From NCBI RefSeq assembly GCF_007641235.1, contig NZ_CP038157.1, positions 2,170,001 to 2,234,000 of the forward strand: a stretch of DNA of 64,000 nucleotides, written 5' to 3'. Each line of letters starts with the position of its first letter. Within the stretch, counting starts at the first letter, position 1. Below are positions 1-64,000 of the stretch, in pieces. The notes beneath the pieces are model-generated. The model did not search any database. It was not told the DNA's origin and saw nothing but the letters and a program-made list of their open reading frames with translations. The DNA comes from Corynebacterium sanguinis. GTDB lineage: Bacteria > Actinomycetota > Actinomycetes > Mycobacteriales > Mycobacteriaceae. Both the position numbers and the translations under genes were made by a program.

Positions 1-305
1 ACGATGGACAGCCCGCCCGGCCAGAACGCCTCCACCAGCGTTTGCGCGGTGTCGGTGAACTCGCGCACCAGCCCCTGAATCGTGGACCAGGAGCCAACGA
101 GGACGGGCACCGGCATATCGGGCCCGCGGCGCTTCGTGGCCAGCAGTTTGGCCACCGCGTCGTTGTTGAAGGCGTCGCAGCCGATGCCGTAGACCGTGTC
201 CGTCGGCATGACCACGCACTGGCCCGCGCGGATGGCGTCTACCGCCGCCTTGATCCCGTCGGTACGCCCCGCCGGGGTGAGGCAGTCGTAGGTCTGGCTT
301 GCCAT
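1..305 (-). CDS. tsaC: L-threonylcarbamoyladenylate synthase (Sua5/YrdC family), partial
   Basis: N-terminal 101 codons of a Sua5/YrdC/YciO-family protein; the 3' part lies beyond the left edge. The family makes threonylcarbamoyl-AMP from threonine, bicarbonate and ATP for the t6A modification of ANN-decoding tRNAs. The visible sequence starts MASQTYDC, has the conserved VVMPTDTVYGIGCDA stretch and then LLATKRRGPDMPVPVLV, the YrdC substrate-pocket region. It starts 25 bases after the prmC stop, so it is probably the fourth gene of the rho-prfA-prmC operon, an arrangement common in actinobacteria. Confidence 0.93.
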   Translation of the reverse strand, partial: MASQTYDCLTPAGRTDGIKAAVDAIRAGQCVVMPTDTVYGIGCDAFNNDAVAKLLATKRRGPDMPVPVLVGSWSTIQGLVREFTDTAQTLVEAFWPGGLSI

Positions 306-330
306 AGTGCTCCTTCGTAAATGGTCGCGT

Positions 331-1182
331 TTAACGCTTCACTTTACTCGCGGTGACAAACCTAGCCCGCCCGGTGAGGTCGTCGAGGGGCTCGACATCG
401 CTAAATGCTCCGCTAGCTGCGAGGACATCTTGGACGAGCTGCGAGGTCGTGTCGTCGTGCTCGATGCCAAGCGCCCCGCCTGGGGCGAGGAGGCGCGCCG
501 CAACCGGCACGAGCCCGCGGATCGCGTCCATCCCGTCGGCTCCGGAAAACACCGCCTCGTAGGGGTCGTGGTGGACCTCGGCGCCGACATCTGGGCCGTG
601 CGGCACATACGGCGGGTTCGAGACCACCAGGTCAACCCTGCCCTCAAGCTCGGACAGCAGCGCGGGGTCGGTCATGTCCCCCGCCACGACGTCTACGTTG
701 ACGCCGAGCCGCTCAGCGTTCGCGCGCGCGTATCGACGCGCCGTCGCCGACGCCTCGACTGCGGTCACGCGGGCGTCGTCACGCGCGTGCGCGATGTAGA
801 TAGCGAGCGCGCCGGAGCCGGTGCCGAGGTCAACAACGACAGGCGCGCTCGCCCCGGTCAGGCGGCGCACCGCCCAGTCCGCGAGGATTTCGGTTTCCGG
901 GCGCGGGATGAACACCCCGGGCCCGACCGCGAGCTCGAGCGGGCCGAACGGGGCGCGGCCAGTGATGTGCTGCAGCGGCTCGCGCGCGGCCCGGCGCCTA
1001 ATTGCCTCGGCGAATCTCACCTGAAAGTTGGGCGCCGGCTCGGTGGAGTTCACGGCGAGCGGGGCGACGTCGAGAAGCCATGCGGCGAGCAGGCGCGCGT
1101 CGACCTCGGGCGTGTCCACCCCCGCGGCGCGCAGCATGTGCGCACCTCGGGCAACGAGCTCGCGCGTCTTACTCTGCCTCAA
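331..1182 (-). CDS. prmC: Peptide chain release factor N5-glutamine methyltransferase
   Basis: PrmC uses SAM to methylate the glutamine of the GGQ motif in release factors, here most likely the product of the adjacent prfA. The SAM-binding motif DLGTGSGAL lies near residue 120 and the catalytic NPPY motif ([11 protein letters not shown]) near residue 190. The open frame extends to 1434 inside prfA, but those codons have no PrmC character. I chose the TTG at 1182, which has AGGAG four bases upstream and gives 283 residues, normal for the family. That start overlaps the prfA 3' end by 14 bases, suggesting coupled translation. An ATG at 1137 is the alternative. Confidence 0.93.
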
Positions 1183-2242
1183 GGCGCTCCTGGCGCTCGT
1201 GCTTCTGCAGCGCGGCGATGAGCTCGTCCATGTTGCCGTCGAGCACGGAGTCGAGGTTGTTGGCCTTGTAGTTGATGCGGTGATCCGAGATGCGGTTCTC
1301 CGGCCAGTTGTAAGTGCGGATGCGCTCGGAGCGGTCCATCGTGCGCACCTGGCTGGCGCGCCCTTCGGCCGCCTCCGCGTCCGCCTTCTCGCGCTCGAGC
1401 TGGTCGAGACGGGCCTGCAGGACCTGCATCGCACGGGCGCGGTTCTGAATCTGCGAGCGCTCGTTCTGGCAGGTCACCACGATATTCGTCGGTAGGTGCG
1501 TGATGCGCACGGCCGAGTCGGTGGTGTTGACACCCTGGCCGCCCTTGCCGGAGGAACGGTAGACGTCGACACGCAAATCCTTCTCGTCGATGTCGACAGA
1601 GGCCACTTCCTCCGCCTCGGGGAAGACGTAGACGCCGGCAGCCGAGGTCTGGATGCGGCCCTGGGACTCGGTCACTGGGATGCGCTGCACGCGGTGCACG
1701 CCGCCCTCGAACTTCAGCTTCGACCACGCGCCATCGCGCGACGGCGTCTTGGACTTGACGGCCACGGTCATGTCCTTGGCGCCACCCAGGTCCGACTCGG
1801 CGAGGTCCAGGACCTCCCAGCTCAGGCCGTGCTTCTCGCAGTACTTCTGGTACATGCGGGCCAGATCACCGGCGAACAGGGCGGCCTCTTCGCCGCCCGC
1901 GCCGGCCTTGATCTCCATGATGATGTCGTCACCGTCGTGCTCATCGCGCGGCGCGAGAAGGTCAGCGAGCTCCTCCTCGAGGCGCGCGATGTCGCCCTCA
2001 AGGCGCTCCGCCTCCTCGGCGAACTCCTTGTCCTCGCTCGCCATCTCGCTGGCGGCCTCGAAGTTCTCCCGCGCCTCGCTCAGCTCGTTGTAAACGTTGA
2101 TGATCGGCTGCAGCTCCGCGTAGCGCTTCGACAGCTTGCGGAACTGCTCCTGGTCGCCCGCGACATCCGGGTCGCCCATCTGGGCTTGGATGCCCTCGTA
2201 CTCGGAGACGTAATCGTCGACAATGGAAACTTCGCCCGCCAT
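1169..2242 (-). CDS. prfA: Peptide chain release factor 1
   Basis: RF1 recognises UAA and UAG in the ribosomal A site and triggers hydrolysis of peptidyl-tRNA. The 357-residue length is typical. The codon-reading tripeptide is PVT (residues 189-191, context [10 protein letters not shown]), matching the PxT of RF1 rather than the SPF of RF2. The catalytic GGQ is at residues 234-236. Its ATG overlaps the rho stop codon by one base (TGATG) and its 3' end overlaps prmC, so rho, prfA and prmC are almost certainly co-transcribed and translationally coupled. Confidence 0.97.
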
Positions 2243-4173
2243 CAGAGGTATTCCTCCTCGTTCTGGTCAGCCGCCATCGGCGCCGACTGCGCGACACCCA
2301 TGAGGAACTCGCCGTTGGACTTCGTCTTCTTCAGCTGCTTGATCAGCATGTCGATGGACTGCTGCGGGTCGAGCGCGGAGAGGATGCGGCGCAGCTTGTG
2401 CATGATGCGCGCCTCCTCCGGTGCCAGCAGGAGCTCGTCCTTGCGGGTGCCGGAAGGGTTGACGTCCACAGCCGGGAAGACGCGGCGCTCTGCGATCTTG
2501 CGATCGAGCTTGAGCTCGGCATTGCCCGTGCCCTTGAACTCCTCAAAGATCACGGTGTCGCCGGCGGAACCCGTCTCCACCATCGCCGTGGCGATGATCG
2601 TCAGCGAGCCGCCCTCCTCGATATTGCGCGCGGCACCCAGGAAACGCTTCGGCGGGTACAGCGCATTGGAGTCGACACCACCGGACAGGATGCGGCCCGA
2701 CGCCGGCGAGGAGTTGTTGTACGCGCGGCCGAGGCGGGTGATCGAGTCGAGCAGGACGACGACGTCTTGGCCCATCTCCACCAGGCGCTTGGCGCGCTCG
2801 ATGGCCAGCTCAGCGACGGCGGTGTGCTCTGACGGCGGGCGGTCGAACGTCGAGGAAATGACCTCGCCCTTAACCGAGCGCTGCATGTCGGTGACTTCCT
2901 CGGGGCGCTCGTCGACAAGCACGACCATGAGGTAGCACTCCGGGTTGTTCGTGGCAATCGCGTTCGCGATGTTCTGCATGATCGTCGTCTTGCCGGCCTT
3001 CGGCGGGGAGACGATCAGCGCGCGCTGGCCCTTACCCAGCGGCATGACCAGGTCGATCACGCGCGTGGTCAGTATGTTCGGCTCCGTCTCTAAACGCAGG
3101 CGCTGGTTCGGGTACAGCGGGGTGAGCTTGTGGAACTCCTTGCGCTGCTTCGCGTTCTCCGGGCTCATGGCGTTGACGGAATCGACGCGCACAAGCTGGT
3201 TGTAGCGCTGGCGGTTGCGTCCGTTGCCGTGGGAGTGGCTCTGGCCGTTGGCACGGACCTGGCCAATCACCGCGTCACCGGAGCGCAGGCCGTTCTGGCG
3301 CACCAGCTTGTTGTGGATGAACACGTCCGCCTGGCTGGCGCGGTAACCGGTGGTGCGAACAAAGGCGGTGTTATTGTCCACTACGTCGACGATGCCGGCA
3401 ACTTCCTGCAGGTCCTCAGGGTTGAAGTCCTGGTTGTTGTTGCGGTTGTTATCCCGGTTGTCCCTGTTGTCGTCGCGGCCGTTGCGGTTGCGGTTGCGAC
3501 GGTTGCGGCGACCGCGGCGGTTGCCGTCGTCGTTGGACTGGTTGTCCCGGTTGCGGTCGTCGTTGCCGTGGTTGCGGTTGTTGTTGCGGCTATCGCGGCT
3601 GTCGCGGTTGTCGCCGCGATCATCCCGGTTGTCGCGGTTGTCCCCGTCGTGGTTGCGGTGGTTGTCGCGGTTATCGTCCTGCGCGTTGTTGCCGTCTTCG
3701 TTGTCGTGGGAGCCCTCGTTCGACCCCTCGCCACCGCTGTTACGGGCGCGGTTGCGACGTGCCCGGCGCGCCGCAGATCGCGACTCGTAGCGCTGCTCGT
3801 CCTGCGAGGAGTTGTCCTGCGAGGAGCTGTCCTGGCCGCGGCGCTCGTCCTCGGAACCGGAGTTGTCGGCGTTGTTAGCGCCCGAGTTGTCAGCGCCTGC
3901 GTTATCGGCCTCGGCTGCACCGCCGGCCCGTCGGGTCGCGCGGCGGCGGGGGGCGGCAGCCTCGGCCGCCTCCTCCGGCGCCGCCGCTGAAGCCCGCTTC
4001 GGCACCTCACCGGTGGTGATAGCCTGGATCAGGTCGCCCTTGCGCAAAGCGGAAATGCCCTTCAGACCCTTCTCTGCGGCCAGCTTGCGCAGCTCAGGGA
4101 GCTTCATTGTCGCCAGGTCTTGGTGGTCATTGCCTTGCGTAGCGCCGTGTGCAGCATTGCCCGTGTCGGTCAC
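2242..4173 (-). CDS. rho: Transcription termination factor Rho
   Basis: Hexameric RNA helicase that ends transcription at Rho-dependent sites. The order is a Rho N-terminal helical domain ([17 protein letters not shown], near residue 23), a roughly 180-residue low-complexity Asn/Asp/Arg insert (about residues 85-265), a cold-shock-type RNA-binding fold with [18 protein letters not shown], then the RecA-like motor with Walker A (PPKAGKTT) and Walker B ([11 protein letters not shown]). I chose GTG at 4173, preceded by AAAGGA at five bases; the open frame continues to 4245 without Rho-like sequence. It is the first gene of the rho-prfA-prmC operon. Actinobacterial Rho proteins often carry such inserts. 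Confidence 0.97.
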
Positions 4174-4543
4174 GAATGTCCTTTCGTCGCTTCGTGCACG
4201 GCAGCAGCGCCCGTAGAAGAGCCACCGTGCCGGGCCTGCGCACAATCTGCGCGGGCTGTGAAGCTTTCGTGTGCAGTTTGATCTGTGCTTATCTCACGCG
4301 GGCTGCGCGTTTTCTCTAAAAAGGTGTAGCCCGTGTTTGCCCCTACGTCAGCTTTGATAGCGCGAAACGGTGTACTCGCACGAATGAAGAAGGCGAAGTG
4401 TACGTGGGGAAGACCGTGTACCCGTCAATTAAGTGAAACGAGTGTGCCCGCAGATGCCGCGGCGATCTTGACGCTGATTGTAACCCATCGGCGCGACACG
4501 AGAGGGATTCAGCCCCTCTTTCGGCCGCGCTAGAGTAGTGATC
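4174..4543. other. Intergenic region between divergent rho and acyl-CoA ligase
   Basis: No coding sequence is convincing in these 370 bases. On the minus strand TACAAT (4482 down to 4477) is the best -10 box for rho; if used, the rho mRNA would have a leader of about 300 bases, which would suit the autogenous control known for rho in other bacteria. No good -35 goes with it. On the plus strand an inverted repeat AGAGGG/CCCTCT (4501-4506 and 4514-4519, 7-base loop) lies just before the ligase -10 box and could be an operator. Confidence 0.4.
4531..4536 (+). promoter_or_regulatory. -10 box for leaderless acyl-CoA ligase gene
   Basis: TAGAGT ends seven bases before the ATG at 4544, so transcription should begin at or next to the start codon. 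No ribosome binding site is visible there, which supports a leaderless mRNA and this choice of start. Confidence 0.55.
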
Positions 4544-6271
4544 ATGCTTTCCACCATGCAGGAGGTGCCGTTTTCCGTCGCCCGGATTCTCACCTACGGG
4601 CAGACGATTCACTCAACCACCCGCGTTACCACGTGGCGTTCCGGGGAGGCAGAGGAATCCTCGTTCGCGGCGATCGGCGCCCGCGCCGCGGCTTTCGCGC
4701 ACGCGCTTCACGACGACCTCGGGATCACAGGCGACGAACGCGTGGCCACGTTGCTGTACAACTGCGCTGAGCACCTTGAGGTGATGTTCGCGGTGGCGTC
4801 GAAAGGCGCCGTGTTCACCCCGGTGAATATCCAGCTTGTTGAGGACCAAATCGCGTACGTGATCAACCACTCCGAGGCCCAGGTCATCGTCGCCGACCCG
4901 CGCCTTGCGGACAAGCTCGGCCGCGTGCTCGAGCTATGCCCGCTCGTGACCGCGGTGTGCTTCACCGGTACCGAGTTCCCCGCCTCGCTCGCCGCGGCAC
5001 TGCCCGAGGGCATCGACGTGCACAACTACGAGTCGCTTCTCGACGGCCGCTCTACCGTCTACGACTGGCCCGAGCTGCCAGAAAACACCGCCGCAGCGCT
5101 GGTCTACTCCACCGCGACGACGGGCGCTCCCAAGGGCGTGGCCTATTCCCACCGCTCCATCTGGCTGGAGGCAATGGGGCTGCGCGCCACCGATTCGATG
5201 GCGATCACCCACGGCGAGACGTTTTTGTGCGGCATCCCCATCTACCACGTGATGAGCTGGGGCGTTCCGTTTGCCGCCTTCCTCGTGGGCACCCCGCTGG
5301 TGCTGCCCGATTCGGACGTCTCTGCCCCAACGCTCGCGGCTCTGATCGCTGCGACGCACCCGCGCGTCGCGCACGGCGTGCCCACCCTGTGGATCCAACT
5401 GATCATCCACTACTCCTCAAACCCACCGGAGCGCATGAGCCTGACCGAGATCTTCGTGGGCGGCTCCCCCGCGCCGCCGGCGCTGATCAAGGTGTGGGAG
5501 GAGCGCTACGGCGTCGACGTCATCCACGTCTGGGGTATGACGGAGACCTCCACGGTGGGCACGGTGGCGCGCCCGCCGTCGGGCGTGTCCGGTGAGGCCC
5601 GCTACGCCTTCCGCGTCTCCCAGGGCCGCTTCGCCCCGTGGCTGGAATACCGGGTGGTTAACGACGGCAAGGTGATGTCGTCGACGGACCGCTCCCAAGG
5701 TGAGATCCAGGTGCGCGGCAACATGGTCGCGGCCTCCTACTACCGCTCCCCCACCCAGGACGCCGGGGAGATCGCCGGCGAATTCCGCGGCGAACAGGTC
5801 ACCGACGCCCGCGAGGCGTTTACCGCCGACGGGTGGCTGCGCACCGGCGACGTGGGCACGGTGACCAACGACGGCTTTATGACGCTCTACGACCGCGCCC
5901 GCGACGTCATCCGCTCCGGCGGCGAGTGGATTTATTCGGCGCAGGTGGAAAACCTGATCATGGAGGCCGACGAGGTCATCGAGTGCGCCGTGATTGGCTA
6001 CCCGGACCCGCAGTGGGGCGAGCGGCCCCTGGCGATCACGGTGCTCGTTCCCGACGCCGCGCCCACCGCCGAGACCGCGGCGCGGCTGCGCAAGCAGCTG
6101 TCGAAGCTCTTACCGAGGTGGATGGCCCCGGAATACTGGACGTTCGTGTCCTCCATTGACAAGACGTCGGTGGGCAAGTTTGACAAGAAGGACCTGCGTA
6201 AGCACTTGGCGAACGACCGCTTCGACATCATCGCGCTGCCCGGGCCGGGAAACCGAAACCCTCACGCCTAA
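4544..6271 (+). CDS. Long-chain fatty-acid--CoA ligase (AMP-binding, FadD type)
   Basis: ANL-superfamily enzyme that activates a fatty acid through an acyl-AMP to its CoA thioester. The phosphate-binding loop appears as STATTGAPKG near residue 192, followed by the adenylate motif VWGMTETS, the hinge region GWLRTGDVG with YDRARDVIRSGGEW, and the C-terminal catalytic lysine region KTSVGKFDKKDLR. The 575 residues are full length. The start at 4544 (MLSTMQEVPFSVAR) fits relatives and the -10 spacing; GTG 4538 and ATG 4556 are alternatives. It is divergent from rho and convergent with thrB. Chain-length preference cannot be read from sequence. Confidence 0.92.
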   Translation: MLSTMQEVPFSVARILTYGQTIHSTTRVTTWRSGEAEESSFAAIGARAAAFAHALHDDLGITGDERVATLLYNCAEHLEVMFAVASKGAVFTPVNIQLVEDQIAYVINHSEAQVIVADPRLADKLGRVLELCPLVTAVCFTGTEFPASLAAALPEGIDVHNYESLLDGRSTVYDWPELPENTAAALVYSTATTGAPKGVAYSHRSIWLEAMGLRATDSMAITHGETFLCGIPIYHVMSWGVPFAAFLVGTPLVLPDSDVSAPTLAALIAATHPRVAHGVPTLWIQLIIHYSSNPPERMSLTEIFVGGSPAPPALIKVWEERYGVDVIHVWGMTETSTVGTVARPPSGVSGEARYAFRVSQGRFAPWLEYRVVNDGKVMSSTDRSQGEIQVRGNMVAASYYRSPTQDAGEIAGEFRGEQVTDAREAFTADGWLRTGDVGTVTNDGFMTLYDRARDVIRSGGEWIYSAQVENLIMEADEVIECAVIGYPDPQWGERPLAITVLVPDAAPTAETAARLRKQLSKLLPRWMAPEYWTFVSSIDKTSVGKFDKKDLRKHLANDRFDIIALPGPGNRNPHA

Positions 6272-6301
6272 ACCCGGGTGGGTCAACATAGGCCGTTTCC
6301 G

Positions 6302-6339
6302 CGTAAACCCAGGGCAAGTTGTCTGCGTCCGGGTTTACG
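6302..6339. terminator. Inverted repeat between converging acyl-CoA ligase and thrB
   Basis: CGTAAACCC (6302-6310) is perfectly repeated in inverse at 6331-6339, with a 20-base loop. It sits between two converging stop codons and could end transcription from either side, but neither strand has a clear T-run. Confidence 0.4.
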
Positions 6340-6354
6340 GCGAAGGGGGAAACG

Positions 6355-7284
6355 CTACACCCGGCTCAGCGTGGCGCTTGCCGGCCCAGCGATCTCCAGG
6401 TCGACTACACGCAGACCGGCCTCGCGCGCGCCGTCAAGGATCTTCTCCGGGATTGGCTCTGTGCTCAGCACCATCGCCGTGGGCCCCGCCCCCGACAGGT
6501 AGGCGGCGAAACCGCGGTTGCGCAGGTGGTTGACCCATTCCGCGGTGACCGGCAGCACGTCGGCGCGGTACGGCTGGTGCAGGCGGTCGCGCGTTCCCTC
6601 CCACAGAAGTTCGGGGTGGTGCTGGATCGCCACCGTCATCACGGCGGTGCGTGAGACGTTGAAGCGGGCGTCGGTATGCGTCACGTGGCTCGGCAGCACC
6701 TGGCGCACCGCGTCGGTGGAGGCGTGGAAGTCCGGCACGAAGGCAGTCGCGCGTATCGACGGATGCACCCCCACGCCCACCGCGCGGTAGGTCGTGTCGG
6801 TCACCCCGTCGACGGGAACGTCGGTCCACGACACCACGGCGCCGCCGAGAACCGAGGCGGCGGCGTTGTCGGGGTGGCCCTCGAACGCCGAGGACAGCTG
6901 CACTACCGCCGCGCTGTCGAGCGGGTCTTCGGCCAGGGCGTTGGCGGCAACGACGCCGGCGACGGCGGCCGATGCGGACGAGCCCAGCCCGCGCGACTGC
7001 GGGATCTCGTTGTGGCACACCACGCGCAGGCCCGGCGCCTCGACGCCGGCTGCCTCGAACCCGGAGTTAATGGCCTTGACCACCAAGTGGGAGGAGTCGC
7101 GCGGCAGATCGTCGGCGCCCTCGCCGAAGATCTCGATCTCGAGCCCGGAGGCGATGGTTTCCACCTCGACGGTGTCGTAGATGCCCAGAGCGATGCCGAG
7201 CGTGTCAAAGCCCGGCCCCAGGTTTGCGGAGGATCCGGGCACGGTGACGGTGGCTTTGAGGCCGACGGGAAGAGCGGTGGGCAT
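6355..7284 (-). CDS. thrB: Homoserine kinase
   Basis: GHMP-family kinase that phosphorylates homoserine with ATP, committing it to threonine. The GHMP ATP-binding motif [14 protein letters not shown] spans residues 95-108; the N-terminal [14 protein letters not shown] and C-terminal [10 protein letters not shown] motifs are also intact. The 309 residues match corynebacterial ThrB. The ATG lies 15 bases after the hom stop, giving the hom-thrB operon known in C. glutamicum, with an AAGAAAG-type ribosome binding site upstream. Confidence 0.96.
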
Positions 7285-7299
7285 GGGGACTTTCTTGGG

Positions 7300-8652
7300 T
7301 TAGGCGTCGAGGCGGATGACGGAGTTGATGGCTTGGACGTCGGCGTGGTTGGTCAGGGCGTCGACAATCTCGCTCAGCGTGCGCTCCTGCGCGGCGTGGG
7401 TGACCACGATCAGGTGCGCGCCGTCGTCGGATTCCTCCTGGCGCACGGCGGAGAGCGAGATCCCAGCCTGGGAGAACATGCGCGCGAGGTCGGCAAGCAC
7501 GCCGACGCGGTCGTTGACGGTCATGTTGATGTGGTAGCGCGAGTGCACCTCGCCGAAGCCGACGACCTCGTAGTTGGCGTAGGGGTTTTCCGCCGGGGCG
7601 CGTCCTCCGTGGACCTTGTTGCGCGCGGCGCCGACCAGGTCGCCGAGCACGGCGGAGGCGGTCGGCGCGCCGCCGGCGCCGTTGCCGTAGAACATCAGCC
7701 GGCCCGCGGCCTCCGCCTCGACGAAGATCGCGTTGTAGGACTTATCGACGCTCGCCAGCGGGTGGTCGTTGGCCACGAGCGTCGGATGGACGCGGGCGTT
7801 GACGCCAACGGTGTTGCCGGTGTCGTCAAGCAGGCGCTCGCAGATCGCGAGCAGCTTGATCGTCTCGTTCGACTGCTTCGCCGCCTCGATGTCGTCGGCG
7901 GTGATTTTCGTGATCCCCTCACAGTAGACGTCGTCGTAGGTCACGCGGGTGTGGAAGCCCATCGAGGCCAAGATCGCGGCTTTGGACGCCGCGTCGTGGC
8001 CCTCGACGTCCGCGGTGGGGTCGGCCTCCGCGTAGCCCAGGCGGGTTGCCTCGGCGAGCGCGTCCTCGTAGCTCATGCCGCTGGTGGCCATGGCGTCGAG
8101 GATGAAGTTGGTCGTGCCGTTGACAATGCCGGAGATGCGCTGGACCTGGTCGCCTGCGAGCGAGCGGCGCAGCATGCCGACGACGGGGATCGCGGCGGCG
8201 ACGGCCGCCTCGTAGTAGAGGTCGACACCGGCGGCGTTGGCGGCGTCGGAAAGCTCGTCGGCGTGCGCCGCGACGAGCGCCTTGTTGGCGGTCACGACGG
8301 ACTTGCCGTTCTTCAAAGCCTCGAGCACGAGCTCGCGCGGGTACTCGATGCCGCCAATGAGCTCCACGACGACGTCGACATCGTCGCGGTCGATCAGCTC
8401 GCGGGCGTTGTCGGTGAGGTAAATCCCGTCGACCTCGGGGGCGTCCTTGTGTTTATCCAGGTTGGATACCGCGACGCCGCGCACCTCAATCGGGCCGCCG
8501 ATGCGGTGCTCAAGGTTGTCGGAGAATTCGGCGAGGAGTCGGAGCACCTCGGTGCCGACGGTGCCCTTGCCCAAGATGGCGACACCGACCGGCTCGCCGA
8601 TGCCCTTGCCTGGGTAGTTTCCGTTGCGGCTCTCAGCGCTCGATACAGTCAT
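7300..8652 (-). CDS. hom: Homoserine dehydrogenase
   Basis: Reduces aspartate semialdehyde to homoserine with NAD(P)H, at the branch towards threonine, methionine and isoleucine. The Rossmann motif GKGTVGTEV lies at residues 28-36, the catalytic region includes GIVNGTTNFIL and GYAEADPTADVEGHDA, and a C-terminal ACT domain (from about residue 365, GVLADLARMFSQAGIS) is the usual site of threonine feedback inhibition. The protein closely resembles C. glutamicum Hom over its whole length (recalled, not aligned by software). It follows lysA by 60 bases and is coupled with thrB downstream. Confidence 0.97.
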   Translation of the reverse strand: MTVSSAESRNGNYPGKGIGEPVGVAILGKGTVGTEVLRLLAEFSDNLEHRIGGPIEVRGVAVSNLDKHKDAPEVDGIYLTDNARELIDRDDVDVVVELIGGIEYPRELVLEALKNGKSVVTANKALVAAHADELSDAANAAGVDLYYEAAVAAAIPVVGMLRRSLAGDQVQRISGIVNGTTNFILDAMATSGMSYEDALAEATRLGYAEADPTADVEGHDAASKAAILASMGFHTRVTYDDVYCEGITKITADDIEAAKQSNETIKLLAICERLLDDTGNTVGVNARVHPTLVANDHPLASVDKSYNAIFVEAEAAGRLMFYGNGAGGAPTASAVLGDLVGAARNKVHGGRAPAENPYANYEVVGFGEVHSRYHINMTVNDRVGVLADLARMFSQAGISLSAVRQEESDDGAHLIVVTHAAQERTLSEIVDALTNHADVQAINSVIRLDA

Positions 8653-8712
8653 AGTCCTTCGAAAATCCTTCGTCGTGTAGCAATGGTCTGCGGCCCAAGT
8701 GTACCGCTTTGT

Positions 8713-10059
8713 CTATAACGTGTAGGACAATCCCTCGTACTCCCGCGCGAGCAAGTCCTCGACCGTCTCGCGCTTGAGCATCGGCTTGGTGTGGCCGGCG
8801 CGCACCGCCACGACGGCCGGGCGGCCAAACGCGTTGTAGTTCGAGCTCATGGAATAGCAGTAGGCGCCGGTCGCGGCCAGCGCGATCAGGTCGCCGGTGG
8901 CGATGTCCTCGGGCCACATTGCGTCGTTAATTAAGATGTCGCCCGACTCGCAGTGCGAGCCAACCAGGCGGGTCGCGGTCTCGGGGGCGTCGACGAAGCG
9001 GTTGACCACCCGGCCATCGTAGGCGGAGTCGTACAGGGCGGGGCGGATGTTGTCGCTCATCCCGCCGTCGACGGCAATGTAGCGCCGCGTGGTGGTGTGC
9101 GAGGTGTGCACATCTTTGATCGTGCCCGCGCGGTACACGGTCACTGTCGACGGGCCCGCGATCGCGCGGCCGGGCTCGACAACCACCGTCGGGGCGGGGA
9201 TCCCCAGCTCCGCGGCTACCTGGTCGACGCTGGAGAGCAGGTCGCGGGCGACGCCGGTGACGTCGAGAGGCTGCTCGTCGTCCACGTAGGCAATGCCGTA
9301 ACCGCCGCCGAGATCGAGGTAGTCCAGCGCGACGTTGTTCTCCCGGTAGAGGGTCGCGTACAGGCCCAGCACGCGCTCGGCGGCGAGCTTGAAGCCCTCT
9401 GCGTCGAACACCTGGGAGCCGACGTGGCAGTGCAGACCCGCAAGCGTGAGGTTGGCCGCAGCGATGGCGTCGACGGCCGCCTTGTGCGCGGAGCCCGAGG
9501 CCAGCGACAGGCCGAATTTCTGGTCCTCGTGGCTGGTGGCGACGAACTCGTGCGTATGCGCGTCCACACCGGGCTTGACACGCACGAAAACCTCTTGGTT
9601 TGTGCCGAGCCGCCCACAGACGTCGTTGAGCTCGGCGAGTTCCTGGTGCGAGTCGATCACGACGTGGCCAACCCCGGACTCGGCGCAGAGGGTGAGGAAG
9701 GATTCCGACTTGTTGTTGCCGTGCACCGTAATGCGCTCGGGCGGGAAGTTGGCGGCCAGCGCGATGCGCAGCTCGTTTTCGGAGGCGACGTCGAGTGCCA
9801 GCCCCTCCTCGTCCACCCAGCGCGCGATCATGCGGGTCAAAAATGCCTTGGAGGCGTAGTGGACGTTTTCTGGCGCGCCGAACGCGGCCGCCATGTCGCG
9901 GCAGCGGGACCGGAAGTCGTCCTCGTCGACAACCATCACGGGCGTACCGTACTCCTCGGCGATCTCGGGAAGCGGCACCCCGGCGATGGTGACAACGCCG
10001 TCTTCCTGCCGCGCCACAGAGCGCGGCCACACGTGGGCGGGAAGGTCGTTGAAATCCAT
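8713..10059 (-). CDS. lysA: Diaminopimelate decarboxylase
   Basis: PLP enzyme of fold type III that decarboxylates meso-diaminopimelate to L-lysine. The PLP-binding lysine is K71 in HYASKAF, followed by [12 protein letters not shown] and the glycine-rich phosphate-binding motif [11 protein letters not shown]; the C-terminal HCESGDIL carries the active-site cysteine. The 448 residues are full length. Its ATG directly abuts the argS stop codon, the argS-lysA pair typical of corynebacteria, so the two are surely co-transcribed. Confidence 0.97.
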
Positions 10060-11712
10060 TTACATCCGCTCCGGTGCGCTGACGCCGAGCAGGTCAAGGG
10101 CGTTGGCCAGGACCTGGCGTGTGGCCATGGCCAGCGCGAGGCGCGCTTCGTGGATCGGCTCGGCGTCCTCGCCGGCCTTGGGCAGGATCTGGCGGGCGTC
10201 ATAGAACTTGTGGAACGAGCTCGCCAGTTCCTCGACGTAGCGGGCCACGCGGTGCGGCTCGCGCAGCTCGGCCGCGGCTTGGACCACCGCCGGGTACTCG
10301 CCGAGAGTGCGGATCAGATCACCTTCCTTCTCGTGCGTCAAAAGCCCCAGGTCAGGCTCGGCGACGCTCACGCCCGCCTCAGAGGCGCGACGCGCGATCG
10401 AGCACAACCGCGCGTGGCCGTACTGAACGTAGTAGACGGGGTTGTCCGAGGACTGCCTCGTCCACAGGTCCAGATCGATATCGAGGGTCTGGTCTACCGA
10501 GGAGCGGGCCAGAGAATAGCGTGCACCGTCGACTCCGATGGCGTCGACGAGGTCTTCGAGGGTGATGATCGTGCCGGCGCGCTTGGACATTTTCACAGGC
10601 TTGCCGTTTCGTACAAGGTTGACCATCTGGCCGATGAGCACTTCCACTGCGTCCGCGTCGTAGCCGAGGGCCTGCGCCGCCGCGCGCAACCGGGCGATGT
10701 AGCCGTGGTGGTCCGCGCCGAGCATGTAAATGGCCAGTGTGTGGCCGCGATCGAACTTGTCGGCCACGTAGGCAATGTCACCGGCGATGTAGGCGGCGTC
10801 GCCGTCAGACTTGATCACCACGCGGTCCTTGTCGTCGCCGAAGCCGGTCGAGCGCAGCCACCACGCACCGTCGCTTTCGTACAGGTTGCCGTTGTCCTTG
10901 AGCGTGGCCACCGCCTTGTCCACGGCGCCAGATTCGAACAGCGAGTTTTCGTGGAAGTACACGTCGAACTCGACGCCAAAATCCCTCAACGAGCGCTTGA
11001 TGTGGGCAAACATCATATCCACGCCCGCCGCGCGGAAGGTTTCCTGGACCTCGGCGTCCGTGCCCTCCAGCGCGCCTTCGTGCTTGTCAACGACCCCCGC
11101 AGCGATCTCGGAAATGTACGCGCCACCGTACCCGTCCTCCGGCGTGGGCTCGCCCTTGGCCGCGGCGACGAGCGAACGGGCAAAGCGGTCGATCTGGCCA
11201 CCGTGGTCGTTGAAGTAGTACTCGCGGGTGACGTCTGCACCGGCGGCCTCGAGAACGCGGCCGAGGGAGTCACCCACCGCCGCCCAGCGGGTACCGCCCA
11301 GGTGGATCGGCCCGGTCGGGTTCGCGGAAACAAACTCCAGGTTGACTTTCTCGCCGGCGTAGATGTGGCAGCGGCCATAGTCCTGGCCCGCCTCCAAGAT
11401 GTCGGCGACGAGCTTGCCCTGCGCGTCCGCAGCGAGGCGCAGGTTGATAAAACCGGGGCCTGCAACGTCGGCGCTGGCGATAGCCGGGTCGGTGGCGAGG
11501 GCGTCGACAAGCCAGCCCGCGAGCTCGCGGGGGTTGGTGCCGGCCCGTTTCGCCACCTGCAGGGCGATGTTAGTGGCGTAATCGCCGTGTTCGGGGTTGC
11601 GCGGACGCTCCACCGTCACGGTTTCGGGCACGACAGTCGCGTCGAGGTCGTGGTCGGTGAGAACGGTCGTGGTGGCCTGCCTGATGGCGGTCGCGAGGTC
11701 AGCTGGCGTCAT
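10060..11712 (-). CDS. argS: Arginyl-tRNA synthetase
   Basis: Class I synthetase that charges tRNA-Arg. The HIGH-type motif is HLGG (residues 137-140, in [10 protein letters not shown]), the KMSKS-type motif is KMSKR ([10 protein letters not shown]), and a DALR-type anticodon-binding domain occupies the C-terminus ([15 protein letters not shown]). The 550 residues are typical. A -10 box TAGACT eight bases before the ATG suggests a leaderless transcript. First gene of argS-lysA; a tRNA-Arg gene lies 5.5 kb away in this window. Confidence 0.97.
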
Positions 11713-11720
11713 GGGGAAAC

Positions 11721-11726
11721 AGTCTA
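11721..11726 (-). promoter_or_regulatory. -10 box for argS
   Basis: On the minus strand TAGACT lies eight bases before the argS ATG, with no Shine-Dalgarno sequence between them; consistent with a leaderless argS-lysA transcript. Confidence 0.5.
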
Positions 11727-11849
11727 ATTCAGGTGCCCGACATTATCGCCATGGGTGCCCGCCCTCGCCGCGCGCCTGCGCTGCATTCAAGGTAGCATTA
11801 ATCACCGTCTGCTCCACGCCTTCTCTTATTTCCTTGGAAAGGTTTTACA

Positions 11850-13463
11850 ATGCGCATGCCATTTTTCGCCCAGCGAGCGCAAGCGTCGGCGGCCGCATTG
11901 CTCTTTGCCGCTGTGCATGTGAATGTCGTCGCTGGCGCCGCTGAAGCTCCCGTGCCCGAGGTCACCGCCGAGCCGTGCCCCATCACGGTCAACGTTGAGC
12001 GAGCCGAGTGCGGCCGCATCGAGGTGCCCATGCGTTACGACGACCCCGCCGGCGAGGCAATCTCCGTCGGGTTCATCCGCATCCCCGCGCAGAACCCGGC
12101 TGCGCGCCGCGGCGCGTTGTTCGGTAACCCGGGAGGGCCGGGCGGCGACGCGTACACCTACTTCGGCACCGAAGGCAGCGGTTTCGACTGGCCACAGGAG
12201 ATCCGCGACGAGTGGGACTTGGTGGCGGTCCAGCCCCGCGGGTTGCTCCATTCAACGCCGCTGAACTGCCAGTCACCGAACCCGCAGACCCCACTGGACG
12301 TAGCGCAGCTCCAAATTGAATCCACCTTGTCCAGCGGTCGGGTGAGCCGCTCGCTATGCCAGGGTCAGCGGCCGGGTTACCCGGAGACGATCACGACGGA
12401 AAACAACGCACGCGACTGGGACGAGGTTCGCCGAGCGCTCGGCTACGACAGGATTTCGATCATGGGACTGTCCTACGGCACCTACCTCGGATCCGTTTAT
12501 GCCACTATGTACCCGCAGCACACCGACCGTGTAGTGCTGGATTCCACGATGGATCCTTCCCTTGCCTGGCAGGGGCTGATGCGCACACAGCAGGGCGGCT
12601 ACGAGCGCGCGCTGAACGATTACTTCGCTTACGTGGCCGCCAACGACGCAACCTACGGGATGGGTGACACCCCGCTGAAGGCCTACCAGTACTGGTCGCG
12701 CAAGGTCGTCGCCGAATCAGGTACGAACCCAACAGTAACCCCTCCCCCGGCTCAGGTCGGGGACCTCCCGCCCGGGCTCGGATCCTCCGGCCAGGCCGGC
12801 GCGGACGTGCTCACCGCCACCGGGAAGGCCCGCGTGGAGGGCGAGGGAATCGTCTCACGTCTTCTCAACCCCGGGGCAAATCAGGCCACCTCCCCGCTGC
12901 TCACCGCGACCCGCATAAACCTGCCTCACCCACAGGCCTGGGATCAGCTCGCGCGACTCACAAACGGGACTCTTGAGCAGGGCCAGGACGCAGCGCCCGC
13001 GCAGGCACTTATCGACGAGTACCAGCAGCAAGTCGTGGCATTGCACCAGCTCCAGGCGGTCCAGATGTGCAACGAGAATGTCTCCCCGCCCGATTTCGGC
13101 CTCATCCCGGCGGCGCTGTGGTCCTCTGAGGTCAGCGGCGACATCTTCACCAGCCCCAATGCCGTGATTGGCTCTGGCATGTACTGCGCGGGCGCCGAGC
13201 CTGTTGCCGGCACAGCGGAGCTGGATGGTTCCCGCCTCGAGCTCCGCCCGCTGCAGATCAATGGCACCGGGGATCCGCAGACGGTGTATGAGGGACGCGG
13301 CACCATCGCCGAGTCGATGGGCAGCCACCTGCTCACCGTGCACGGCCCTGGCCACGGCCACGTCGGGTTCGGCAACAAGGTAGTCGACCGTATCGTCATC
13401 GACTACCTGCGCACCGGCCGCACGGAGGCGACAGACGCGCCGGGATACTTCGAGGCGCGCTAG
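11850..13463 (+). CDS. Secreted alpha/beta hydrolase (tripeptidyl-aminopeptidase-like)
   Basis: Probably an exported peptidase or esterase. Residues 1-31 look like a signal peptide (MRMPFFAQRAQ, a hydrophobic AALLFAAVHV stretch, then AGAAEA). The oxyanion segment is GNPGGPGGDAY near residue 92, the nucleophile elbow is GLSYGT with Ser208, and the C-terminal HGPGHGHVGF supplies the likely catalytic histidine after a TAP-type C-terminal domain. An AAAGG site lies seven bases upstream. Its TAG overlaps the stop of the converging DJ-1 gene. The family (Streptomyces tripeptidyl aminopeptidases, actinobacterial SlpE-like proteins) removes short peptides from N-termini; the substrate here is unknown. 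Confidence 0.85.
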   Translation: MRMPFFAQRAQASAAALLFAAVHVNVVAGAAEAPVPEVTAEPCPITVNVERAECGRIEVPMRYDDPAGEAISVGFIRIPAQNPAARRGALFGNPGGPGGDAYTYFGTEGSGFDWPQEIRDEWDLVAVQPRGLLHSTPLNCQSPNPQTPLDVAQLQIESTLSSGRVSRSLCQGQRPGYPETITTENNARDWDEVRRALGYDRISIMGLSYGTYLGSVYATMYPQHTDRVVLDSTMDPSLAWQGLMRTQQGGYERALNDYFAYVAANDATYGMGDTPLKAYQYWSRKVVAESGTNPTVTPPPAQVGDLPPGLGSSGQAGADVLTATGKARVEGEGIVSRLLNPGANQATSPLLTATRINLPHPQAWDQLARLTNGTLEQGQDAAPAQALIDEYQQQVVALHQLQAVQMCNENVSPPDFGLIPAALWSSEVSGDIFTSPNAVIGSGMYCAGAEPVAGTAELDGSRLELRPLQINGTGDPQTVYEGRGTIAESMGSHLLTVHGPGHGHVGFGNKVVDRIVIDYLRTGRTEATDAPGYFEAR

Positions 13464-14125
13464 ATGCTTTCGAGGATCTTTTCTGCCAGCTCCTTTGACG
13501 ACGCCGGGTTCTGCCCGGTGTGGAGGTTGCCGTCGGAGACGACGTGGGGGCTAAACGGTTCAGCCGCGCTGTAATCCACGCCGAGCTCAACGAGCTTGTC
13601 CTCGAGCAGCCACGTGGCCTTGCTCGCGAGGCCGCCGGCGCTCTCCTCGGCGTTGGAGAAGCCGGTCATCTTCCGCCCGGCAAACGGTGATTTCCCGTTC
13701 GCGTCAGCCGTGGCCGCGATAGCCGCCGGCGCGTGGCACAACAGCGCCAGGGTCCGGTCCTGCTCGAGCCTGCTCGCCAGGATGCGTGACGACGCCTCGT
13801 TGACCGCCAAGTCCTCCATCGGGCCGTGCCCGCCCGGGTAGAACACCACGTCGAAGTTGTCCGGGTCGACATCTTCGAGCGAGGCCGGGTTGTCAATGAC
13901 TGGAGCCAGCTCGGCGAGAATCGCCTCCTGCTCGTCATTGAGGCTGGCGGGGTCGGCGACGGGTTTGCGTCCACCGGGGGTTGCCACCGTGAGGTCCCAG
14001 CCCGCGTCACGGAAAACCCCGTACGGGGTGGTGAACTCCTCGGCCCAAAAGCCGGTTGGGTGCTGCGAGGCGTCGTTAAGCGTCCAGTGGTCTGCTGCGG
14101 TGAGAACGAAAAGTGCTTTGGTCAT
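13460..14125 (-). CDS. DJ-1/PfpI (type 1 glutamine amidotransferase-like) protein
   Basis: The 221 residues fit the Hsp31-like branch of the DJ-1/PfpI superfamily, whose members act on glyoxals or damaged proteins. The nucleophile is Cys130 in LALLCHAPAA, followed by the expected histidine; the acidic partner is probably Glu29 or Glu30 (GFWAEEFTTPY), and FYPGGHGPMEDL forms the oxyanion loop. A TATTCT box six bases before the ATG and no ribosome binding site suggest a leaderless transcript. Exact activity (glyoxalase III, chaperone or other) cannot be decided from sequence. Confidence 0.85.
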   Translation of the reverse strand: MTKALFVLTAADHWTLNDASQHPTGFWAEEFTTPYGVFRDAGWDLTVATPGGRKPVADPASLNDEQEAILAELAPVIDNPASLEDVDPDNFDVVFYPGGHGPMEDLAVNEASSRILASRLEQDRTLALLCHAPAAIAATADANGKSPFAGRKMTGFSNAEESAGGLASKATWLLEDKLVELGVDYSAAEPFSPHVVSDGNLHTGQNPASSKELAEKILESI

Positions 14126-14293
14126 GGCCCCAGAATACGAATGCAGCGCCGGGCTGTCGGTGAATTCTCTGGCCGTTGCCTGCGGGTTTTAGCCACAAAC
14201 CATGGGAAGAATCAAGCGGCGCACTGCGTGCTGCGCCGTGCTCACCAGGAGGAACCGAAGGAGCCGGCAAAGGTGGTGCCGCGCCTTTCCATA

Positions 14294-14309
14294 ATTGTGT
14301 CCCCGACAG
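14294..14309. repeat. Left copy of 16-bp direct repeat flanking the nested IS
   Basis: ATTGTGTCCCCGACAG here is identical to 17244-17259 and abuts the left IS481 terminus. Twelve of the bases (TGTCCCCGACAG) are the 3' end of the tRNA-Arg gene, so this is a duplicated fragment of the insertion target. Confidence 0.85.
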
Positions 14310-14317
14310 TGTCCGAA

Positions 14318-14454
14318 GTCACGACATAGTTGACAGGGCGTGCCTGGGGTGGCGGTTGTGATGGTTGTCAGGTCAGTCGCGACATCGTTGACAGTTAGGG
14401 TCGCAAAACCACCTGGGATGATGGTTGTCAGGTCAGTCGCGACATTGTTGACAC
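14318..14454 (+). repeat. Subterminal repeats in the IS481 left end
   Basis: Three direct copies of a GTCGCGACAT-N-GTTGACA-type motif begin at 14318, 14376 and 14436 (spacing 58 and 60). A fourth at 15941 would be 58 bases further if the IS256 insertion were removed. The last two copies belong to a 60-bp tandem repeat (14360-14394 against 14420-14454, one mismatch). Two inverted copies (17203-17212 and 17226-17235) occupy the right end. Confidence 0.75.
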
Positions 14455-14462
14455 TGGTGCCG

Positions 14463-14470
14463 GGGCGCGT
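14463..14470. repeat. 8-bp target duplication of the IS256-family element (left)
   Basis: GGGCGCGT here is repeated at 15910-15917, directly outside the two ends of the IS256-family element; 8-9 bp is the usual duplication for this family. Confidence 0.85.
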
Positions 14471-15909
14471 GAGGGTGTCAGATGGTTTGTGTGTGAGGGA
14501 TTCCCCTCACACCAAGGAGATGAACCAGAATGACTACCGTGGCACGACGAAACCCAGAGGACTCCGCAAAGATCAAAGCGATCGAGGAAAAGCTCCTCGC
14601 CAATCCTGAGATGGCGAAGCTGATCGACGAGCTCGGCACCTCCACCACGGATGCCAACGATCTCGTCCGGGGCCTGCTCCAGGCCTCGATCAACCGGGGC
14701 CTCAACGCCGAGATGGATGCCCACCTCGGCTACCAGCACGGCGACCGGAACAGCAAGGAAGCCGCTGGTCAGAACAATTCCCGTAACGGTTCCTACCCCA
14801 AGCGGGTCGATTCGAACTACGGACCGGTCGATGTCGCTGTTCCCCGGGACCGTGACGGATCCTTCCTGCCGACAATGGTGCCCAAAGGATCCCGCCGGCT
14901 GACCGACGTCGACGACATGATCATCAGTCTCTATGCCGGTGGCATGACCGTCCGAGACATCCAGCACCACATGGCCACCGCCATGGGCGTGGACATCTCC
15001 CATGAAACAATCTCCGCGATCACCGATGCGGTCCTCGAGGAGGTCATGATCTGGCAGAACCGCCAACTTGATGAGTTCTACCCCGTGGTCTTCCTCGATG
15101 CGTTACGGATCAAAGTCCGTGACGGGGGCCGGGTGGTCAACAAATCCGCGTACCTGGCTATCGGGGTGGACATGGAGGGGATCAAACACATCCTGGGTAT
15201 CTGGCTGGCTAAAGAGGAAGGAGCCTCGTTCTGGGCGCAGGTGTGTGCCAACCTCGCTACCCGCGGAGTGCACGATGTGTTCATCGTGTGCTGTGACGGG
15301 CTCAAGGGTCTGCCGGAGGCTGTGGAAGCCACCTGGCCGGATTCGATGGTCCAGACCTGTGTCGTCCACCTGATCAGGGCAGCAAACCGGTGGGTGGCCT
15401 ATGGAGATCGTAAGGCGGTGTCCGCCGAGTTGAAGAAGATCTACACCGCCCCCACCGAGCAAACCGCTCTGGCGGCGTTGACGGAGTTCGAGGCCTCCGA
15501 GCTGGGGGAAAAGTATCCGCAGTCAGTCAAGGTGTGGCGCGATGCGTGGGACCGGTTCATCCCGTTCCTTGAGTTCCCACCGATGGCTAGGAAGGTGATC
15601 TACACCACGAACTCGATTGAGTCGATGAACAACGAGCTGCGTAAAGCCACCCGGAATCGGGTGCAGTTCACCAACGATGAGTCTGCGATCAAAACCGTGT
15701 GGTTGATGATCTGCAACATTGAGGACAAACGGGCCGCCAAGCGTGCTAAGCAGGGCAAACGGGTCGCGGCGACCAGCGGCCGGCTGATCGAGGGCAGGCG
15801 GGTGACGAACTGGAAGCAGGCCATCAACCAGATGTCTGTGGCTTACCCTGACCGCTTCGAGCCCTACCTCTAATAATCACGCCCCACACACAAACAACTT
15901 GACACGCTC
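14471..15909 (+). mobile_element. IS256-family insertion sequence
   Basis: A 1,439-bp element bounded by imperfect inverted repeats: GAGGGTGTCAGATGGTTTGT at the left and, read from the right end, GAGCGTGTCAAGTTGTTTGT, both continuing GTGTG. The 8-bp duplication GGGCGCGT flanks it exactly. It contains one intact transposase gene. It landed within the left end of the IS481 element, 43 bases before that element's transposase start, so it is the younger insertion. Confidence 0.9.
14530..15873 (+). CDS. IS256-family (mutator-type) transposase
   Basis: The 447 residues are full length for the family and show no frameshift. The DDE triad can be placed at the Asp of VFLDALRIKV, the Asp of IVCCDGLKG and the Glu of TTNSIESMNNELR, the family signature. 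An AAGGAG site lies ten bases before the ATG. With intact ends and target duplication, it may still be active. Confidence 0.95.
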   Translation: MTTVARRNPEDSAKIKAIEEKLLANPEMAKLIDELGTSTTDANDLVRGLLQASINRGLNAEMDAHLGYQHGDRNSKEAAGQNNSRNGSYPKRVDSNYGPVDVAVPRDRDGSFLPTMVPKGSRRLTDVDDMIISLYAGGMTVRDIQHHMATAMGVDISHETISAITDAVLEEVMIWQNRQLDEFYPVVFLDALRIKVRDGGRVVNKSAYLAIGVDMEGIKHILGIWLAKEEGASFWAQVCANLATRGVHDVFIVCCDGLKGLPEAVEATWPDSMVQTCVVHLIRAANRWVAYGDRKAVSAELKKIYTAPTEQTALAALTEFEASELGEKYPQSVKVWRDAWDRFIPFLEFPPMARKVIYTTNSIESMNNELRKATRNRVQFTNDESAIKTVWLMICNIEDKRAAKRAKQGKRVAATSGRLIEGRRVTNWKQAINQMSVAYPDRFEPYL

Positions 15910-15917
15910 GGGCGCGT
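15910..15917. repeat. 8-bp target duplication of the IS256-family element (right)
   Basis: GGGCGCGT, the right partner of the copy at 14463-14470. Confidence 0.85.
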
Positions 15918-15960
15918 TTCGGCGGCCGTCAAGCTGATCAGCCGCGACATTGTTGACACG

Positions 15961-17148
15961 GTGAACAGCCCCAACCGCAACCTCGCCATCGTTAAAGCCG
16001 TCAGAGAACAACACGAACCCGTGGCAAAAGTCGCCGCCCGCTTCAACATCTCACGCCAAAGGGTCTACAAAATCCTGGCCGACTTGGATACAGGCGGACC
16101 CGACGCTATCGCCCCGAAGTCCCGCGCACCGCGCACCCACCAGCACGCCGTACCCGAACCGCTGCGCAACCACATCATCGAGATACGCAAAGAACTCACC
16201 CGGGCCGGTTTCGACGCGGGCCCCGACACGATTGCCTTCCACCTGGAGCGCCAAGGCATGCGCGTGCCATCACCATCAACAATCCGCAGGATCATCACCG
16301 CCGCCGGTTTAGTGACCCCGCAGCCGCAGAAGAAGCCGCGCAGCTCCTACATCAGGTTCGAAGCCGCCATGCCCAACGAATGCTGGCAGGCAGACATCAC
16401 CCACCTGTTCCTTCTCGACGGCACCCGGGTAGAAGTCCTCGACTTCATCGACGATCACTCCCGCTACCTGCTGTCGATGACCACCCGCGCCGCCTTCACC
16501 GGCGTGGCCGTCGCAGACGAACTATCCCGACTCATCGACATCTACGGCCCACCGGCATCAACATTGACCGACAACGGCCTGGTGTTCACCGCACGCCTGG
16601 CCGGACGCAAAGGCGGGCGAAACGCCTTCGAGAAAGTCCTGACAACCCACCGCATCCAGCAAAAGAACGGCAGGCCGGGCCACCCGCAAACCCAAGGCAA
16701 AATCGAACGGTTCCACCAAACATTAAAAAAATGGATCAGCGCACAACCACCAGCGGAAACCATCACACAGCTACAACACCAACTCGACGAATTCGCCGGC
16801 TACTACAACACACAACGCCCGCACCGCGCCCTAGGACGGCGCACCCCCGAGACCGCCTACACAACAGGGCCGAAAGCCACCCCCACCACCACGCCCACCC
16901 AAGAATGGCGCGTGCGCCACGACATCGTCGCCCCCAACGGCAAAGTCAGCATCCGCTACGCAGGCAGGCTCTACCACCTAGGAATCGGACGAGCATGGGC
17001 CGGGGAGAACATCCTCATGGTCATCACCGACAACCACATCACCACATCCACACAAGAAACCAGCGAAATCATCGCCGAACACTACATCGACACCACCCGC
17101 CAATACCAAAAACCATACTGGCGAAAAGGCGACCCACCCCTGAGCTAA
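15961..17148 (+). CDS. IS481-family transposase
   Basis: An N-terminal helix-turn-helix (VAKVAARFNISRQRVYKIL) is followed by an integrase core with the DDE triad at ECWQADITHLF, STLTDNGLVF and QTQGKIERFHQ, then NTQRPHRALG and a C-terminal beta domain. Start is GTG 15961, directly after the fourth GTTGACAC-containing repeat. The 395 residues appear intact. The IS256 insertion 43 bases upstream has probably separated the gene from its native promoter, so expression may be reduced or driven from the IS256 element. Confidence 0.93.
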   Translation: MNSPNRNLAIVKAVREQHEPVAKVAARFNISRQRVYKILADLDTGGPDAIAPKSRAPRTHQHAVPEPLRNHIIEIRKELTRAGFDAGPDTIAFHLERQGMRVPSPSTIRRIITAAGLVTPQPQKKPRSSYIRFEAAMPNECWQADITHLFLLDGTRVEVLDFIDDHSRYLLSMTTRAAFTGVAVADELSRLIDIYGPPASTLTDNGLVFTARLAGRKGGRNAFEKVLTTHRIQQKNGRPGHPQTQGKIERFHQTLKKWISAQPPAETITQLQHQLDEFAGYYNTQRPHRALGRRTPETAYTTGPKATPTTTPTQEWRVRHDIVAPNGKVSIRYAGRLYHLGIGRAWAGENILMVITDNHITTSTQETSEIIAEHYIDTTRQYQKPYWRKGDPPLS

Positions 17149-17157
17149 AACGCATAA

Positions 17158-17192
17158 CCGGCGCCCCGGAAAAACAAAACCCGGGACACCGG
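17158..17192 (+). terminator. Probable terminator after the IS481 transposase
   Basis: A 12-base imperfect stem (CCGGCGCCCCGG against CCGGGACACCGG, two mismatches) with an A-rich loop lies 10 bases after the transposase stop, followed by only TTT. Confidence 0.45.
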
Positions 17193-17243
17193 TTTGCCAA
17201 CCATGTCGCGACTGATCTGTCAACCATGTCGCGACTCATGACA

Positions 17244-17259
17244 ATTGTGTCCCCGACAG
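17244..17259. repeat. Right copy of 16-bp direct repeat flanking the nested IS
   Basis: ATTGTGTCCCCGACAG abuts the right IS481 terminus and contains the last 12 bases of the intact tRNA-Arg gene plus four bases beyond it; identical to 14294-14309. Confidence 0.85.
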
Positions 17260-17321
17260 GATTCGAACCTGCGACCTTCGGTACCGGAAACCGATGCTCT
17301 AATCCACTGAGCTACGAAGAC
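17248..17321 (-). tRNA. tRNA-Arg (anticodon CCG)
   Basis: Read on the minus strand, GTCTTCG at the 5' end pairs with CGGGGAC at the 3' end (two G-U pairs), followed by discriminator A with no encoded CCA. The T-arm has the usual GGTTCGAATCC. The anticodon loop is TTCCGGT between stems TCGGT and ACCGA, giving anticodon CCG, which reads CGG arginine codons. The gene is complete; the nested IS lies immediately beyond its 3' end. Confidence 0.93.
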
Positions 17322-17418
17322 ATGCACTTGTTCAGTGCGCACTAAAGGTTATCACCCGGTGCGAGCGGTGAGCGAATCACCCATCATCTCAAGGCGTGCG
17401 TGAATAAACTTAGGATTT

Positions 17419-18528
17419 ATGTTTTTATCCCGAAATGTTTCTCTCGCCGCGGCGGCAACCCTTCGAGCTATCCCCAATGCTGCTTTGAGACTGCTCGGCC
17501 GGCAGAAGTCGCGCAACGGGTTAGTTCTCGCTCCCGATGTGAGGGCCTCGGCGCTGGCGCTTCGCCTAATTGCGAAGGATACGGCGGACCTCGACGTTGA
17601 GGAGGCGCGCAAGGAGATCGAATCGCAGGCGAGGCTGGCGGCGGGGCCACCCATTCAGGTGGGTGCGGTGTGGGACGCGCACATCGCTTCGACCCCGGTG
17701 CGCCACTACCGCCCCGCCCACGCCACGGGTGAGCTTCCGGCGGTGGTGTATTTCCACGGCGGCGGCTGGGCCACAGGTTCTTTGGAATCCCACGACAACA
17801 CGTGCCGCTTCCTGTGCGCGTACGGCGACGTGGCGGTGATCTCGGTGGATTATCCGCTCGCCCCAGAGCACGAGTTCCCGGCCGGGCTCGACGCCAGCGA
17901 TGCGGTGACGAGCGCGGTCTTGGCCGGCGAGGTCGACGGTATCGATCCCGCCCGCGTCGCGTTCGCTGGGGATTCCGCCGGCGCGACACTCAGCGCGGCG
18001 CTTTGTTTGCGCAGGGCCGCCCGCGGCGAGAGCCAGCCGGCGCTCCAGGTGCTCATCGTCCCCTCGACGAATTTGGCCACGTTGGACACGCCGTCGCAAC
18101 GCGAGTTCGACACGGGCACCTACCTGACGCGCAAGCAGCTGGAGTACTACCGCGAGCTGTACACCAGCGCGTCCGACGACCTGACGAACTGGGAGATCTC
18201 GCCGTCGCTGGCGCCGCCCGAGCTCCTCGCCCGGGTTGCGCCCGCCTACATCGCGGCCGCGGGGTTCGACCCGCTGCGCGACGAGGCGGTGACGTTCGCT
18301 CGCTCGCTTGTCGACGTCGGCGTGCACGCGACCGTCAAAGTCTACGACTCACTCACGCACCCGTTCGCCAACGCGTTTTACGTGTGGAAAGACGCCGCTG
18401 TTGCGATGCACCAGATTGTCGGCGCGGTCCGCTTCGCGCTGGCGGTGGATGAGCTAGATCCCCTCGGGCATGATGATCCAGGCGGCGATGTAGAGCAGCA
18501 CGCCCGGCAGGATGCCAGCGAGGATTAG
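17419..18528 (+). CDS. Alpha/beta hydrolase fold esterase (HSL family)
   Basis: Hormone-sensitive-lipase-type esterase. The oxyanion motif HGGG is at residues 113-116 (YFHGGGWATGS), the nucleophile elbow is GDSAG with Ser186, and the acid and base are probably the Asp of AAGFDPLRDEA and the His of SLTHPFANAF. It starts at ATG 17419, with AGGA close upstream. After about residue 344 (LAVDELD) the sequence becomes a hydrophilic tail that overlaps the converging pspC gene by 75 bases, so the ancestral stop may have been lost. Substrate unknown. Confidence 0.85.
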   Translation: MFLSRNVSLAAAATLRAIPNAALRLLGRQKSRNGLVLAPDVRASALALRLIAKDTADLDVEEARKEIESQARLAAGPPIQVGAVWDAHIASTPVRHYRPAHATGELPAVVYFHGGGWATGSLESHDNTCRFLCAYGDVAVISVDYPLAPEHEFPAGLDASDAVTSAVLAGEVDGIDPARVAFAGDSAGATLSAALCLRRAARGESQPALQVLIVPSTNLATLDTPSQREFDTGTYLTRKQLEYYRELYTSASDDLTNWEISPSLAPPELLARVAPAYIAAAGFDPLRDEAVTFARSLVDVGVHATVKVYDSLTHPFANAFYVWKDAAVAMHQIVGAVRFALAVDELDPLGHDDPGGDVEQHARQDASED

Positions 18529-18666
18529 AACGATAAAGATGATGCGAACGAGCACCGGGTCGATGTTGAAGTAGTTGGCCACTCCACCACAGACGCCGGC
18601 GATCCACCGGTCGGTGATCGAGCGGGTGAGGCGCTTGCGGGGGCTGGTGTTGTTGGTGGTCGACAT
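18454..18666 (-). CDS. PspC-domain small membrane protein
   Basis: The 70 residues are almost all PspC domain: RSITDRWIAGVCGGVANYF, then NIDPVLVRIIFIVLILAG and a hydrophobic C-terminus PGVLLYIAAWIIMP, predicting one or two membrane segments. PspC proteins respond to membrane stress or bind signalling partners; the actinobacterial stand-alone form is uncharacterised to my knowledge. AAAGGAA lies eight bases before the ATG. The open frame upstream of this start is only the antisense of the regulator gene next to it. Confidence 0.88.
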   Translation of the reverse strand: MSTTNNTSPRKRLTRSITDRWIAGVCGGVANYFNIDPVLVRIIFIVLILAGILPGVLLYIAAWIIMPEGI

Positions 18667-18776
18667 GGTGTGGGTTCCTTTCCCGTTGGTGTGGTTGTAA
18701 CCTTCTGACACTTCCCATTCAACGGGGGAACAGGTTTCCCGACAACGGGGTTTACCCTGATTTCGACCCTGATTCT

Positions 18777-19274
18777 TTAGTCGAACTTGTTGATCTCCGA
18801 GCACTTCGGGATGCCGGGGACGTTGTCGACTTCCATGATGCCGCCGAAGAAGCGTCGTAAAGCGGCGATGTCCTCGGGCTCGAGGTGGTCGAAGATGATG
18901 CGGCGCACGCTTTCGACGTGGTCGGGTGCGGCTTGGGTGACGCGGGTCAGGCCGTCGTCGGTGAGCTTGACTAACACCCCGCGGGCGTCGCCAGGCGACT
19001 TGCACTTGGTGATCAGTCCACGGCGCTGCATGCGGGTGACCTGGTGCGAGGTGCGCGAGCGGTCCCAATCCAGAACGGCGCAGAGATCGCGCAGGCGCAG
19101 CTCTTTGCCCTCTGCCTCGGACAGGGACACGAGGACGGCGAACTCGGAGGACGAAAGGTTCGACCCTGCTTGAAGGGTCTCGTCGATGACGCGGTCGACC
19201 TTTCGGGATGCGGCGAGCATGAGTCGCCACAGTTCCTGTTCACCATCGTTGAGCCAGCGCGGTTGTTCAGCCAT
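18777..19274 (-). CDS. MarR-family transcriptional regulator, RosR/CosR-like
   Basis: A winged-helix MarR regulator of 165 residues: recognition helix region LRDLCAVLDWDRSRTSHQVTR, wing SPGDARGVLVKLTDDG. It has three cysteines (C65, C91, C158). From memory the C. glutamicum redox sensor RosR is also a MarR protein with cysteines near 64, 92 and 151, so this is probably its counterpart, sensing oxidation. The ATG at 19274 follows a TAACCT -10 box by seven bases. The frame extends to 19319, but those codons are unlikely to be translated. It is divergent from yceI, whose promoter carries two RosR-like operators. Confidence 0.88.
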   Translation of the reverse strand: MAEQPRWLNDGEQELWRLMLAASRKVDRVIDETLQAGSNLSSSEFAVLVSLSEAEGKELRLRDLCAVLDWDRSRTSHQVTRMQRRGLITKCKSPGDARGVLVKLTDDGLTRVTQAAPDHVESVRRIIFDHLEPEDIAALRRFFGGIMEVDNVPGIPKCSEINKFD

Positions 19275-19281
19275 AACACTG

Positions 19282-19287
19282 AGGTTA
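19282..19287 (-). promoter_or_regulatory. -10 box for the RosR-like regulator
   Basis: TAACCT on the minus strand, seven bases before the ATG at 19274; TTTGAA lies 17 bases further upstream as a weak -35. Supports leaderless translation. Confidence 0.5.
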
Positions 19288-19361
19288 CCTTGTGCGTCAA
19301 CTGCTTCAAAGAAGATCACCCCTTTTATCTACTTTCGTCTACTCCCGTCCTGACCTGCAGG

Positions 19362-19381
19362 AAAGGTATTTATTCACCTTT
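19362..19381. repeat. Inverted repeat upstream of the yceI promoter
   Basis: AAAGGT (19362-19367) and ACCTTT (19376-19381) form a perfect six-base inverted repeat with an AT-rich eight-base centre, directly before the yceI -35 box. Could bind a second regulator. Confidence 0.45.
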
Positions 19382-19435
19382 AAGTTGACACGTCACATAA
19401 AAGTGCTATATTTGCTGTTGCTAACACGTCAACAG
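19382..19435 (+). promoter_or_regulatory. yceI promoter with two RosR-like operators
   Basis: TTGACA (19385-19390) and TATATT (19407-19412), 16 bases apart, form a near-consensus SigA promoter. Two copies of an 18-base pseudo-palindrome overlap it: AAGTTGACACGTCACATA (19382-19399, over the -35) and TTGCTAACACGTCAACAG (19418-19435, at the transcript start). The RosR consensus as I recall it, TTGTTGAYRYRTCAACWA, agrees at roughly 14 to 15 of 18 positions with each. Binding at either site would block RNA polymerase. Confidence 0.65.
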
Positions 19436-19452
19436 CTTGAAGGAGTTTTACA

Positions 19453-19980
19453 ATGTCTCACCTCACTGGAACCTGGAACCTCGACCCCGACCACACCGAG
19501 ATCGGCTTCGTCGCCCGCCACGCAATGGTGACCAAGGTCCGCGGCAACTTCCCCGAGTTCACCGCGCAGCTCACTGTCGACGGGGAGAACCCGAAGGCGA
19601 CCGCGACCATCAAGACCGCCTCGATCGACACCGGCAACTCCGACCGCGACGCACACGTGCACGGCGAGGACTTCTTCGACGTTGAGAAGTACCCGGAGAT
19701 GACCTTCGAGTCCACCGCCTTCAACGTCGACGAGAACGGCAACGGCACCGTCGAGGGCAACCTGACCATCAAGTCCACCACCAAGCCGGTCACCCTCACC
19801 GTGGAGACCTTCGGCGTGGAGACCGACCCCTTCGGCAACGAGCGCCTAGGCTTCGAGGCCAGCACCACAATCGACCGCACCGACTTCGGTGTGGACTTCC
19901 AGGCACCGCTAAAGTCCGGCGGCGTGCTGGTGTCCAACAAGATCACCATCGTGATCGAGGGCTCCGGCATCAAGGCTTAG
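19453..19980 (+). CDS. YceI-family lipid-binding protein
   Basis: YceI proteins form a lipocalin-like barrel that binds isoprenoid lipids, and many are induced by stress. Visible family motifs are GTWNLDPDHTEIGFVARHAMVTKVRG at the N-terminus (quinone-pocket region), DAHVHGEDFFDVEKYPEMTF, and the C-terminal DFGVDFQAPL with VSNKITIVIEG. It is 175 residues with no signal peptide, so probably cytoplasmic. GAAGGAG lies seven bases before the ATG. The promoter suggests repression by the divergent MarR protein, linking it to redox stress. Confidence 0.93.
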   Translation: MSHLTGTWNLDPDHTEIGFVARHAMVTKVRGNFPEFTAQLTVDGENPKATATIKTASIDTGNSDRDAHVHGEDFFDVEKYPEMTFESTAFNVDENGNGTVEGNLTIKSTTKPVTLTVETFGVETDPFGNERLGFEASTTIDRTDFGVDFQAPLKSGGVLVSNKITIVIEGSGIKA

Positions 19981-20014
19981 GCCGGTCGTGCTTGGGGGGT
20001 TTCCTTGGGGTGGG

Positions 20015-20440
20015 ATGTCACGGTCGACGTGGTTACCGGGGGTAAAACAGCAGGTCGGGGGTGTTGTAAACCGCTTCACCGTGACATCTTGACCGGTGCA
20101 ATGTCACGGTCAACGGGGTCCGGGGTGCAAAACCCCAGTTCGGCGGTGCCGGGATCGGCTTCACCGTGACATCTTGGCCGGTTAAATGTCACAGTCAACG
20201 GGCAGCGGAGTACAAAACCGCAGGTCGGCCACCCAGCAAACCACTTCACCGTGACATCTTGACCGGTGCTATGTCACGGTCAACGGGGTCCGGGGGGCAA
20301 AACCCCAGTTCGGCGGTGCCGGGATCGCCTTCACCGTGACATCTCAGCCGGTCAAATGTCACAGTCAACGGGCAGCGGGACACAAAACCCCAGTTCGGAC
20401 ACGCCGAGAACCCCCTGACCGTGACATCCCGGCCACGAAA
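20015..20440. repeat. Array A: five tandem 85-bp repeats
   Basis: Units begin at 20015, 20101, 20186, 20271 and 20356 (periods 86, 85, 85, 85). Each begins ATGTCACGGTCAAC or ATGTCACAGTCAAC, has a core CAAAACCCCAG or close variant, and ends CTTCACCGTGACATC. The end of one unit and the start of the next form an inverted repeat (ACCGTGACAT and ATGTCACGGT, about 14-base loop). Units 2 and 4, and 3 and 5, are most alike, suggesting duplication in pairs. The last unit ends with a variant, CTGACCGTGACATC. The array lies between the converging yceI and SbcC-like genes. Period 85 is not a multiple of three, so it is not coding. Confidence 0.9.
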
Positions 20441-20469
20441 CACACCAAATACAGCAACCGAGCCAACCG

Positions 20470-23109
20470 CTACTCCCCCACCTGCTTAAGTTCGCTAATA
20501 GACGCCACCTTGGCAACGCACACGCGGTCAAAGCGCTGCGGGAAGCACGTCAGTACAAACACCTGCGACTCGCGCCCCACCTGGTTGAACAGGGAGTTCA
20601 TCAGCTCCAAGCGCGTTGGGTCCGTCGCCCCCAAGGCATCGTCGACAATCACCGGCACGGGGCTTTTACTTGCTTGGCCCGTTCCGGCGAGCTCCGCAAT
20701 GGCGAAACGCACCAGCAGGGCAAGCTGCTCTTTCGCGCCCCCGGAAAGCTGGTCGAGCGCCACGGTCGCGCCGTGCAACGTGCGGGCCTGGATCTCCAGC
20801 GACTCGCCCAGGGTGAACTCGACATCCGGGCCGAAAACCCGCGTGGCGTAGCGGTTGAGCGCCTCCGCAAAGGGCGCGGCGTAGCGGGCGCGGGCCTCGT
20901 CGCGGTGGCGCAGCATCGTCTCGCGCAACAGCTGCGCGGCCTCCGCCCGGCGCGTAGTTGTGGCCAACTCCGATTCGGCTGCCTCGAGCGCGGAGGCGGC
21001 CCGATCCGCCTGCTCCGCCACGCCGGCGGCCTGCTCGATACGCCCTGATAGCTCCGCAACCCTGCGCTCCGCCTCCCCCAGCCGGTTGCGCAGATTGCGC
21101 ACCTTGACCTGGGCGCCTTCCAGAAGGTCGGCGGCCAGCTCCGGGTCTGCGCGCTTGAGCTCGACGGCAAGTACTTCTGCCTGTTTCTTCGCCGCGTCCA
21201 GCGCAACGGCTGCCCGCTCGCGCGCAGTCTCAAGCTGCTCGGTCGGAGTCTTCTCCTCCGCCGCGGCCAAGCTCGCCACCGCCGCATCTTTCTCCGCGGT
21301 CTTCGCCTCGGCGCGCTCCTCCAACACAGCGAGCGCGGTCGCCTCCTTACGCTCCGCCCAGGGACGCAGCGCACCCTCGGCCAGCTCAAGCGCATCGCTT
21401 GCCTCGTCCAACTCGCGCTGCGCTGCGCTTAAGGCTGCCTCCGCCTCGTCCTCACCGAGCTCCCCAACAACGGCATCCCCCTCTACCAGCGCAGCAAGCC
21501 GGGCGTGCTCGGCCCGCAGCTCCTCCGCGTCGCGCGCGCCGAGGACGTCTTCGCGGCGGCGCTGCGCCATCGTCAACTCTCCAGCAAGTTCCGCGTGGGT
21601 GTCGCGCAGGCTGCGTAGGGCATCGATGTCGTCGCAACCGTGGGCGTCGAGTAGCTCGCTCAGCTCCCGCTGCGCGCTCTCCACCGCCTCGGCGGCCTGC
21701 TCCGTGCCCTGGGCACCGCGGTAGACTACGTCGACGTCGCCGATGCCGACCCGCGTGCCGTGGTGGACACCGACGGTCGCAGTACCGTCGAAATCCACAA
21801 CATCGCCGTCAATGCTTAAAACAGAACCCTCTGGGGCGGTGATCTCGAGCTTGGCCGACGCGGTGTCGCGAAGCCTGCGCTGCAGGCCAAGCTCTTCTCG
21901 CGCCTTTTCCACCGCGCGCACGTCAGCGTCCGTGACGGGCTTTTCGGGCTGCGCGGCGCGCAGATCCGCCAGTTCTTTGTCGGCGGCGTCCAGTCGGGCG
22001 ATGATTTCGCCGAGCTCGGCGGCCCGGATGCGGCCACGCACCTGCTGGCGCGCAGCCTCGGCGTCCTTGACGTCCGCGCGGGCCTGGGCGAGGCGCTCCT
22101 TCGCGCGATCGCGCGCCCCGGTCAGTTCCACCACGCGCGCCTGTTCGCCCTCTGCTGCCTCGCGCGCCGTAACCAGTGAGGCCGAAAGCTCGGCGGCCTC
22201 GGCGGTGAGGGCGTCGACACGCGAGCGGGTGGCGGCGCGCGCGGCGATGTCCTCGGTGGCGCGCTCGAGGTCGATCTCGGCGCGGTCCTTCGCCTGCTGC
22301 GCCGCCTCGGCCTTGTCCGCCAGTGCCTTGGCGGCAGCGGCCTCTTCCGCGCGGGTTGCCTCCTGTTCAACGGCCTCGGGCAGCTCAGCGGAAATCCTCG
22401 CGATCTCCGTCTCCTTGCGCGCGACCTCGTCGACGAAACCGGAGAGCCTGGCAACCTCCGCGTCGAGCTCGGCGACGGACGCGCTCGCGGATTCAACACG
22501 CTTCTCCAGGTCGGCGTACGCGGCGTTTTTGCGGCCCTTCGCGGTGAAAAAGCGCAGGTACTCCGCCTCAATGCGCTGCATCAGCGCAGTGTCCTCGGTC
22601 CCAGGCGCGGCCTCGTCACTGCCTGCCTCACCGGTGTCCAAGGCGCGGGTGATCGAGGGAATGCCGGCGGCGGCGATGCCCGGGTCCAGCTCGCCCTGGC
22701 GCAGAAACAGCGTCGCCGCCAGGGTTTTGTCCAGGTGCTCGTCCAAGATGGCCTCGAGCTTGTCGTCGGCCTCCCGGCCCGTGAACTGCTCGCGCTTCGG
22801 CGCGGTAATGGTCAGCTCCGAGCGCTTCTTGCGCAGGAACACCTTGCGCACGCTGAACGTGTATGGGCCCACCGTGGCGCGAAGCGTGATCTCCGGCCCA
22901 ACGTCTTTTCCGGCAGGCGCTAAGACCTTGACCCTGCTGTCGGAGGTGGAGTGCTTGAAGTTGAGCACGGCGTCAATGGCGTCGAGCACGGTGGATTTAC
23001 CCGCCTCGTTGTCGCCGTGCAGCAGCATCACGCCGGTGTCCGGGATGTCGTCAAGCTCGAGGTGTTCCACGGCGCGGACGTTGCGCAGCGAAATGGAGTG
23101 GATCTTCAT
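20470..23109 (-). CDS. Rad50/SbcC-like ATPase of the YhaN type
   Basis: SMC-like partner of the upstream nuclease gene. Walker A is GDNEAGKST near residue 32, then a long coiled coil rich in Ala/Glu/Arg (about residues 180-780), interrupted near residue 440 by a small beta-rich segment (GSVLSIDGDVVDFDGTATV). The C-terminal half-ATPase has the signature LSGGAKEQLALL and Walker B VPVIVDDALGATD. No CxxC zinc hook is visible, unlike classical Rad50/SbcC. It starts five bases after the nuclease stop. Predicted role: end-processing of broken DNA together with that nuclease. Confidence 0.88.
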   Translation of the reverse strand: MKIHSISLRNVRAVEHLELDDIPDTGVMLLHGDNEAGKSTVLDAIDAVLNFKHSTSDSRVKVLAPAGKDVGPEITLRATVGPYTFSVRKVFLRKKRSELTITAPKREQFTGREADDKLEAILDEHLDKTLAATLFLRQGELDPGIAAAGIPSITRALDTGEAGSDEAAPGTEDTALMQRIEAEYLRFFTAKGRKNAAYADLEKRVESASASVAELDAEVARLSGFVDEVARKETEIARISAELPEAVEQEATRAEEAAAAKALADKAEAAQQAKDRAEIDLERATEDIAARAATRSRVDALTAEAAELSASLVTAREAAEGEQARVVELTGARDRAKERLAQARADVKDAEAARQQVRGRIRAAELGEIIARLDAADKELADLRAAQPEKPVTDADVRAVEKAREELGLQRRLRDTASAKLEITAPEGSVLSIDGDVVDFDGTATVGVHHGTRVGIGDVDVVYRGAQGTEQAAEAVESAQRELSELLDAHGCDDIDALRSLRDTHAELAGELTMAQRRREDVLGARDAEELRAEHARLAALVEGDAVVGELGEDEAEAALSAAQRELDEASDALELAEGALRPWAERKEATALAVLEERAEAKTAEKDAAVASLAAAEEKTPTEQLETARERAAVALDAAKKQAEVLAVELKRADPELAADLLEGAQVKVRNLRNRLGEAERRVAELSGRIEQAAGVAEQADRAASALEAAESELATTTRRAEAAQLLRETMLRHRDEARARYAAPFAEALNRYATRVFGPDVEFTLGESLEIQARTLHGATVALDQLSGGAKEQLALLVRFAIAELAGTGQASKSPVPVIVDDALGATDPTRLELMNSLFNQVGRESQVFVLTCFPQRFDRVCVAKVASISELKQVGE

Positions 23110-23114
23110 GGCTC

Positions 23115-24251
23115 CTAGGCCTCCTTCGCCAGACGGAACAGCAGGTTGACCGCGTCGCGGGCGGTGGCGTCTCCCCCGGTCGCGGCCGTGGCCAGCTCGC
23201 CCATGGCATTGGCCGCGAAGCCTCCGAGCGGCAGGTTCGCCAGCTCGTCGGCACCGGGCTCGAGGTGCAGATCCATCAGGCGGGTGCGCTCACGCAGAGA
23301 GGCAAACACCGGCTCAAGCTCGGCCAACCCCTCCTCCAGCCGCCGCGTATCCTCCAGCCCGAGCGTGCCCACGATGGCGTACTTAATCACCGTGCGCTCC
23401 TTGTCCGGGTACGCGCGCAGCTGAGCCAAAAGCTTATCGACGTCCACCCCACCACCGACCTCGAAGTGCAGGGCGTGGAACACCCACGCGCCCACCGGTA
23501 CTTTCTCCACCTCCGCGTGCCCCTTGGACAGCTGCACCACCAGCGCGTTGCCGGAGTCGACCTCGCCGCCGGCAACGCCCGGGGTCAGGTCGTGGAAATC
23601 GGTCGTCTCCGGCGAGCCGGAGTACCAGACGCTACCGGAGTCACCCAGCGAGCGGGTTGAGTGCGTGTCGCCCAGGGCCACGTAGTCGATGGTGCCGTCG
23701 GCAAGCTTAGTCTCGAGGTTGTCCAGGTCGATGGTGTCGGGGGCCACCTCGCCGGTGCGCGACTGCGTCTGCCCGTGCCCGACGAGCACGCGCAGCGCCT
23801 TGGTCGGCGCAAGCGGCGCAAGCGCTGCGGCGCACAGGTCCTCGGAGGCGTACTTGGCCTTCAGCGGCGCGCCGACGATCTCGACGCCCTCGCGCACCTC
23901 GACAACATCGGTGGAATCGAGCATCGTGACCCCTGTGAGATCGTGCGTGCGGCTAAAAATCGAGTCCGCCACCAGCGGGTCGTGGTTGCCGGGCAAAAGG
24001 TACACGGGAACGGGCAGGTTATCTAGCGCCTCGAGCGCCCGGCCGAGGGTGCGCTTTTCCAAGGCGTTGTGCTCGAAGACGTCACCGGCGACGACGATGA
24101 ACTCGGCGCCGCGCTCTGTGGCGAGCTCGCCGAGGCGGTGCACGGCGCGCAAGCGGGCGTCGTCGAAACGCGATTGCGCTTCCGGCGGCAAGAACTTGCG
24201 CGTCATGCCTAACTGCAGGTCCGAGGTGTGAATGAAGGTCAGAGGTTTCAT
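23115..24251 (-). CDS. Mre11/SbcD-like DNA repair metallophosphoesterase
   Basis: Calcineurin-type nuclease. Metal motifs visible are HTSDLQLG (motif I, with Gln where classical SbcD has His), VVAGDVFEHN (II), LLPGNHDP (III), VGHGQTQ and YVALGDTHS. The C-terminal half is less conserved. I chose ATG 24251 (MKPLTFIHTSDLQLG), which fits the family N-terminus; the frame continues 11 codons further. It lies 37 bases after the SWIM gene and 5 before the Rad50-like gene, forming the nuclease-ATPase pair. Confidence 0.88.
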   Translation of the reverse strand: MKPLTFIHTSDLQLGMTRKFLPPEAQSRFDDARLRAVHRLGELATERGAEFIVVAGDVFEHNALEKRTLGRALEALDNLPVPVYLLPGNHDPLVADSIFSRTHDLTGVTMLDSTDVVEVREGVEIVGAPLKAKYASEDLCAAALAPLAPTKALRVLVGHGQTQSRTGEVAPDTIDLDNLETKLADGTIDYVALGDTHSTRSLGDSGSVWYSGSPETTDFHDLTPGVAGGEVDSGNALVVQLSKGHAEVEKVPVGAWVFHALHFEVGGGVDVDKLLAQLRAYPDKERTVIKYAIVGTLGLEDTRRLEEGLAELEPVFASLRERTRLMDLHLEPGADELANLPLGGFAANAMGELATAATGGDATARDAVNLLFRLAKEA

Positions 24252-24288
24252 GGCATTGTTTGTAGCAAACGCGCCCGACATCACGGCT

Positions 24289-25110
24289 TCACTGCCTGGT
24301 CAACTCCTCGTACAGGTCTTCGATGTCGGCCACAGCGCGCAGCTGATCGATGTTGGTAAAGGATACCGACTGCATCGCGCGGTGCAGCATATCGATGTCG
24401 GAGTCCTCGATCATCGGCGCGAGCTTCGGCTCCGGCAGCCTGGGCATCTCGCGGCCGTCCCAGAAGTACTCCGAGCCTTCCTCCGAGTTCTCCTTCGCCA
24501 CCGAAACGGCGCGGTTGCGCACCCCCTGCTCGAAGGTGGCCAGGTTCAAGTTGCGCAGCGAGAAGATGACCTCGGGGGAGGCGTCGATAAGCTCGGCGGC
24601 TTTCTGCGCGACGGCCACGGCGTGCTTGCACACCGCCGCGGGGTCCGGGCAGGTGCAGAAGAAGCGGACGCTGGCGGGGTCGGGGGCGAGCAAGATGTCG
24701 AGCACGTCGTCGTCGAACTCTCCCGCTCGTGCCCTGGCCACCGAGTTGGCACGCCGCGCCATGATGTTCAGCGCGTCCTGGACGTCGGTCGGGGCACGGC
24801 GCGGCAGCTGGATGCTGACGCTAAACGGGTCGTTCTGGCTCCCCGCGACAACCCCGTCAAAGCCCCCGGAGCGCACGGTGACGTCGAGCACGTGCTCGCC
24901 GGCGGCATACTGCTGGCCGCGCTTGGTGCGCGCCGGATCGGTTTGGCGCACCGCGGCGTTGAACACGCGCATCGCCGCGGGCGAGAACGACGGGGCGCGC
25001 TGCAGCGGAGGCTGCGCGGCACCCGCCTCCTCCGGGCTAGTCACCCGCCGGCGCGCCCCGAAGTTGGCGTAGATGACGTTGTCTTCTCTCGGCCTGTTGT
25101 GCTGCGCCAT
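24289..25110 (-). CDS. SWIM zinc finger protein
   Basis: The 273 residues contain one SWIM motif, FFCTCPDPAAVCKHAVAV (CxC...CxH, near residue 150), a zinc-binding fold thought to bind DNA or proteins. The N-terminus (MAQHNRPREDNVIYANFGARRR) and a conserved VTVRSGGFDGVVAGS block resemble actinobacterial proteins encoded next to SNF2 helicases. It starts one base after the helicase stop, so it is translationally coupled. I recall the same pairing in Mycobacterium (helZ and its neighbour). It likely assists the helicase. Confidence 0.85.
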   Translation of the reverse strand: MAQHNRPREDNVIYANFGARRRVTSPEEAGAAQPPLQRAPSFSPAAMRVFNAAVRQTDPARTKRGQQYAAGEHVLDVTVRSGGFDGVVAGSQNDPFSVSIQLPRRAPTDVQDALNIMARRANSVARARAGEFDDDVLDILLAPDPASVRFFCTCPDPAAVCKHAVAVAQKAAELIDASPEVIFSLRNLNLATFEQGVRNRAVSVAKENSEEGSEYFWDGREMPRLPEPKLAPMIEDSDIDMLHRAMQSVSFTNIDQLRAVADIEDLYEELTRQ

Positions 25111-25111
25111 G

Positions 25112-28100
25112 TCAGCCCTCCTCCGCTCGGTAGCTCATCAGCCGCGCGAGGTCCTCGGTGTCGAGCTCGGTGATCCAGCCCTCTCCCTCGCCCACGACGG
25201 TACCCGCCAGGTGCATCTTGCCGTCGAGCACATCCTGGATGGATTCCTCCAGCGTGCCGCGGGTGATCATCTTGTACACGGTGACGTTTTTGTCCTGGCC
25301 GATGCGGTACGCGCGGTCGGTCGCCTGGTTCTCCACGGCCGGGTTCCACCACCTGTCGAGGTGGATGACCACCGAGGCTGCGGTGAGGTTGAGCCCGGTA
25401 CCTCCGGCCTTCAGGGAAAGCAGCATCGCGCGCGGTCCGCCCACGGATTGGAAGCTGTCCACCATCGCGTCGCGCGCGTCCTTGCTCACCCCGCCGTGCA
25501 AGAACGGCACCGGCTCGCCGAGACGCTCCGCCAGGTACGGCTGCAGCAGCGCGCCGAATGCCTTGTACTGGGTGAAGATGAGCACGCGCTGCTCGGAGTT
25601 GATCGCCTCGCCGAGCAGCTCCATAAGCATGGCCACCTTGCCGGAGCGGTGCTTTCCCTTCAGCGTGACCGCAGAGCCGTCACCGAGGAAGTGCGCGGGG
25701 TGGTTGCAGATCTGCTTGATGCGGGTGATGGTGGCCAGCACCATGCCCTTGCGCGCCATGCCCTCGCGCTCTTCGAGCTCGGCCTGGGCATCGCGCACCA
25801 GCGCGGTATAGAGCGCCGCCTGCTCGGGCGTCATGTCCACGGTGACAATGTGCTCGTTTTTCTCCGGCAGGTCGTCGATAATCGCGGGGTCGGTCTTGAG
25901 CCGGCGGAGGATGAACGGGGTGGTCAGCCGCCGCAGGCGCTCGCTCATCTCCTCGGCGAGCTCGACGTCGCGGCGCGACTCGATGACCTTGGCAAAGTGG
26001 TTGCGGAAAAAGGTCTGGCTGCCCAACATGCCGGGGTTGACAAAGTCGAGCAGGCTGCGCAGCTCAGAGAGCTTGTTCTCGATCGGCGTACCCGTCAGCG
26101 CGATGCGGTGCTTCGCCGGGATCGCGCGCACGCTTCTCGACGCCCTCGTGCCCGCGTTCTTGATCGCCTGGGCCTCATCCAACACAACGTGGTCGAACTC
26201 AATACGCGAGAGGTCCTTCATATCGCGCCCGGCCACCCCGTAGGAGGTAATCACCACGTCCGCGGAATCGATCTCCCCGAACAGCTCATCTCCGCTGAGG
26301 CGCTGCGTGCCATGGTGCACCACGACCTTCAATTTGGGAACGAAGCGTTTGGCTTCGCGCGCCCAGTTTCCCACCACGGAGGTCGGTGCGACCACGAGTG
26401 TCGGGCCGGTGCGCTCGCCCCGCTCGCGTTCCACGGCGATCAGGGTCAGCAGCTGCAGTGTTTTCCCCAGCCCCATGTCATCGGCCAGCACGGCGCCCAA
26501 GTTGGAGCGCGACATGAAGTACAGCCAGTCAACCCCGCGGCGCTGGTACTCGCGCAGCTCAGCGTTGACCCACCCGGGGATGTCCACGCGCTCCGGGGCG
26601 GGCCGCTGCGTGCCCGCCACCAGCGAGGTAAACCACGGCGAGCCGGAAAACTCCACCGGCGCCTCATCGTCGGCCGCGGCGGATTCCAGGGCAAGGTCGC
26701 GCAGCTCAGCGGCGGTGACCGCACCCTCAGTGTTGTTGGAGGCCTTGAGCTGCTCGTAGCGCTCGCGCAAGCGCTCTGCCTCTGCCGCCAGCTCGGCGGC
26801 ATCGCCGGCACCATTGGCCTCGGCCAGCGCTGCCCGGGTCCGTGCGGCCTCGGCCTCGCGCTCGGCGCGCGTCAGCGAGCTTTCGGCGAGCTTTTCCATG
26901 TAGCGCTGCGTGCGGGCCAGAGCGTTGCCGTCGGCAAGCACCCACTGCCCGCGCAGCTTGACCAGCCCGGATTTGGAGTTGATCAACTGCGCCATTTCGG
27001 CATCGTCAAGCTCGATGTCCCCGACGGAGATTTTCCAGTCGTAGGAAACGAGAGTGTCAAAGCCCAAGTGGGTGACCGTGGATGAGTCATGCGGGTTGGC
27101 TTCAGCGGCGACGTTGAGCTTGGCGGTGGTTTCCGCTGTCGACCACGCGCGAGGCAGCATCACCGCAAATCCGCTCATGCGCAGCTTCACCGCGTCCAAC
27201 CGCACGAAACGCACAATCTCATCGGTGGTCAGGTACGCATCCCAATCCCCCTCCATCTCGGGCGAGGCTAACGCGGACCCGGCGCGGCGCGGGTGTTGAA
27301 CAGGATCGACCAAGTCGCTGACCTCCACCGCCCGGTTCAGAGCCTGGCGCAGGGTCTGGGCGGTGGCGGCGTCGTAGTCGTGCAGGCGCACTGGCCGCGG
27401 CGAATCGGTGCCGGAGCGGACCTGCACCCGCACGGGCCACTGCGCGGCCTCACTGCCATCGTCGGTGTCGGCGGCCTCGTCGGCGTCGGCGGGCTGCCCC
27501 ACGATGAACACCAGCTGCAGGTTGACTGCGGTGATCGAACCATTCCAATCGCTGAGCTTGCGTGTCAGCTCCGCCCCGCCGCGGCGCAACGGGGACGCGG
27601 TGAGCAGCGAGTGCACGAAATCGTGCCACGGGTAGGGCCGGGTGTTCTCGTTCAAGCCCTCGAGCTGTGCGGTAGCGATCCAGTGCACGAGCGTGTGGGC
27701 GAGGTCCTCGTCCAAGCTCGGGTTGTTCACCGCCAGCACCCCGGGGGCCGCGGCGACCATCTCGGCGAGCCAGCCACGCTCTTCCACCCCCGTGCCCAGC
27801 TGCCACTCGGCGTACCACTGCCCGTCGCGATACGGCACGTGGATGCTCACCCGTCCGGCGCGCACGAACCGGTGCAGTCCGACATACATGCGGATCAACC
27901 ACTGAAGATCCGGGGCGATCGCAGCGCGCTGGGACGCCGTCGCCGCGGGGGAATCAGAGTCCACGAACATCAGCGTCGCGAGGAAAGAGACAGTCTCAGC
28001 CGGGGCGAACGCGGCCGTCGGCACGCGAAGCTCCACGTGCTTTCCGCGCGGGGTTTGCAGGCGCACGCGGCGTCGGTGACGGAACCTGGAGTCGTCGACA

Positions 28101-28237
28101 AGCTTTTCAACAACGGGCGGGAACGTGCCCACAGGAACCTGGGACGGAAGCACAATCCGGTGTCCCTCCACCTGCTCAACCCACAGGTTGAGACCGGACT
28201 CGGGCAACCAGAGTCCGTGGAGGAGGAATTCAGGCAT
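25112..28237 (-). CDS. SNF2-family helicase (HelZ-like)
   Basis: DNA translocase of the SWI2/SNF2 group, 1,041 residues. A poorly conserved N-terminal half is followed by the motor: DDMGLGKTLQLL (motif I), VVAPTSVVGNW (Ia), VVLDEAQAIKN (II), ALTGTPIENKLSEL (III), then the second lobe with IFTQYKAFG, LSLKAGGTGLNLTAAS and DRAYRIGQDKNVTVYK (V-VI). ATG 28237 (MPEFLLHGLWLPESG) fits the family; upstream codons are spurious. TATAAG lies seven bases before it. It heads a four-gene minus-strand unit (helicase, SWIM protein, nuclease, Rad50-like ATPase). Confidence 0.92.
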   Translation of the reverse strand: MPEFLLHGLWLPESGLNLWVEQVEGHRIVLPSQVPVGTFPPVVEKLVDDSRFRHRRRVRLQTPRGKHVELRVPTAAFAPAETVSFLATLMFVDSDSPAATASQRAAIAPDLQWLIRMYVGLHRFVRAGRVSIHVPYRDGQWYAEWQLGTGVEERGWLAEMVAAAPGVLAVNNPSLDEDLAHTLVHWIATAQLEGLNENTRPYPWHDFVHSLLTASPLRRGGAELTRKLSDWNGSITAVNLQLVFIVGQPADADEAADTDDGSEAAQWPVRVQVRSGTDSPRPVRLHDYDAATAQTLRQALNRAVEVSDLVDPVQHPRRAGSALASPEMEGDWDAYLTTDEIVRFVRLDAVKLRMSGFAVMLPRAWSTAETTAKLNVAAEANPHDSSTVTHLGFDTLVSYDWKISVGDIELDDAEMAQLINSKSGLVKLRGQWVLADGNALARTQRYMEKLAESSLTRAEREAEAARTRAALAEANGAGDAAELAAEAERLRERYEQLKASNNTEGAVTAAELRDLALESAAADDEAPVEFSGSPWFTSLVAGTQRPAPERVDIPGWVNAELREYQRRGVDWLYFMSRSNLGAVLADDMGLGKTLQLLTLIAVERERGERTGPTLVVAPTSVVGNWAREAKRFVPKLKVVVHHGTQRLSGDELFGEIDSADVVITSYGVAGRDMKDLSRIEFDHVVLDEAQAIKNAGTRASRSVRAIPAKHRIALTGTPIENKLSELRSLLDFVNPGMLGSQTFFRNHFAKVIESRRDVELAEEMSERLRRLTTPFILRRLKTDPAIIDDLPEKNEHIVTVDMTPEQAALYTALVRDAQAELEEREGMARKGMVLATITRIKQICNHPAHFLGDGSAVTLKGKHRSGKVAMLMELLGEAINSEQRVLIFTQYKAFGALLQPYLAERLGEPVPFLHGGVSKDARDAMVDSFQSVGGPRAMLLSLKAGGTGLNLTAASVVIHLDRWWNPAVENQATDRAYRIGQDKNVTVYKMITRGTLEESIQDVLDGKMHLAGTVVGEGEGWITELDTEDLARLMSYRAEEG

Positions 28238-28244
28238 AACCTCC

Positions 28245-28250
28245 CTTATA
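28245..28250 (-). promoter_or_regulatory. -10 box for the SNF2 helicase operon
   Basis: TATAAG on the minus strand, seven bases before ATG 28237. A GGGAGG directly before the ATG is probably too close to work as a ribosome binding site. Confidence 0.4.
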
Positions 28251-28320
28251 CCACGCGTGCGGGACACGATACGCTGTGTGAAACTTTCGACCCGCTGAAA
28301 AAACCAAGGAGCAGGACAAC

Positions 28321-29883
28321 GTGGACAACGCGTGGATGATTCTTGCCATCGTGCTGTACTTCGCCGCGATGCTGGCCATCGGCTACTACTCGTGGCGCAG
28401 GACAAAGAAGTATGACGACTACGTCCTTGGCGGACGCGGTTTGCCACCCTTCGTCGCCGCGATCTCGGCCGGGGCATCCGATATGTCGGGGTGGCTGCTG
28501 ATGGGCCTGCCCGGCGCGCTGTTCGTCGCGGGCTTCAGTGAGCTGTGGATCGTCATCGGCCTGCTGATCGGCACCTGGGCAAACTGGAAGTGGGTCGCAC
28601 CCCGCCTGCGCTCATACTCAGAGGTCGCGGGAAACTCGATCACTCTGCCGAGCTTCTTCGAAAACCGCACCCGAGATTCCTCGCGCGTGCTGCGCATCAC
28701 GGCCGCAATCATCATCATCTTCTTCTTCACCTTCTACGTCTCTTCCGGCATGGTCGCCGGTGGCAAATACTTCGAGTCGACGTTCGGCGGCGAATACCTC
28801 ACGGGAATGCTCGTCATCGGTGCCGTAACCGTCATCTACACCTTCATCGGCGGTTTCTTGGCCGTTTCCTACACGGACGTGGTGCAGGGCATGCTGATGT
28901 TCCTCGCCCTACTCACCGTGCCGATCATCGCCCTGTTTGCCCTGGATACCCCCAGCGAGATCTTCTCCTTTGCCGCTGCGAACCCCTACGGGCCATTCCC
29001 GGAGGCGAATCCCACCTACTTCAACCTGTTTGCCGGCGTGTCTGCGGTGACGATCATCAGCAATCTCGCGTGGGGGCTCGGTTACATGGGCCAGCCGCAC
29101 ATCATCACCCGATTCATGGCACTGCGCTCCCCGGCTGAGGCGGCCTCGGCTCGCCGCACCGGCACCTTGTGGGTCACGTTGTGCTACATCGGCGCGATCT
29201 TCACCGCGCTCGTCGCCACCGTCTTTTTCACCCAGACGGGCGCGCAGGTCACCGACCCCAACGGAGAGACCATCTTCCTCGACATGACCCGCGTCCTGTT
29301 CCATCCCTTGGTGGCCGGCATCGTCCTCACCGCCGTGCTCGCCGCGATCATGTCGACGATGTCCTCGCAACTTCTGATCACCTCTTCGGCACTGATCGAG
29401 GACCTCTACCGCGTGCTTGGCAAACGCCAGCTGGCCGGCGAGCGTCTGCTCCTGCTCTCGCGCGCCATGGTCGTGCTCATCGCGCTCGTCGCCATTGCCT
29501 TGGCCGCCAACCCCTCGGACACCATCCTCGGCCTTGTCGGGTTCGCGTGGGCAGGTTTCGGCGCCGCGTTCGGCCCCGTCGTCATCGCCTCGCTGTACTG
29601 GAAAGGCCTGACCTCCGAGGGCGCGATTGCCGGCATGATCACCGGGGCGGTCACGGTGTTCATGTGGGGTTCCGTCGACTCGTCCATCACCGAGATTTAC
29701 GAGATCGTGCCCGGAGTCGTCCTCTCCACCGCGGTGATGGTCGCCGTGTCCGCCACCACCCGTACCCGGCCCGGCGTGGCCAAGGAGTTCGACACGGCGA
29801 TGCGGGTCAATGACTACGCGATGCGCAACCCGGAGGCCAGCTTCGACCAAGCCCTCGAGCGGAACCGCGGCGCCGGCGCCTAA
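28321..29883 (+). CDS. putP: Sodium/proline symporter
   Basis: Solute:sodium symporter family; imports proline with Na+. The sequence shows about 13 hydrophobic helices, the sodium-site region AISAGASDMSGWLLMGLPGA near residue 45, and the family motif WGLGYMGQPHIITRFMAL near residue 245. The 520 residues are full length. It starts at GTG 28321, with AAGGAG nine bases upstream. Proline specificity is inferred from overall resemblance to PutP; proline can serve as an osmolyte or nitrogen source. Confidence 0.9.
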   Translation: MDNAWMILAIVLYFAAMLAIGYYSWRRTKKYDDYVLGGRGLPPFVAAISAGASDMSGWLLMGLPGALFVAGFSELWIVIGLLIGTWANWKWVAPRLRSYSEVAGNSITLPSFFENRTRDSSRVLRITAAIIIIFFFTFYVSSGMVAGGKYFESTFGGEYLTGMLVIGAVTVIYTFIGGFLAVSYTDVVQGMLMFLALLTVPIIALFALDTPSEIFSFAAANPYGPFPEANPTYFNLFAGVSAVTIISNLAWGLGYMGQPHIITRFMALRSPAEAASARRTGTLWVTLCYIGAIFTALVATVFFTQTGAQVTDPNGETIFLDMTRVLFHPLVAGIVLTAVLAAIMSTMSSQLLITSSALIEDLYRVLGKRQLAGERLLLLSRAMVVLIALVAIALAANPSDTILGLVGFAWAGFGAAFGPVVIASLYWKGLTSEGAIAGMITGAVTVFMWGSVDSSITEIYEIVPGVVLSTAVMVAVSATTRTRPGVAKEFDTAMRVNDYAMRNPEASFDQALERNRGAGA

Positions 29884-29895
29884 GTCTAAGAGGGT

Positions 29896-30507
29896 GTGCG
29901 CTACTACCTCGCTGCCCTCATCGCCCTCACCCTCGCCGTCATTCCGTTCCCCACCCCGCGCTCGCTTATCGACGCCCCCACCAACGCCTCCCCCGCCCAG
30001 CGCACCACGATGCTGGGCTATGAGCGAGACGCCTTCGGCCCCGGCTGGGCCCCCGTCGCCGACGGATGCGACACCCGTGACACCCTGATGGCCGAGGCGT
30101 TCGGCGCCGTCTCGTGCGACTCCCCGCATAGCCAGTGGGTCTCCAGCCCCATCACGGACCCCTACACGGGCGCCCCCTTGGAACCCGCTGATGTCGAGAT
30201 TGACCATCTCTACCCCCTCGCCGCGGCGTGGGACGCCGGCGCACACGCCTGGCCCGGCCCCACGCGCATCGCCTTTGCCAACGATCCGCGAAACCTCGTG
30301 GTCACATCCGCCGAGGCGAACCGGTCCAAGTCCGACCAGCTCCCCAGCGAATGGCTGCCACCCGCCATCCGTTCCCGCTGTGTCTACGCCCGCCGGCTCG
30401 TCGCCGTCGCCCGGGAGTACTCGCTAGCGATGCCCCACCCGGACCTGCGCGCGGCGCGGCGCGCATGCACGGGTCTCACCGGGCTAATTGGCCGACCCTA
30501 CCTGTAA
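29896..30507 (+). CDS. Secreted HNH-family nuclease (DUF1524-like)
   Basis: The N-terminus (MRYYLAALIALTLAVIPFP) is a signal peptide or anchor, so the protein acts outside the cell. The catalytic region is VEIDHLYPLAAAWDAGA, with the DH pair of an HNH beta-beta-alpha metal site, followed by NDPRNLVVTSAEANRSKSD, the typical NxxN/K partner of DUF1524 and GmrSD-type HNH domains. Four cysteines may form disulfides. GTG 29896 is 12 bases after putP. Likely a nutrient-scavenging DNase; DNA as substrate is inferred from the family. Confidence 0.85.
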   Translation: MRYYLAALIALTLAVIPFPTPRSLIDAPTNASPAQRTTMLGYERDAFGPGWAPVADGCDTRDTLMAEAFGAVSCDSPHSQWVSSPITDPYTGAPLEPADVEIDHLYPLAAAWDAGAHAWPGPTRIAFANDPRNLVVTSAEANRSKSDQLPSEWLPPAIRSRCVYARRLVAVAREYSLAMPHPDLRAARRACTGLTGLIGRPYL

Positions 30508-30510
30508 GGT
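30505..30510 (+). promoter_or_regulatory. -10 box for the membrane protein gene at 30518
   Basis: TAAGGT ends seven bases before the ATG, overlapping the end of the nuclease gene; indicates an independent leaderless transcript. Confidence 0.5.
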
Positions 30511-30517
30511 GGAGCAC

Positions 30518-31006
30518 ATGAATACTGTCTTCGTTCTGCTGCACGTAGCCGCCGCAATCCTGCTGCTCGGCCCCGTCATGGTTGCCGCCTCCATGTTCCC
30601 CCGCCAAGCTGCGGAAGCCCGTTCCGGTGCCCAGGAGTCAGTGGGCCGCGCCAGCGTTTTGCAGCGCCTCACGTCTACCTACGGCATGCTCTCCGCGCTC
30701 GTCCCGCTGCTCGGCGCCGTGGTACTGATCTTCGGCTGGGATGTCTACAAGACGAACTACTTCCTGCACACCGCCATCATCCTCGCGCTGATCGCCTGGG
30801 GCATCCTGTTCTTCATGGTCATCCCGCAGCAGCGCAAGATGATGGGCACCCTCAACGCGCTCGACCCGGCCGAGGCCGACCAGAGCGACTACACCTCCAA
30901 CTTCGAGGGCGCGAAGGCAAAGGCCACTGCCGGCGCGGGCATCTTCAACCTGCTGGTGATCATCACCCTGATCCTGATGTACCTCCCGTCGACTATCTTC
31001 GCGTAA
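30518..31006 (+). CDS. Four-helix integral membrane protein (DUF2269-like)
   Basis: The 162 residues have four hydrophobic segments (about residues 4-26, 57-77, 84-105 and 138-158), with conserved-looking GPVMVAASMFPRQA and MVIPQQRKMMG loops. Length and pattern resemble the DUF2269 family of unknown function. The start at 30518 (MNTVFVLLHVAAAILLLG) is set by the -10 box; the frame is open upstream to 30488. A strong terminator follows. Confidence 0.75.
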   Translation: MNTVFVLLHVAAAILLLGPVMVAASMFPRQAAEARSGAQESVGRASVLQRLTSTYGMLSALVPLLGAVVLIFGWDVYKTNYFLHTAIILALIAWGILFFMVIPQQRKMMGTLNALDPAEADQSDYTSNFEGAKAKATAGAGIFNLLVIITLILMYLPSTIFA

Positions 31007-31019
31007 AGGTTTCATCGCA

Positions 31020-31052
31020 GCGGCAGCCCGGTTGGTCGGGCTGCCGCTTTTT
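31020..31052 (+). terminator. Rho-independent terminator
   Basis: A perfect 11-bp stem, GCGGCAGCCCG / CGGGCTGCCGC, with loop GTTGGT and a TTTTT run (31048-31052), 14 bases after the membrane protein gene. Confidence 0.92.
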
Positions 31053-31084
31053 GTGTGTTTGTAGGGGTTCGGTTTTTTGGGGGC

Positions 31085-31570
31085 CGCAAAAGCCCAGGTC
31101 GGATGTGGCCGGTACGGCTTCACCGCGACATCTGACCCAGTGAAATGTCACGGTCAACCGGCAACCGCATGCAAAACCCCAGGTCGCCGCAGCCCGACTC
31201 GGCTTCACCGTGACATCTGACGCGGTGGAATGTCACAGTCAACCGGCACCAGCGTGCAAAACCCCAGGTCGCCGCAGCCCGACTCGGCTTCACCGTGACA
31301 TCTGACGCGGTCGAATGTCACGGTCAAGCTGCAACCCAGCGCAAAAGCCCAGGTCGGATGTGGCCGGTACAGCTTCACCGTGACATCTGACCCAGTGAAA
31401 TGTCACAGTCAACCGGCACCAGCGTGCAAAACCCCAGGTCGCCGCAACCCGACTCGGCTTCACCGTGACATCTGACGCGGTGGAATGTCACAGTCAACCG
31501 GCGCCAAAGAGCAAAACCCCAGCTTACAACAACCCCACCCAGCCTGACCGTGACATCTGACCCGGCGAAA
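31085..31570. repeat. Array B: one partial and five full 85-bp tandem repeats
   Basis: Full units begin at 31145, 31230, 31315, 31400 and 31485, exactly 85 bp apart, preceded by half a unit from 31085. Layout is as in array A: start ATGTCACGGTCAA or ATGTCACAGTCAA, core CAAAACCCCAGGTCG or close variant, end CTTCACCGTGACATCT. The half unit resembles unit 3, and unit 1 resembles unit 4, suggesting a 255-bp duplication. As in array A, the last unit ends CTGACCGTGACATC and a CGAAACACC-like boundary. It too lies between converging genes (membrane protein and DEAD-box helicase). Confidence 0.92.
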
Positions 31571-31583
31571 CACCACCCCCAAA

Positions 31584-31620
31584 CAAAAAGCACCGACACT
31601 ACCGAAGTAGTGTCGGCGCC
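31584..31620 (-). terminator. Rho-independent terminator of the DEAD-box helicase gene
   Basis: On the minus strand a stem (CCGACACTAC pairing with GTAGTGTCGG, extended by two more pairs past a mismatch) closes on a TTCG tetraloop and is followed by CTTTTTGTTT, 26 bases after the helicase stop. Confidence 0.92.
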
Positions 31621-31645
31621 CATTCAGCCGTCAGAAGCCAGCGAA

Positions 31646-33769
<2,124 letters not shown>

Positions 33770-33864
33770 TGTTGCCCCACCTTACGCGAGACGCGCCGGT
33801 ATTACTATTCGGCGGTGGCGACATGGGGGCCATGTCACCAGCACCGCTTGCAGCGCGACTGACC

Positions 33865-33870
33865 TAAGCT
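33865..33870 (+). promoter_or_regulatory. -10 box for the NUDIX gene
   Basis: TAAGCT lies exactly seven bases before ATG 33878, with no ribosome binding site; a leaderless transcript is likely for the NUDIX-helicase unit. Confidence 0.55.
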
Positions 33871-33877
33871 ATCAACC

Positions 33878-34285
33878 ATGCCGAAACAGATCGACGTCGT
33901 CGGAGCCGTATTCGTTCGCCGCGGCAGCGTTTTCGCGGCCCGACGCGGTCCCGACAAGGCAATGCCGGACGCCTGGGAATTTCCAGGAGGGAAGATCGAG
34001 CCCGGTGAGAGCCCGCGGGACGCGCTTGTCCGCGAGCTCAAGGAAGAGCTGCTTATCGACGCCCGAGTGGGCGCGCACCTGACAACTACCGCGCATGCTT
34101 ACGACTTTGGGGTCGTCAATCTCGCTACTTACCTCTGTGAATTAGTATCCGGCGATCCTGTATTGACTGAACATTCCGAAGCTCGCTGGGTTGCTGTCGA
34201 GGACCTTCCTTCGCTGGATTGGGCGCCCGCCGATATTCCTGCTGTTGAATTGCTCGTTGAAAGAGGTCAACGTGGAGAGTTCTAA
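33878..34285 (+). CDS. NUDIX hydrolase (MutT-like)
   Basis: A 135-residue single-domain NUDIX protein. The NUDIX box GX5EX7REUXEEXGU is complete at residues 38-60 (G38, E44, R52, E53, E56, E57). The N-terminal VVGAVFVRRGSVFAARRG and EFPGGKIEPGE resemble MutT/CTP pyrophosphohydrolase proteins that remove oxidised nucleotides. Its last 14 bases overlap the GTG of the large helicase gene, so the two are co-translated. The substrate could be 8-oxo-dGTP or a nucleotide linked to the helicase pathway. Confidence 0.9.
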   Translation: MPKQIDVVGAVFVRRGSVFAARRGPDKAMPDAWEFPGGKIEPGESPRDALVRELKEELLIDARVGAHLTTTAHAYDFGVVNLATYLCELVSGDPVLTEHSEARWVAVEDLPSLDWAPADIPAVELLVERGQRGEF

Positions 34286-37214
34286 AGCAACGTTGCGGCC
34301 CGCCGTCGACCACGGTTTCATCGAAGCTGATGACAGCCAATTTCACGACCGTGGTCCTTCATTAGTCCTCAACGACTCGGCAATGACGATGGGCGGTGTC
34401 CTCCGCGCCGAGCTTGAACGCGCAGATTCATTCCAATTTTCCGTAGCGTTTGTCACCACTGACGGGATTGGGACAATCACCCAACAGCTAAGCCAATTCA
34501 AGGGCAAAGGAACGATTGTCACGTCCGATTACCAGGACTTCAATGAGCCCGATGCGTTACGCGAACTGTTGAAGTTTGACCACATTGAGGCACGGATTCT
34601 TGTCGGCAAGCCGCACCACGCGAAAGGGTACATTTTTCACCACAGCGACCACCTCACCGCACTGGTTGGAAGTTCCAACCTGACCAGGAACGCTTTACTC
34701 AGCAACAACGAGTGGAACCTAAAGTTTTCGAGCCACGATGACGGCGACATCGCGATTCAGCTGAGTAAGGCGGTTAAATGGCAGCGTGAAAATTCGATTG
34801 TGCTGACCGAAGACTGGATTGATCAGTACGAAAAGCGCAGGAAGAAGCGCACAGTCATTTTCGACGACGTGTCTCAACCCATTTCACTAAGCGATGACGG
34901 TGAAGAGATATTGCCGAATCTCATGCAGACCGAGGCACTGGAAAACCTTCAGCGGGTTATCGACGCCGGCGAGCGCCGAGCGATCATCATTTCTGCAACG
35001 GGTACTGGAAAAACAATTCTTTCGGCACTAGCAGTGAGGCAAATTAAGCCACGCCGTGTCCTCTTCGTCGCCCACCGAGAACAAATTCTGAACAAGGCCG
35101 CTGAAGAGTTTCAACGAGTGCTCGCCTGCCCGCCAACTGATATCGGTTTTATCGTCGGGCAACGTAAGGAAGCTAATCAACGCCTGGTCTTTGCAACAAT
35201 TCAATCCCTAAGCCGCGGCGACACGCTGAGCGACATTTCTCCCGAGCAGTTTGACCTTGTCATCGTTGACGAGGTCCATCGCTCTGGAGCCGAGTCTTAC
35301 CAGAAGGTGCTCAACCATTTCCGCGCGGACTTTACGCTAGGGCTTACTGCGACCCCGGAACGCACCGATGGGTTCAATGTTTTTGAGCTTTTCGACTACA
35401 ACGTGCCCTACGAGATCCGATTGGAGGGCGCGCTCGAAAACCACATGCTTGTCCCCTTTGACTACTACGGTGTATCGGACTACGAATCCGCATTTGGTTC
35501 GGTGATCTCGGATAACTCGACATTGGAACAGTTAGCAGACCCTGAGAGGGTGCATCATCTAGCGAAAATCATCCAAGACTACTCCTTCGCACGAGATTCC
35601 AAGGGGTTGATCTTCTGCAGCAGCAACGCCGAGGCGGCCGCTTTAAGCAAGGGGCTAAACGCAGAATCGGTCCATGGCCGTCCGCTACGCACCATTGCGC
35701 TATCCGGCGGGGACTCAATCGAAACTCGTGAGAACGCCGTCGAGAAGCTAGCTCACGGCGAAATCGACTACATCCTCACGGTCGACATTTTCAACGAAGG
35801 CATCGACATTCCTCCTGTCAACATGGTGGTTATGCTGCGTAGCACCCAATCGTCGATCGTGTTCACCCAGCAACTTGGCCGCGGCCTGCGCAAATATGCG
35901 GGCAAGCGCTCGCTACGTGTCATCGACGTGATTGGTAACTACGCCACGAATTTTCTTATTGCGGTCGCGCTTACGGGTGATCGATCGGGCAGCAAGGACG
36001 TGATCAAGGAGGGACTGCATCGAACACGCACGCACCCGTTAGCCGGTGCCTCGACCGTGAGCTTCGATCGGGTCTCCATGCAGCGAATTGTTGAATCTTT
36101 GCAAAAGGCCCGCATTGCTGACCGTAAGGCGAAGCGGGAAGCAATTTTGAACTTGCAGTACCGGTTGGGGAGAATCCCTTCACTTGTTGACTTCGAAAAC
36201 CACGAGTCGATGAACCCGTTCATTCTCGCCGCAACGGACAACAATGCGTCGAACTATTGGTCCCTCCTAAACGCGCTCAAGTTCGTTGAAACCCCACCTT
36301 CTTCGCATGAGGCGGCAGTACTGTCCATGCTGTCTATTGAGCTGCTGAACGGTAAACGGCCCCACGAATTACTCCTCCTCCGAGCCCTGATCGAAAACGG
36401 CCCGATCAGTGTCGATAGTTTCAGAAACTCACTGCAACAGCAGGGGCTTGACGCCTCGGCGAAGCATCTCGAATCGGTAGAGCGGATCTTGGACCTGTCA
36501 TGGTTTGTAAAGGCCACGGCTCAAAAATATGGCTCGAAACCAATCGTGGAACGCGTGGGCGATCAGTACCGACTCGGTCGCGAGTTTACCTCTCTCTACG
36601 GGTCCTACGCTGCGGAGCACCCGCACCCCGAAATGAGTTTCCGAGCCCACGTCGACGACATCATCGCGACGGGTCTGCTGATCAATCGCAAGCACTATGG
36701 CAGCGGCGACCGCCTCCTCCCGGGCAAGCTGTATTCGCGCAAAGATGCGTGCCGGCTGCTCAACTGGAAACAGAATGCGGAGAGCACAATCATGGGCTAC
36801 AAAGTCGATAAGCATTCCGGTACCTGTCCGATTTTTGTCACCTACCACAAAGATCCGGACGTCGATACGCGCCTGCAGTACGGCGATCATCTCGTAAATC
36901 GATCCACCATGCACTGGTTTTCGCGGCACGGGCGAACTTTGGAAAGCAAGGAACTCCAACCAATTTTGTCCAATTCGGTTGAGTTGCATCTTTTCGTTAA
37001 ACGCGAAGATGCGGACGGCCTTGAGTTCCACTATCTAGGCCAAGCCGATTCGACCGACGCGCAAAACACGACGATGAGGGGCAACAACGGTGATTACCTC
37101 GACGTGGTGACGACGGACCTCATACTCCACCACCCAATTCCCCAGGAAATCTTCGACGCCATCACCGCCTCGAAAACCGTCGCATCGGTAGCGGTACCCC
37201 ACACCACCTCATAA
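34272..37214 (+). CDS. HKD-nuclease / SF2 helicase fusion protein (DUF3427-type)
   Basis: 980 residues. The N-terminal domain resembles phospholipase-D/HKD nucleases: [11 protein letters not shown] (residues 116-126) and GSSN (133-136). A superfamily 2 helicase follows: SATGTGKT (241-248), DEVH box ([10 protein letters not shown]), [10 protein letters not shown] and [13 protein letters not shown]. The C-terminal 350 residues look like DUF3427. GTG 34272 has AAGAGG five bases upstream and overlaps the NUDIX gene. Base composition is clearly lower in GC than the neighbours (29 of 60 bases at 35461-35520), suggesting transfer. Similar HKD-helicase proteins occur in defence-rich regions; role here is inferred. 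Confidence 0.85.
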
Positions 37215-37255
37215 ACTCCGAAGTGCCCAACCCCCACACGAAAAGGCGGGACACC

Positions 37256-38221
37256 ATGACCGTGACCCCAGGAACAAAAATCGTCCTCATCGGTGCTGGC
37301 GCCGTCGGCATCGCCTACGCCTACGCTCTGCTTAACCAGGGGCTGACTGACCACCTCGCCATCATCGATCTCAACGAGGATATAACGTGGGCGCAGGTGG
37401 AGGATCTCTCCCACTCTGTCCCCTTCTCCGGCCATAACATCCAAGTCACGGTGGGCTCCTATGTCGACTGCCGGGATGCCGCAATCGTGGTCAACTGCGC
37501 GGGTGTGGCACAGCGCGAGGGCGAGACTCGCCTCGACCTTGTGGAGCGCAACGTCCAGGTCTTCGAGTCCATCAACCGCCAGGTGATGGACAACGGTTTC
37601 AACGGCATTTACTTGGTGGCCACCAACCCGGTGGACATTCTCACCTACGTCACCTGGAAACAGACGGGGCTCCCGTCGAACCAGGTCATCGGCTCCGGCA
37701 CGGTGCTCGACACCGCGCGCTGGCGCCACAACCTTGGCAAACGCTTCGACATTGCTGCCTCGGCTGTGCACGCCTACGTCATCGGCGAGCACGGGGATTC
37801 CGAGTTGCCGGTGCTGTCCTCCGGAACCATAGCGGGAGTACAAATTTCGCGCATCGTGGACAAGGAGGCGGAGAAGAACCCGCATATTCACGAAGACATT
37901 GAGGAGATGTTCCGCGCAACCCGCGACGCCGCCTACGACATCATCCGCGCTAAGGGCAACACTTCCTACGGCATCGGATCCGCGCTCGCGCGCATTACCC
38001 GGGCGATCCTGCGCAACGAGGATGTGGCCCTGCCCGTATCGACGCTGTTGCAGGGCGAGTACGCCCGCGAGGATGTCTACATTGGCACCCCGACCATCAT
38101 CAATCGCCAGGGCGTGCGCAACGTTGTCGAGCTACGTTTGAACGAGGAAGAATTCGAGCGCTTCGACGCCTCCGCTGCGACGTTGCGTAAGGTGTTAGAA
38201 TCGATCGGCGTGGCCAACTAG
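37256..38221 (+). CDS. ldh: L-lactate dehydrogenase
   Basis: NAD-dependent reduction of pyruvate to L-lactate. The Rossmann motif is IGAGAVG near residue 10; the substrate region [21 protein letters not shown] and the catalytic histidine in [11 protein letters not shown] are intact. LDH rather than malate dehydrogenase is supported by the LDTARWR context and overall likeness to corynebacterial LDH. ATG 37256 has AAAGG about nine bases upstream; the 11-codon extension to 37223 is unlikely to be used. It starts 41 bases after the helicase gene. Confidence 0.94.
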
Positions 38222-38273
38222 GCCGGGATAGTGCTCTAAACTCCGAGCAATAACTATCTCGAAGGAGGCCCCC

Positions 38274-38552
38274 ATGAGTGCAGCACCAAAGCCCAACGCC
38301 GTCCAGCAACTGACCGGCGCGGTGAACAACCGGGTCTTGACCTATGCGCAGGTGCGTTACCCGGCGCTGGCCGGCAGCGTCGTTCGCTCCATCACCAGCG
38401 GTGGGTCGAAAAAGAAGAAGGCCACCAACACTGGCAGCCAGGGGGACGTCGTCAATCAAGCGGCCCCTCACGGGCGCTACGCTCCCCAGGGCAACGGCCG
38501 CACCAACGGCATCGTCGCCGCCCAGGCCGCCGCAGCCCCGCTGCCGCGCTAA
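38274..38552 (+). CDS. Small basic hypothetical protein
   Basis: 92 residues, Ala-rich, with a central basic stretch (SGGSKKKKATN) and no membrane segment or recognised domain. A near-perfect GAAGGAGG lies five bases before the ATG, and TAAACT near 38236 could be its -10 box, so I believe it is expressed. Function unknown. Confidence 0.65.
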   Translation: MSAAPKPNAVQQLTGAVNNRVLTYAQVRYPALAGSVVRSITSGGSKKKKATNTGSQGDVVNQAAPHGRYAPQGNGRTNGIVAAQAAAAPLPR

Positions 38553-38562
38553 CCTACCCCAG

Positions 38563-38718
38563 CTACGGGCGCGGGACGAGGTAACGCCCGGCGCCCGGCA
38601 CGATCTCTAGCTCGATTGGCAGCGGCGCCATCAAGTCGCCGTCGGCATAGCAGTTCATCTCCGTGTCCATCTCGATACGAACGTGAGAAGCGCGGTAGAA
38701 ACTGATCCCGTCGCCTTC
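38563..38718 (-). pseudogene. C-terminal remnant of a diacylglycerol kinase-family protein
   Basis: The last 52 codons of a DagK/YegS-type lipid kinase remain: VEGDGISFYRASHVRIEMD, MNCYADGDLMAPLP, IVPGAGRYLVP, a typical C-terminal beta-sheet of the family. The catalytic N-terminal domain (about 240 residues) is missing; upstream of codon LVEGD the sequence becomes the antisense of glpD. There is no start or promoter, so the fragment is dead. Confidence 0.8.
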
Positions 38719-38725
38719 GACAAGC

Positions 38726-39778
38726 GTGTTGCGTCTCGTCACCGCCCTAGCCCGCACCGCCGCCGGCTACGGGGCGGACGTGCTCACCCATGCACGCGCC
38801 CGGGTGGCGCCGAGACGCACGGACGGTTTCAAGACTGTCACCTTGACCTTGAACGATCGCACCCTCGAGGTGTCCGCGGCCGGACTCGTCAACGCCACGG
38901 GCGTGTGGGCCGGCGACATCGTAAGCGACGTCGCCGTCACCCCCAGCCCCGGCACCCACATCGTGGTGGACGCCGAAAAGGTGGGCAACCCCACCGGCGC
39001 GCTGACTGTGGCGGTGCCCGGTTCCATCAACCGCTTCTGCTTCATCCTGCCGAACCAGCTCGGGCGCTGCTACATCGGCCTGACCGACGAAAAGGCGCAG
39101 CTCGCCGACGTGCCCGAGGCGCCCGAGTCCGACGTGCAGTGGATCTTGGACGTGGTCAACCAGGGGCTTGAGACGACCCTGACCACCGACGACGTCCTCG
39201 GCGCCTTCGCCGGGCTGCGCCCGCTGACGCAGCTGCGCTCGGCCTCCGATGTCGGCAGCACCGCTGACTTGTCGCGCGAGCACCTGATCCTGAACAACGA
39301 CGGCGTTGTTACCGTCACCGGCGGCAAGCTCACCGAGTACCGGCTGATGGCCGAGCAAACCATAGACGAGCTGCTTGACGACGACTCCGTCCGCACCCAC
39401 CTCAGCTGCAACCCGGCGCCATGCTCGACGAAGAGCATTGCCCTCGTCGGCGCCTCCCTCGAACGCTCGCCGCGCATCTCAGGCAACATCGCCACGGCAA
39501 GCGCAGTAGCGACTATGCCGCCCCGCTCGCTGGTCGAACGCTACGGCGCAGAGGCGTACAACGTGCTCGCCGCCTGCGCCCTCGACAACGCCACGGAGCG
39601 CATCGCGGGTCTTGACATCACCAGGGCGGAACTCTCGTACGCGGTCACCCACGAGGGCGCGATAAGCGTGGACGACATCCTTGACCGACGCACCCGCATC
39701 GGGCTGGTTGCCGCGGACCGCGCAGCTGCAGAACCCGCCGCCCGAGAAGCACTCGCGGCGGCGGGTGTGCAGGCCTAA
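38726..39778 (+). pseudogene. glpD: 5'-truncated glycerol-3-phosphate dehydrogenase
   Basis: 350 codons matching the second part of aerobic GlpD: RLVTALARTAAGYGADVL, VNATGVWAGDIV, GTHIVVD, FILPNQLGRCYIGLTDE, the FAGLRPL motif, and TVTGGKLTEYRLMAEQT, followed by the C-terminal helical domain. About 200 N-terminal residues are missing, including the GxGxxG FAD-binding motif, so it cannot be a working flavoenzyme. The frame is open from a GTG at 38726, probably by chance. It is fused head-to-head with the dagK remnant by one deletion. Confidence 0.85.
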
Positions 39779-39790
39779 GCGGCAGAAGAA

Positions 39791-40099
39791 CTAGTCGAAG
39801 AACCCGCCGGTGGCGGTGCGCGGCAGGGTCCAGGAAATCGCGTAATCAACCCCGTCGACCAGGCGGGGACGGAAGGTGTCGTTCAGCCGATCGTCGGCAT
39901 CGTTGACGTTGGCCGCCTCCACCTTCACCGGGAAGGTGTCGCCGGTGGCGTCCCCGGCGGCGCTAATCGCCCCGGAGGTTCCGGCGCGCTGAATAAGCTG
40001 CTCAAAGACGAAAGCGGCAGCGGAAGAAGTGTTTACGGTTGCGGCCGCCTCGTCCACGTTGCGGACATCGACCTCGACGTTAGTTGTGTAAGTAGTCAT
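39791..40099 (-). CDS. Hypothetical protein
   Basis: 102 residues with regularly alternating polar and hydrophobic sequence (MTTYTTNVEVDVRNVDEA...), one SSAAAFVFEQLIQRAG helix, and no signal or membrane segment; I recognise no family. The start at 40099 is set by a TAAGAA box seven bases upstream. It is convergent with the broken glpD. Confidence 0.6.
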   Translation of the reverse strand: MTTYTTNVEVDVRNVDEAAATVNTSSAAAFVFEQLIQRAGTSGAISAAGDATGDTFPVKVEAANVNDADDRLNDTFRPRLVDGVDYAISWTLPRTATGGFFD

Positions 40100-40147
40100 A
40101 CTGCCATTCTTACCGCAAAAGCCCACACGGCTGGCGGGCCGGGATGG

Positions 40148-41131
40148 TTAGTCCTCTGCGCGGGCATGGCGCGTGGCGTCGAGATCAGCGCTGCCGCCGA
40201 AGAACCTCGCGTGCACTCCGCAGGCCCGCACAAACTCGCGATGAGCTGCGTCGACATCGGCGCGTGCGACGACGCACGCGTTGGCTCTCCCGCTAACAAT
40301 CGCGCTCGTTCCACGCTGGTCATCGTCGTCGCTGTGAACCGAGATTGTGGTCGAAGGGGCGTCGAAAAGCACCGTGCCGAGCGCGACCATGGCGGTGAGC
40401 AGGTCGTGGACCTGGGCGACATAGCCCAGGTTTTCCAGCTCGTGGAACTCGAAGTAAAAGCGCAGGATCTCGCCGAGGTCGCGCGCTACCGGGGCCGGGC
40501 CGAGCGCGTCGATCGCGGTGGCGAGCGTCTCCGGAGCGAGCACCATGCGCTCCGTTACGCCCAGCGAACACAGGGTGATGGGGACCGGGGTGTGCGCGAA
40601 CACCTCGCTGGCGGCGTGAGGATCCACCCAGAAGTTCCACTCGGCGGTGTCGGTGGTGTTGCCTGGGTAGTCAATCGCCCCGCCCATCACGGTGATGTGC
40701 TTGAGCTCGGCGAAATGCGAGGGGTGCAGGCGCCGGAAAGCGGCGAGGTTGGTCAAGGGGCCTGTGACCACCAGGTGCAAATCGTCCGTGCCGCGCTCGA
40801 TGGCGTCGCACCACAACATGTCCCAGTCGGTTTCGACGTGGCGCGCGGGCGCGGACACGTAGCCCAGGCCGGTCTCACCGTGAGTCTCCGGTGTGGTGGT
40901 CAGCGGCAGGACCAGCGGATTAGCCATGCCTGCCGCGAGCGAGATCGTGCGCAGGCCACACTGGGCAAGCACCCAGGCGGCGTTAACCGCGCATTGGGTG
41001 GCCTCGACGTTGCCGGACGTGGTGGTCACAGCCTCCAGCTCCACACTGCCCTCGTGGTGCAAGGCCGCCAGGTAGATCAGCGCACAAGTATCGTCGATGC
41101 CGGGGTCGCAATCTAACACGACGCGCTTCAT
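40148..41131 (-). CDS. Inosine/uridine-preferring nucleoside hydrolase
   Basis: Cleaves the N-glycosidic bond of ribonucleosides. The calcium-binding DxDPGIDD motif is DCDPGIDD (residues 7-14), followed by TTTSGNVEATQC, HLVVTGPLTNLA, ITVMGGAIDYPGN and EWNFWVDPHAA, all family landmarks. 327 residues. I chose ATG 41131, whose ATGA overlaps the MFS stop (translational coupling) and has a GGAG upstream; the much longer open frame is only antisense to the MFS gene. With the transporter it likely forms a nucleoside salvage unit. Confidence 0.9.
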   Translation of the reverse strand: MKRVVLDCDPGIDDTCALIYLAALHHEGSVELEAVTTTSGNVEATQCAVNAAWVLAQCGLRTISLAAGMANPLVLPLTTTPETHGETGLGYVSAPARHVETDWDMLWCDAIERGTDDLHLVVTGPLTNLAAFRRLHPSHFAELKHITVMGGAIDYPGNTTDTAEWNFWVDPHAASEVFAHTPVPITLCSLGVTERMVLAPETLATAIDALGPAPVARDLGEILRFYFEFHELENLGYVAQVHDLLTAMVALGTVLFDAPSTTISVHSDDDDQRGTSAIVSGRANACVVARADVDAAHREFVRACGVHARFFGGSADLDATRHARAED

Positions 41132-42324
41132 GCCAGCTCCTTTCGGGTCTCTTGTCCACGCAGCAGCCACACAATCAGCGACGCCAGCGTCAGCGCCCCG
41201 CACGAGGCGAAGGCGACGCCAAAACCATAGACCTCCGCGAGCATGCCGACGACAATAGGGGCGCAAATCTGGCCCGCATCCATCGTCATCTGGAACGTGG
41301 AAAGCGCCTTGCCACCTGAGCGCTCGTTGCCGATCAGGTCCGCCAGCGTGGCCTGCTGCGCCGGGTTCATCAACCCACCGCCCACTCCCGCGAGGACCGA
41401 CAGGAGCAGCAGCGACCACACGTGCGTGGCCAGGCCGAGCGAGCCGGTGAACACCGTCGTGGCGGCGAGGCCCGCGATGATGAGGGGTTTGCGGCCGACG
41501 GCGTCGGCAAGCCTGCCCGAGAACTGCAGGGTGACCGCGGTGCCCAGGGCAAAGGCCGTGAGCGCCAGACCCGCCGCGGCCGAACCGTTGGCGAACACGC
41601 TGGCCGCGAACAGGGGCAGCACCGAAACCCGGGCACCGAAGTTCGCCCAGCCGTTGGCAAAACCAGAGGTGAGCAGGCTTTGGTACGTGGGCAGACTAAT
41701 GGCTTCGCTCAACCGCATCGGCGGCAGTTTCGGCGGCAGGACGACGCGCCCCCTCGGCGTCGAAGTGAGGATCCACACCAAGATGGCGGCCGCGCCCACG
41801 CCGATGCCGTAAACGGCGAAGGGAATGCGGAAACCTAACGACGCCAAAAGCGCCCCGATAACTGGGCCAATGATGTTGCCCAACAGAAACGCCGAGGCAT
41901 AAACGGCACTGGCCCGGCCGCGGATCATCGGTGGCGCGACGCGCACAATCAGCGCCTGCGCGGAGAGGGTAAACATGGTCGACCCGAACCCGGCGATAAA
42001 CCGCAGCGCGAAAACGTGCCAGTACGCCTGCGCGAAAGCGACGAGGAACGTCGCGACGGCGACGATCAGTAGTCCGGTGATGTAGACGGGTCGCGACCCC
42101 ACCTTGTCCACCAAGATGCCCGCGCCCGGTGCGCCGATGAGCCGAGCGGCGGCGAAAACCGACACCACCGCGCCCGCGGCTACCATCGAAACACCGAAAC
42201 TGGCCGTGAACTGCGGCAGGATCGGGGCGATGAAGCCGTAGCCAAGGGCAATGATGAACGCCGCTGCGGTGAGAACCCAGATTGTGCGCGGGATCTTCGG
42301 CACGGGTGTGAGATGTTCAGACAT
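41128..42324 (-). CDS. Major facilitator superfamily transporter
   Basis: 398 residues with twelve predicted helices in two halves. The motif after helix 2 appears as ILVDKVGSRPVYITG and its repeat in the second half as GRLADAVGRKPLIIAG. It overlaps the nucleoside hydrolase start, which suggests transport of nucleosides, but the sequence also resembles drug-exporter MFS proteins, so direction and substrate are open. A TAGCCT box lies nine bases before the ATG. Confidence 0.85.
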   Translation of the reverse strand: MSEHLTPVPKIPRTIWVLTAAAFIIALGYGFIAPILPQFTASFGVSMVAAGAVVSVFAAARLIGAPGAGILVDKVGSRPVYITGLLIVAVATFLVAFAQAYWHVFALRFIAGFGSTMFTLSAQALIVRVAPPMIRGRASAVYASAFLLGNIIGPVIGALLASLGFRIPFAVYGIGVGAAAILVWILTSTPRGRVVLPPKLPPMRLSEAISLPTYQSLLTSGFANGWANFGARVSVLPLFAASVFANGSAAAGLALTAFALGTAVTLQFSGRLADAVGRKPLIIAGLAATTVFTGSLGLATHVWSLLLLSVLAGVGGGLMNPAQQATLADLIGNERSGGKALSTFQMTMDAGQICAPIVVGMLAEVYGFGVAFASCGALTLASLIVWLLRGQETRKELA

Positions 42325-42410
42325 ATCGGTGTCAGGCTAACCCGTTTCCGTCTCCGGTGTAATTCATGGAGGTCGGGCTACTGGGCATCGACGGATTCAT
42401 TGAGGTGAGA

Positions 42411-42478
42411 CCGGGGCCATCGCGCAAGGATCTCGGGCGCTGAGGTATAGCTGCTAGACCTCAGCAAGCCGGCCCCGG
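42411..42478. repeat. Nested inverted repeats between MFS and hypothetical gene
   Basis: CCGGGGCC (42411-42418) pairs perfectly with GGCCCCGG (42471-42478), and inside it CTGAGGT (42440-42446) pairs with ACCTCAG (42458-42464), extended by TAG/CTA after one mismatch. The two nested stems could fold as a structured RNA from either strand. The region lies between two divergent genes and shows no coding signal. Confidence 0.6.
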
Positions 42479-42493
42479 CAAAGATTCGCCCAC

Positions 42494-42536
42494 ATGTTCT
42501 AACGGCACAAAAGCCGTGTCGCACCGATGTTCTAAC
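42494..42536 (+). repeat. Two direct copies of ATGTTCTAAC
   Basis: ATGTTCTAAC at 42494-42503 and 42527-42536, 33 bases apart; the second overlaps the -10 box TAACTT of the downstream gene. Possible operator pair. Confidence 0.45.
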
Positions 42537-42538
42537 TT
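42533..42538 (+). promoter_or_regulatory. -10 box for the hypothetical gene at 42546
   Basis: TAACTT ends seven bases before the ATG; no ribosome binding site, so a leaderless transcript is likely. Confidence 0.5.
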
Positions 42539-42545
42539 CAGTGTC

Positions 42546-43031
42546 ATGACACAGCACATTGATTACATCGCATCCACCCCGTCCCAAATCGCATCAGACA
42601 TCTCGTCGCGCCACCCGCTCGCCATCGACGACCTGCACAGCATCATCCACCATCCGCGCTCGCTCGCCCGGCCGACGGTGGCGTGGCGCCCGCCGGTGAA
42701 AAACCTCCCCGCCCACCGCGGCGGCCCGCTTCTTGCAGCGGCGATTACACGTCGCCGCGTTGGGCCACGTGCACGTGCCCGGATACAAGGGTGGGGCGAG
42801 CCACACGTGCCCGCCTACCTCATCGAGGTCCGCTTCACTGACACCTCAGGCGCGATCGTTGACCCCCACCTGACAGAGGCGTGGATCCGCTCACTAGTCA
42901 CCGAGGATTACGCAGCCGCGGTGCACGAGATCGCCTCGCCCAAGGCGGTCACCTACGTCTGGCTTGTCGACGCCCACTTCACGCCCGTGTCCTCACCCCC
43001 GTCGATGTTCGACGGGATGACGGCCGCGTAG
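42546..43031 (+). CDS. Hypothetical protein
   Basis: 161 residues. The N-terminal half is rich in His, Pro and Arg (SSRHPLAIDDLHSIIHHPR); the C-terminal half looks folded (VPAYLIEVRFTDTSGAIV, then YVWLVDAHFTPV). No signal peptide, membrane segment or family I recognise. Start ATG 42546 is set by the -10 box. It ends eight bases before the converging acidic-protein gene. Confidence 0.65.
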   Translation: MTQHIDYIASTPSQIASDISSRHPLAIDDLHSIIHHPRSLARPTVAWRPPVKNLPAHRGGPLLAAAITRRRVGPRARARIQGWGEPHVPAYLIEVRFTDTSGAIVDPHLTEAWIRSLVTEDYAAAVHEIASPKAVTYVWLVDAHFTPVSSPPSMFDGMTAA

Positions 43032-43039
43032 GACGCCCC

Positions 43040-44035
43040 CTATACCTCGTCGGTGACCGGAACCTGCGTGTTTGGGTCAATGTCGGTGTTACGGACGCGG
43101 CGCGCCGAGGCCGCGTCCGACGCATCCGGCGCCACTGCGGCAGTGGCGTTCGGGATGCGCGCATCATCCGCATCTACCGCGTCATCTTCATCTTCGTCAA
43201 CATCGTCGTCGAAGTCGTCATCGTCATCATCGTCGTCGAACTCGTCCAAGTCATCCGAGGCATGAACATCGTTGACGCCGTCGATTTCCTCGTCGAGCCC
43301 ATCGCGGCCGAAGATGTCGTAGACCTCCGGCTCGTCGAACCCGTCTTCTACGGGCAGTAACTGTGACTCCCACTCCTCCGCCTGGTCGGCTGCGAGGGAA
43401 AGGACATCAAAAAGGCGATCGAAGTCGGTAAATTTGCCCAGTGCGAGAACCTCCGACTCGGAAACGGCCTCCGCGTGGATGGTTTCAAACAGGCGCGAGC
43501 GATCCTCGTCCGTCAGCTCCGCATCCCCATCCGACTCCCACAGCTCACCAATGGCGTCGTCCATCAAATCGTCGTAGTTATCCGACAGGGCCACGAACGT
43601 CACGGTGGCGCACGGCTCCCCGTCGACAACCTCAACAAGCACCTGCAACTCAGCGCTGCCCCCAACCTCCGCGCGCATGAGCTGAGTATTCACCGGGTCC
43701 GGGAAGAACTCCAGATCACTGATTCGCTCATCGGTGGCCTCGTGAAGGTCGCGCAGCACGGTCACTACCTGGTCCGTCGCCACGTGTTCCGCAACCGTTG
43801 CCACCGCGTCCTCGACTGAGAACACGACCGAGACCAAGACGGCCTCGAACTCGTCGTCGTCCTCGTCGACGTCGGCCGCAGCAATGTAGACGTTCGCCGC
43901 AGGCAGGTGCGGGTCGATCTCCACGAACTGGATTTCCACATCGGCAGTAATGGGCACGAACATGGTCTCATCGTGCACGCGGGATTCAATGCCGTCACGG
44001 TCAAGGGCGGCGGCGATATCCTCGAAAAAGCTCAC
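43040..44035 (-). CDS. Acidic hypothetical protein with poly-Asp C-terminal tail
   Basis: 331 residues, strongly acidic. Residues 1-230 look like one or two compact domains similar in style to YbjN-type proteins (VSFFEDIAAALDRDGIE, then TMFVPITADVEIQFVEIDPHLPAAN). After that comes a tail with a run of eight aspartates and DVDEDEDDAVDADD, predicted disordered. Start GTG 44035 has AAGGA about ten bases upstream; the longer frame to 44119 lacks a start signal. Corynebacterial YbjN-like proteins are my best guess; function unknown. Confidence 0.7.
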   Translation of the reverse strand: MSFFEDIAAALDRDGIESRVHDETMFVPITADVEIQFVEIDPHLPAANVYIAAADVDEDDDEFEAVLVSVVFSVEDAVATVAEHVATDQVVTVLRDLHEATDERISDLEFFPDPVNTQLMRAEVGGSAELQVLVEVVDGEPCATVTFVALSDNYDDLMDDAIGELWESDGDAELTDEDRSRLFETIHAEAVSESEVLALGKFTDFDRLFDVLSLAADQAEEWESQLLPVEDGFDEPEVYDIFGRDGLDEEIDGVNDVHASDDLDEFDDDDDDDDFDDDVDEDEDDAVDADDARIPNATAAVAPDASDAASARRVRNTDIDPNTQVPVTDEV

Positions 44036-44128
44036 GGCGAACCATTCCTTCCAAGTGGGTGGCTGAAGAGTGTCCTCATGACGGCCCCAGCCTAGCCCCG
44101 AATAACCCGGCGCGCGCACCTCGCGCTC

Positions 44129-45703
44129 TCACTCGTCGTCAGTGTCCGGCAAGTCGAACCCGAAGAACTCAGCCAGCGACTCCATCAGTTCCCCGCGGTT
44201 GTTGCCCCACTCGCGCATATCGAAGTCCTCCCAGGCCAGGCGCTTCGAACTCTTCGGGTCGTAGTCCACGAATCTCTCGGCACCGAAGACCGCGGTCGCA
44301 CGCCCGGGGATATCATCGCGCCGAAATCCATACTCCGGCCATTCCTTGCCCGGCCGGCCGGTGTGGAAGAAACTCCCCCAATGCTGTTGCATAGTTTTGC
44401 TGACCTCGGCGAACGCCTCGCGAGAGCCGAATCGGTCCAACTTGGAGATGCGGGTGGAGTGCGGGTCCCCGAACACAGCGACTAGGTCCGCCGAGTGCAT
44501 CGCACCCAGCCCCAGCCTGCGCATCGTCGCCGATGCGTACTCGAAGCGGTACATCCACGTCGACGCCAGCCGCCGGTGCGCCGTGGCCAGCATCACCGAC
44601 GGGGCCCAGAACACAGCGTCAGCGATCAGGTCCGCGAAATCCGCACGCCCGCCCGCGTACCCGTACGCCTCCATCACGAGGTGCGCGTTGTCCGCATCGA
44701 ATGCCTCCAGGGCCCGGCGCGCGGCGCGCTGGCGCGACTTCGTCGTCCGGTACATCGCTTTGGCGAAACTCGCCTCGTCCGAGTTCGTTCCGATGATCAG
44801 CGGAACCGCGGCCTGTTCGCCATCCTCGAACATATCGATGGGGTGCGCCGGCAGCGTGGCGGTATCAACCGTGGGCATGAACGCCGTGTTGAACTGCACG
44901 ACCTCCTTGCCGGTGAGCATCATTGAGCGGCCCACGCGCACCAGCTCCGCGGCGTCGACGTCGCGCAGGTCGGACAGGGTTGTGGTCCGGGGCATGGAGA
45001 GGCCGTCGATAAGCCTGCGCACCCACATCGCCGCCTGAACGCGCGAGTGCACGCTTGCCGACGGCGGCGACTGCGCGATCGCCCGATGAAACAGCCCGCG
45101 CGCTGCCGGGGCACACATCAGGTGCAGCACCGCTGCCCCGCCAGCCGACTCCCCCATCAGCGTCACCGCATCCGGGTCGCCACCGAACGCGGCAACGTTC
45201 TCATGCACCCAGCGAAGCGCCAGCACCTGGTCGTGGATCGCCGGGTTGGCGACGCAATCCCCTCCCACCGAGCGCATGTCCAAGTAGCCGAGAACGCCGA
45301 GCCGGAAATTGACCGAGACGTACACCACGTCCGTCGCCTGGCTCAAGAAGTGCCCCTGCAGCACCTTTTCGTGCGACGAACCGGTGATGAACGTGCCACC
45401 GTGGAAGTACACCACCACCGGCAAGACGTCGTCGGTGTCGGGGCGCACAATGTCGAGAGTGAGGCAGTCTTCGGAGCCGATCACGCTATCCTTGAAGCTG
45501 AAAGTGGTCTGCATCGCCGGCGGTGCGAACACGGACGCGTCACGCACGCCCTCCCACTCCGGCGCCGGCCGCGGGGCGCGAAAACGCTGGGCGCCGGCGG
45601 TGGAATCACCGAACGGCACACCCCGCCACGTGCGCGCCCCCGTCGTCGGGTCGACAACGCCGCGTACCACACCTGATGTGGTGCGTACCTCGGGTTGTGA
45701 CAC
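44129..45703 (-). CDS. Type B carboxylesterase
   Basis: 524 residues of the esterase/lipase type B family. Landmarks: GVPFGDSTAGAQRFRAP near the N-terminus, SEDCLTLDIVRP, oxyanion YFHGGTFITGS, nucleophile elbow GESAGG (in VTLMGESAGGAAVL), acid in GTNSDEASF and base in GAMHSADLVAVFG. No signal peptide. GTG 45703 has AAAGGAGG seven bases upstream, far better than any start in the longer frame to 46033. Natural substrate unknown; the family splits esters and carbamates. Confidence 0.9.
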   Translation of the reverse strand: MSQPEVRTTSGVVRGVVDPTTGARTWRGVPFGDSTAGAQRFRAPRPAPEWEGVRDASVFAPPAMQTTFSFKDSVIGSEDCLTLDIVRPDTDDVLPVVVYFHGGTFITGSSHEKVLQGHFLSQATDVVYVSVNFRLGVLGYLDMRSVGGDCVANPAIHDQVLALRWVHENVAAFGGDPDAVTLMGESAGGAAVLHLMCAPAARGLFHRAIAQSPPSASVHSRVQAAMWVRRLIDGLSMPRTTTLSDLRDVDAAELVRVGRSMMLTGKEVVQFNTAFMPTVDTATLPAHPIDMFEDGEQAAVPLIIGTNSDEASFAKAMYRTTKSRQRAARRALEAFDADNAHLVMEAYGYAGGRADFADLIADAVFWAPSVMLATAHRRLASTWMYRFEYASATMRRLGLGAMHSADLVAVFGDPHSTRISKLDRFGSREAFAEVSKTMQQHWGSFFHTGRPGKEWPEYGFRRDDIPGRATAVFGAERFVDYDPKSSKRLAWEDFDMREWGNNRGELMESLAEFFGFDLPDTDDE

Positions 45704-45844
45704 TCGGGCCTCCTTTGCATTCAACCGATACATTCGCACAGCAATATTTCCATGCGATTCTCTCAAAAGGGTTACGGTGGGCATGATTGCGCATATCAGC
45801 GCGCTGGACGGTACATGTGCGCCCAATCTTTTAAACTTGGGCGA

Positions 45845-45860
45845 GTTTAGTTGACTAAAC
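45845..45860. promoter_or_regulatory. Palindrome before the EcsC-like gene
   Basis: GTTTAGT-TG-ACTAAAC is a perfect inverted repeat of two seven-base arms. A possible -10 box TAAACT (45832-45837) lies 7 bases upstream and the AAGGAG ribosome binding site (45863) 2 bases downstream, so it covers the expected transcript start: a likely operator. Confidence 0.5.
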
Positions 45861-45873
45861 CAAGGAGAACACA

Positions 45874-45939
45874 ATGATTTTCGGGCGCTCGGACACCCCC
45901 GCAATACCAACTCCGGCTCCGCGGACGGCGCCCAGGTGA
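45874..45939 (+). other. Out-of-frame start region of the EcsC-like gene
   Basis: ATG 45874 has a strong AAGGAG site (45863-45868) but its frame stops at TGA 45937 after 21 codons. Adding one C to the five-C run at 45896-45900 would join it in frame to the downstream gene (MIFGRSDTPRNTNSGSADGA then QVKEV), so a single-base deletion or base-calling error is likely. Confidence 0.65.
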
Positions 45940-46817
45940 AGGAAGTAATCACCGACGCACTCAACTCCGACTCAAAGACCCTGGAGGATGAGGCCGGCCG
46001 CATTGGGAAAAGCTTCATCGCTGCGGTAGACAAAGCTGTTCACCTGCAATCGGGCAGCATCAAAGCCTACGTCAACTGGATGCGCCGCCAGAACCCGGAC
46101 GCGACCCCCGCCGAAGTGCAAGCGAAGATGGACCGCCACTTCCGCACCACCGTCTCCGGCACCGGCGCGGGCGCTGGCCTCGCCGCCGCCGTGCCCGGCA
46201 TCGGGCTGATCACCGGGGCCGCCGCCGTCGCTGGCGAGTCCGTCATCTTCTTGGATATCGCCGCGTTCTACACCGTAGCCAGCGCCTACTTGCGCGGCAT
46301 CGACATCGAAGACCCCGAGCGCCGTCGTGCGGTCGTATTGGTCACACTCACCGGCACCCAGGGCCTCGCCGTGGTCGATTCCGTCTTCGGCCCCGGCGGC
46401 AAATTCACCCGCACCAACATGCTCTCGCGCTTTTCCGGGCCGACACTGGTGGAAGCCAACAACATCCTCACCCGCACCGCGTTGCGCTCGGTGACGAAAC
46501 GGCTGCGACGCGCCTGGCTGGGCAAGTTCTTGCCGTTGGGCATCGGCGCGGTGGCGGGTACTATCGCCAACCGCAAGCTCGCCACTGTAGTCAGCGATAA
46601 CGCCTCGGCTGCCCTCGGCCCGCTGCCGCCGCGCTTTGCCCAGGAGCTGCCCGCCGAGGCATCCGCGGAGGAGCAAGAGGTGGTCAAGCGGGCGAAGAAC
46701 CCGCGCGCCTTCCTAAGCTTTATCGCGGGCGCGGTCGGTGGCGAAAAGTCTGATACCGATAACACGAGCGACACCGGCGATAACAAGCGCACCCGCGCTC
46801 GACGCAACCGTGGCTAG
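45936..46817 (+). CDS. EcsC-like membrane-associated protein, probably frameshifted at its start
   Basis: 293 codons are open from GTG 45936. An amphipathic N-terminus (KTLEDEAGRIGKSFIAAVDKAV) is followed by a Gly/Ala-rich hydrophobic stretch (GAGAGLAAAVPGIGLITGAAAVAGE), DIEDPERRRAVVLVTLTG, and a basic C-terminal tail, a pattern like EcsC-family proteins of unknown function. The GTG has no ribosome binding site; the natural start is probably ATG 45874 in another frame. The last eight bases overlap the GTG of the ABC transporter, so the two genes are translationally coupled. Confidence 0.7.
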   Translation: MKEVITDALNSDSKTLEDEAGRIGKSFIAAVDKAVHLQSGSIKAYVNWMRRQNPDATPAEVQAKMDRHFRTTVSGTGAGAGLAAAVPGIGLITGAAAVAGESVIFLDIAAFYTVASAYLRGIDIEDPERRRAVVLVTLTGTQGLAVVDSVFGPGGKFTRTNMLSRFSGPTLVEANNILTRTALRSVTKRLRRAWLGKFLPLGIGAVAGTIANRKLATVVSDNASAALGPLPPRFAQELPAEASAEEQEVVKRAKNPRAFLSFIAGAVGGEKSDTDNTSDTGDNKRTRARRNRG

Positions 46818-49800
46818 GCCGCGCGAGTCCTCGCTGCTGCGCCGCGTCGTCCGCGAAAACAAGGCGGCCGCCTACCTCGCCTTCGGCACAGCTTTTTTGG
46901 CAGCCTTCGCCCAGGTCGCCCTGCCCGCGCTGACGGGTCGTGCGATCGATGTTGCCACGGGTGCGGCCCAGGGCTCGATCAGCGCGATCGCGTGGTTGAT
47001 GGTGGGTCTAGCTCTGCTCACTTACGCACTTAGCTGGATGCGCCGCTGGTCATCGGGGCTTTTGGCGACAAACTCCCAGCACTGGGTGCGCGTCGGCCTG
47101 CTGAAAACTCTGCACCGCCTTGACGGGCCGGGACAAGATGACATTGTCACCGGCCAGATCGTGTCGCGTTCGATTACAGACCTCAACCAGTTCCACATGG
47201 TGCTCGGTTCCGCGCCCATGTTCGTGACCCGCGCTCTGCAGCTTCTGGCCACGATCGTTGTCATGCTGACCATGGACGTGCGCTTGACTCTGCTGTCGCT
47301 GGCGCTGATGCCGTTGATCCTGTGGGAGGCAAACCGCTCGCGCACGGCGCTCTATGCCGCGACCTGGGTCAACCAGCAAACTGCGGCGGATCTGGCCAGC
47401 CACGTCGAGCAGACCGTCTCCGGAGTGCGGGTGGTCAAAGCCTTCGGGCGCGAGGACCGCGAAATCGACCGCCTCGACGAGCTGGGCCGCTACCTGTACG
47501 CGGTGAAGATGCGGGCGGCGAAACTCACGGCGCGCTTCCAGCCGCTGCTCTCCCAGCTGCCGAAGATTGCCCTGGTGATCACGATCGTCGCCGGTGGCCT
47601 TATTGCGGTCAGCGGAGCGATCACCATTGGTGCCTTCGTCGCCTTTAGCGCATACCTGACCTCGATGTCGTCGTTGCTGTCGATGCTGACCAACCAGTAC
47701 GTGCGCCTGCAGATGGGCTTGAGCTCGGTCGATCGCCTCGACCAGGTGCTCACCTTGCACCCCGAGCGCGACGATCCCGCGGCCCCCCAGCCAGCCCCGC
47801 CCGGAAGCGGCGGCATCCGCTTCGACGACGTCCATTTCGCCACCGGCGGCCACCAAGTGCTGAATGGGTTGACGCTGACCGCAGCCCCCGGTGAAACTAT
47901 CGCGGTCATCGGCCCCGCCGGCGCGGGCAAGTCCATGGCGGTACAGCTCGCCGGCGGGTTCTACACCCCTGACGCCGGCAGCGTCTCGCTTCTCGACGCC
48001 TCCCTGACGCCCACCAACTACGCCAGCATGACCCTGGAAGCAATCCGCTCGAAAGTCACCTGCGTGTTCGACGAAGCTTTTCTGTTCTCCTCGTCGATCC
48101 GCGACAACATCGCGATGGGCACCGGGGCCACCGACGCCGAGGTCCGCGAGGCCGCGCGGCTCGCGCGCGCCGACGAGTTCATCGACAACCTGCCCGAGGG
48201 CTACGACACACTCGTTGGCGAGCGCGGCCTGACGCTATCCGGCGGCCAGCGCCAGCGCATCGCCCTGGCCCGCGCACTGCTGGCGCGCCCGGCCGTGATG
48301 GTGCTCGACGACGCCACCAGCGCCATCGACGCCGACAACGAGGCGGCCATCCTGGACAACCTGCGCACACACCTGCGCGGGGTGACCATGATCGCGGTGG
48401 CGCACCGTCAGTCCACCGTCGACCACGCCGACCGTGTCGTCATCATGGAGCGCGGCCGCGTCATCGCCGATGGGCCCCGCGAGGAGATCGTCGCCCTTGA
48501 TGCTTACCGCGCGCTCATGGACCCCACCCCAGATGCCCCTGCGCTGACAAGGACGCAACCGTCTCGCGATGAGTTGTGGCCGCAGATCGACCACGGGTTT
48601 CGCGAGCACTTCAGCGCCAGCGGCCACGGCCGCTCCATCGCGGCCAGTGAGGAGCTGCTCGCGCGTGTCGACGCCCTGCCCCGCGCAACCGAACAGCCCA
48701 ACCTCGCCGACACCAAGGTCGCGGAGCTGCGCGAACCCACGTCCACCTTCAAGGTCGCGGACCTGTTCAAGGCGGTGCGCTGGCTGATCGCGGCGACCGT
48801 GATCCTGCTCGTCATCGGCGTGCTGGCGGACCTCGCCCTGCCCACCCTGATCCGCGCGGCCATCGACCGCGGCATCGCGCCGGGTGATACCGACGCCCTG
48901 TGGACTGTCGGCGCGCTGGCTCTCGGCGTGGTCGTCATCGCCTGGGCCGCCGAGGTGCTGATGACGGTGCTGAGCTCGCGTTCGGGTGAGCGCCTGCTCT
49001 ACGGCCTGCGGTTGCGCAGCTACGCGCACCTGCAGCAGCTTGGCTTGAGCTACTTCGAACGTCACCTCTCAGGGCGGATCATGACGCGCATGACCACCGA
49101 CATCGACACGCTGTCGTCGTTTTTGCAGACCGGGCTCGCCCAGGCAATCGTTGCGGTGGGCACTCTGATCGGAGTAACCATCATGTTGGTGGCCACCGAC
49201 GGTGAACTCACGCTCATCGCTTTGCTCGCGGTGCCCGTCATCGTCGCCGCCACCGTGGTGTTTCGCATCCTGTCCAAGCGATATTACCACGCCGCGCGCG
49301 CCCAGGTCTCGCTGGTCAACGGCGAGTTCGCCGAGCTCATCGGCGGAATCCGCATCTCCCAGATGCACCTCGCCGAGACGGGCGCGGAAGCCGACTTCGC
49401 CGCAGAATCCGAAACCTACCGCCGCTACCGCATGAGGTCGGTCAACCTGCTGGCCCTGTACTTCCCGGGCATGCAGGCGATCTCCCAGGTGATGACGGCC
49501 GTGATCGTCGGCTACGGCGCCGGCCGGGTGGAAAGCGGGGAGCTCTCCGTCGGCGTGCTCGTCGCGTTCACCATGTACCTCGGCCAGCTCTACGGTCCGA
49601 TCCAGCAGCTCGGGCAGACCTTCGACGCCTGGCAGCAGGCCACGGTGAGCTTCAGCCGCATCACCGATCTGCTGGACACGCGCACGACCGTGCCCGATAC
49701 CGGGACGAGCGCAGGCGCCGCCTCCGCCGCCCGCGGGCCGTTGAGCTTCGACAACGTCAGCTTCTCCTACCACCCGCAGGCGCCCGAGCCCACCACGGTG

Positions 49801-50466
49801 CTTTCCGGTGTCAACCTCACCCTCAAGCCGGGTCGCACCGTTGCGCTCGTCGGACCTACCGGGGCCGGCAAGTCGACGGTGGTCAAGCTCCTGGCCCGCT
49901 TCTATGACCCGACCCGGGGCGTGGTGCGGGCGTCGTCAAGCGATATTGCGAGCTTTCCTTTGAGCGATTGGCGCCGTGCGCTCGCCCAGGTTCCGCAGGA
50001 GTCGTACCTGTTTCCGGGCACCGTCGCCGACAACATCGCTTACGGGGTCAACGACGCCACCGACGCCGACATCGAGGCCGCGGTCGAGCGCATCGGCGCG
50101 CTCGACATCATCGCTTCCATCCCCGGCGGGTTCAACCGCCTCGTGGGCGAGCGCGGCCGCGGCTTGAGTTCCGGGCAGCGCCAGATCATTGCGCTGGCGC
50201 GTGCGGAGATGCTCCACCCCGACGTCGTGCTTCTCGACGAAGCCACCGCCACCCTCGACCCCGCAACCGAACGCGCCGTGCTCGACGCCGCCGAGCACAC
50301 CACCGTGGGGCGCACGTCGGTCATCGTCGCACACCGCCTCGCGACGGCGAGCCGAGCGGACCGAATACTCGTTGTCAACGAAGGACGTATCATAGAAGAC
50401 GGTACCCACGATGAACTCCTTAGCACCGGTGGGCACTATGCCCGCATGTGGACAGTCCACCGCTAA
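46810..50466 (+). CDS. Fused double ABC exporter (two membrane domains, two ATPases)
   Basis: 1,218 residues: TMD-NBD-TMD-NBD in one chain, as in actinobacterial multidrug exporters of the Rv0194 type. NBD1: GPAGAGKS, signature LSGGQRQRIALA, Walker B VMVLDDATSAID, where Asp replaces the catalytic Glu. NBD2: GPTGAGKST, signature LSSGQRQIIALA, Walker B VVLLDEATATLD, intact. One degenerate and one active ATP site is usual in asymmetric exporters. GTG 46810 overlaps the preceding stop (GTGGCTAG). Likely exports lipids, drugs or siderophore-like molecules; substrate unknown. Confidence 0.9.
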   Translation: MARPRESSLLRRVVRENKAAAYLAFGTAFLAAFAQVALPALTGRAIDVATGAAQGSISAIAWLMVGLALLTYALSWMRRWSSGLLATNSQHWVRVGLLKTLHRLDGPGQDDIVTGQIVSRSITDLNQFHMVLGSAPMFVTRALQLLATIVVMLTMDVRLTLLSLALMPLILWEANRSRTALYAATWVNQQTAADLASHVEQTVSGVRVVKAFGREDREIDRLDELGRYLYAVKMRAAKLTARFQPLLSQLPKIALVITIVAGGLIAVSGAITIGAFVAFSAYLTSMSSLLSMLTNQYVRLQMGLSSVDRLDQVLTLHPERDDPAAPQPAPPGSGGIRFDDVHFATGGHQVLNGLTLTAAPGETIAVIGPAGAGKSMAVQLAGGFYTPDAGSVSLLDASLTPTNYASMTLEAIRSKVTCVFDEAFLFSSSIRDNIAMGTGATDAEVREAARLARADEFIDNLPEGYDTLVGERGLTLSGGQRQRIALARALLARPAVMVLDDATSAIDADNEAAILDNLRTHLRGVTMIAVAHRQSTVDHADRVVIMERGRVIADGPREEIVALDAYRALMDPTPDAPALTRTQPSRDELWPQIDHGFREHFSASGHGRSIAASEELLARVDALPRATEQPNLADTKVAELREPTSTFKVADLFKAVRWLIAATVILLVIGVLADLALPTLIRAAIDRGIAPGDTDALWTVGALALGVVVIAWAAEVLMTVLSSRSGERLLYGLRLRSYAHLQQLGLSYFERHLSGRIMTRMTTDIDTLSSFLQTGLAQAIVAVGTLIGVTIMLVATDGELTLIALLAVPVIVAATVVFRILSKRYYHAARAQVSLVNGEFAELIGGIRISQMHLAETGAEADFAAESETYRRYRMRSVNLLALYFPGMQAISQVMTAVIVGYGAGRVESGELSVGVLVAFTMYLGQLYGPIQQLGQTFDAWQQATVSFSRITDLLDTRTTVPDTGTSAGAASAARGPLSFDNVSFSYHPQAPEPTTVLSGVNLTLKPGRTVALVGPTGAGKSTVVKLLARFYDPTRGVVRASSSDIASFPLSDWRRALAQVPQESYLFPGTVADNIAYGVNDATDADIEAAVERIGALDIIASIPGGFNRLVGERGRGLSSGQRQIIALARAEMLHPDVVLLDEATATLDPATERAVLDAAEHTTVGRTSVIVAHRLATASRADRILVVNEGRIIEDGTHDELLSTGGHYARMWTVHR

Positions 50467-50501
50467 AGGGGTGCGAGTTAACCCTCGCCGGGGCATGTAA
50501 T

Positions 50502-50507
50502 TAGAGT
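50502..50507 (+). promoter_or_regulatory. Possible -10 box for odhA
   Basis: TAGAGT 48 bases before the odhA GTG would give a leader of about 40 bases. A GCGAG/CTCGC inverted repeat (about 50473-50487) lies just upstream and could be an operator or the end of the ABC transcript. No clear -35. Confidence 0.35.
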
Positions 50508-50555
50508 CGATAAAAGTTACCGCAACCAAACAATGAAGAGAGGCGAGAACCTGCC

Positions 50556-53500
50556 GTGAGCAGCGACAGTACTTTCGGGCAAAATGACTGGCTGGTCGAC
50601 GAAATGTACCAGCAGTATCGGGAGAACCCCAGCTCCGTGGACCCGGAATGGCGGGAACTCTTCGAGCGTAACGGGGCACCGCAGACCGCCACTGGTGCCA
50701 AAAACGTCTCCCCCGCGCCGAGTCCCGCGAAGACCGGCGACGCGAAGGAGTCTCGCGAAAAGACGGACCCGAAGGTGGCCAGAACCACCGGCGCACCGAG
50801 CCAGGACGGCCGCCAAACCAAGGTGGATCAGGCCGCTGCCGAAGCTGCCTCGAAGCGCTCCAAGGTTCTTCCGAAGCCGAAGCAGTCCCCGCTGCAGAAG
50901 ATCGCAGACGTTAGCGTCGAGCCGGGCGAGCGCCAGCTCAAGGGCATTTACAAGACCATTGCCAAGAACATGGACGAGTCCTTGTCGCTGCCGACGGCAA
51001 CGTCCGTGAGGGACATGCCGGTCAAGCTCATGTTTGAAAACCGCGCGCTGGTCAACGACCACCTCAAGCGCACCCGCGGCGGCAAGATCTCCTTTACCCA
51101 CATCATCGGCTACGCCATTGTGAAGGCCGCCCAGCTCCACCCGGGCATGAACGTCAACTACAAGGTGCAGGACAACAAGCCTTTCGTGGTCCAGCCGGAG
51201 CACATCAACTTGGGCCTGGCTATCGACCTGCCGCAAAAAGATGGCAGCCGCGCGCTCGTCGTCGCTGCCATCAAGGAGTGCGAGAAGCTCAGCTTCGATA
51301 AGTTCGTCGACGGTTACGAAGACATCGTCAACCGCGCTCGAGACAACAAGCTCACCATGGACGACTTCTCGGGTGTGACCATCCAGCTGACCAACCCGGG
51401 CGGCATCGGCACCCGCCACTCCATTCCCCGCCTGACCACGGGTATTGGCACCATCGTCGGTGTCGGCGCGATGGATTATCCGGCGGAGTTCGCCGGCGCT
51501 TCCGAGGACCGCCTCGCCGAGCTCGGCGTGGGCAAGCTCGTGACGCTGACCTCCACCTACGACCACCGGGTGGTTCAGGGCGCGGAGTCGGGCGAATTCC
51601 TGCGCACGATTTCGCAGCTGCTTATCGACGACGCTTTCTGGGATGACATCTTTCACGCGATGGGCATCCCGTACTCGCCGCTGCGCTGGGCCCAGGACCT
51701 GCCGAACTCTGGCGTCAACAAAGACACCCGCGTCATGCAGCTCATCGAGGCCTACCGCTCCCGCGGCCACCTGATCGCGGACACCAACCCGCTGCGCTGG
51801 GAGCAGCCCGGCCTGCCCAAGCCGGATTCCCGCGACCTGCAGATGGAAACCCACGGCCTGACCCTGTGGGACCTAGACCGCACTTTCCACGTCGGCGGCT
51901 TCGGCGGCAAAGAGACGATGACGCTGCGTGAGGTGCTTTCGCGCCTGCGCGCCGCCTACACCCTGCACGTGGGCGCCGAGTACACCCACATCCTCGACCG
52001 CGACGAGCGCGAATGGCTGCGTGACCGCATCGAGGCGGGCATGCCCAAGCCGACCAGCGCGGAGCAGAAGTACATTCTGCAGAAGCTCAACGCCGCCGAG
52101 GCCTTCGAGAACTTCCTGCAGACCAAGTACCTGGGCCAGAAGCGCTTCTCGCTCGAGGGCGCGGAGACGCTGATCCCGCTGATGGACGCCGTGATCGACA
52201 CCGCCGCGGGCCAGGGCCTCGAAGAGGTTGTCATCGGCATGCCGCACCGCGGCCGCCTCAACGTGCTGTTCAACATCGTCGGCAAGCCGGTCTCGACGAT
52301 CTTCAACGAGTTTGAGGGCAACATGCAGTCGGCGCAACAGGGCGGCTCGGGCGATGTGAAGTACCACCTCGGGTTCGAGGGCGAGCACATCCAGATGTTC
52401 GGCGACGGCGAGATCAAGGTCTCCCTGGCCGCCAACCCTTCCCACCTCGAGGCCGTCGACCCGGTCATGGTGGGTATCGCGCGCGCGAAGGACGACCTTC
52501 TGCGCCACAGCCACGGCCGCACCGATCACCCGATCGTGCCGCTGATGCTGCACGGCGACGCATCCTTCGCCGGCCTGGGTGTGGTGCAGGAGACGCTGAA
52601 CCTGTCCAACCTGCCCGGCTACTCCGTCGGCGGCACCGTCCACATCGTGGTCAACAACCAGATCGGTTTTACCACCACTCCTGATTCGGGCCGCTCCACC
52701 TACTACGCCACCGACTTGGCCAAGGGCTTCGACTGCCCGGTTTTCCACGTCAACGGCGACGACCCCGAGGCTGCCGCCTGGGTCGCCCAGCTGGCCACGG
52801 AGTACCGCCGCGAGTTTGGCAAGGATGTCTTCATCGACCTGATCTGCTACCGCCTGCGCGGCCACAACGAGGCCGACGACCCGACGGTGACCCAGCCGCG
52901 GATGTACGACGCGATCCAGTCCCACCCGTCGGTGCGCACCCGCTACACCAACGATCTCATCGGCCGCGGCGACATCACCGCCGACGAGGCCGAGATCGCC
53001 GCCCAGGACTTCCACGACCAGCTTGACTCGGTCTTCTCCGATGTCAAGGCGAACGAGGGCAAGCCGAGCGAGCAGACCGGCATCACGGAGGCGCAGAGCC
53101 TGACCCGCGGGCTGGACACCAACATCACCGAGGAGACTTTCGCGCGGCTCGCCGAGGCTTACGCCAACCTGCCGGAGGACTTCACGCCGAACAAGCGGCT
53201 GAACTCCGTTTTGAAGAAGCGCGGCGCCTCGCTCACCGAGGGCGACATCGACTGGGGCTGGGGCGAACTTCTCGCCTTCGGCTCGCTCGCCGAGGAGGGC
53301 AAGTTCGTCCGCCTCGCCGGCGAGGATTCCCAGCGCGGCACGTTTACCCAGCGCCACGCGGTGCTCTACGACCCAGAGACGGGCGAGAGCTTCAACCCGC
53401 TGGACCACAACGCGATGGAGTCCGACAACGGCGGCCGTTTCGGCGTCTACAACTCGGCGCTCACCGAGTTCGCAGGCCTTGGCTTCGAGTACGGCTACAC

Positions 53501-54317
53501 GGTGGGCAATTCTGACGCCGTGGTGGCGTGGGAGGCGCAGTTCGGCGACTTCGCTAACGGTGGTCAGACCATCATCGACGAGTACATCTCCTCAGGTGAG
53601 ACCAAGTGGGGTCAGCTCTCGAGCCTGATTTCGCTTCTGCCCCACGGCTACGAGGGCCAGGGCCCGGACCACTCCTCCGCGCGCATCGAGCGTTTCCTGC
53701 AGCTCGTCGCCGAGGGCTCGATGACCATTGCCCAGCCGTCCACCCCGGCCAATCACTTCCACCTGTTGCGCCGCCAGGCACTCGGCAACATGAAGCGCCC
53801 GCTGATTGTGTTCACACCGAAGTCCATGCTGCGCAACAAGGCGGCCGTGTCTCAGCCGGCCGACTTCATCGAGGTCAACCGCTTCCAGTCCGTCATCGAC
53901 GACCCCTTCTTCGTTGCCCGCGGCAATAAGAAGGTCGAGGGCGCCGACCACTCCAAGGTGAAGACCATCTTGCTGTGCTCCGGAAAAATCTACTGGGAGC
54001 TTGACAAGCGCCGCCAGAAGGACAAGCGCGACGACGTGGCGATCATCCGCATCGAGATGCTGCACCCGATCCCGTTCAACCGCCTTTCCGACGCGTTTGC
54101 CAACTACCCGAACGCTCAGCAGATCCGTTTCGTCCAGGATGAGCCGGCCAACCAGGGACCGTGGCCGTTCTACAACGAGCACCTGCGCAACTTTGTGGCC
54201 GACATGCCGGAGATGGTGCGCGTCTCGCGCCGCTCCCAGTCCACCACCGCCACCGGCGTTGCCAAGGTGCACCAGCAGGAAGAAAAGCAGCTCATCGACG
54301 AAGCCTTCGCCGACTAA
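50556..54317 (+). CDS. odhA: 2-oxoglutarate dehydrogenase E1 fused to E2 acyltransferase domain
   Basis: 1,253 residues. The N-terminus SSDSTFGQNDWLVDEMYQQY and a Lys/Ala/Pro linker lead to an E2-type transacylase core with the active-site motif TYDHRVVQGAESG near residue 340, but no lipoyl domain. The E1 part has MPHRGRLNVL, the thiamine diphosphate motif starting HGDASFAGLG and ending VVNNQ, and RLRGHNEADDP. This fusion is a hallmark of Corynebacteriales; in C. glutamicum OdhA works in a mixed complex with pyruvate dehydrogenase E2 and is inhibited by OdhI. GTG 50556 has a purine-rich GAGAGGCGAG upstream. Confidence 0.97.
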   Translation: MSSDSTFGQNDWLVDEMYQQYRENPSSVDPEWRELFERNGAPQTATGAKNVSPAPSPAKTGDAKESREKTDPKVARTTGAPSQDGRQTKVDQAAAEAASKRSKVLPKPKQSPLQKIADVSVEPGERQLKGIYKTIAKNMDESLSLPTATSVRDMPVKLMFENRALVNDHLKRTRGGKISFTHIIGYAIVKAAQLHPGMNVNYKVQDNKPFVVQPEHINLGLAIDLPQKDGSRALVVAAIKECEKLSFDKFVDGYEDIVNRARDNKLTMDDFSGVTIQLTNPGGIGTRHSIPRLTTGIGTIVGVGAMDYPAEFAGASEDRLAELGVGKLVTLTSTYDHRVVQGAESGEFLRTISQLLIDDAFWDDIFHAMGIPYSPLRWAQDLPNSGVNKDTRVMQLIEAYRSRGHLIADTNPLRWEQPGLPKPDSRDLQMETHGLTLWDLDRTFHVGGFGGKETMTLREVLSRLRAAYTLHVGAEYTHILDRDEREWLRDRIEAGMPKPTSAEQKYILQKLNAAEAFENFLQTKYLGQKRFSLEGAETLIPLMDAVIDTAAGQGLEEVVIGMPHRGRLNVLFNIVGKPVSTIFNEFEGNMQSAQQGGSGDVKYHLGFEGEHIQMFGDGEIKVSLAANPSHLEAVDPVMVGIARAKDDLLRHSHGRTDHPIVPLMLHGDASFAGLGVVQETLNLSNLPGYSVGGTVHIVVNNQIGFTTTPDSGRSTYYATDLAKGFDCPVFHVNGDDPEAAAWVAQLATEYRREFGKDVFIDLICYRLRGHNEADDPTVTQPRMYDAIQSHPSVRTRYTNDLIGRGDITADEAEIAAQDFHDQLDSVFSDVKANEGKPSEQTGITEAQSLTRGLDTNITEETFARLAEAYANLPEDFTPNKRLNSVLKKRGASLTEGDIDWGWGELLAFGSLAEEGKFVRLAGEDSQRGTFTQRHAVLYDPETGESFNPLDHNAMESDNGGRFGVYNSALTEFAGLGFEYGYTVGNSDAVVAWEAQFGDFANGGQTIIDEYISSGETKWGQLSSLISLLPHGYEGQGPDHSSARIERFLQLVAEGSMTIAQPSTPANHFHLLRRQALGNMKRPLIVFTPKSMLRNKAAVSQPADFIEVNRFQSVIDDPFFVARGNKKVEGADHSKVKTILLCSGKIYWELDKRRQKDKRDDVAIIRIEMLHPIPFNRLSDAFANYPNAQQIRFVQDEPANQGPWPFYNEHLRNFVADMPEMVRVSRRSQSTTATGVAKVHQQEEKQLIDEAFAD

Positions 54318-54338
54318 GCCCGACTACTTCCCGCGCGC

Positions 54339-54396
54339 AACTTCGGCCGCGCCCCCTCGCCTCCGACAAGGAGTAAAAGGGGGCGCGGCCGAAGTT
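54339..54396 (+). terminator. Strong hairpin after odhA
   Basis: A perfect 19-bp stem (54339-54357 with 54378-54396, beginning AACTTCGGCC) with a 20-base loop, followed by a modest TCTT. It lies between converging odhA and the lipoprotein gene and could stop transcription from both sides. Confidence 0.85.
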
Positions 54397-54406
54397 TCTT
54401 CGGGTT

Positions 54407-55171
54407 TTACATCGGTGGCTGCTCGATGACGTTGTCGGACTCGCCTGTGTCACCCTCGTCTTCGGATTGGGTGTCCACGGTGATTTTCGTGCGCTGGAGC
54501 ATCCACTCGGCCACGACATTGCGCACCGTTTCGCCCCTTTCGACCTCCTCGATCATCGTGGTGAGGTCTTCTGTGCTGAGCACGCGATTGACAAAGTTCA
54601 GGCGGTTGACCTGGCCTCGGTTGAGCTCTGTCTTGTTGAACACCGGGATGATATTGGTCGGCAGCGGGCCCTCCCCCGGCTCCTGGCCTTCCGCGGCGCA
54701 CCCTTGGGCTGGGGAGGGGTCAACTGTCATGACGTTTCCCGGGAAAGACCCCACGGCGTATTCGTAGGTCGTCTCGGAGATGCTGTTGTCATTAAGGTCA
54801 CCGGCAGAGTCGTCCTCCGCGATATCCGCCGCCGCCTCCTCGGCAAGCTGGGGGTCGATCTGAGACAGCAACGTCCCGGTGCACGCGATGGCCATGTCCG
54901 CCTGGCCGGACCGCACGAGGTCGACGGCGGGATCGGTCGCGGCCTTGTCTACCACCTCTACGGTGGAAGGGCGCCCGACGGATTCGAGCAACACCCGGTA
55001 GATCTCCCCCAAGATGGCCTGCTCGACCGAGTCCGGGGCGACGGCGATGACGAAGTGATCGCTGCGTTGACCCCCCGCAGACGGTGAGCACGCTGCCATA
55101 GCGAAAGCGGCGGCGGTGCCTAGAGCTACCGCCACCGCTGAAGTGGTGTACGTCCGTGCAGAGCGTGGCAT
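54407..55171 (-). CDS. Lipoprotein resembling a glycine betaine/OpuAC-type binding protein
   Basis: 254 residues. The N-terminus has a lipoprotein signal: basic start MPRSARTYTTS, hydrophobic AVAVALGTAAAFAMAAC with the lipobox AMAAC, so it is anchored outside the membrane. The mature start HFVIAVAPDSVEQAILGEIYRVLLE resembles OpuAC/ProX solute-binding proteins, but the rest diverges and there is no transporter gene nearby. A leaderless TACGAT box precedes it. Function unknown; homologues next to odhA in corynebacteria suggest a conserved role. Confidence 0.75.
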   Translation of the reverse strand: MPRSARTYTTSAVAVALGTAAAFAMAACSPSAGGQRSDHFVIAVAPDSVEQAILGEIYRVLLESVGRPSTVEVVDKAATDPAVDLVRSGQADMAIACTGTLLSQIDPQLAEEAAADIAEDDSAGDLNDNSISETTYEYAVGSFPGNVMTVDPSPAQGCAAEGQEPGEGPLPTNIIPVFNKTELNRGQVNRLNFVNRVLSTEDLTTMIEEVERGETVRNVVAEWMLQRTKITVDTQSEDEGDTGESDNVIEQPPM

Positions 55172-55189
55172 GCGGGTTATCGTACCCGC
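55172..55189. promoter_or_regulatory. Leaderless promoter with overlapping inverted repeat, lipoprotein gene
   Basis: On the minus strand TACGAT (55184 to 55179) ends seven bases before the ATG at 55171. GCGGGT/ACCCGC (55172-55177 and 55184-55189) forms an inverted repeat across this -10 box and the transcript start, a possible operator. Confidence 0.5.
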
Positions 55190-55199
55190 CGCCGGCGTT

Positions 55200-55721
55200 T
55201 TACTGGGCCTCCCCCGTGGGTACGGTGCCGATCTTCATCTCGGCGATCAGATCGCGCGCCCGAGGTGCGGAGCTGGGATCACACAGAACGTCGTAACGCC
55301 CAGCGACAATCGTGGTCATGGACGAGAAGTCGCGCTTACCGCCAGTCAACGCATGGCCGACTGCGGCGAAGATGAGCCCGAAGATCGCGCCGATGAGGAT
55401 CGACCACAGGAAGATGCTCCAGCCGGTGCCCGGCAGCGCGAAGAAAGCGAAGATAAGGCCGATAAAGATACCCATCCATGCACCGGATAGGGCGCCGGCG
55501 CCGAGAACACGCGGCCACGTCAAGCGGCCGGTGACGTTTTCGACCTGCATGAGGTCTACGCCGACAATCGAGAGGTCCTCCACCTGGAACTCGCGGTCGG
55601 ACAGGCCATCGACCGCGCGCTGCGCCTGCTCGTAGGTTTCGAAGGAGCCAACCGGCCAACCGACGGGGCGCTGGCGGGCAGTAGCGGAAATCTGGTTCGA
55701 ATAGGAATGCGAAGTTGTCAT
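55200..55721 (-). CDS. General stress protein 17M-like membrane protein
   Basis: 173 residues. An N-terminal domain of the YflT/GSP17M type (PVGWPVGSFETYEQAQRAVDGLSDREF, then VEDLSIVGVDLMQVENVTGRLTW) is followed by two membrane helices with Gly-rich faces (GAWMGIFIGLIFAFFALPG and FLWSILIGAIFGLIFAAVG) and a cytosolic tail. ATG 55721 lies seven bases after TACAAT; the frame runs on to 55805 without starts that fit. In Bacillus the family is SigB-controlled; here regulation is unknown. Confidence 0.85.
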   Translation of the reverse strand: MTTSHSYSNQISATARQRPVGWPVGSFETYEQAQRAVDGLSDREFQVEDLSIVGVDLMQVENVTGRLTWPRVLGAGALSGAWMGIFIGLIFAFFALPGTGWSIFLWSILIGAIFGLIFAAVGHALTGGKRDFSSMTTIVAGRYDVLCDPSSAPRARDLIAEMKIGTVPTGEAQ

Positions 55722-55728
55722 GGCACCC

Positions 55729-55734
55729 ATTGTA
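55729..55734 (-). promoter_or_regulatory. -10 box for the general stress protein gene
   Basis: TACAAT on the minus strand, seven bases before ATG 55721, near-consensus; indicates a leaderless mRNA. Confidence 0.6.
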
Positions 55735-55790
55735 CGTAAGAACCCGGAGCGTGCTGGGAGGGCGTCGATAAGCCTGTGGGCTCGACTGCC

Positions 55791-55796
55791 TATACT
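55791..55796 (+). promoter_or_regulatory. -10 box for mrp
   Basis: TATACT lies nine bases before ATG 55806, so the transcript should start 0-3 bases before the start codon. Confidence 0.5.
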
Positions 55797-55805
55797 TGCT
55801 AGCAA

Positions 55806-56939
55806 ATGGCTACCTCACTTTCCCAAGACCAGGTCCGCGAAGCGCTCTCGCGTGTGGATGACCCCGAGATCGGCAAACCCATTACCGAGCTCGACATGGT
55901 CGAATCCATCGCCATCGACGGCGCGGACGTCTCCGTCGGCATCTATTTGACCATCGCTGCCTGCCCCATGCGTGACACCATCGCCTCGAACACCCGCGCC
56001 GTGCTCGAGGAGCTCGACGGTGTGGGCAGTGTGGACGTTCACATGCACACGATGAGCGACGAGCAGCGCCGCGCCTTAAGCCTCAAGCTGCGCGGCGAGC
56101 AGACCACGCCGACGATCCCCTTCGCAGACCCGGAATCGCTCACCCGCGTCTTCGCCGTCGCCTCTGGCAAGGGCGGGGTGGGCAAATCCTCTGTCACGGT
56201 CAACCTCGCAACCTCCCTCGCCGCGCAGGGATTAACCGTGGGCATCCTCGACGCCGACATCTACGGCCACTCCGTGCCGCGGCTGATGGGCTCGACCGGC
56301 ATCTCGCCCACGGTCGTCGACGAGATGATCATGCCCCCGATTGCCCACGACGTGCGCCACATCTCCGTGGGGCAGTTCGTCGAGGGCAACGCGCCAATCG
56401 TGTGGCGCGGGCCGATGCTCACCCGCGCGATCCAGCAGTTCTTAAGCGACGTCTACTGGGGCGACCTCGACGTGCTGTTCATGGACCTGCCGCCGGGCAC
56501 CGGCGATGTCGCGATCACCGTGGCCCAGCTCGTGCCCAACGCGGAGCTTCTCATCGTGACCACCCCGCAGGCCGCCGCCGCGGAGGTCGCCGAACGTGCC
56601 GGCACGATCTCCCAGCAGACGGGCCAGAAGATCGCGGGCGTGGTGGAAAACATGTCGGGCATGGTGCTTGACGACGGCACCGTGCTCAACGTCTTCGGCG
56701 AGGGCGGCGGCGAGCAGGTCGCCGAGCGCCTCAGCGCGCTGACGGACACCGACAACGTCGCGCTGCTCGGCTCCGTACCGCTCGACCCGCAGCTGCGACA
56801 GCACGGCGACGAGGGCACCCCCGTGGTCATCTCTAACCCGGATTCCCCCGCCGCGCGCGCGATCGCTGAGATTGCCGCCAAGCTCAAGACGCGCCGCACC
56901 TCGCTCGTGGGCAAGGGGCTGGGCGTCAACCCGCGCTAA
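55806..56939 (+). CDS. mrp: Mrp/NBP35-family iron-sulfur cluster carrier ATPase
   Basis: 377 residues: an N-terminal MIP18/DUF59 domain (VDDPEIGKPITELDMVE) and a deviant Walker A ATPase domain, GKGGVGKSS at residues 121-129, DADIYGHSVPRLMG and MDLPPGTGDVAITV. The CxxC that ligates the cluster in other Mrp proteins is absent; the matching site reads SGMVLDDGTVLNVFGEGGG. Predicted role is carrying or assembling Fe-S clusters. It lies convergent with tatB. Confidence 0.93.
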   Translation: MATSLSQDQVREALSRVDDPEIGKPITELDMVESIAIDGADVSVGIYLTIAACPMRDTIASNTRAVLEELDGVGSVDVHMHTMSDEQRRALSLKLRGEQTTPTIPFADPESLTRVFAVASGKGGVGKSSVTVNLATSLAAQGLTVGILDADIYGHSVPRLMGSTGISPTVVDEMIMPPIAHDVRHISVGQFVEGNAPIVWRGPMLTRAIQQFLSDVYWGDLDVLFMDLPPGTGDVAITVAQLVPNAELLIVTTPQAAAAEVAERAGTISQQTGQKIAGVVENMSGMVLDDGTVLNVFGEGGGEQVAERLSALTDTDNVALLGSVPLDPQLRQHGDEGTPVVISNPDSPAARAIAEIAAKLKTRRTSLVGKGLGVNPR

Positions 56940-56950
56940 ACAACCGGGCT

Positions 56951-57379
56951 TTAAGTGATGTCAGCCCAGGAGAAGCTGCCGCCGCGCTTCTCCGGGTCGT
57001 CCACCCGGGTTGATCCGGCCGGCTTCGGGCGCGGGCCCGGATTCGCCGGCTGGGCCGGGGTGGCGGGGGTATCTTCGAGCTGCTTGCGGGGGTCAAATTC
57101 GTCGAAGAAGCGCTCGTCGCCGTCGAAAAGCACCTTCGCCATCGCGCGGCGCGGGCCCATCGCGGCGTACTGGGTCACGGTGTTGAGCGGCTGACGGAAC
57201 TCCTCGAACCCCTCGAGCTCGCCGTCGAGCTCCTTTTTCGCGTTGTTGATCGCCTTTTTCGCCGCGTAGATGGCGGCGCGCACGTCCTCGATCAGCCCGG
57301 GCAGCCGCTCAGGGCCGATGATGATTAATCCGATGACGAGAATGAAAAAGATCTCGCCCCATCCGATGCTGGAGAACAC
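56951..57379 (-). CDS. tatB: Sec-independent protein translocase subunit TatB
   Basis: 142 residues. The N-terminal membrane helix with FSSIGWGEIFFILVIGLIIIGPERLPGL (Glu in the helix and the hinge GPERLP) is typical of TatB, followed by an amphipathic helix (IEDVRAAIYAAKKAINNAKKE) and a disordered Pro/Ala tail. It starts three bases after the anti-sigma factor gene, so it belongs to the sigE operon, as in C. glutamicum. TatB recognises twin-arginine signal peptides. Confidence 0.94.
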   Translation of the reverse strand: MFSSIGWGEIFFILVIGLIIIGPERLPGLIEDVRAAIYAAKKAINNAKKELDGELEGFEEFRQPLNTVTQYAAMGPRRAMAKVLFDGDERFFDEFDPRKQLEDTPATPAQPANPGPRPKPAGSTRVDDPEKRGGSFSWADIT

Positions 57380-57382
57380 GGC

Positions 57383-57757
57383 TTACAGCTTACCCCCGCC
57401 GCCGCGTCCCCTCAGCGCACGGTAGGCGACCTCCACGAGCTCCGTCACCGGACGCGGGCCGCGGGGCTGCTCGTATCGGCTATTCTCGGGCATTTCGGCC
57501 AGCTTCTGCACCAGCGATCGGGGTGCCCGCACGGAGTCGTCCGCGTTGCAGCAGCGCAGGTGCTCAGCCGCGGCGCGCTGGTGGTTGACCTCGGCGCGGC
57601 ACTCCTCGCACAGAACAACGTGCACCCGCGCTCGGTGGAGCGCGCTTTTCGAAAGCTCCTGGTCCGCGAACGCGGCCACGGCCTCGGGGCTTAAGTGCTC
57701 CGTGGAGGAAAACCCCTTCCTCCTCCGCGGCGCAGGGCCGGGCAAGTTCATCGCCAT
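57383..57757 (-). CDS. cseE: Anti-sigma factor of SigE (zinc-binding ASD type)
   Basis: 124 residues with HVVLCEEC (H46, C50, C53), the HxxxCxxC zinc motif of redox-responsive anti-sigma factors, in an N-terminal helical domain (HLSPEAVAAFADQELS). No membrane segment, so cytoplasmic. GAAGGAG precedes ATG 57757; ATG 57751 is an alternative. A gap of 110 bases after sigE contains TATACA (57802 to 57797 on the minus strand), a possible own promoter. It should hold SigE inactive until surface or oxidative stress. Confidence 0.9.
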   Translation of the reverse strand: MAMNLPGPAPRRRKGFSSTEHLSPEAVAAFADQELSKSALHRARVHVVLCEECRAEVNHQRAAAEHLRCCNADDSVRAPRSLVQKLAEMPENSRYEQPRGPRPVTELVEVAYRALRGRGGGGKL

Positions 57758-57867
57758 GGGCTGCTCCTTCGCCTGTCGGTTCTTGTCTGTGGCGTGTATA
57801 CTTTTTCACGCCCCATTCAACGCATTTCCGCGCGATTTTGCCAGTGGGCGCGCCGCACGGTTTCAGC

Positions 57868-58470
57868 CTAGCGGGCGCGGATCAAGTCCTTTGCGGACTC
57901 GTCGATTGCCGCCTGGGCCTCCAGGCTGCGCCGCAGATGCGAGCGCCCGCGGTGGATGCGCGAGCGCACGGTGCCCATCTTCACGCCGAGGGTGTCGGCG
58001 ATTTCCTCGTACGTCATCCCGACGACGTCGCACAGCACGACCGCGACGCGGAAGTCGGGTCCGAGCTCATCGAGCGCGGTCTGCAGGGCCGGGTCGAGGT
58101 TGGACACCGAGTAGGCCTGCTCGGGCGTCATGTCGGTGCCGGGGACGCGCTCGTAGTCTTCCGGCAGGGCCTCCATGCGGATCTTCGCCCGGTGGCGCAC
58201 CATGTCCAGAAAAAGGTTCGTGGTAATCCGGTGCAGCCAGCCCTCAAACGTGCCCGGCTGGTAGCTCTTGAGGCTGCGGAAGACTCGCATGAACGTCTCC
58301 TGCGTTAAGTCCTCCGCGTCGTGCTGGTTACCGGAGAGGCGAAACGCGAGACGGTAGACGCTGTTCGCGTGCTCGGCCACCAGTTCCGCCCACGACGGCA
58401 TCTTTCCCGCACCCGCGTCGAAGGCGGCGGTGCCGGTGAGCGTGTCGGGAGCGTCGTGCAGCGGATCCAT
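57868..58470 (-). CDS. sigE: ECF RNA polymerase sigma factor SigE
   Basis: 200 residues of extracytoplasmic-function sigma factor: region 2 ([30 protein letters not shown], then [18 protein letters not shown]) and region 4 ([33 protein letters not shown]) are complete, with no region 3. ATG 58470 fits relatives; the frame runs to 58542. Together with cseE and tatB downstream it is the known corynebacterial surface-stress unit. I could not find a clear SigE-type promoter upstream. Confidence 0.94.
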
Positions 58471-58576
58471 GGATATATGTTCGCACGCGTTGATCTCGAA
58501 AGCCAGAAAAGAGGCTTCGGAATACCTGAAAGTAGGTAACAATTGGCTAACGACTCACCCCGCTCGCGCAGTTGCC

Positions 58577-58582
58577 TAGGAT
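58577..58582 (+). promoter_or_regulatory. -10 box for the methyltransferase gene
   Basis: TAGGAT ends seven bases before GTG 58590, with no ribosome binding site; a leaderless GTG start. Confidence 0.55.
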
Positions 58583-58589
58583 TGAGACC

Positions 58590-59264
58590 GTGACTGACAC
58601 AGCGTTTACGACCATGAACACCTACATCGCCTCCCGCCCCATCGCGGGCGCAGCCGATGCCGTCGAGCAGTTCGCGCAGGGTTTCGACGCCGCGCGCACC
58701 GAGGCCGAGGAGAACAACCTCGCACTTCCCTCGCCCGCCGTCGGCTCGCTGCTGTCCACGCTGGCCGCCGCGACCACCTCGGCCCACGGCGCGGTGGCGG
58801 TGACCCCCGCGGCGGGCGTGGTGGGGCTCTACATTCTGCGCGGCCTGCCGCAAAAGGCCACGGTGACCTGCATTGACCCGGAGGCCACGCACCAGGCCAG
58901 CGCCAAGGAGGCCTTCCGCCTCGGCGGGTTCGCCGCCTCGCGCGGGCGGTTCCTCACCGCGCGCCCGCTCGACGTCATGAGCCGGCTTGCCCCCGCTTCC
59001 TACCAGCTGGTGTACGCGGACGTCGAGCCGACCGAACTCAGCACGGTCATCAAATCCGCGTGGCCGCTGCTCGCCCCCGGCGGCACCCTCGTTCTCGCTG
59101 GCTCGCTTCTCGACGGCACCCTCACCGACGCCACTCGCCGCGACCGCGCGACGGAGGCCGCCCGCGCCGCCGAGGACGACGTGGACGGGCTCGCGGCGGC
59201 GGAGGGGGCCGTCGTCACGCGGCTGCCGCTCGATAGCGGCCTGACGCTCGTGACGAAGCGCTAA
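58590..59264 (+). CDS. O-methyltransferase-like protein
   Basis: 224 residues resembling the actinobacterial O-methyltransferase family-3 protein encoded opposite sigE. SAM-fold elements are recognisable: [20 protein letters not shown] (motif I region, weak), [30 protein letters not shown] and [16 protein letters not shown]. The usual EIG(T)xxGYS motif I is poorly kept, so activity is uncertain. Its stop overlaps the glgC stop by four bases (convergent). Confidence 0.78.
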
Positions 59265-60478
59265 ATCACTTCGTTCTTGCCGACGACAACCACTCCGCTG
59301 TCGGAAACGGTGAAGCGGCCGCGGTCGCGCTCGAGGTCCACGCCGATGATCTCGCCGTCGGAGACGTAGACGTTCTTGTCCAAGATGGCGCGGCGCACCA
59401 CCGCGCCCTTGCCCACGCGCACGCCCGGCAGCAGCACCGAGCCCTCCACCGTGGCGCCCTCCTCGACGAGCACGTCGGTGGAGACGACCGAGTTGCGCAC
59501 CGTCGCGCCCGAGATGATCGACCCGGATGCGACAATCGACTCCTGCGAGATCCCGCCGAGGACGAACTTGGCCGGCGGCAGGTTGCCTTCCTCCGTGGAG
59601 TGGATCGGCCACGCCTTGTTGTAGAGGTTGAAGATCGGGTGCGAGGAGATTAGGTCCATGTGCGCCTCGTAGAACGAGTCGATGGTGCCGACGTCGCGCC
59701 AGTAGCCCTTGTCGCGATCGGTTGCACCCGGCACCTCGTTGCCGGAGAAGTCGTAGACGTTGGCCTGGCCCTTGTTGACGAAGTGAGGGATGATGTCGCC
59801 GCCCATGTCATGGTCCGAGTCATCGTTCTGCTCGTCCTCAAGCAGGGCCTTGATCAGCGGCTCGGTGGAAAACACGTAGTTGCCCATCGAGGCGAACGTC
59901 ACGTCCGGGTCGTCCGGGGTGCCCGGCGGGTCGGCCGGTTTCTCCAGGAACTCCGTAATCGTGCCGTCCTCGTCGGCGTGGATGCAGCCAAACGCGGTGG
60001 CCTCGTGGCGCGGCACGCGGATGCCGGCGACGGTCGCGTCCTTACCGGAGGCGATGTGGTTTTCCACCATCTGCGAGGGGTCCATGCGGTAGACGTGGTC
60101 CGCGCCAAAGACCAGCACGTAGTCCGGCTTGTCGTCATAAATCAGGTTCAGCGACTGCACGATCGCGTCCGCGGAGCCGGAGAACCAGCGCTTACCGCGG
60201 CGCTGCTGTGCGGGCACCGAGGCGATGTACTGCGGGGTCGGCCCGGAGACGTTCCACGCGGTCGCAACGTGCCGGTCCAGAGAGTGCGACTTGTACTGCG
60301 TAAGCACCGCGATGCGCATGTAACCGGCGTTGACCAAGTTCGACAACACGAAATCGATCAGGCGGTAGTTCCCGGCAAAGGGGACCGCAGGTTTTGCGCG
60401 GTCGGCGGTCAGGGGAAACAGGCGCTTCCCCTCGCCTCCCGCAAGAACGATGGCAAGAACTCTCGGCTGTGTCTTCAC
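59261..60478 (-). CDS. glgC: Glucose-1-phosphate adenylyltransferase
   Basis: Makes ADP-glucose for glycogen. The N-terminal motif [28 protein letters not shown], the catalytic region [36 protein letters not shown], and a C-terminal left-handed beta-helix ([17 protein letters not shown]) are all present; 405 residues. Start GTG 60478 lies eight bases after TAGGCT, suggesting a leaderless transcript. It is divergent from glgA, the next enzyme of the pathway, across 103 bases. Confidence 0.97.
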
Positions 60479-60486
60479 AGTTCCTT

Positions 60487-60492
60487 AGCCTA
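60487..60492 (-). promoter_or_regulatory. -10 box for glgC
   Basis: TAGGCT on the minus strand, eight bases before GTG 60478. Confidence 0.5.
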
Positions 60493-60567
60493 TTAAAACC
60501 CCAGCCATCCTGCAGCCGATACGACGCTGGTTCGTTAGAGGTTTCTGCAGGCGGGAATTTTCGTCAC

Positions 60568-60573
60568 TAAGCT
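60568..60573 (+). promoter_or_regulatory. -10 box for glgA
   Basis: TAAGCT, eight bases before ATG 60582; no ribosome binding site upstream. Confidence 0.5.
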
Positions 60574-60581
60574 CGGCGGGC

Positions 60582-61742
60582 ATGAGAGTGGGAATGATGA
60601 CTCGGGAGTACCCGCCGGAGGTATACGGCGGTGCCGGCGTCCACGTCACCGAACTAACGCGGTTCATGCGCGAGATCGACGGCGTGGAGGTTGACGTGCA
60701 CTGCATGGGTGAGCCGCGCGACGGCGAGAACGTCCACGTCCACGGCGTCGACCCGCAGCTGGCCGACGCAAACGGTGCGATCAAGACGCTGTCGACCGGG
60801 CTGCGCATCGCCGATGCCGCCTCGAACCTGCAGGTCGCGCACTCGCACACCTGGTACGCGGGCATGGGCGGCCACCTCACCGGCCTGCTCTACGACATCC
60901 CCCACGTGGCCACGGCGCACTCGCTGGAGCCGGATCGGCCGTGGAAGCGAGAGCAGCTCGGCGGCGGCTACGACGTCTCCTCCTGGTCGGAGAAGAACGC
61001 CTTCGAGTACGCCGACGCCGTCATCGCCGTGTCCTCCGGGATGAAGAAATCCATCCTCAACGCCTATCCGCGTATCGACGACTCCAAGGTGCACGTCGTC
61101 CTCAACGGAATTGATACCGCCACCTGGTACCCCGGCGACGCCACCATTGCCGAGGAGCTCGGGGTGGATACCTCCCGCCCCGTCGTCGCGTTCGTCGGCC
61201 GCATCACGCGCCAGAAGGGCGTGCCTCACCTGCTCAAGGCCGCCGCCCACTTTGACGAGGACATCCAGCTGATCCTGTGCGCGGGCGCGCCGGATACCCC
61301 GGAGATCGCCGCGGAGACCAAGGCGCTGGTCGAGGAGCTGCAGCAGCAGCGCGATGGCATCATTTGGGTCCAGGACATGCTCCCGGCGGAGAAGATCCGC
61401 GAGGTCTACGCCACGGCTGACGTGTTCGTCTGCCCGTCGATCTACGAGCCGCTCGGCATCGTCAACCTCGAGGCCATGGCGTGCAACACCGCGGTGGTGG
61501 CCTCGTGCGTCGGCGGCATCCCCGAGGTTGTCGTGGACGGCGAGACCGGCACGCTTGTGGACTACGACGCGGACGAGCCGGAGGCCTTCGAGCGCGGCAT
61601 CGCCGAGGCCGTCAACGCGATTGCCGCCGATCCGGACACCGCGCAGCGCATGGGTGCCGCTGGCCTAGAGCGCGTGCGCGCCGATTTCACCTGGGACACC
61701 ATCGCCCGCCAGACCGTCAACATCTACGACAGCTTGATCTAA
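60582..61742 (+). CDS. glgA: Glycogen synthase (GT4 family)
   Basis: 386 residues of a GT-B glycosyltransferase. N-terminal MTREYPPEVYGGAGVHV, HSHTWYAGMGGHL and HSLEPDRPWKREQLGGGY; C-terminal donor-site motifs FVGRITRQKGVPHLL and SIYEPLGIVNLEAMAC (the E-x7-E retaining motif). This is the actinobacterial GlgA type, which uses ADP-glucose from GlgC and may also make maltose-1-phosphate. A GH32-like gene follows 10 bases downstream in the same operon. Confidence 0.94.
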   Translation: MRVGMMTREYPPEVYGGAGVHVTELTRFMREIDGVEVDVHCMGEPRDGENVHVHGVDPQLADANGAIKTLSTGLRIADAASNLQVAHSHTWYAGMGGHLTGLLYDIPHVATAHSLEPDRPWKREQLGGGYDVSSWSEKNAFEYADAVIAVSSGMKKSILNAYPRIDDSKVHVVLNGIDTATWYPGDATIAEELGVDTSRPVVAFVGRITRQKGVPHLLKAAAHFDEDIQLILCAGAPDTPEIAAETKALVEELQQQRDGIIWVQDMLPAEKIREVYATADVFVCPSIYEPLGIVNLEAMACNTAVVASCVGGIPEVVVDGETGTLVDYDADEPEAFERGIAEAVNAIAADPDTAQRMGAAGLERVRADFTWDTIARQTVNIYDSLI

Positions 61743-61752
61743 AGGGACTTCA

Positions 61753-63153
61753 ATGAGCGTTTACCGACCTGAACTGCACGTCACCGTCGAGCGTGGCATC
61801 CTGGACGCCGCCGCCGGTATCCTGCGCGACGGCAAGGACATCTGGCACATGTTCTTCCAGTACCGGACGGACCCGGACGCGCCAAGCCGCTGGGGCCACA
61901 GCGTCTCGGAGGGCTCCGCCTTCGACTGGGTGGAGTGCAACGACGCGGTCGCGCCGTTCGGCGGGGAGACCGGCGTGCGCGCAGGCTCCGTCGTCGCGCA
62001 CAGCGAGGGCGCAGATTTCTACTTCACCTCCGTCACCAAGGCCGGCATGTCGGTCCAGATTTCGCGTGCCGACGACCTCGATGCGCTCTGCGACGACGTC
62101 GACGAGGACTACCAGGTTGACCCGGGCATTCGCCGGCTTGGCGACGTCCTGTCCGACGAGGGCGGCTACACTCGCTTCCGCTCCCCCTGCGTGGTGCCGA
62201 ACTGGGAGGAAGCGGACGACCGCGACAAGGGTCAGTCCGGGTGGCTGATGCTGGCGATGACGGGCGAGCCCGAGGCCCCCGTACCCGTCGTGCTCAGCTC
62301 CGAGGACGGCACTTCCTGGGGGGTGATCGGCCCGCTCGAGTTCGCCGGCGACCCCGGGTTCGACCCGGACGCCGAGCACTTGGTCGCCCCGCGCATCATC
62401 CGGCTGCGCGACGAGGTCGACGCGCAAATCTACGACGTGCTGATGTTCACCCTCGAGCGCCGCGGCAAGGACACCACCGGCTACATCGTGGGCACCCTAC
62501 AGGGCGCGGTGTTCACCGTGGCCAAGGAGGCCCGCCACATCGACTTTGGCCACGATTTCACCCGTCCGCGCAGCACGAACTACACCCCGGGCAGCGTCGC
62601 CGAAGACGAGCGGCTCAGCCACGCCTACATCTTCGGGGTGATGACGGACACCGGCCGCGGCGGCGACGCGACCGCCGAGCCGAACTGGGAGGCCGAGGGC
62701 TGGGCCACCACCCTGAGCATCCCGCGCCGGTTGACCCTGCAGGGCGGGGCGCTGTACCAGACCCCGCCGCGCGGGCTTCCCGACGCCGTGGCCGAGACGG
62801 AGCGCGCCCGGATGTGGACGGGCCTGTGCGAGATCCCGGTCGGCGAGACCGGCTCGGTCACAGCCGAGATCATTGACGGCGAAGGAAACGTCGCGGCCGT
62901 GATCACCCACTCTGGCGACGAGATCAGCCTCGACCGCCTGGACGGTGCGGCGGCATCCGCGCCGCTTGGCGACGATGACGAGGACAACATCACGATCCTG
63001 GTCGACAGCTCCACCATCGAGGTGTTCGCCGGCGGCGGCGCAGTGGCAATGTCCTCGCGCTTTTGGCCGAACGGCGGCACCGCCGACATCCGCATCACCA
63101 CCGACGGTGCGGCGGTGGTGCTCAACGAGTGGTACCGCAGCGCGTCTCGCTAG
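61753..63153 (+). CDS. GH32-like protein with degenerate catalytic motifs
   Basis: 466 residues with the five-blade propeller and C-terminal beta-sandwich of glycoside hydrolase family 32 (beta-fructosidases): FFQYRTDPDAPSRWGHSVS near residue 35 and the terminal ILVDSSTIEVFAGGGAVAMSSRFWP. The nucleophile motif WMNDPNG is replaced by GILDAAAG (Asp18 may be kept), RDP by RSP (143-145), and no ECP acid/base motif is visible. It is therefore probably not a normal sucrase; a changed substrate or a binding role is possible. AAAGGGA precedes the ATG; co-transcribed with glgA. Confidence 0.8.
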   Translation: MSVYRPELHVTVERGILDAAAGILRDGKDIWHMFFQYRTDPDAPSRWGHSVSEGSAFDWVECNDAVAPFGGETGVRAGSVVAHSEGADFYFTSVTKAGMSVQISRADDLDALCDDVDEDYQVDPGIRRLGDVLSDEGGYTRFRSPCVVPNWEEADDRDKGQSGWLMLAMTGEPEAPVPVVLSSEDGTSWGVIGPLEFAGDPGFDPDAEHLVAPRIIRLRDEVDAQIYDVLMFTLERRGKDTTGYIVGTLQGAVFTVAKEARHIDFGHDFTRPRSTNYTPGSVAEDERLSHAYIFGVMTDTGRGGDATAEPNWEAEGWATTLSIPRRLTLQGGALYQTPPRGLPDAVAETERARMWTGLCEIPVGETGSVTAEIIDGEGNVAAVITHSGDEISLDRLDGAAASAPLGDDDEDNITILVDSSTIEVFAGGGAVAMSSRFWPNGGTADIRITTDGAAVVLNEWYRSASR

Positions 63154-63159
63154 GGCGCT

Positions 63160-64000
63160 TTAAGCCTTGCGCATCCGCACGATGATGCCGCGCGCCGTCA
63201 CGTTGAGGTGATGCGGCAAGGTGCGTAGGCGCTCGGCGAGCGTCGCGGGCTCAATGTGGCGCGCCGAGGGGCTCATGCCCACCTGCGCGGCGATCGAGTC
63301 GCGGTCGAGGCGCATGGAGTAGTCCAGCACCTCCGGCTCGCCGATGAGCTCGAGGTGGCCTTCCGCCTGCTCGACGAGGCGCTCCAGCTTGCCTTCCTCC
63401 ACGCCGAGGATGCCCAGCGGGGCGCGCAGCTCGTCGAGGTGGCCGCTGCCCGGGATCATCACGATGACCTCGCCCTCCGGGGCGAGCACGCGGGCGAACT
63501 CCGCTGGGTTGCGGGGCGCGAAGATGACGGTGATGGCGTTGATGGAGGCGTCGAGAAGCGGCAGCCCTTCCCAGACATCCGCAACGACCGCACCGACCCG
63601 CGGGTGGGCCTTGGCCAGGCGCTTCGCCGCGGGCACAGAAATGTCGAGGCCGACGCCACGCACGCCGGCGATGCTGTCGAGGGTGTGCGCGAGGTAGTAG
63701 CCGGTGCCCGCGCCGACCTCGAGCACGACCGGCTCCGCGGCCTGGGTGGCCTCAAGGGCGTGGGAGACGCGTTCGGTGACGGCCTCGACGAAGGGGGCGA
63801 AGTGGCCCTGGGAGAGGAACACCTCGCGGGATATCACCATCTCCAGGCTGTCGCCCTCGTGGTTGAGCCCGGCGCCGGGGCTCAGCGTGACATAGCCCTG
63901 CTTGGCCACATCGTAAGAATGACCCGACTCGGAAACGAGCCGGGTGAAATCTTCGGCGCCGGCAAGGCGGGTGCCGTCGATGGGGTCTGCGAGAACGTCG
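63160..64000 (-). CDS. 23S rRNA guanine-N1 methyltransferase, RlmA/TlrB type, partial
   Basis: The gene continues past the right edge; 279 codons are visible. The N-terminal segment (SESGHSYDVAKQGYVTLSPGAG) matches the HxFDxAKxGYVNL region of RlmA, followed by GDSLEMVISREVFLSQGHFAPF and the SAM motif VLEVGAGTGYYL, then VIFAPRNPAEFARVLAPEGEV. The zinc-binding cysteines seen in E. coli RlmA are not visible in the part present. It would methylate a guanine of helix 35 in 23S rRNA, in which some relatives give macrolide tolerance. GTG 63907-63909 is internal, not the start. Confidence 0.88.
   Translation of the reverse strand, partial: DVLADPIDGTRLAGAEDFTRLVSESGHSYDVAKQGYVTLSPGAGLNHEGDSLEMVISREVFLSQGHFAPFVEAVTERVSHALEATQAAEPVVLEVGAGTGYYLAHTLDSIAGVRGVGLDISVPAAKRLAKAHPRVGAVVADVWEGLPLLDASINAITVIFAPRNPAEFARVLAPEGEVIVMIPGSGHLDELRAPLGILGVEEGKLERLVEQAEGHLELIGEPEVLDYSMRLDRDSIAAQVGMSPSARHIEPATLAERLRTLPHHLNVTARGIIVRMRKA

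What the first reader, a model, noticed from the sequence alone, without database searches (positions are those of the whole stretch)
31085..31570. Second copy of the 85-bp repeat family, with the same right-hand boundary (array B)
Five and a half units at exactly 85-bp spacing share array A's arms and core, again between converging genes. In both arrays the last unit ends CTGACCGTGACATC instead of CTTCACCGTGACATC, followed by a CGAAACAC-like sequence. A common closing unit suggests arrays are founded and extended by a mechanism, not by chance slippage. Strong ordinary terminators flank array B on both sides, so termination alone does not explain it.
Basis: partly seen in the sequence, partly recalled or inferred. 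Interest (0 to 1): 0.75.

Follow-up and report, generated by a model that had tools for sequence, protein, structure and literature searches.

The report
Core-and-arms DNA sites in actinobacteria
The repeats are copies of a DNA site made of one fixed 17-letter core between two mirror-image arms whose letters differ between lineages, spaced by whole turns of the double helix; it looks like an undescribed protein docking site rather than an ordinary repeat.

Summary
Array B is real: five complete 85-bp units plus a half, between two terminator-like hairpins. It is one of 19 arrays found in the genome. The 'common closing unit' fails (3 of 19 arrays). Array length does change by whole units against a sister species.

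The unit is a 72-bp element: inverted arms around a core, GCAAAACCCCAGGTCGC. The core (16-mer, up to 1 mismatch) is in 101 of 242 genus genomes (reversed control: 13) and in other actinobacteria, notably Coriobacteriia, but with different inverted arms, perfect over as much as 36 bp. Three results favour a double-stranded DNA-protein site over an RNA hairpin or MITE. The offset between the two arm-core gaps shows a 10.5-bp period (weaker under a stricter cut-off). In one Enterorhabdus genome all 34 arm pairs fall into two spacing classes one helical turn apart. In that genome the copies share arms and core, while the rest of the interior averages 31% identity. Some loci, array B's among them, carry the family in another species with other arms.

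Best reading: an undescribed composite site, with a conserved protein on the core and a lineage-specific one on the arms. Neither protein is identified; function is inferred.

The parts
31086..31131 (+). First, incomplete element of array B: core (31086-31102, GCAAAAGCCCAGGTCGG) and right arm, no left arm
31145..31216 (+). Element 1: left arm, core at 31171, right arm
31230..31301 (+). Element 2: left arm, core at 31256, right arm
31315..31386 (+). Element 3: left arm, core at 31341, right arm
31400..31471 (+). Element 4: left arm, core at about 31426, right arm
31485..31556 (+). Element 5, the 'closing unit': degenerate core (GCAAAACCCCAGCTTAC), right arm CCTGACCGTGACATC
31019..31048 (+). Terminator-like hairpin after the left gene
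31588..31621 (-). Terminator-like hairpin after the right gene
30488..31006 (+). Left neighbour gene, 172 aa; its orthologue marks the same locus in six other genomes
31646..33769 (-). Right neighbour gene, DEAD-box RNA helicase, 707 aa
20015..20428 (+). Array A, same family

Best explanation
Array B is a tandem multiplication of a composite double-stranded DNA binding site. Shown from sequence: each element is an asymmetric conserved core (GCAAAACCCCAGGTCGC) between two inverted arms; arms and core are conserved while much of the spacer sequence is not; where the arms are not symmetric about the core, the offset tends to whole helical turns; arm sequence differs between species and between loci of one genome; some loci carry the element in several species with different arms; arrays change by whole units. 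Inferred: a protein shared by the lineages that have the core binds it, probably bending or wrapping the DNA, and so presents the two arms side by side to a dimeric arm-binding protein whose specificity drifts with the lineage. Tandem units raise the local dose of this complex. Inferred with lower confidence: the role is architectural (chromosome organisation, partition-like or boundary function) rather than termination or control of one gene, because arrays lie in convergent, divergent and codirectional gaps.
For: Arms: for 320 distinct core sites in hand, inverted-repeat scores run well above a flank-swap control; perfect arms of 24 bp in Williamsia (L265), 20 bp in Gordonia (L251), 32 bp in Enterorhabdus (L214), 36 bp in L319, whose organism the listing did not show. 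Phasing: right gap minus left gap is 2 to 4 bp in 58 of 108 distinct elements; with cross-unit pairs left out, 26 asymmetric family-by-offset classes peak at 10.5 bp (R 0.58; p 0.0001 at 10.5, p 0.0035 over all periods tried). Separate test in Enterorhabdus sp. P55: 69 arm matches, reversed control 0, form 34 inverted pairs spaced 127-128 bp (12) or 137-140 bp (22), with one match left over. Conserved parts in P55: mean pairwise identity 0.89 in the core and 0.31 in the rest of the interior (14 elements, 91 pairs; the highest single pair is 0.67); core within 3 mismatches in 14 of 17 interiors, within 4 in 0.4% of shuffles. Same locus, other arms: the ackA end in own and G020 (ATGTCACGG arms) and in G066 and G203 (GTCGAC arms), and the array B locus in own and G066.
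Against: No protein is identified for core or arms. With a stricter arm score the asymmetry test weakens: 19 classes, p 0.0026 at 10.5 bp but 0.0885 over all periods. Taken singly, the two arm-core gaps show no 10.5-bp period across families. In P55 the two arms of one element are more alike than arms of different elements (24.88 against 23.43 of 26; 0 of 5000 permutations), which pairing or conversion between arms would give; own arms show no such co-variation and at three position pairs fall below shuffled expectation. 3 of 17 P55 interiors have no recognisable core. Array B is absent at the same gene pair in four relatives, so new sites do arise. In the phylum sample the core is in 25 of 396 genomes against 12 with the reversed control: it marks certain lineages only.
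Confidence: 0.57

Rival explanations
1. Non-autonomous mobile element: the arms are terminal inverted repeats recognised by a transposase supplied in trans, the core is a bending-protein site that lets such a short element synapse; arrays are nested or duplicated copies.
For: Inverted ends, many copies with shared ends in one genome, several end families per genome, array B absent in four relatives; helical phasing would also suit synapsis of a very short transposon.
Against: P55 copies do not share interiors (mean 0.31). None of the 34 P55 arm pairs is far enough apart to hold a transposase gene (one draft genome). RAYT transposases: 0 in own genome, 5 of 242 genus genomes. Some loci carry the element in several species with different arms. 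Other transposase families and target duplications were not tested.
Confidence: 0.2
2. Nucleic-acid hairpin: the arms pair in RNA, single-stranded DNA or a cruciform, with the core in the loop (terminator, mRNA stabiliser, structured RNA).
For: Arms are complementary whatever their sequence; the two arms of a P55 element co-vary.
Against: Arm offsets and P55 spacings step by a helical turn, which a loop would not need; own arms do not co-vary; no Rfam match in six array loci; the terminator-like sites lie outside array B; arrays also lie in divergent gaps.
Confidence: 0.12
3. Break, fork-stalling or recombination site: the complex stops or cuts DNA at the arrays, which explains changing unit number and the composition switch around them.
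For: Whole-unit length changes; left flank A .11 C .21 G .40 T .28, right flank the mirror image, as strand-specific deamination towards the array would give.
Against: The switch is missing around single elements: left above right in 2 of 5 (G015) and 1 of 11 (P55), and 25 of 51 in the mixed set; it fades within about 100 bp; no break data.
Confidence: 0.08
4. Plain minisatellite, spread by slippage, without function.
For: Unit number varies by whole units.
Against: The same core recurs across genera with other arms and phased geometry.
Confidence: 0.03

Closest known systems
Correia repeat enclosed elements (Neisseria)
   Same: Short intergenic element with inverted ends and a conserved core that can bind IHF (PMC2649163, start of abstract in the listing).
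   Different: As I recall, the ends are constant in that family; here the ends differ by lineage and the centre is conserved. No Correia sequence was compared.
BIME / RIP elements of enterobacteria (recalled)
   Same: Palindromic units in inverted pairs around an architectural-protein site; tandem forms; intergenic.
   Different: No REP unit recognised here; arms not conserved between species.
REPINs with RAYT transposases (recalled; PMC3733652 passages for REP families)
   Same: Inverted doublets, many copies, lineage-specific sequence.
   Different: Constant central core; RAYT absent from own genome and in 5 of 242 genus genomes. The text of PMC3733652 has no occurrence of Corynebacterium, Actinobacteria, Eggerthella or Collinsella.
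P1-type plasmid partition site parS and the GalR-HU loop (recalled)
   Same: A bending-protein site between two arms that carry the specific recognition; spacing tolerated in whole helical turns.
   Different: Chromosomal, many copies, no partner protein known.
AbiF / Abi_2 non-coding RNA (RF03085; PMC12373285 abstract and passages)
   Same: In Collinsella relatives a core lies 130-150 bp before an Abi_2 gene.
   Different: No Rfam hit there; of 30 Corynebacterium Abi_2 loci 2 hold a core at up to 3 mismatches, both over 700 bp from the matched domain.

Membership tests
REPIN / RAYT-REP | RAYT-type gene (Y1_Tnp, PF01797) in genomes that carry the element | tested here: not met
   0 in own genome; 5 of 242 genus genomes (G018, G045, G060, G087, G091)
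REPIN / RAYT-REP | Conserved terminal palindrome, variable spacer | tested here: not met
   constant core, arms that vary between families
MITE | Copies homologous over their whole length | tested here: not met
   P55 core 0.89, rest of interior 0.31 (highest pair 0.67)
MITE | Longer parental element with the same ends | tested here: inconclusive
   all 34 P55 pairs are 127-140 bp apart, but one draft genome and one arm family only
MITE | Target-site duplication | not tested
   outer arm boundary is not sharp
Correia element | Correia terminal repeats | not tested
   no Correia sequence fetched or compared
BIME/RIP | Architectural protein bound at the centre | not testable with these tools
   needs binding assays
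Intrinsic terminator | GC-rich hairpin with T run inside the unit | tested here: not met
   the 2 sites found in 30900-31750 lie outside the array
Known RNA family (Rfam 15) | Covariance-model match | tested here: not met
   six array loci including A and B, E up to 1, two tRNAs only; three Abi_2 loci, none
CRISPR array | Constant repeats with unique spacers | tested here: not met
   whole units recur; cas genes were not searched
P1-type parS | Arms at matched helical phase about a central site, whole-turn spacing | tested here: met
   (likeness of architecture only; the P1 features are recalled)
P1-type parS | ParB-type protein on the arms | not testable with these tools
   partner unknown

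The most novel reading that the evidence does not exclude
Several actinobacterial lineages carry a chromosomal site whose core is read by a conserved protein while the arms are read by a protein whose code is rewritten lineage by lineage, with some sites staying at the same loci: a bacterial counterpart of a drifting centromere or recombination-hotspot code. The composition around Corynebacterium arrays (excess of T over C and of G over A on the strand running towards the array, on both sides) could be the scar of recurrent strand opening or breakage centred on them.
Probability: 0.25. Interest if true: 0.95.

Novelty: categorically new. Interest (0 to 1): 0.8.

Why it matters
A DNA element with a constant core and interchangeable inverted arms, phased on the helix, matches no repeat family that I know or that the searches here showed. 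The 17-bp core is a direct handle for finding a conserved binding protein and a partner that evolves with its target, in bacteria where few sequence-specific chromosome-organising proteins are known. It also offers a natural test of how a genome-wide recognition code can change while some sites keep their place, and the variable unit number could serve for strain typing.

Tried and rejected
Terminus clustering: seven arrays between 1.08 and 1.25 Mb would look like a terminus domain if the origin were at position 1; dnaA at 810 kb removed that. RNA family: no Rfam hit in the loci given. Abi_2/AbiF link: followed in Collinsella relatives, not general in Corynebacterium. RAYT link: rejected. Recurrent neighbour gene as arm-reader candidate: the flanking-protein clusters are orthologous loci, repeat fetches of one locus or common families; no shared regulator stood out. 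Carriage by plasmids or phages: array B (351 bp, distant mode) has no match in either collection; in viral contigs the 17-mer is in 2 stretches. Phasing of each gap taken singly: no 10.5-bp peak. Literature: AAAACCCCAGGTCG and its complement are in no held paper; six other core and arm strings gave 37 papers, of which the 15 listed look unrelated by title, the other 22 were not seen and none was opened; general searches showed no description of this element in the rows listed. The library holds open-licence PMC papers only, so absence in print is not proved.

Limits: genes around arrays come from a simple ORF caller written here. Family clusters use shared 8-mers, single linkage; they merge unrelated arms (one cluster of 99 of 151 elements), which lowers the number of classes. 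The synteny test was given 79 loci; 9 without a core near the middle were dropped by the script, leaving 70. The G066 locus at array B was found by looking there, so it is not an unbiased draw. Searches used loci in hand, not a random sample. One search pooled values and kept cross-unit pairs of tandem arrays; one search is the cleaner test and gives the weaker figures quoted. P55 interior and core counts use 17 distinct elements in hand of 34 pairs.

Full report
What was checked. The window is G000:C1:2170001-2234000 of a 2,362,885-bp, single-contig genome. Array B is as described: period 85, five complete units and a half, between converging genes, with a terminator-like hairpin on either side.

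The unit. The 72-bp stretch from the left arm (ATGTCACGGTCAA) to the right arm (ending CCGTGACAT) is the element and the 13 bp between elements is a linker. In the divergent array at 787,570 the arm starts that bound an element stay 63 bp apart while the linker spacing goes from 22 to 41, 83 and 42. Over 103 units, information is high in the two arms and in the core around AAAACCCCAGGT and low in much of the two spacers. I found 19 arrays in the genome. The origin is near 0.81 Mb (dnaA) and the arrays are not gathered at the terminus.

The closing unit. The exact closing sequence of arrays A and B closes 3 of 19 arrays. What is general is a composition switch: the 60 bp left of an array hold 0.69 G+T, the 60 bp right of it 0.31, in 19 of 19 arrays and in convergent, divergent and codirectional gaps alike; 53 gaps without the core average 0.45 to 0.52 on either side. 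The effect fades within about 100 bp. Left exceeds right around arrays of relatives too: G020 15 of 16, G066 10 of 10, G117 6 of 6, G203 5 of 7, G041 3 of 3, G058 3 of 3; but not around single elements: G015 2 of 5, P55 1 of 11, mixed GTDB loci 25 of 51. The flanks read A .11 C .21 G .40 T .28 on the left and the mirror image on the right. This is unexplained; strand opening centred on the arrays would give it.

Arrays change by whole units. Ten arrays could be aligned through to G020, with offsets of -85, +170, +170, +254, +84, +425, +425, 0, +765 and +595 bp (L062, L064, L065, L069, L070, L071, L072, L074, L075, L078; my arithmetic on the coordinates; one search counts cores). At the array B gene pair G041, G058 and G117 have no array; G020 has none either, but a short palindrome of another arm type, GCTGAGGTATAGCAGCTATACCTCAAC; G203 keeps the left gene with another neighbour and no array (read by eye).

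The core is shared, the arms are not. A sequence profile of own units matched 13 of 242 genus genomes, some with other arms: GTCGAC type in G066 and G203, AATGTGACAT type in G117. At least two of the thirteen look like chance, lying in genes (G017, G062, by eye). The core alone, 16-mer with up to one mismatch, is in 101 of 242 genus genomes (59 copies in own, 58 in G066); the reversed control is in 13 of 242, one copy each. In an even sample of the phylum the core is in 25 of 396 genomes against 12 with the control. Around the core sit inverted arms of unrelated sequence, commonly 13 to 36 bp. In the first set of 30 genus loci, though, about half showed no arm above its shuffles. G148 has at least four arm families, and own genome a second one at 1,665,498. 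For 320 distinct core sites in hand, arm scores run well above a flank-swap control.

Helical phasing. In 58 of 108 distinct elements the right gap exceeds the left by 2 to 4 bp; many of the others sit about whole turns away (-8, +13, +23, +34), with exceptions such as -12. With cross-unit pairs left out and one value per family and offset, 26 asymmetric classes give R 0.58 with a peak at 10.5 bp, p 0.0001, or 0.0035 when any period is allowed; with a stricter arm score there are 19 classes, p 0.0026 and 0.0885. The gaps taken singly show no such period. A separate test is clean: in P55 69 arm matches form 34 inverted pairs, 12 spaced 127-128 bp and 22 spaced 137-140 bp, one match left over. 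Where the core is recognised there, it stands 31 or 41 bp from the arm on its A-rich side, 14 of 14.

What is conserved. In P55 the core is within 3 mismatches in 14 of 17 distinct interiors; 0.4% of shuffles reach 4. Core identity averages 0.89, the rest of the interior 0.31, with one pair at 0.67. Recently transposed copies would share their interiors. Of 12 P55 cores tested, 10 lie outside called genes (4 convergent, 4 codirectional, 2 divergent). The two arms of one P55 element are more alike than arms of different elements (24.88 against 23.43 of 26), while own arms do not co-vary and at positions 8, 11 and 13 pair less often than shuffled. Conversion between arms, or a dimeric reader that needs two equal sites, could explain the first; neither is shown.

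Same loci, other arms. Neighbour proteins of array loci were compared across eight genomes (70 of 79 loci usable). The ackA end holds arrays in own, G020, G117, G066 and G203, with at least two unrelated arm families. The array B locus holds an array in G066 with GTCGAC arms. One locus is shared by G058 and G066 with different arms. Own and G066 share 2 loci of 19 and 10. In Coriobacteriia a purine nucleoside phosphorylase locus holds elements with different arms in Collinsella intestinalis (L271) and P55 (L449).

Mechanism. A constant asymmetric core, two equal arms at matched helical phase, free spacer sequence and whole-turn length changes are what a looped or wrapped nucleoprotein complex would leave: one protein on the core, a symmetric pair on the arms. 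P1 parS and the GalR-HU loop are the likenesses I recall; membership in either is not claimed. Since arm families differ between lineages while some loci stay, the arm reader would have to co-evolve with its sites. Both proteins, and the function in the cell, remain to be found.

Known families. No Rfam match at E up to 1 apart from two tRNAs in six array loci, and none in three Abi_2 loci. Y1 transposases are absent from own genome and in 5 of 242 genus genomes. Array B has no match in the plasmid and phage collections. Papers: PMC12373285 (outline with abstract, and passages), PMC3733652, PMC12306157 and PMC2267715 (passages found by term), PMC2649163 (start of abstract in a listing). None describes this element in what I saw.

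Noticed in passing
window 20015-20428 and 31086-31556; L061-L079: Flanks of all 19 arrays switch from G+T-rich on the left (0.69) to C+A-rich on the right (0.31 G+T) within about 100 bp, in every gene orientation; core-free gaps do not.
   Followed up: partly
L080, from G000:C1:1665498: Three elements in the same genome with the core (third one degenerate) but other arms (TTTGGACTGCGCAATT type), about 135 bp apart.
   Followed up: partly
L234, L267, L277 and ten related loci: In Collinsella and relatives a core lies 130-150 bp before an Abi_2 gene within a near-identical block found in several genera.
   Followed up: partly
L081 (G076), L084 (G013), L085 (G122): A different palindrome, CCGTGACATYRATATTCACAATGTCACCGT, matched the arm-pair pattern once in each of three genomes.
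   Followed up: no
L152, L156: AAAACCCCAGGT also forms one half of ordinary terminators after tRNA genes, so a single core match is not always an element.
   Followed up: no
L448-L477 (Enterorhabdus P55): Outside the 26-bp arms many elements show a further shared GYGCAG-like word about 20 bp out on both sides, so the footprint may reach about 200 bp (by eye).
   Followed up: no
window 29896-30507: Small gene with a weak match to the HNH part of Cas9 models (E 6e-4), two genes before array B.
   Followed up: no
L061:3806-3877 (G000:C1:55805-55876): A tRNA gene about 100 bp before the array at 55,973.
   Followed up: no
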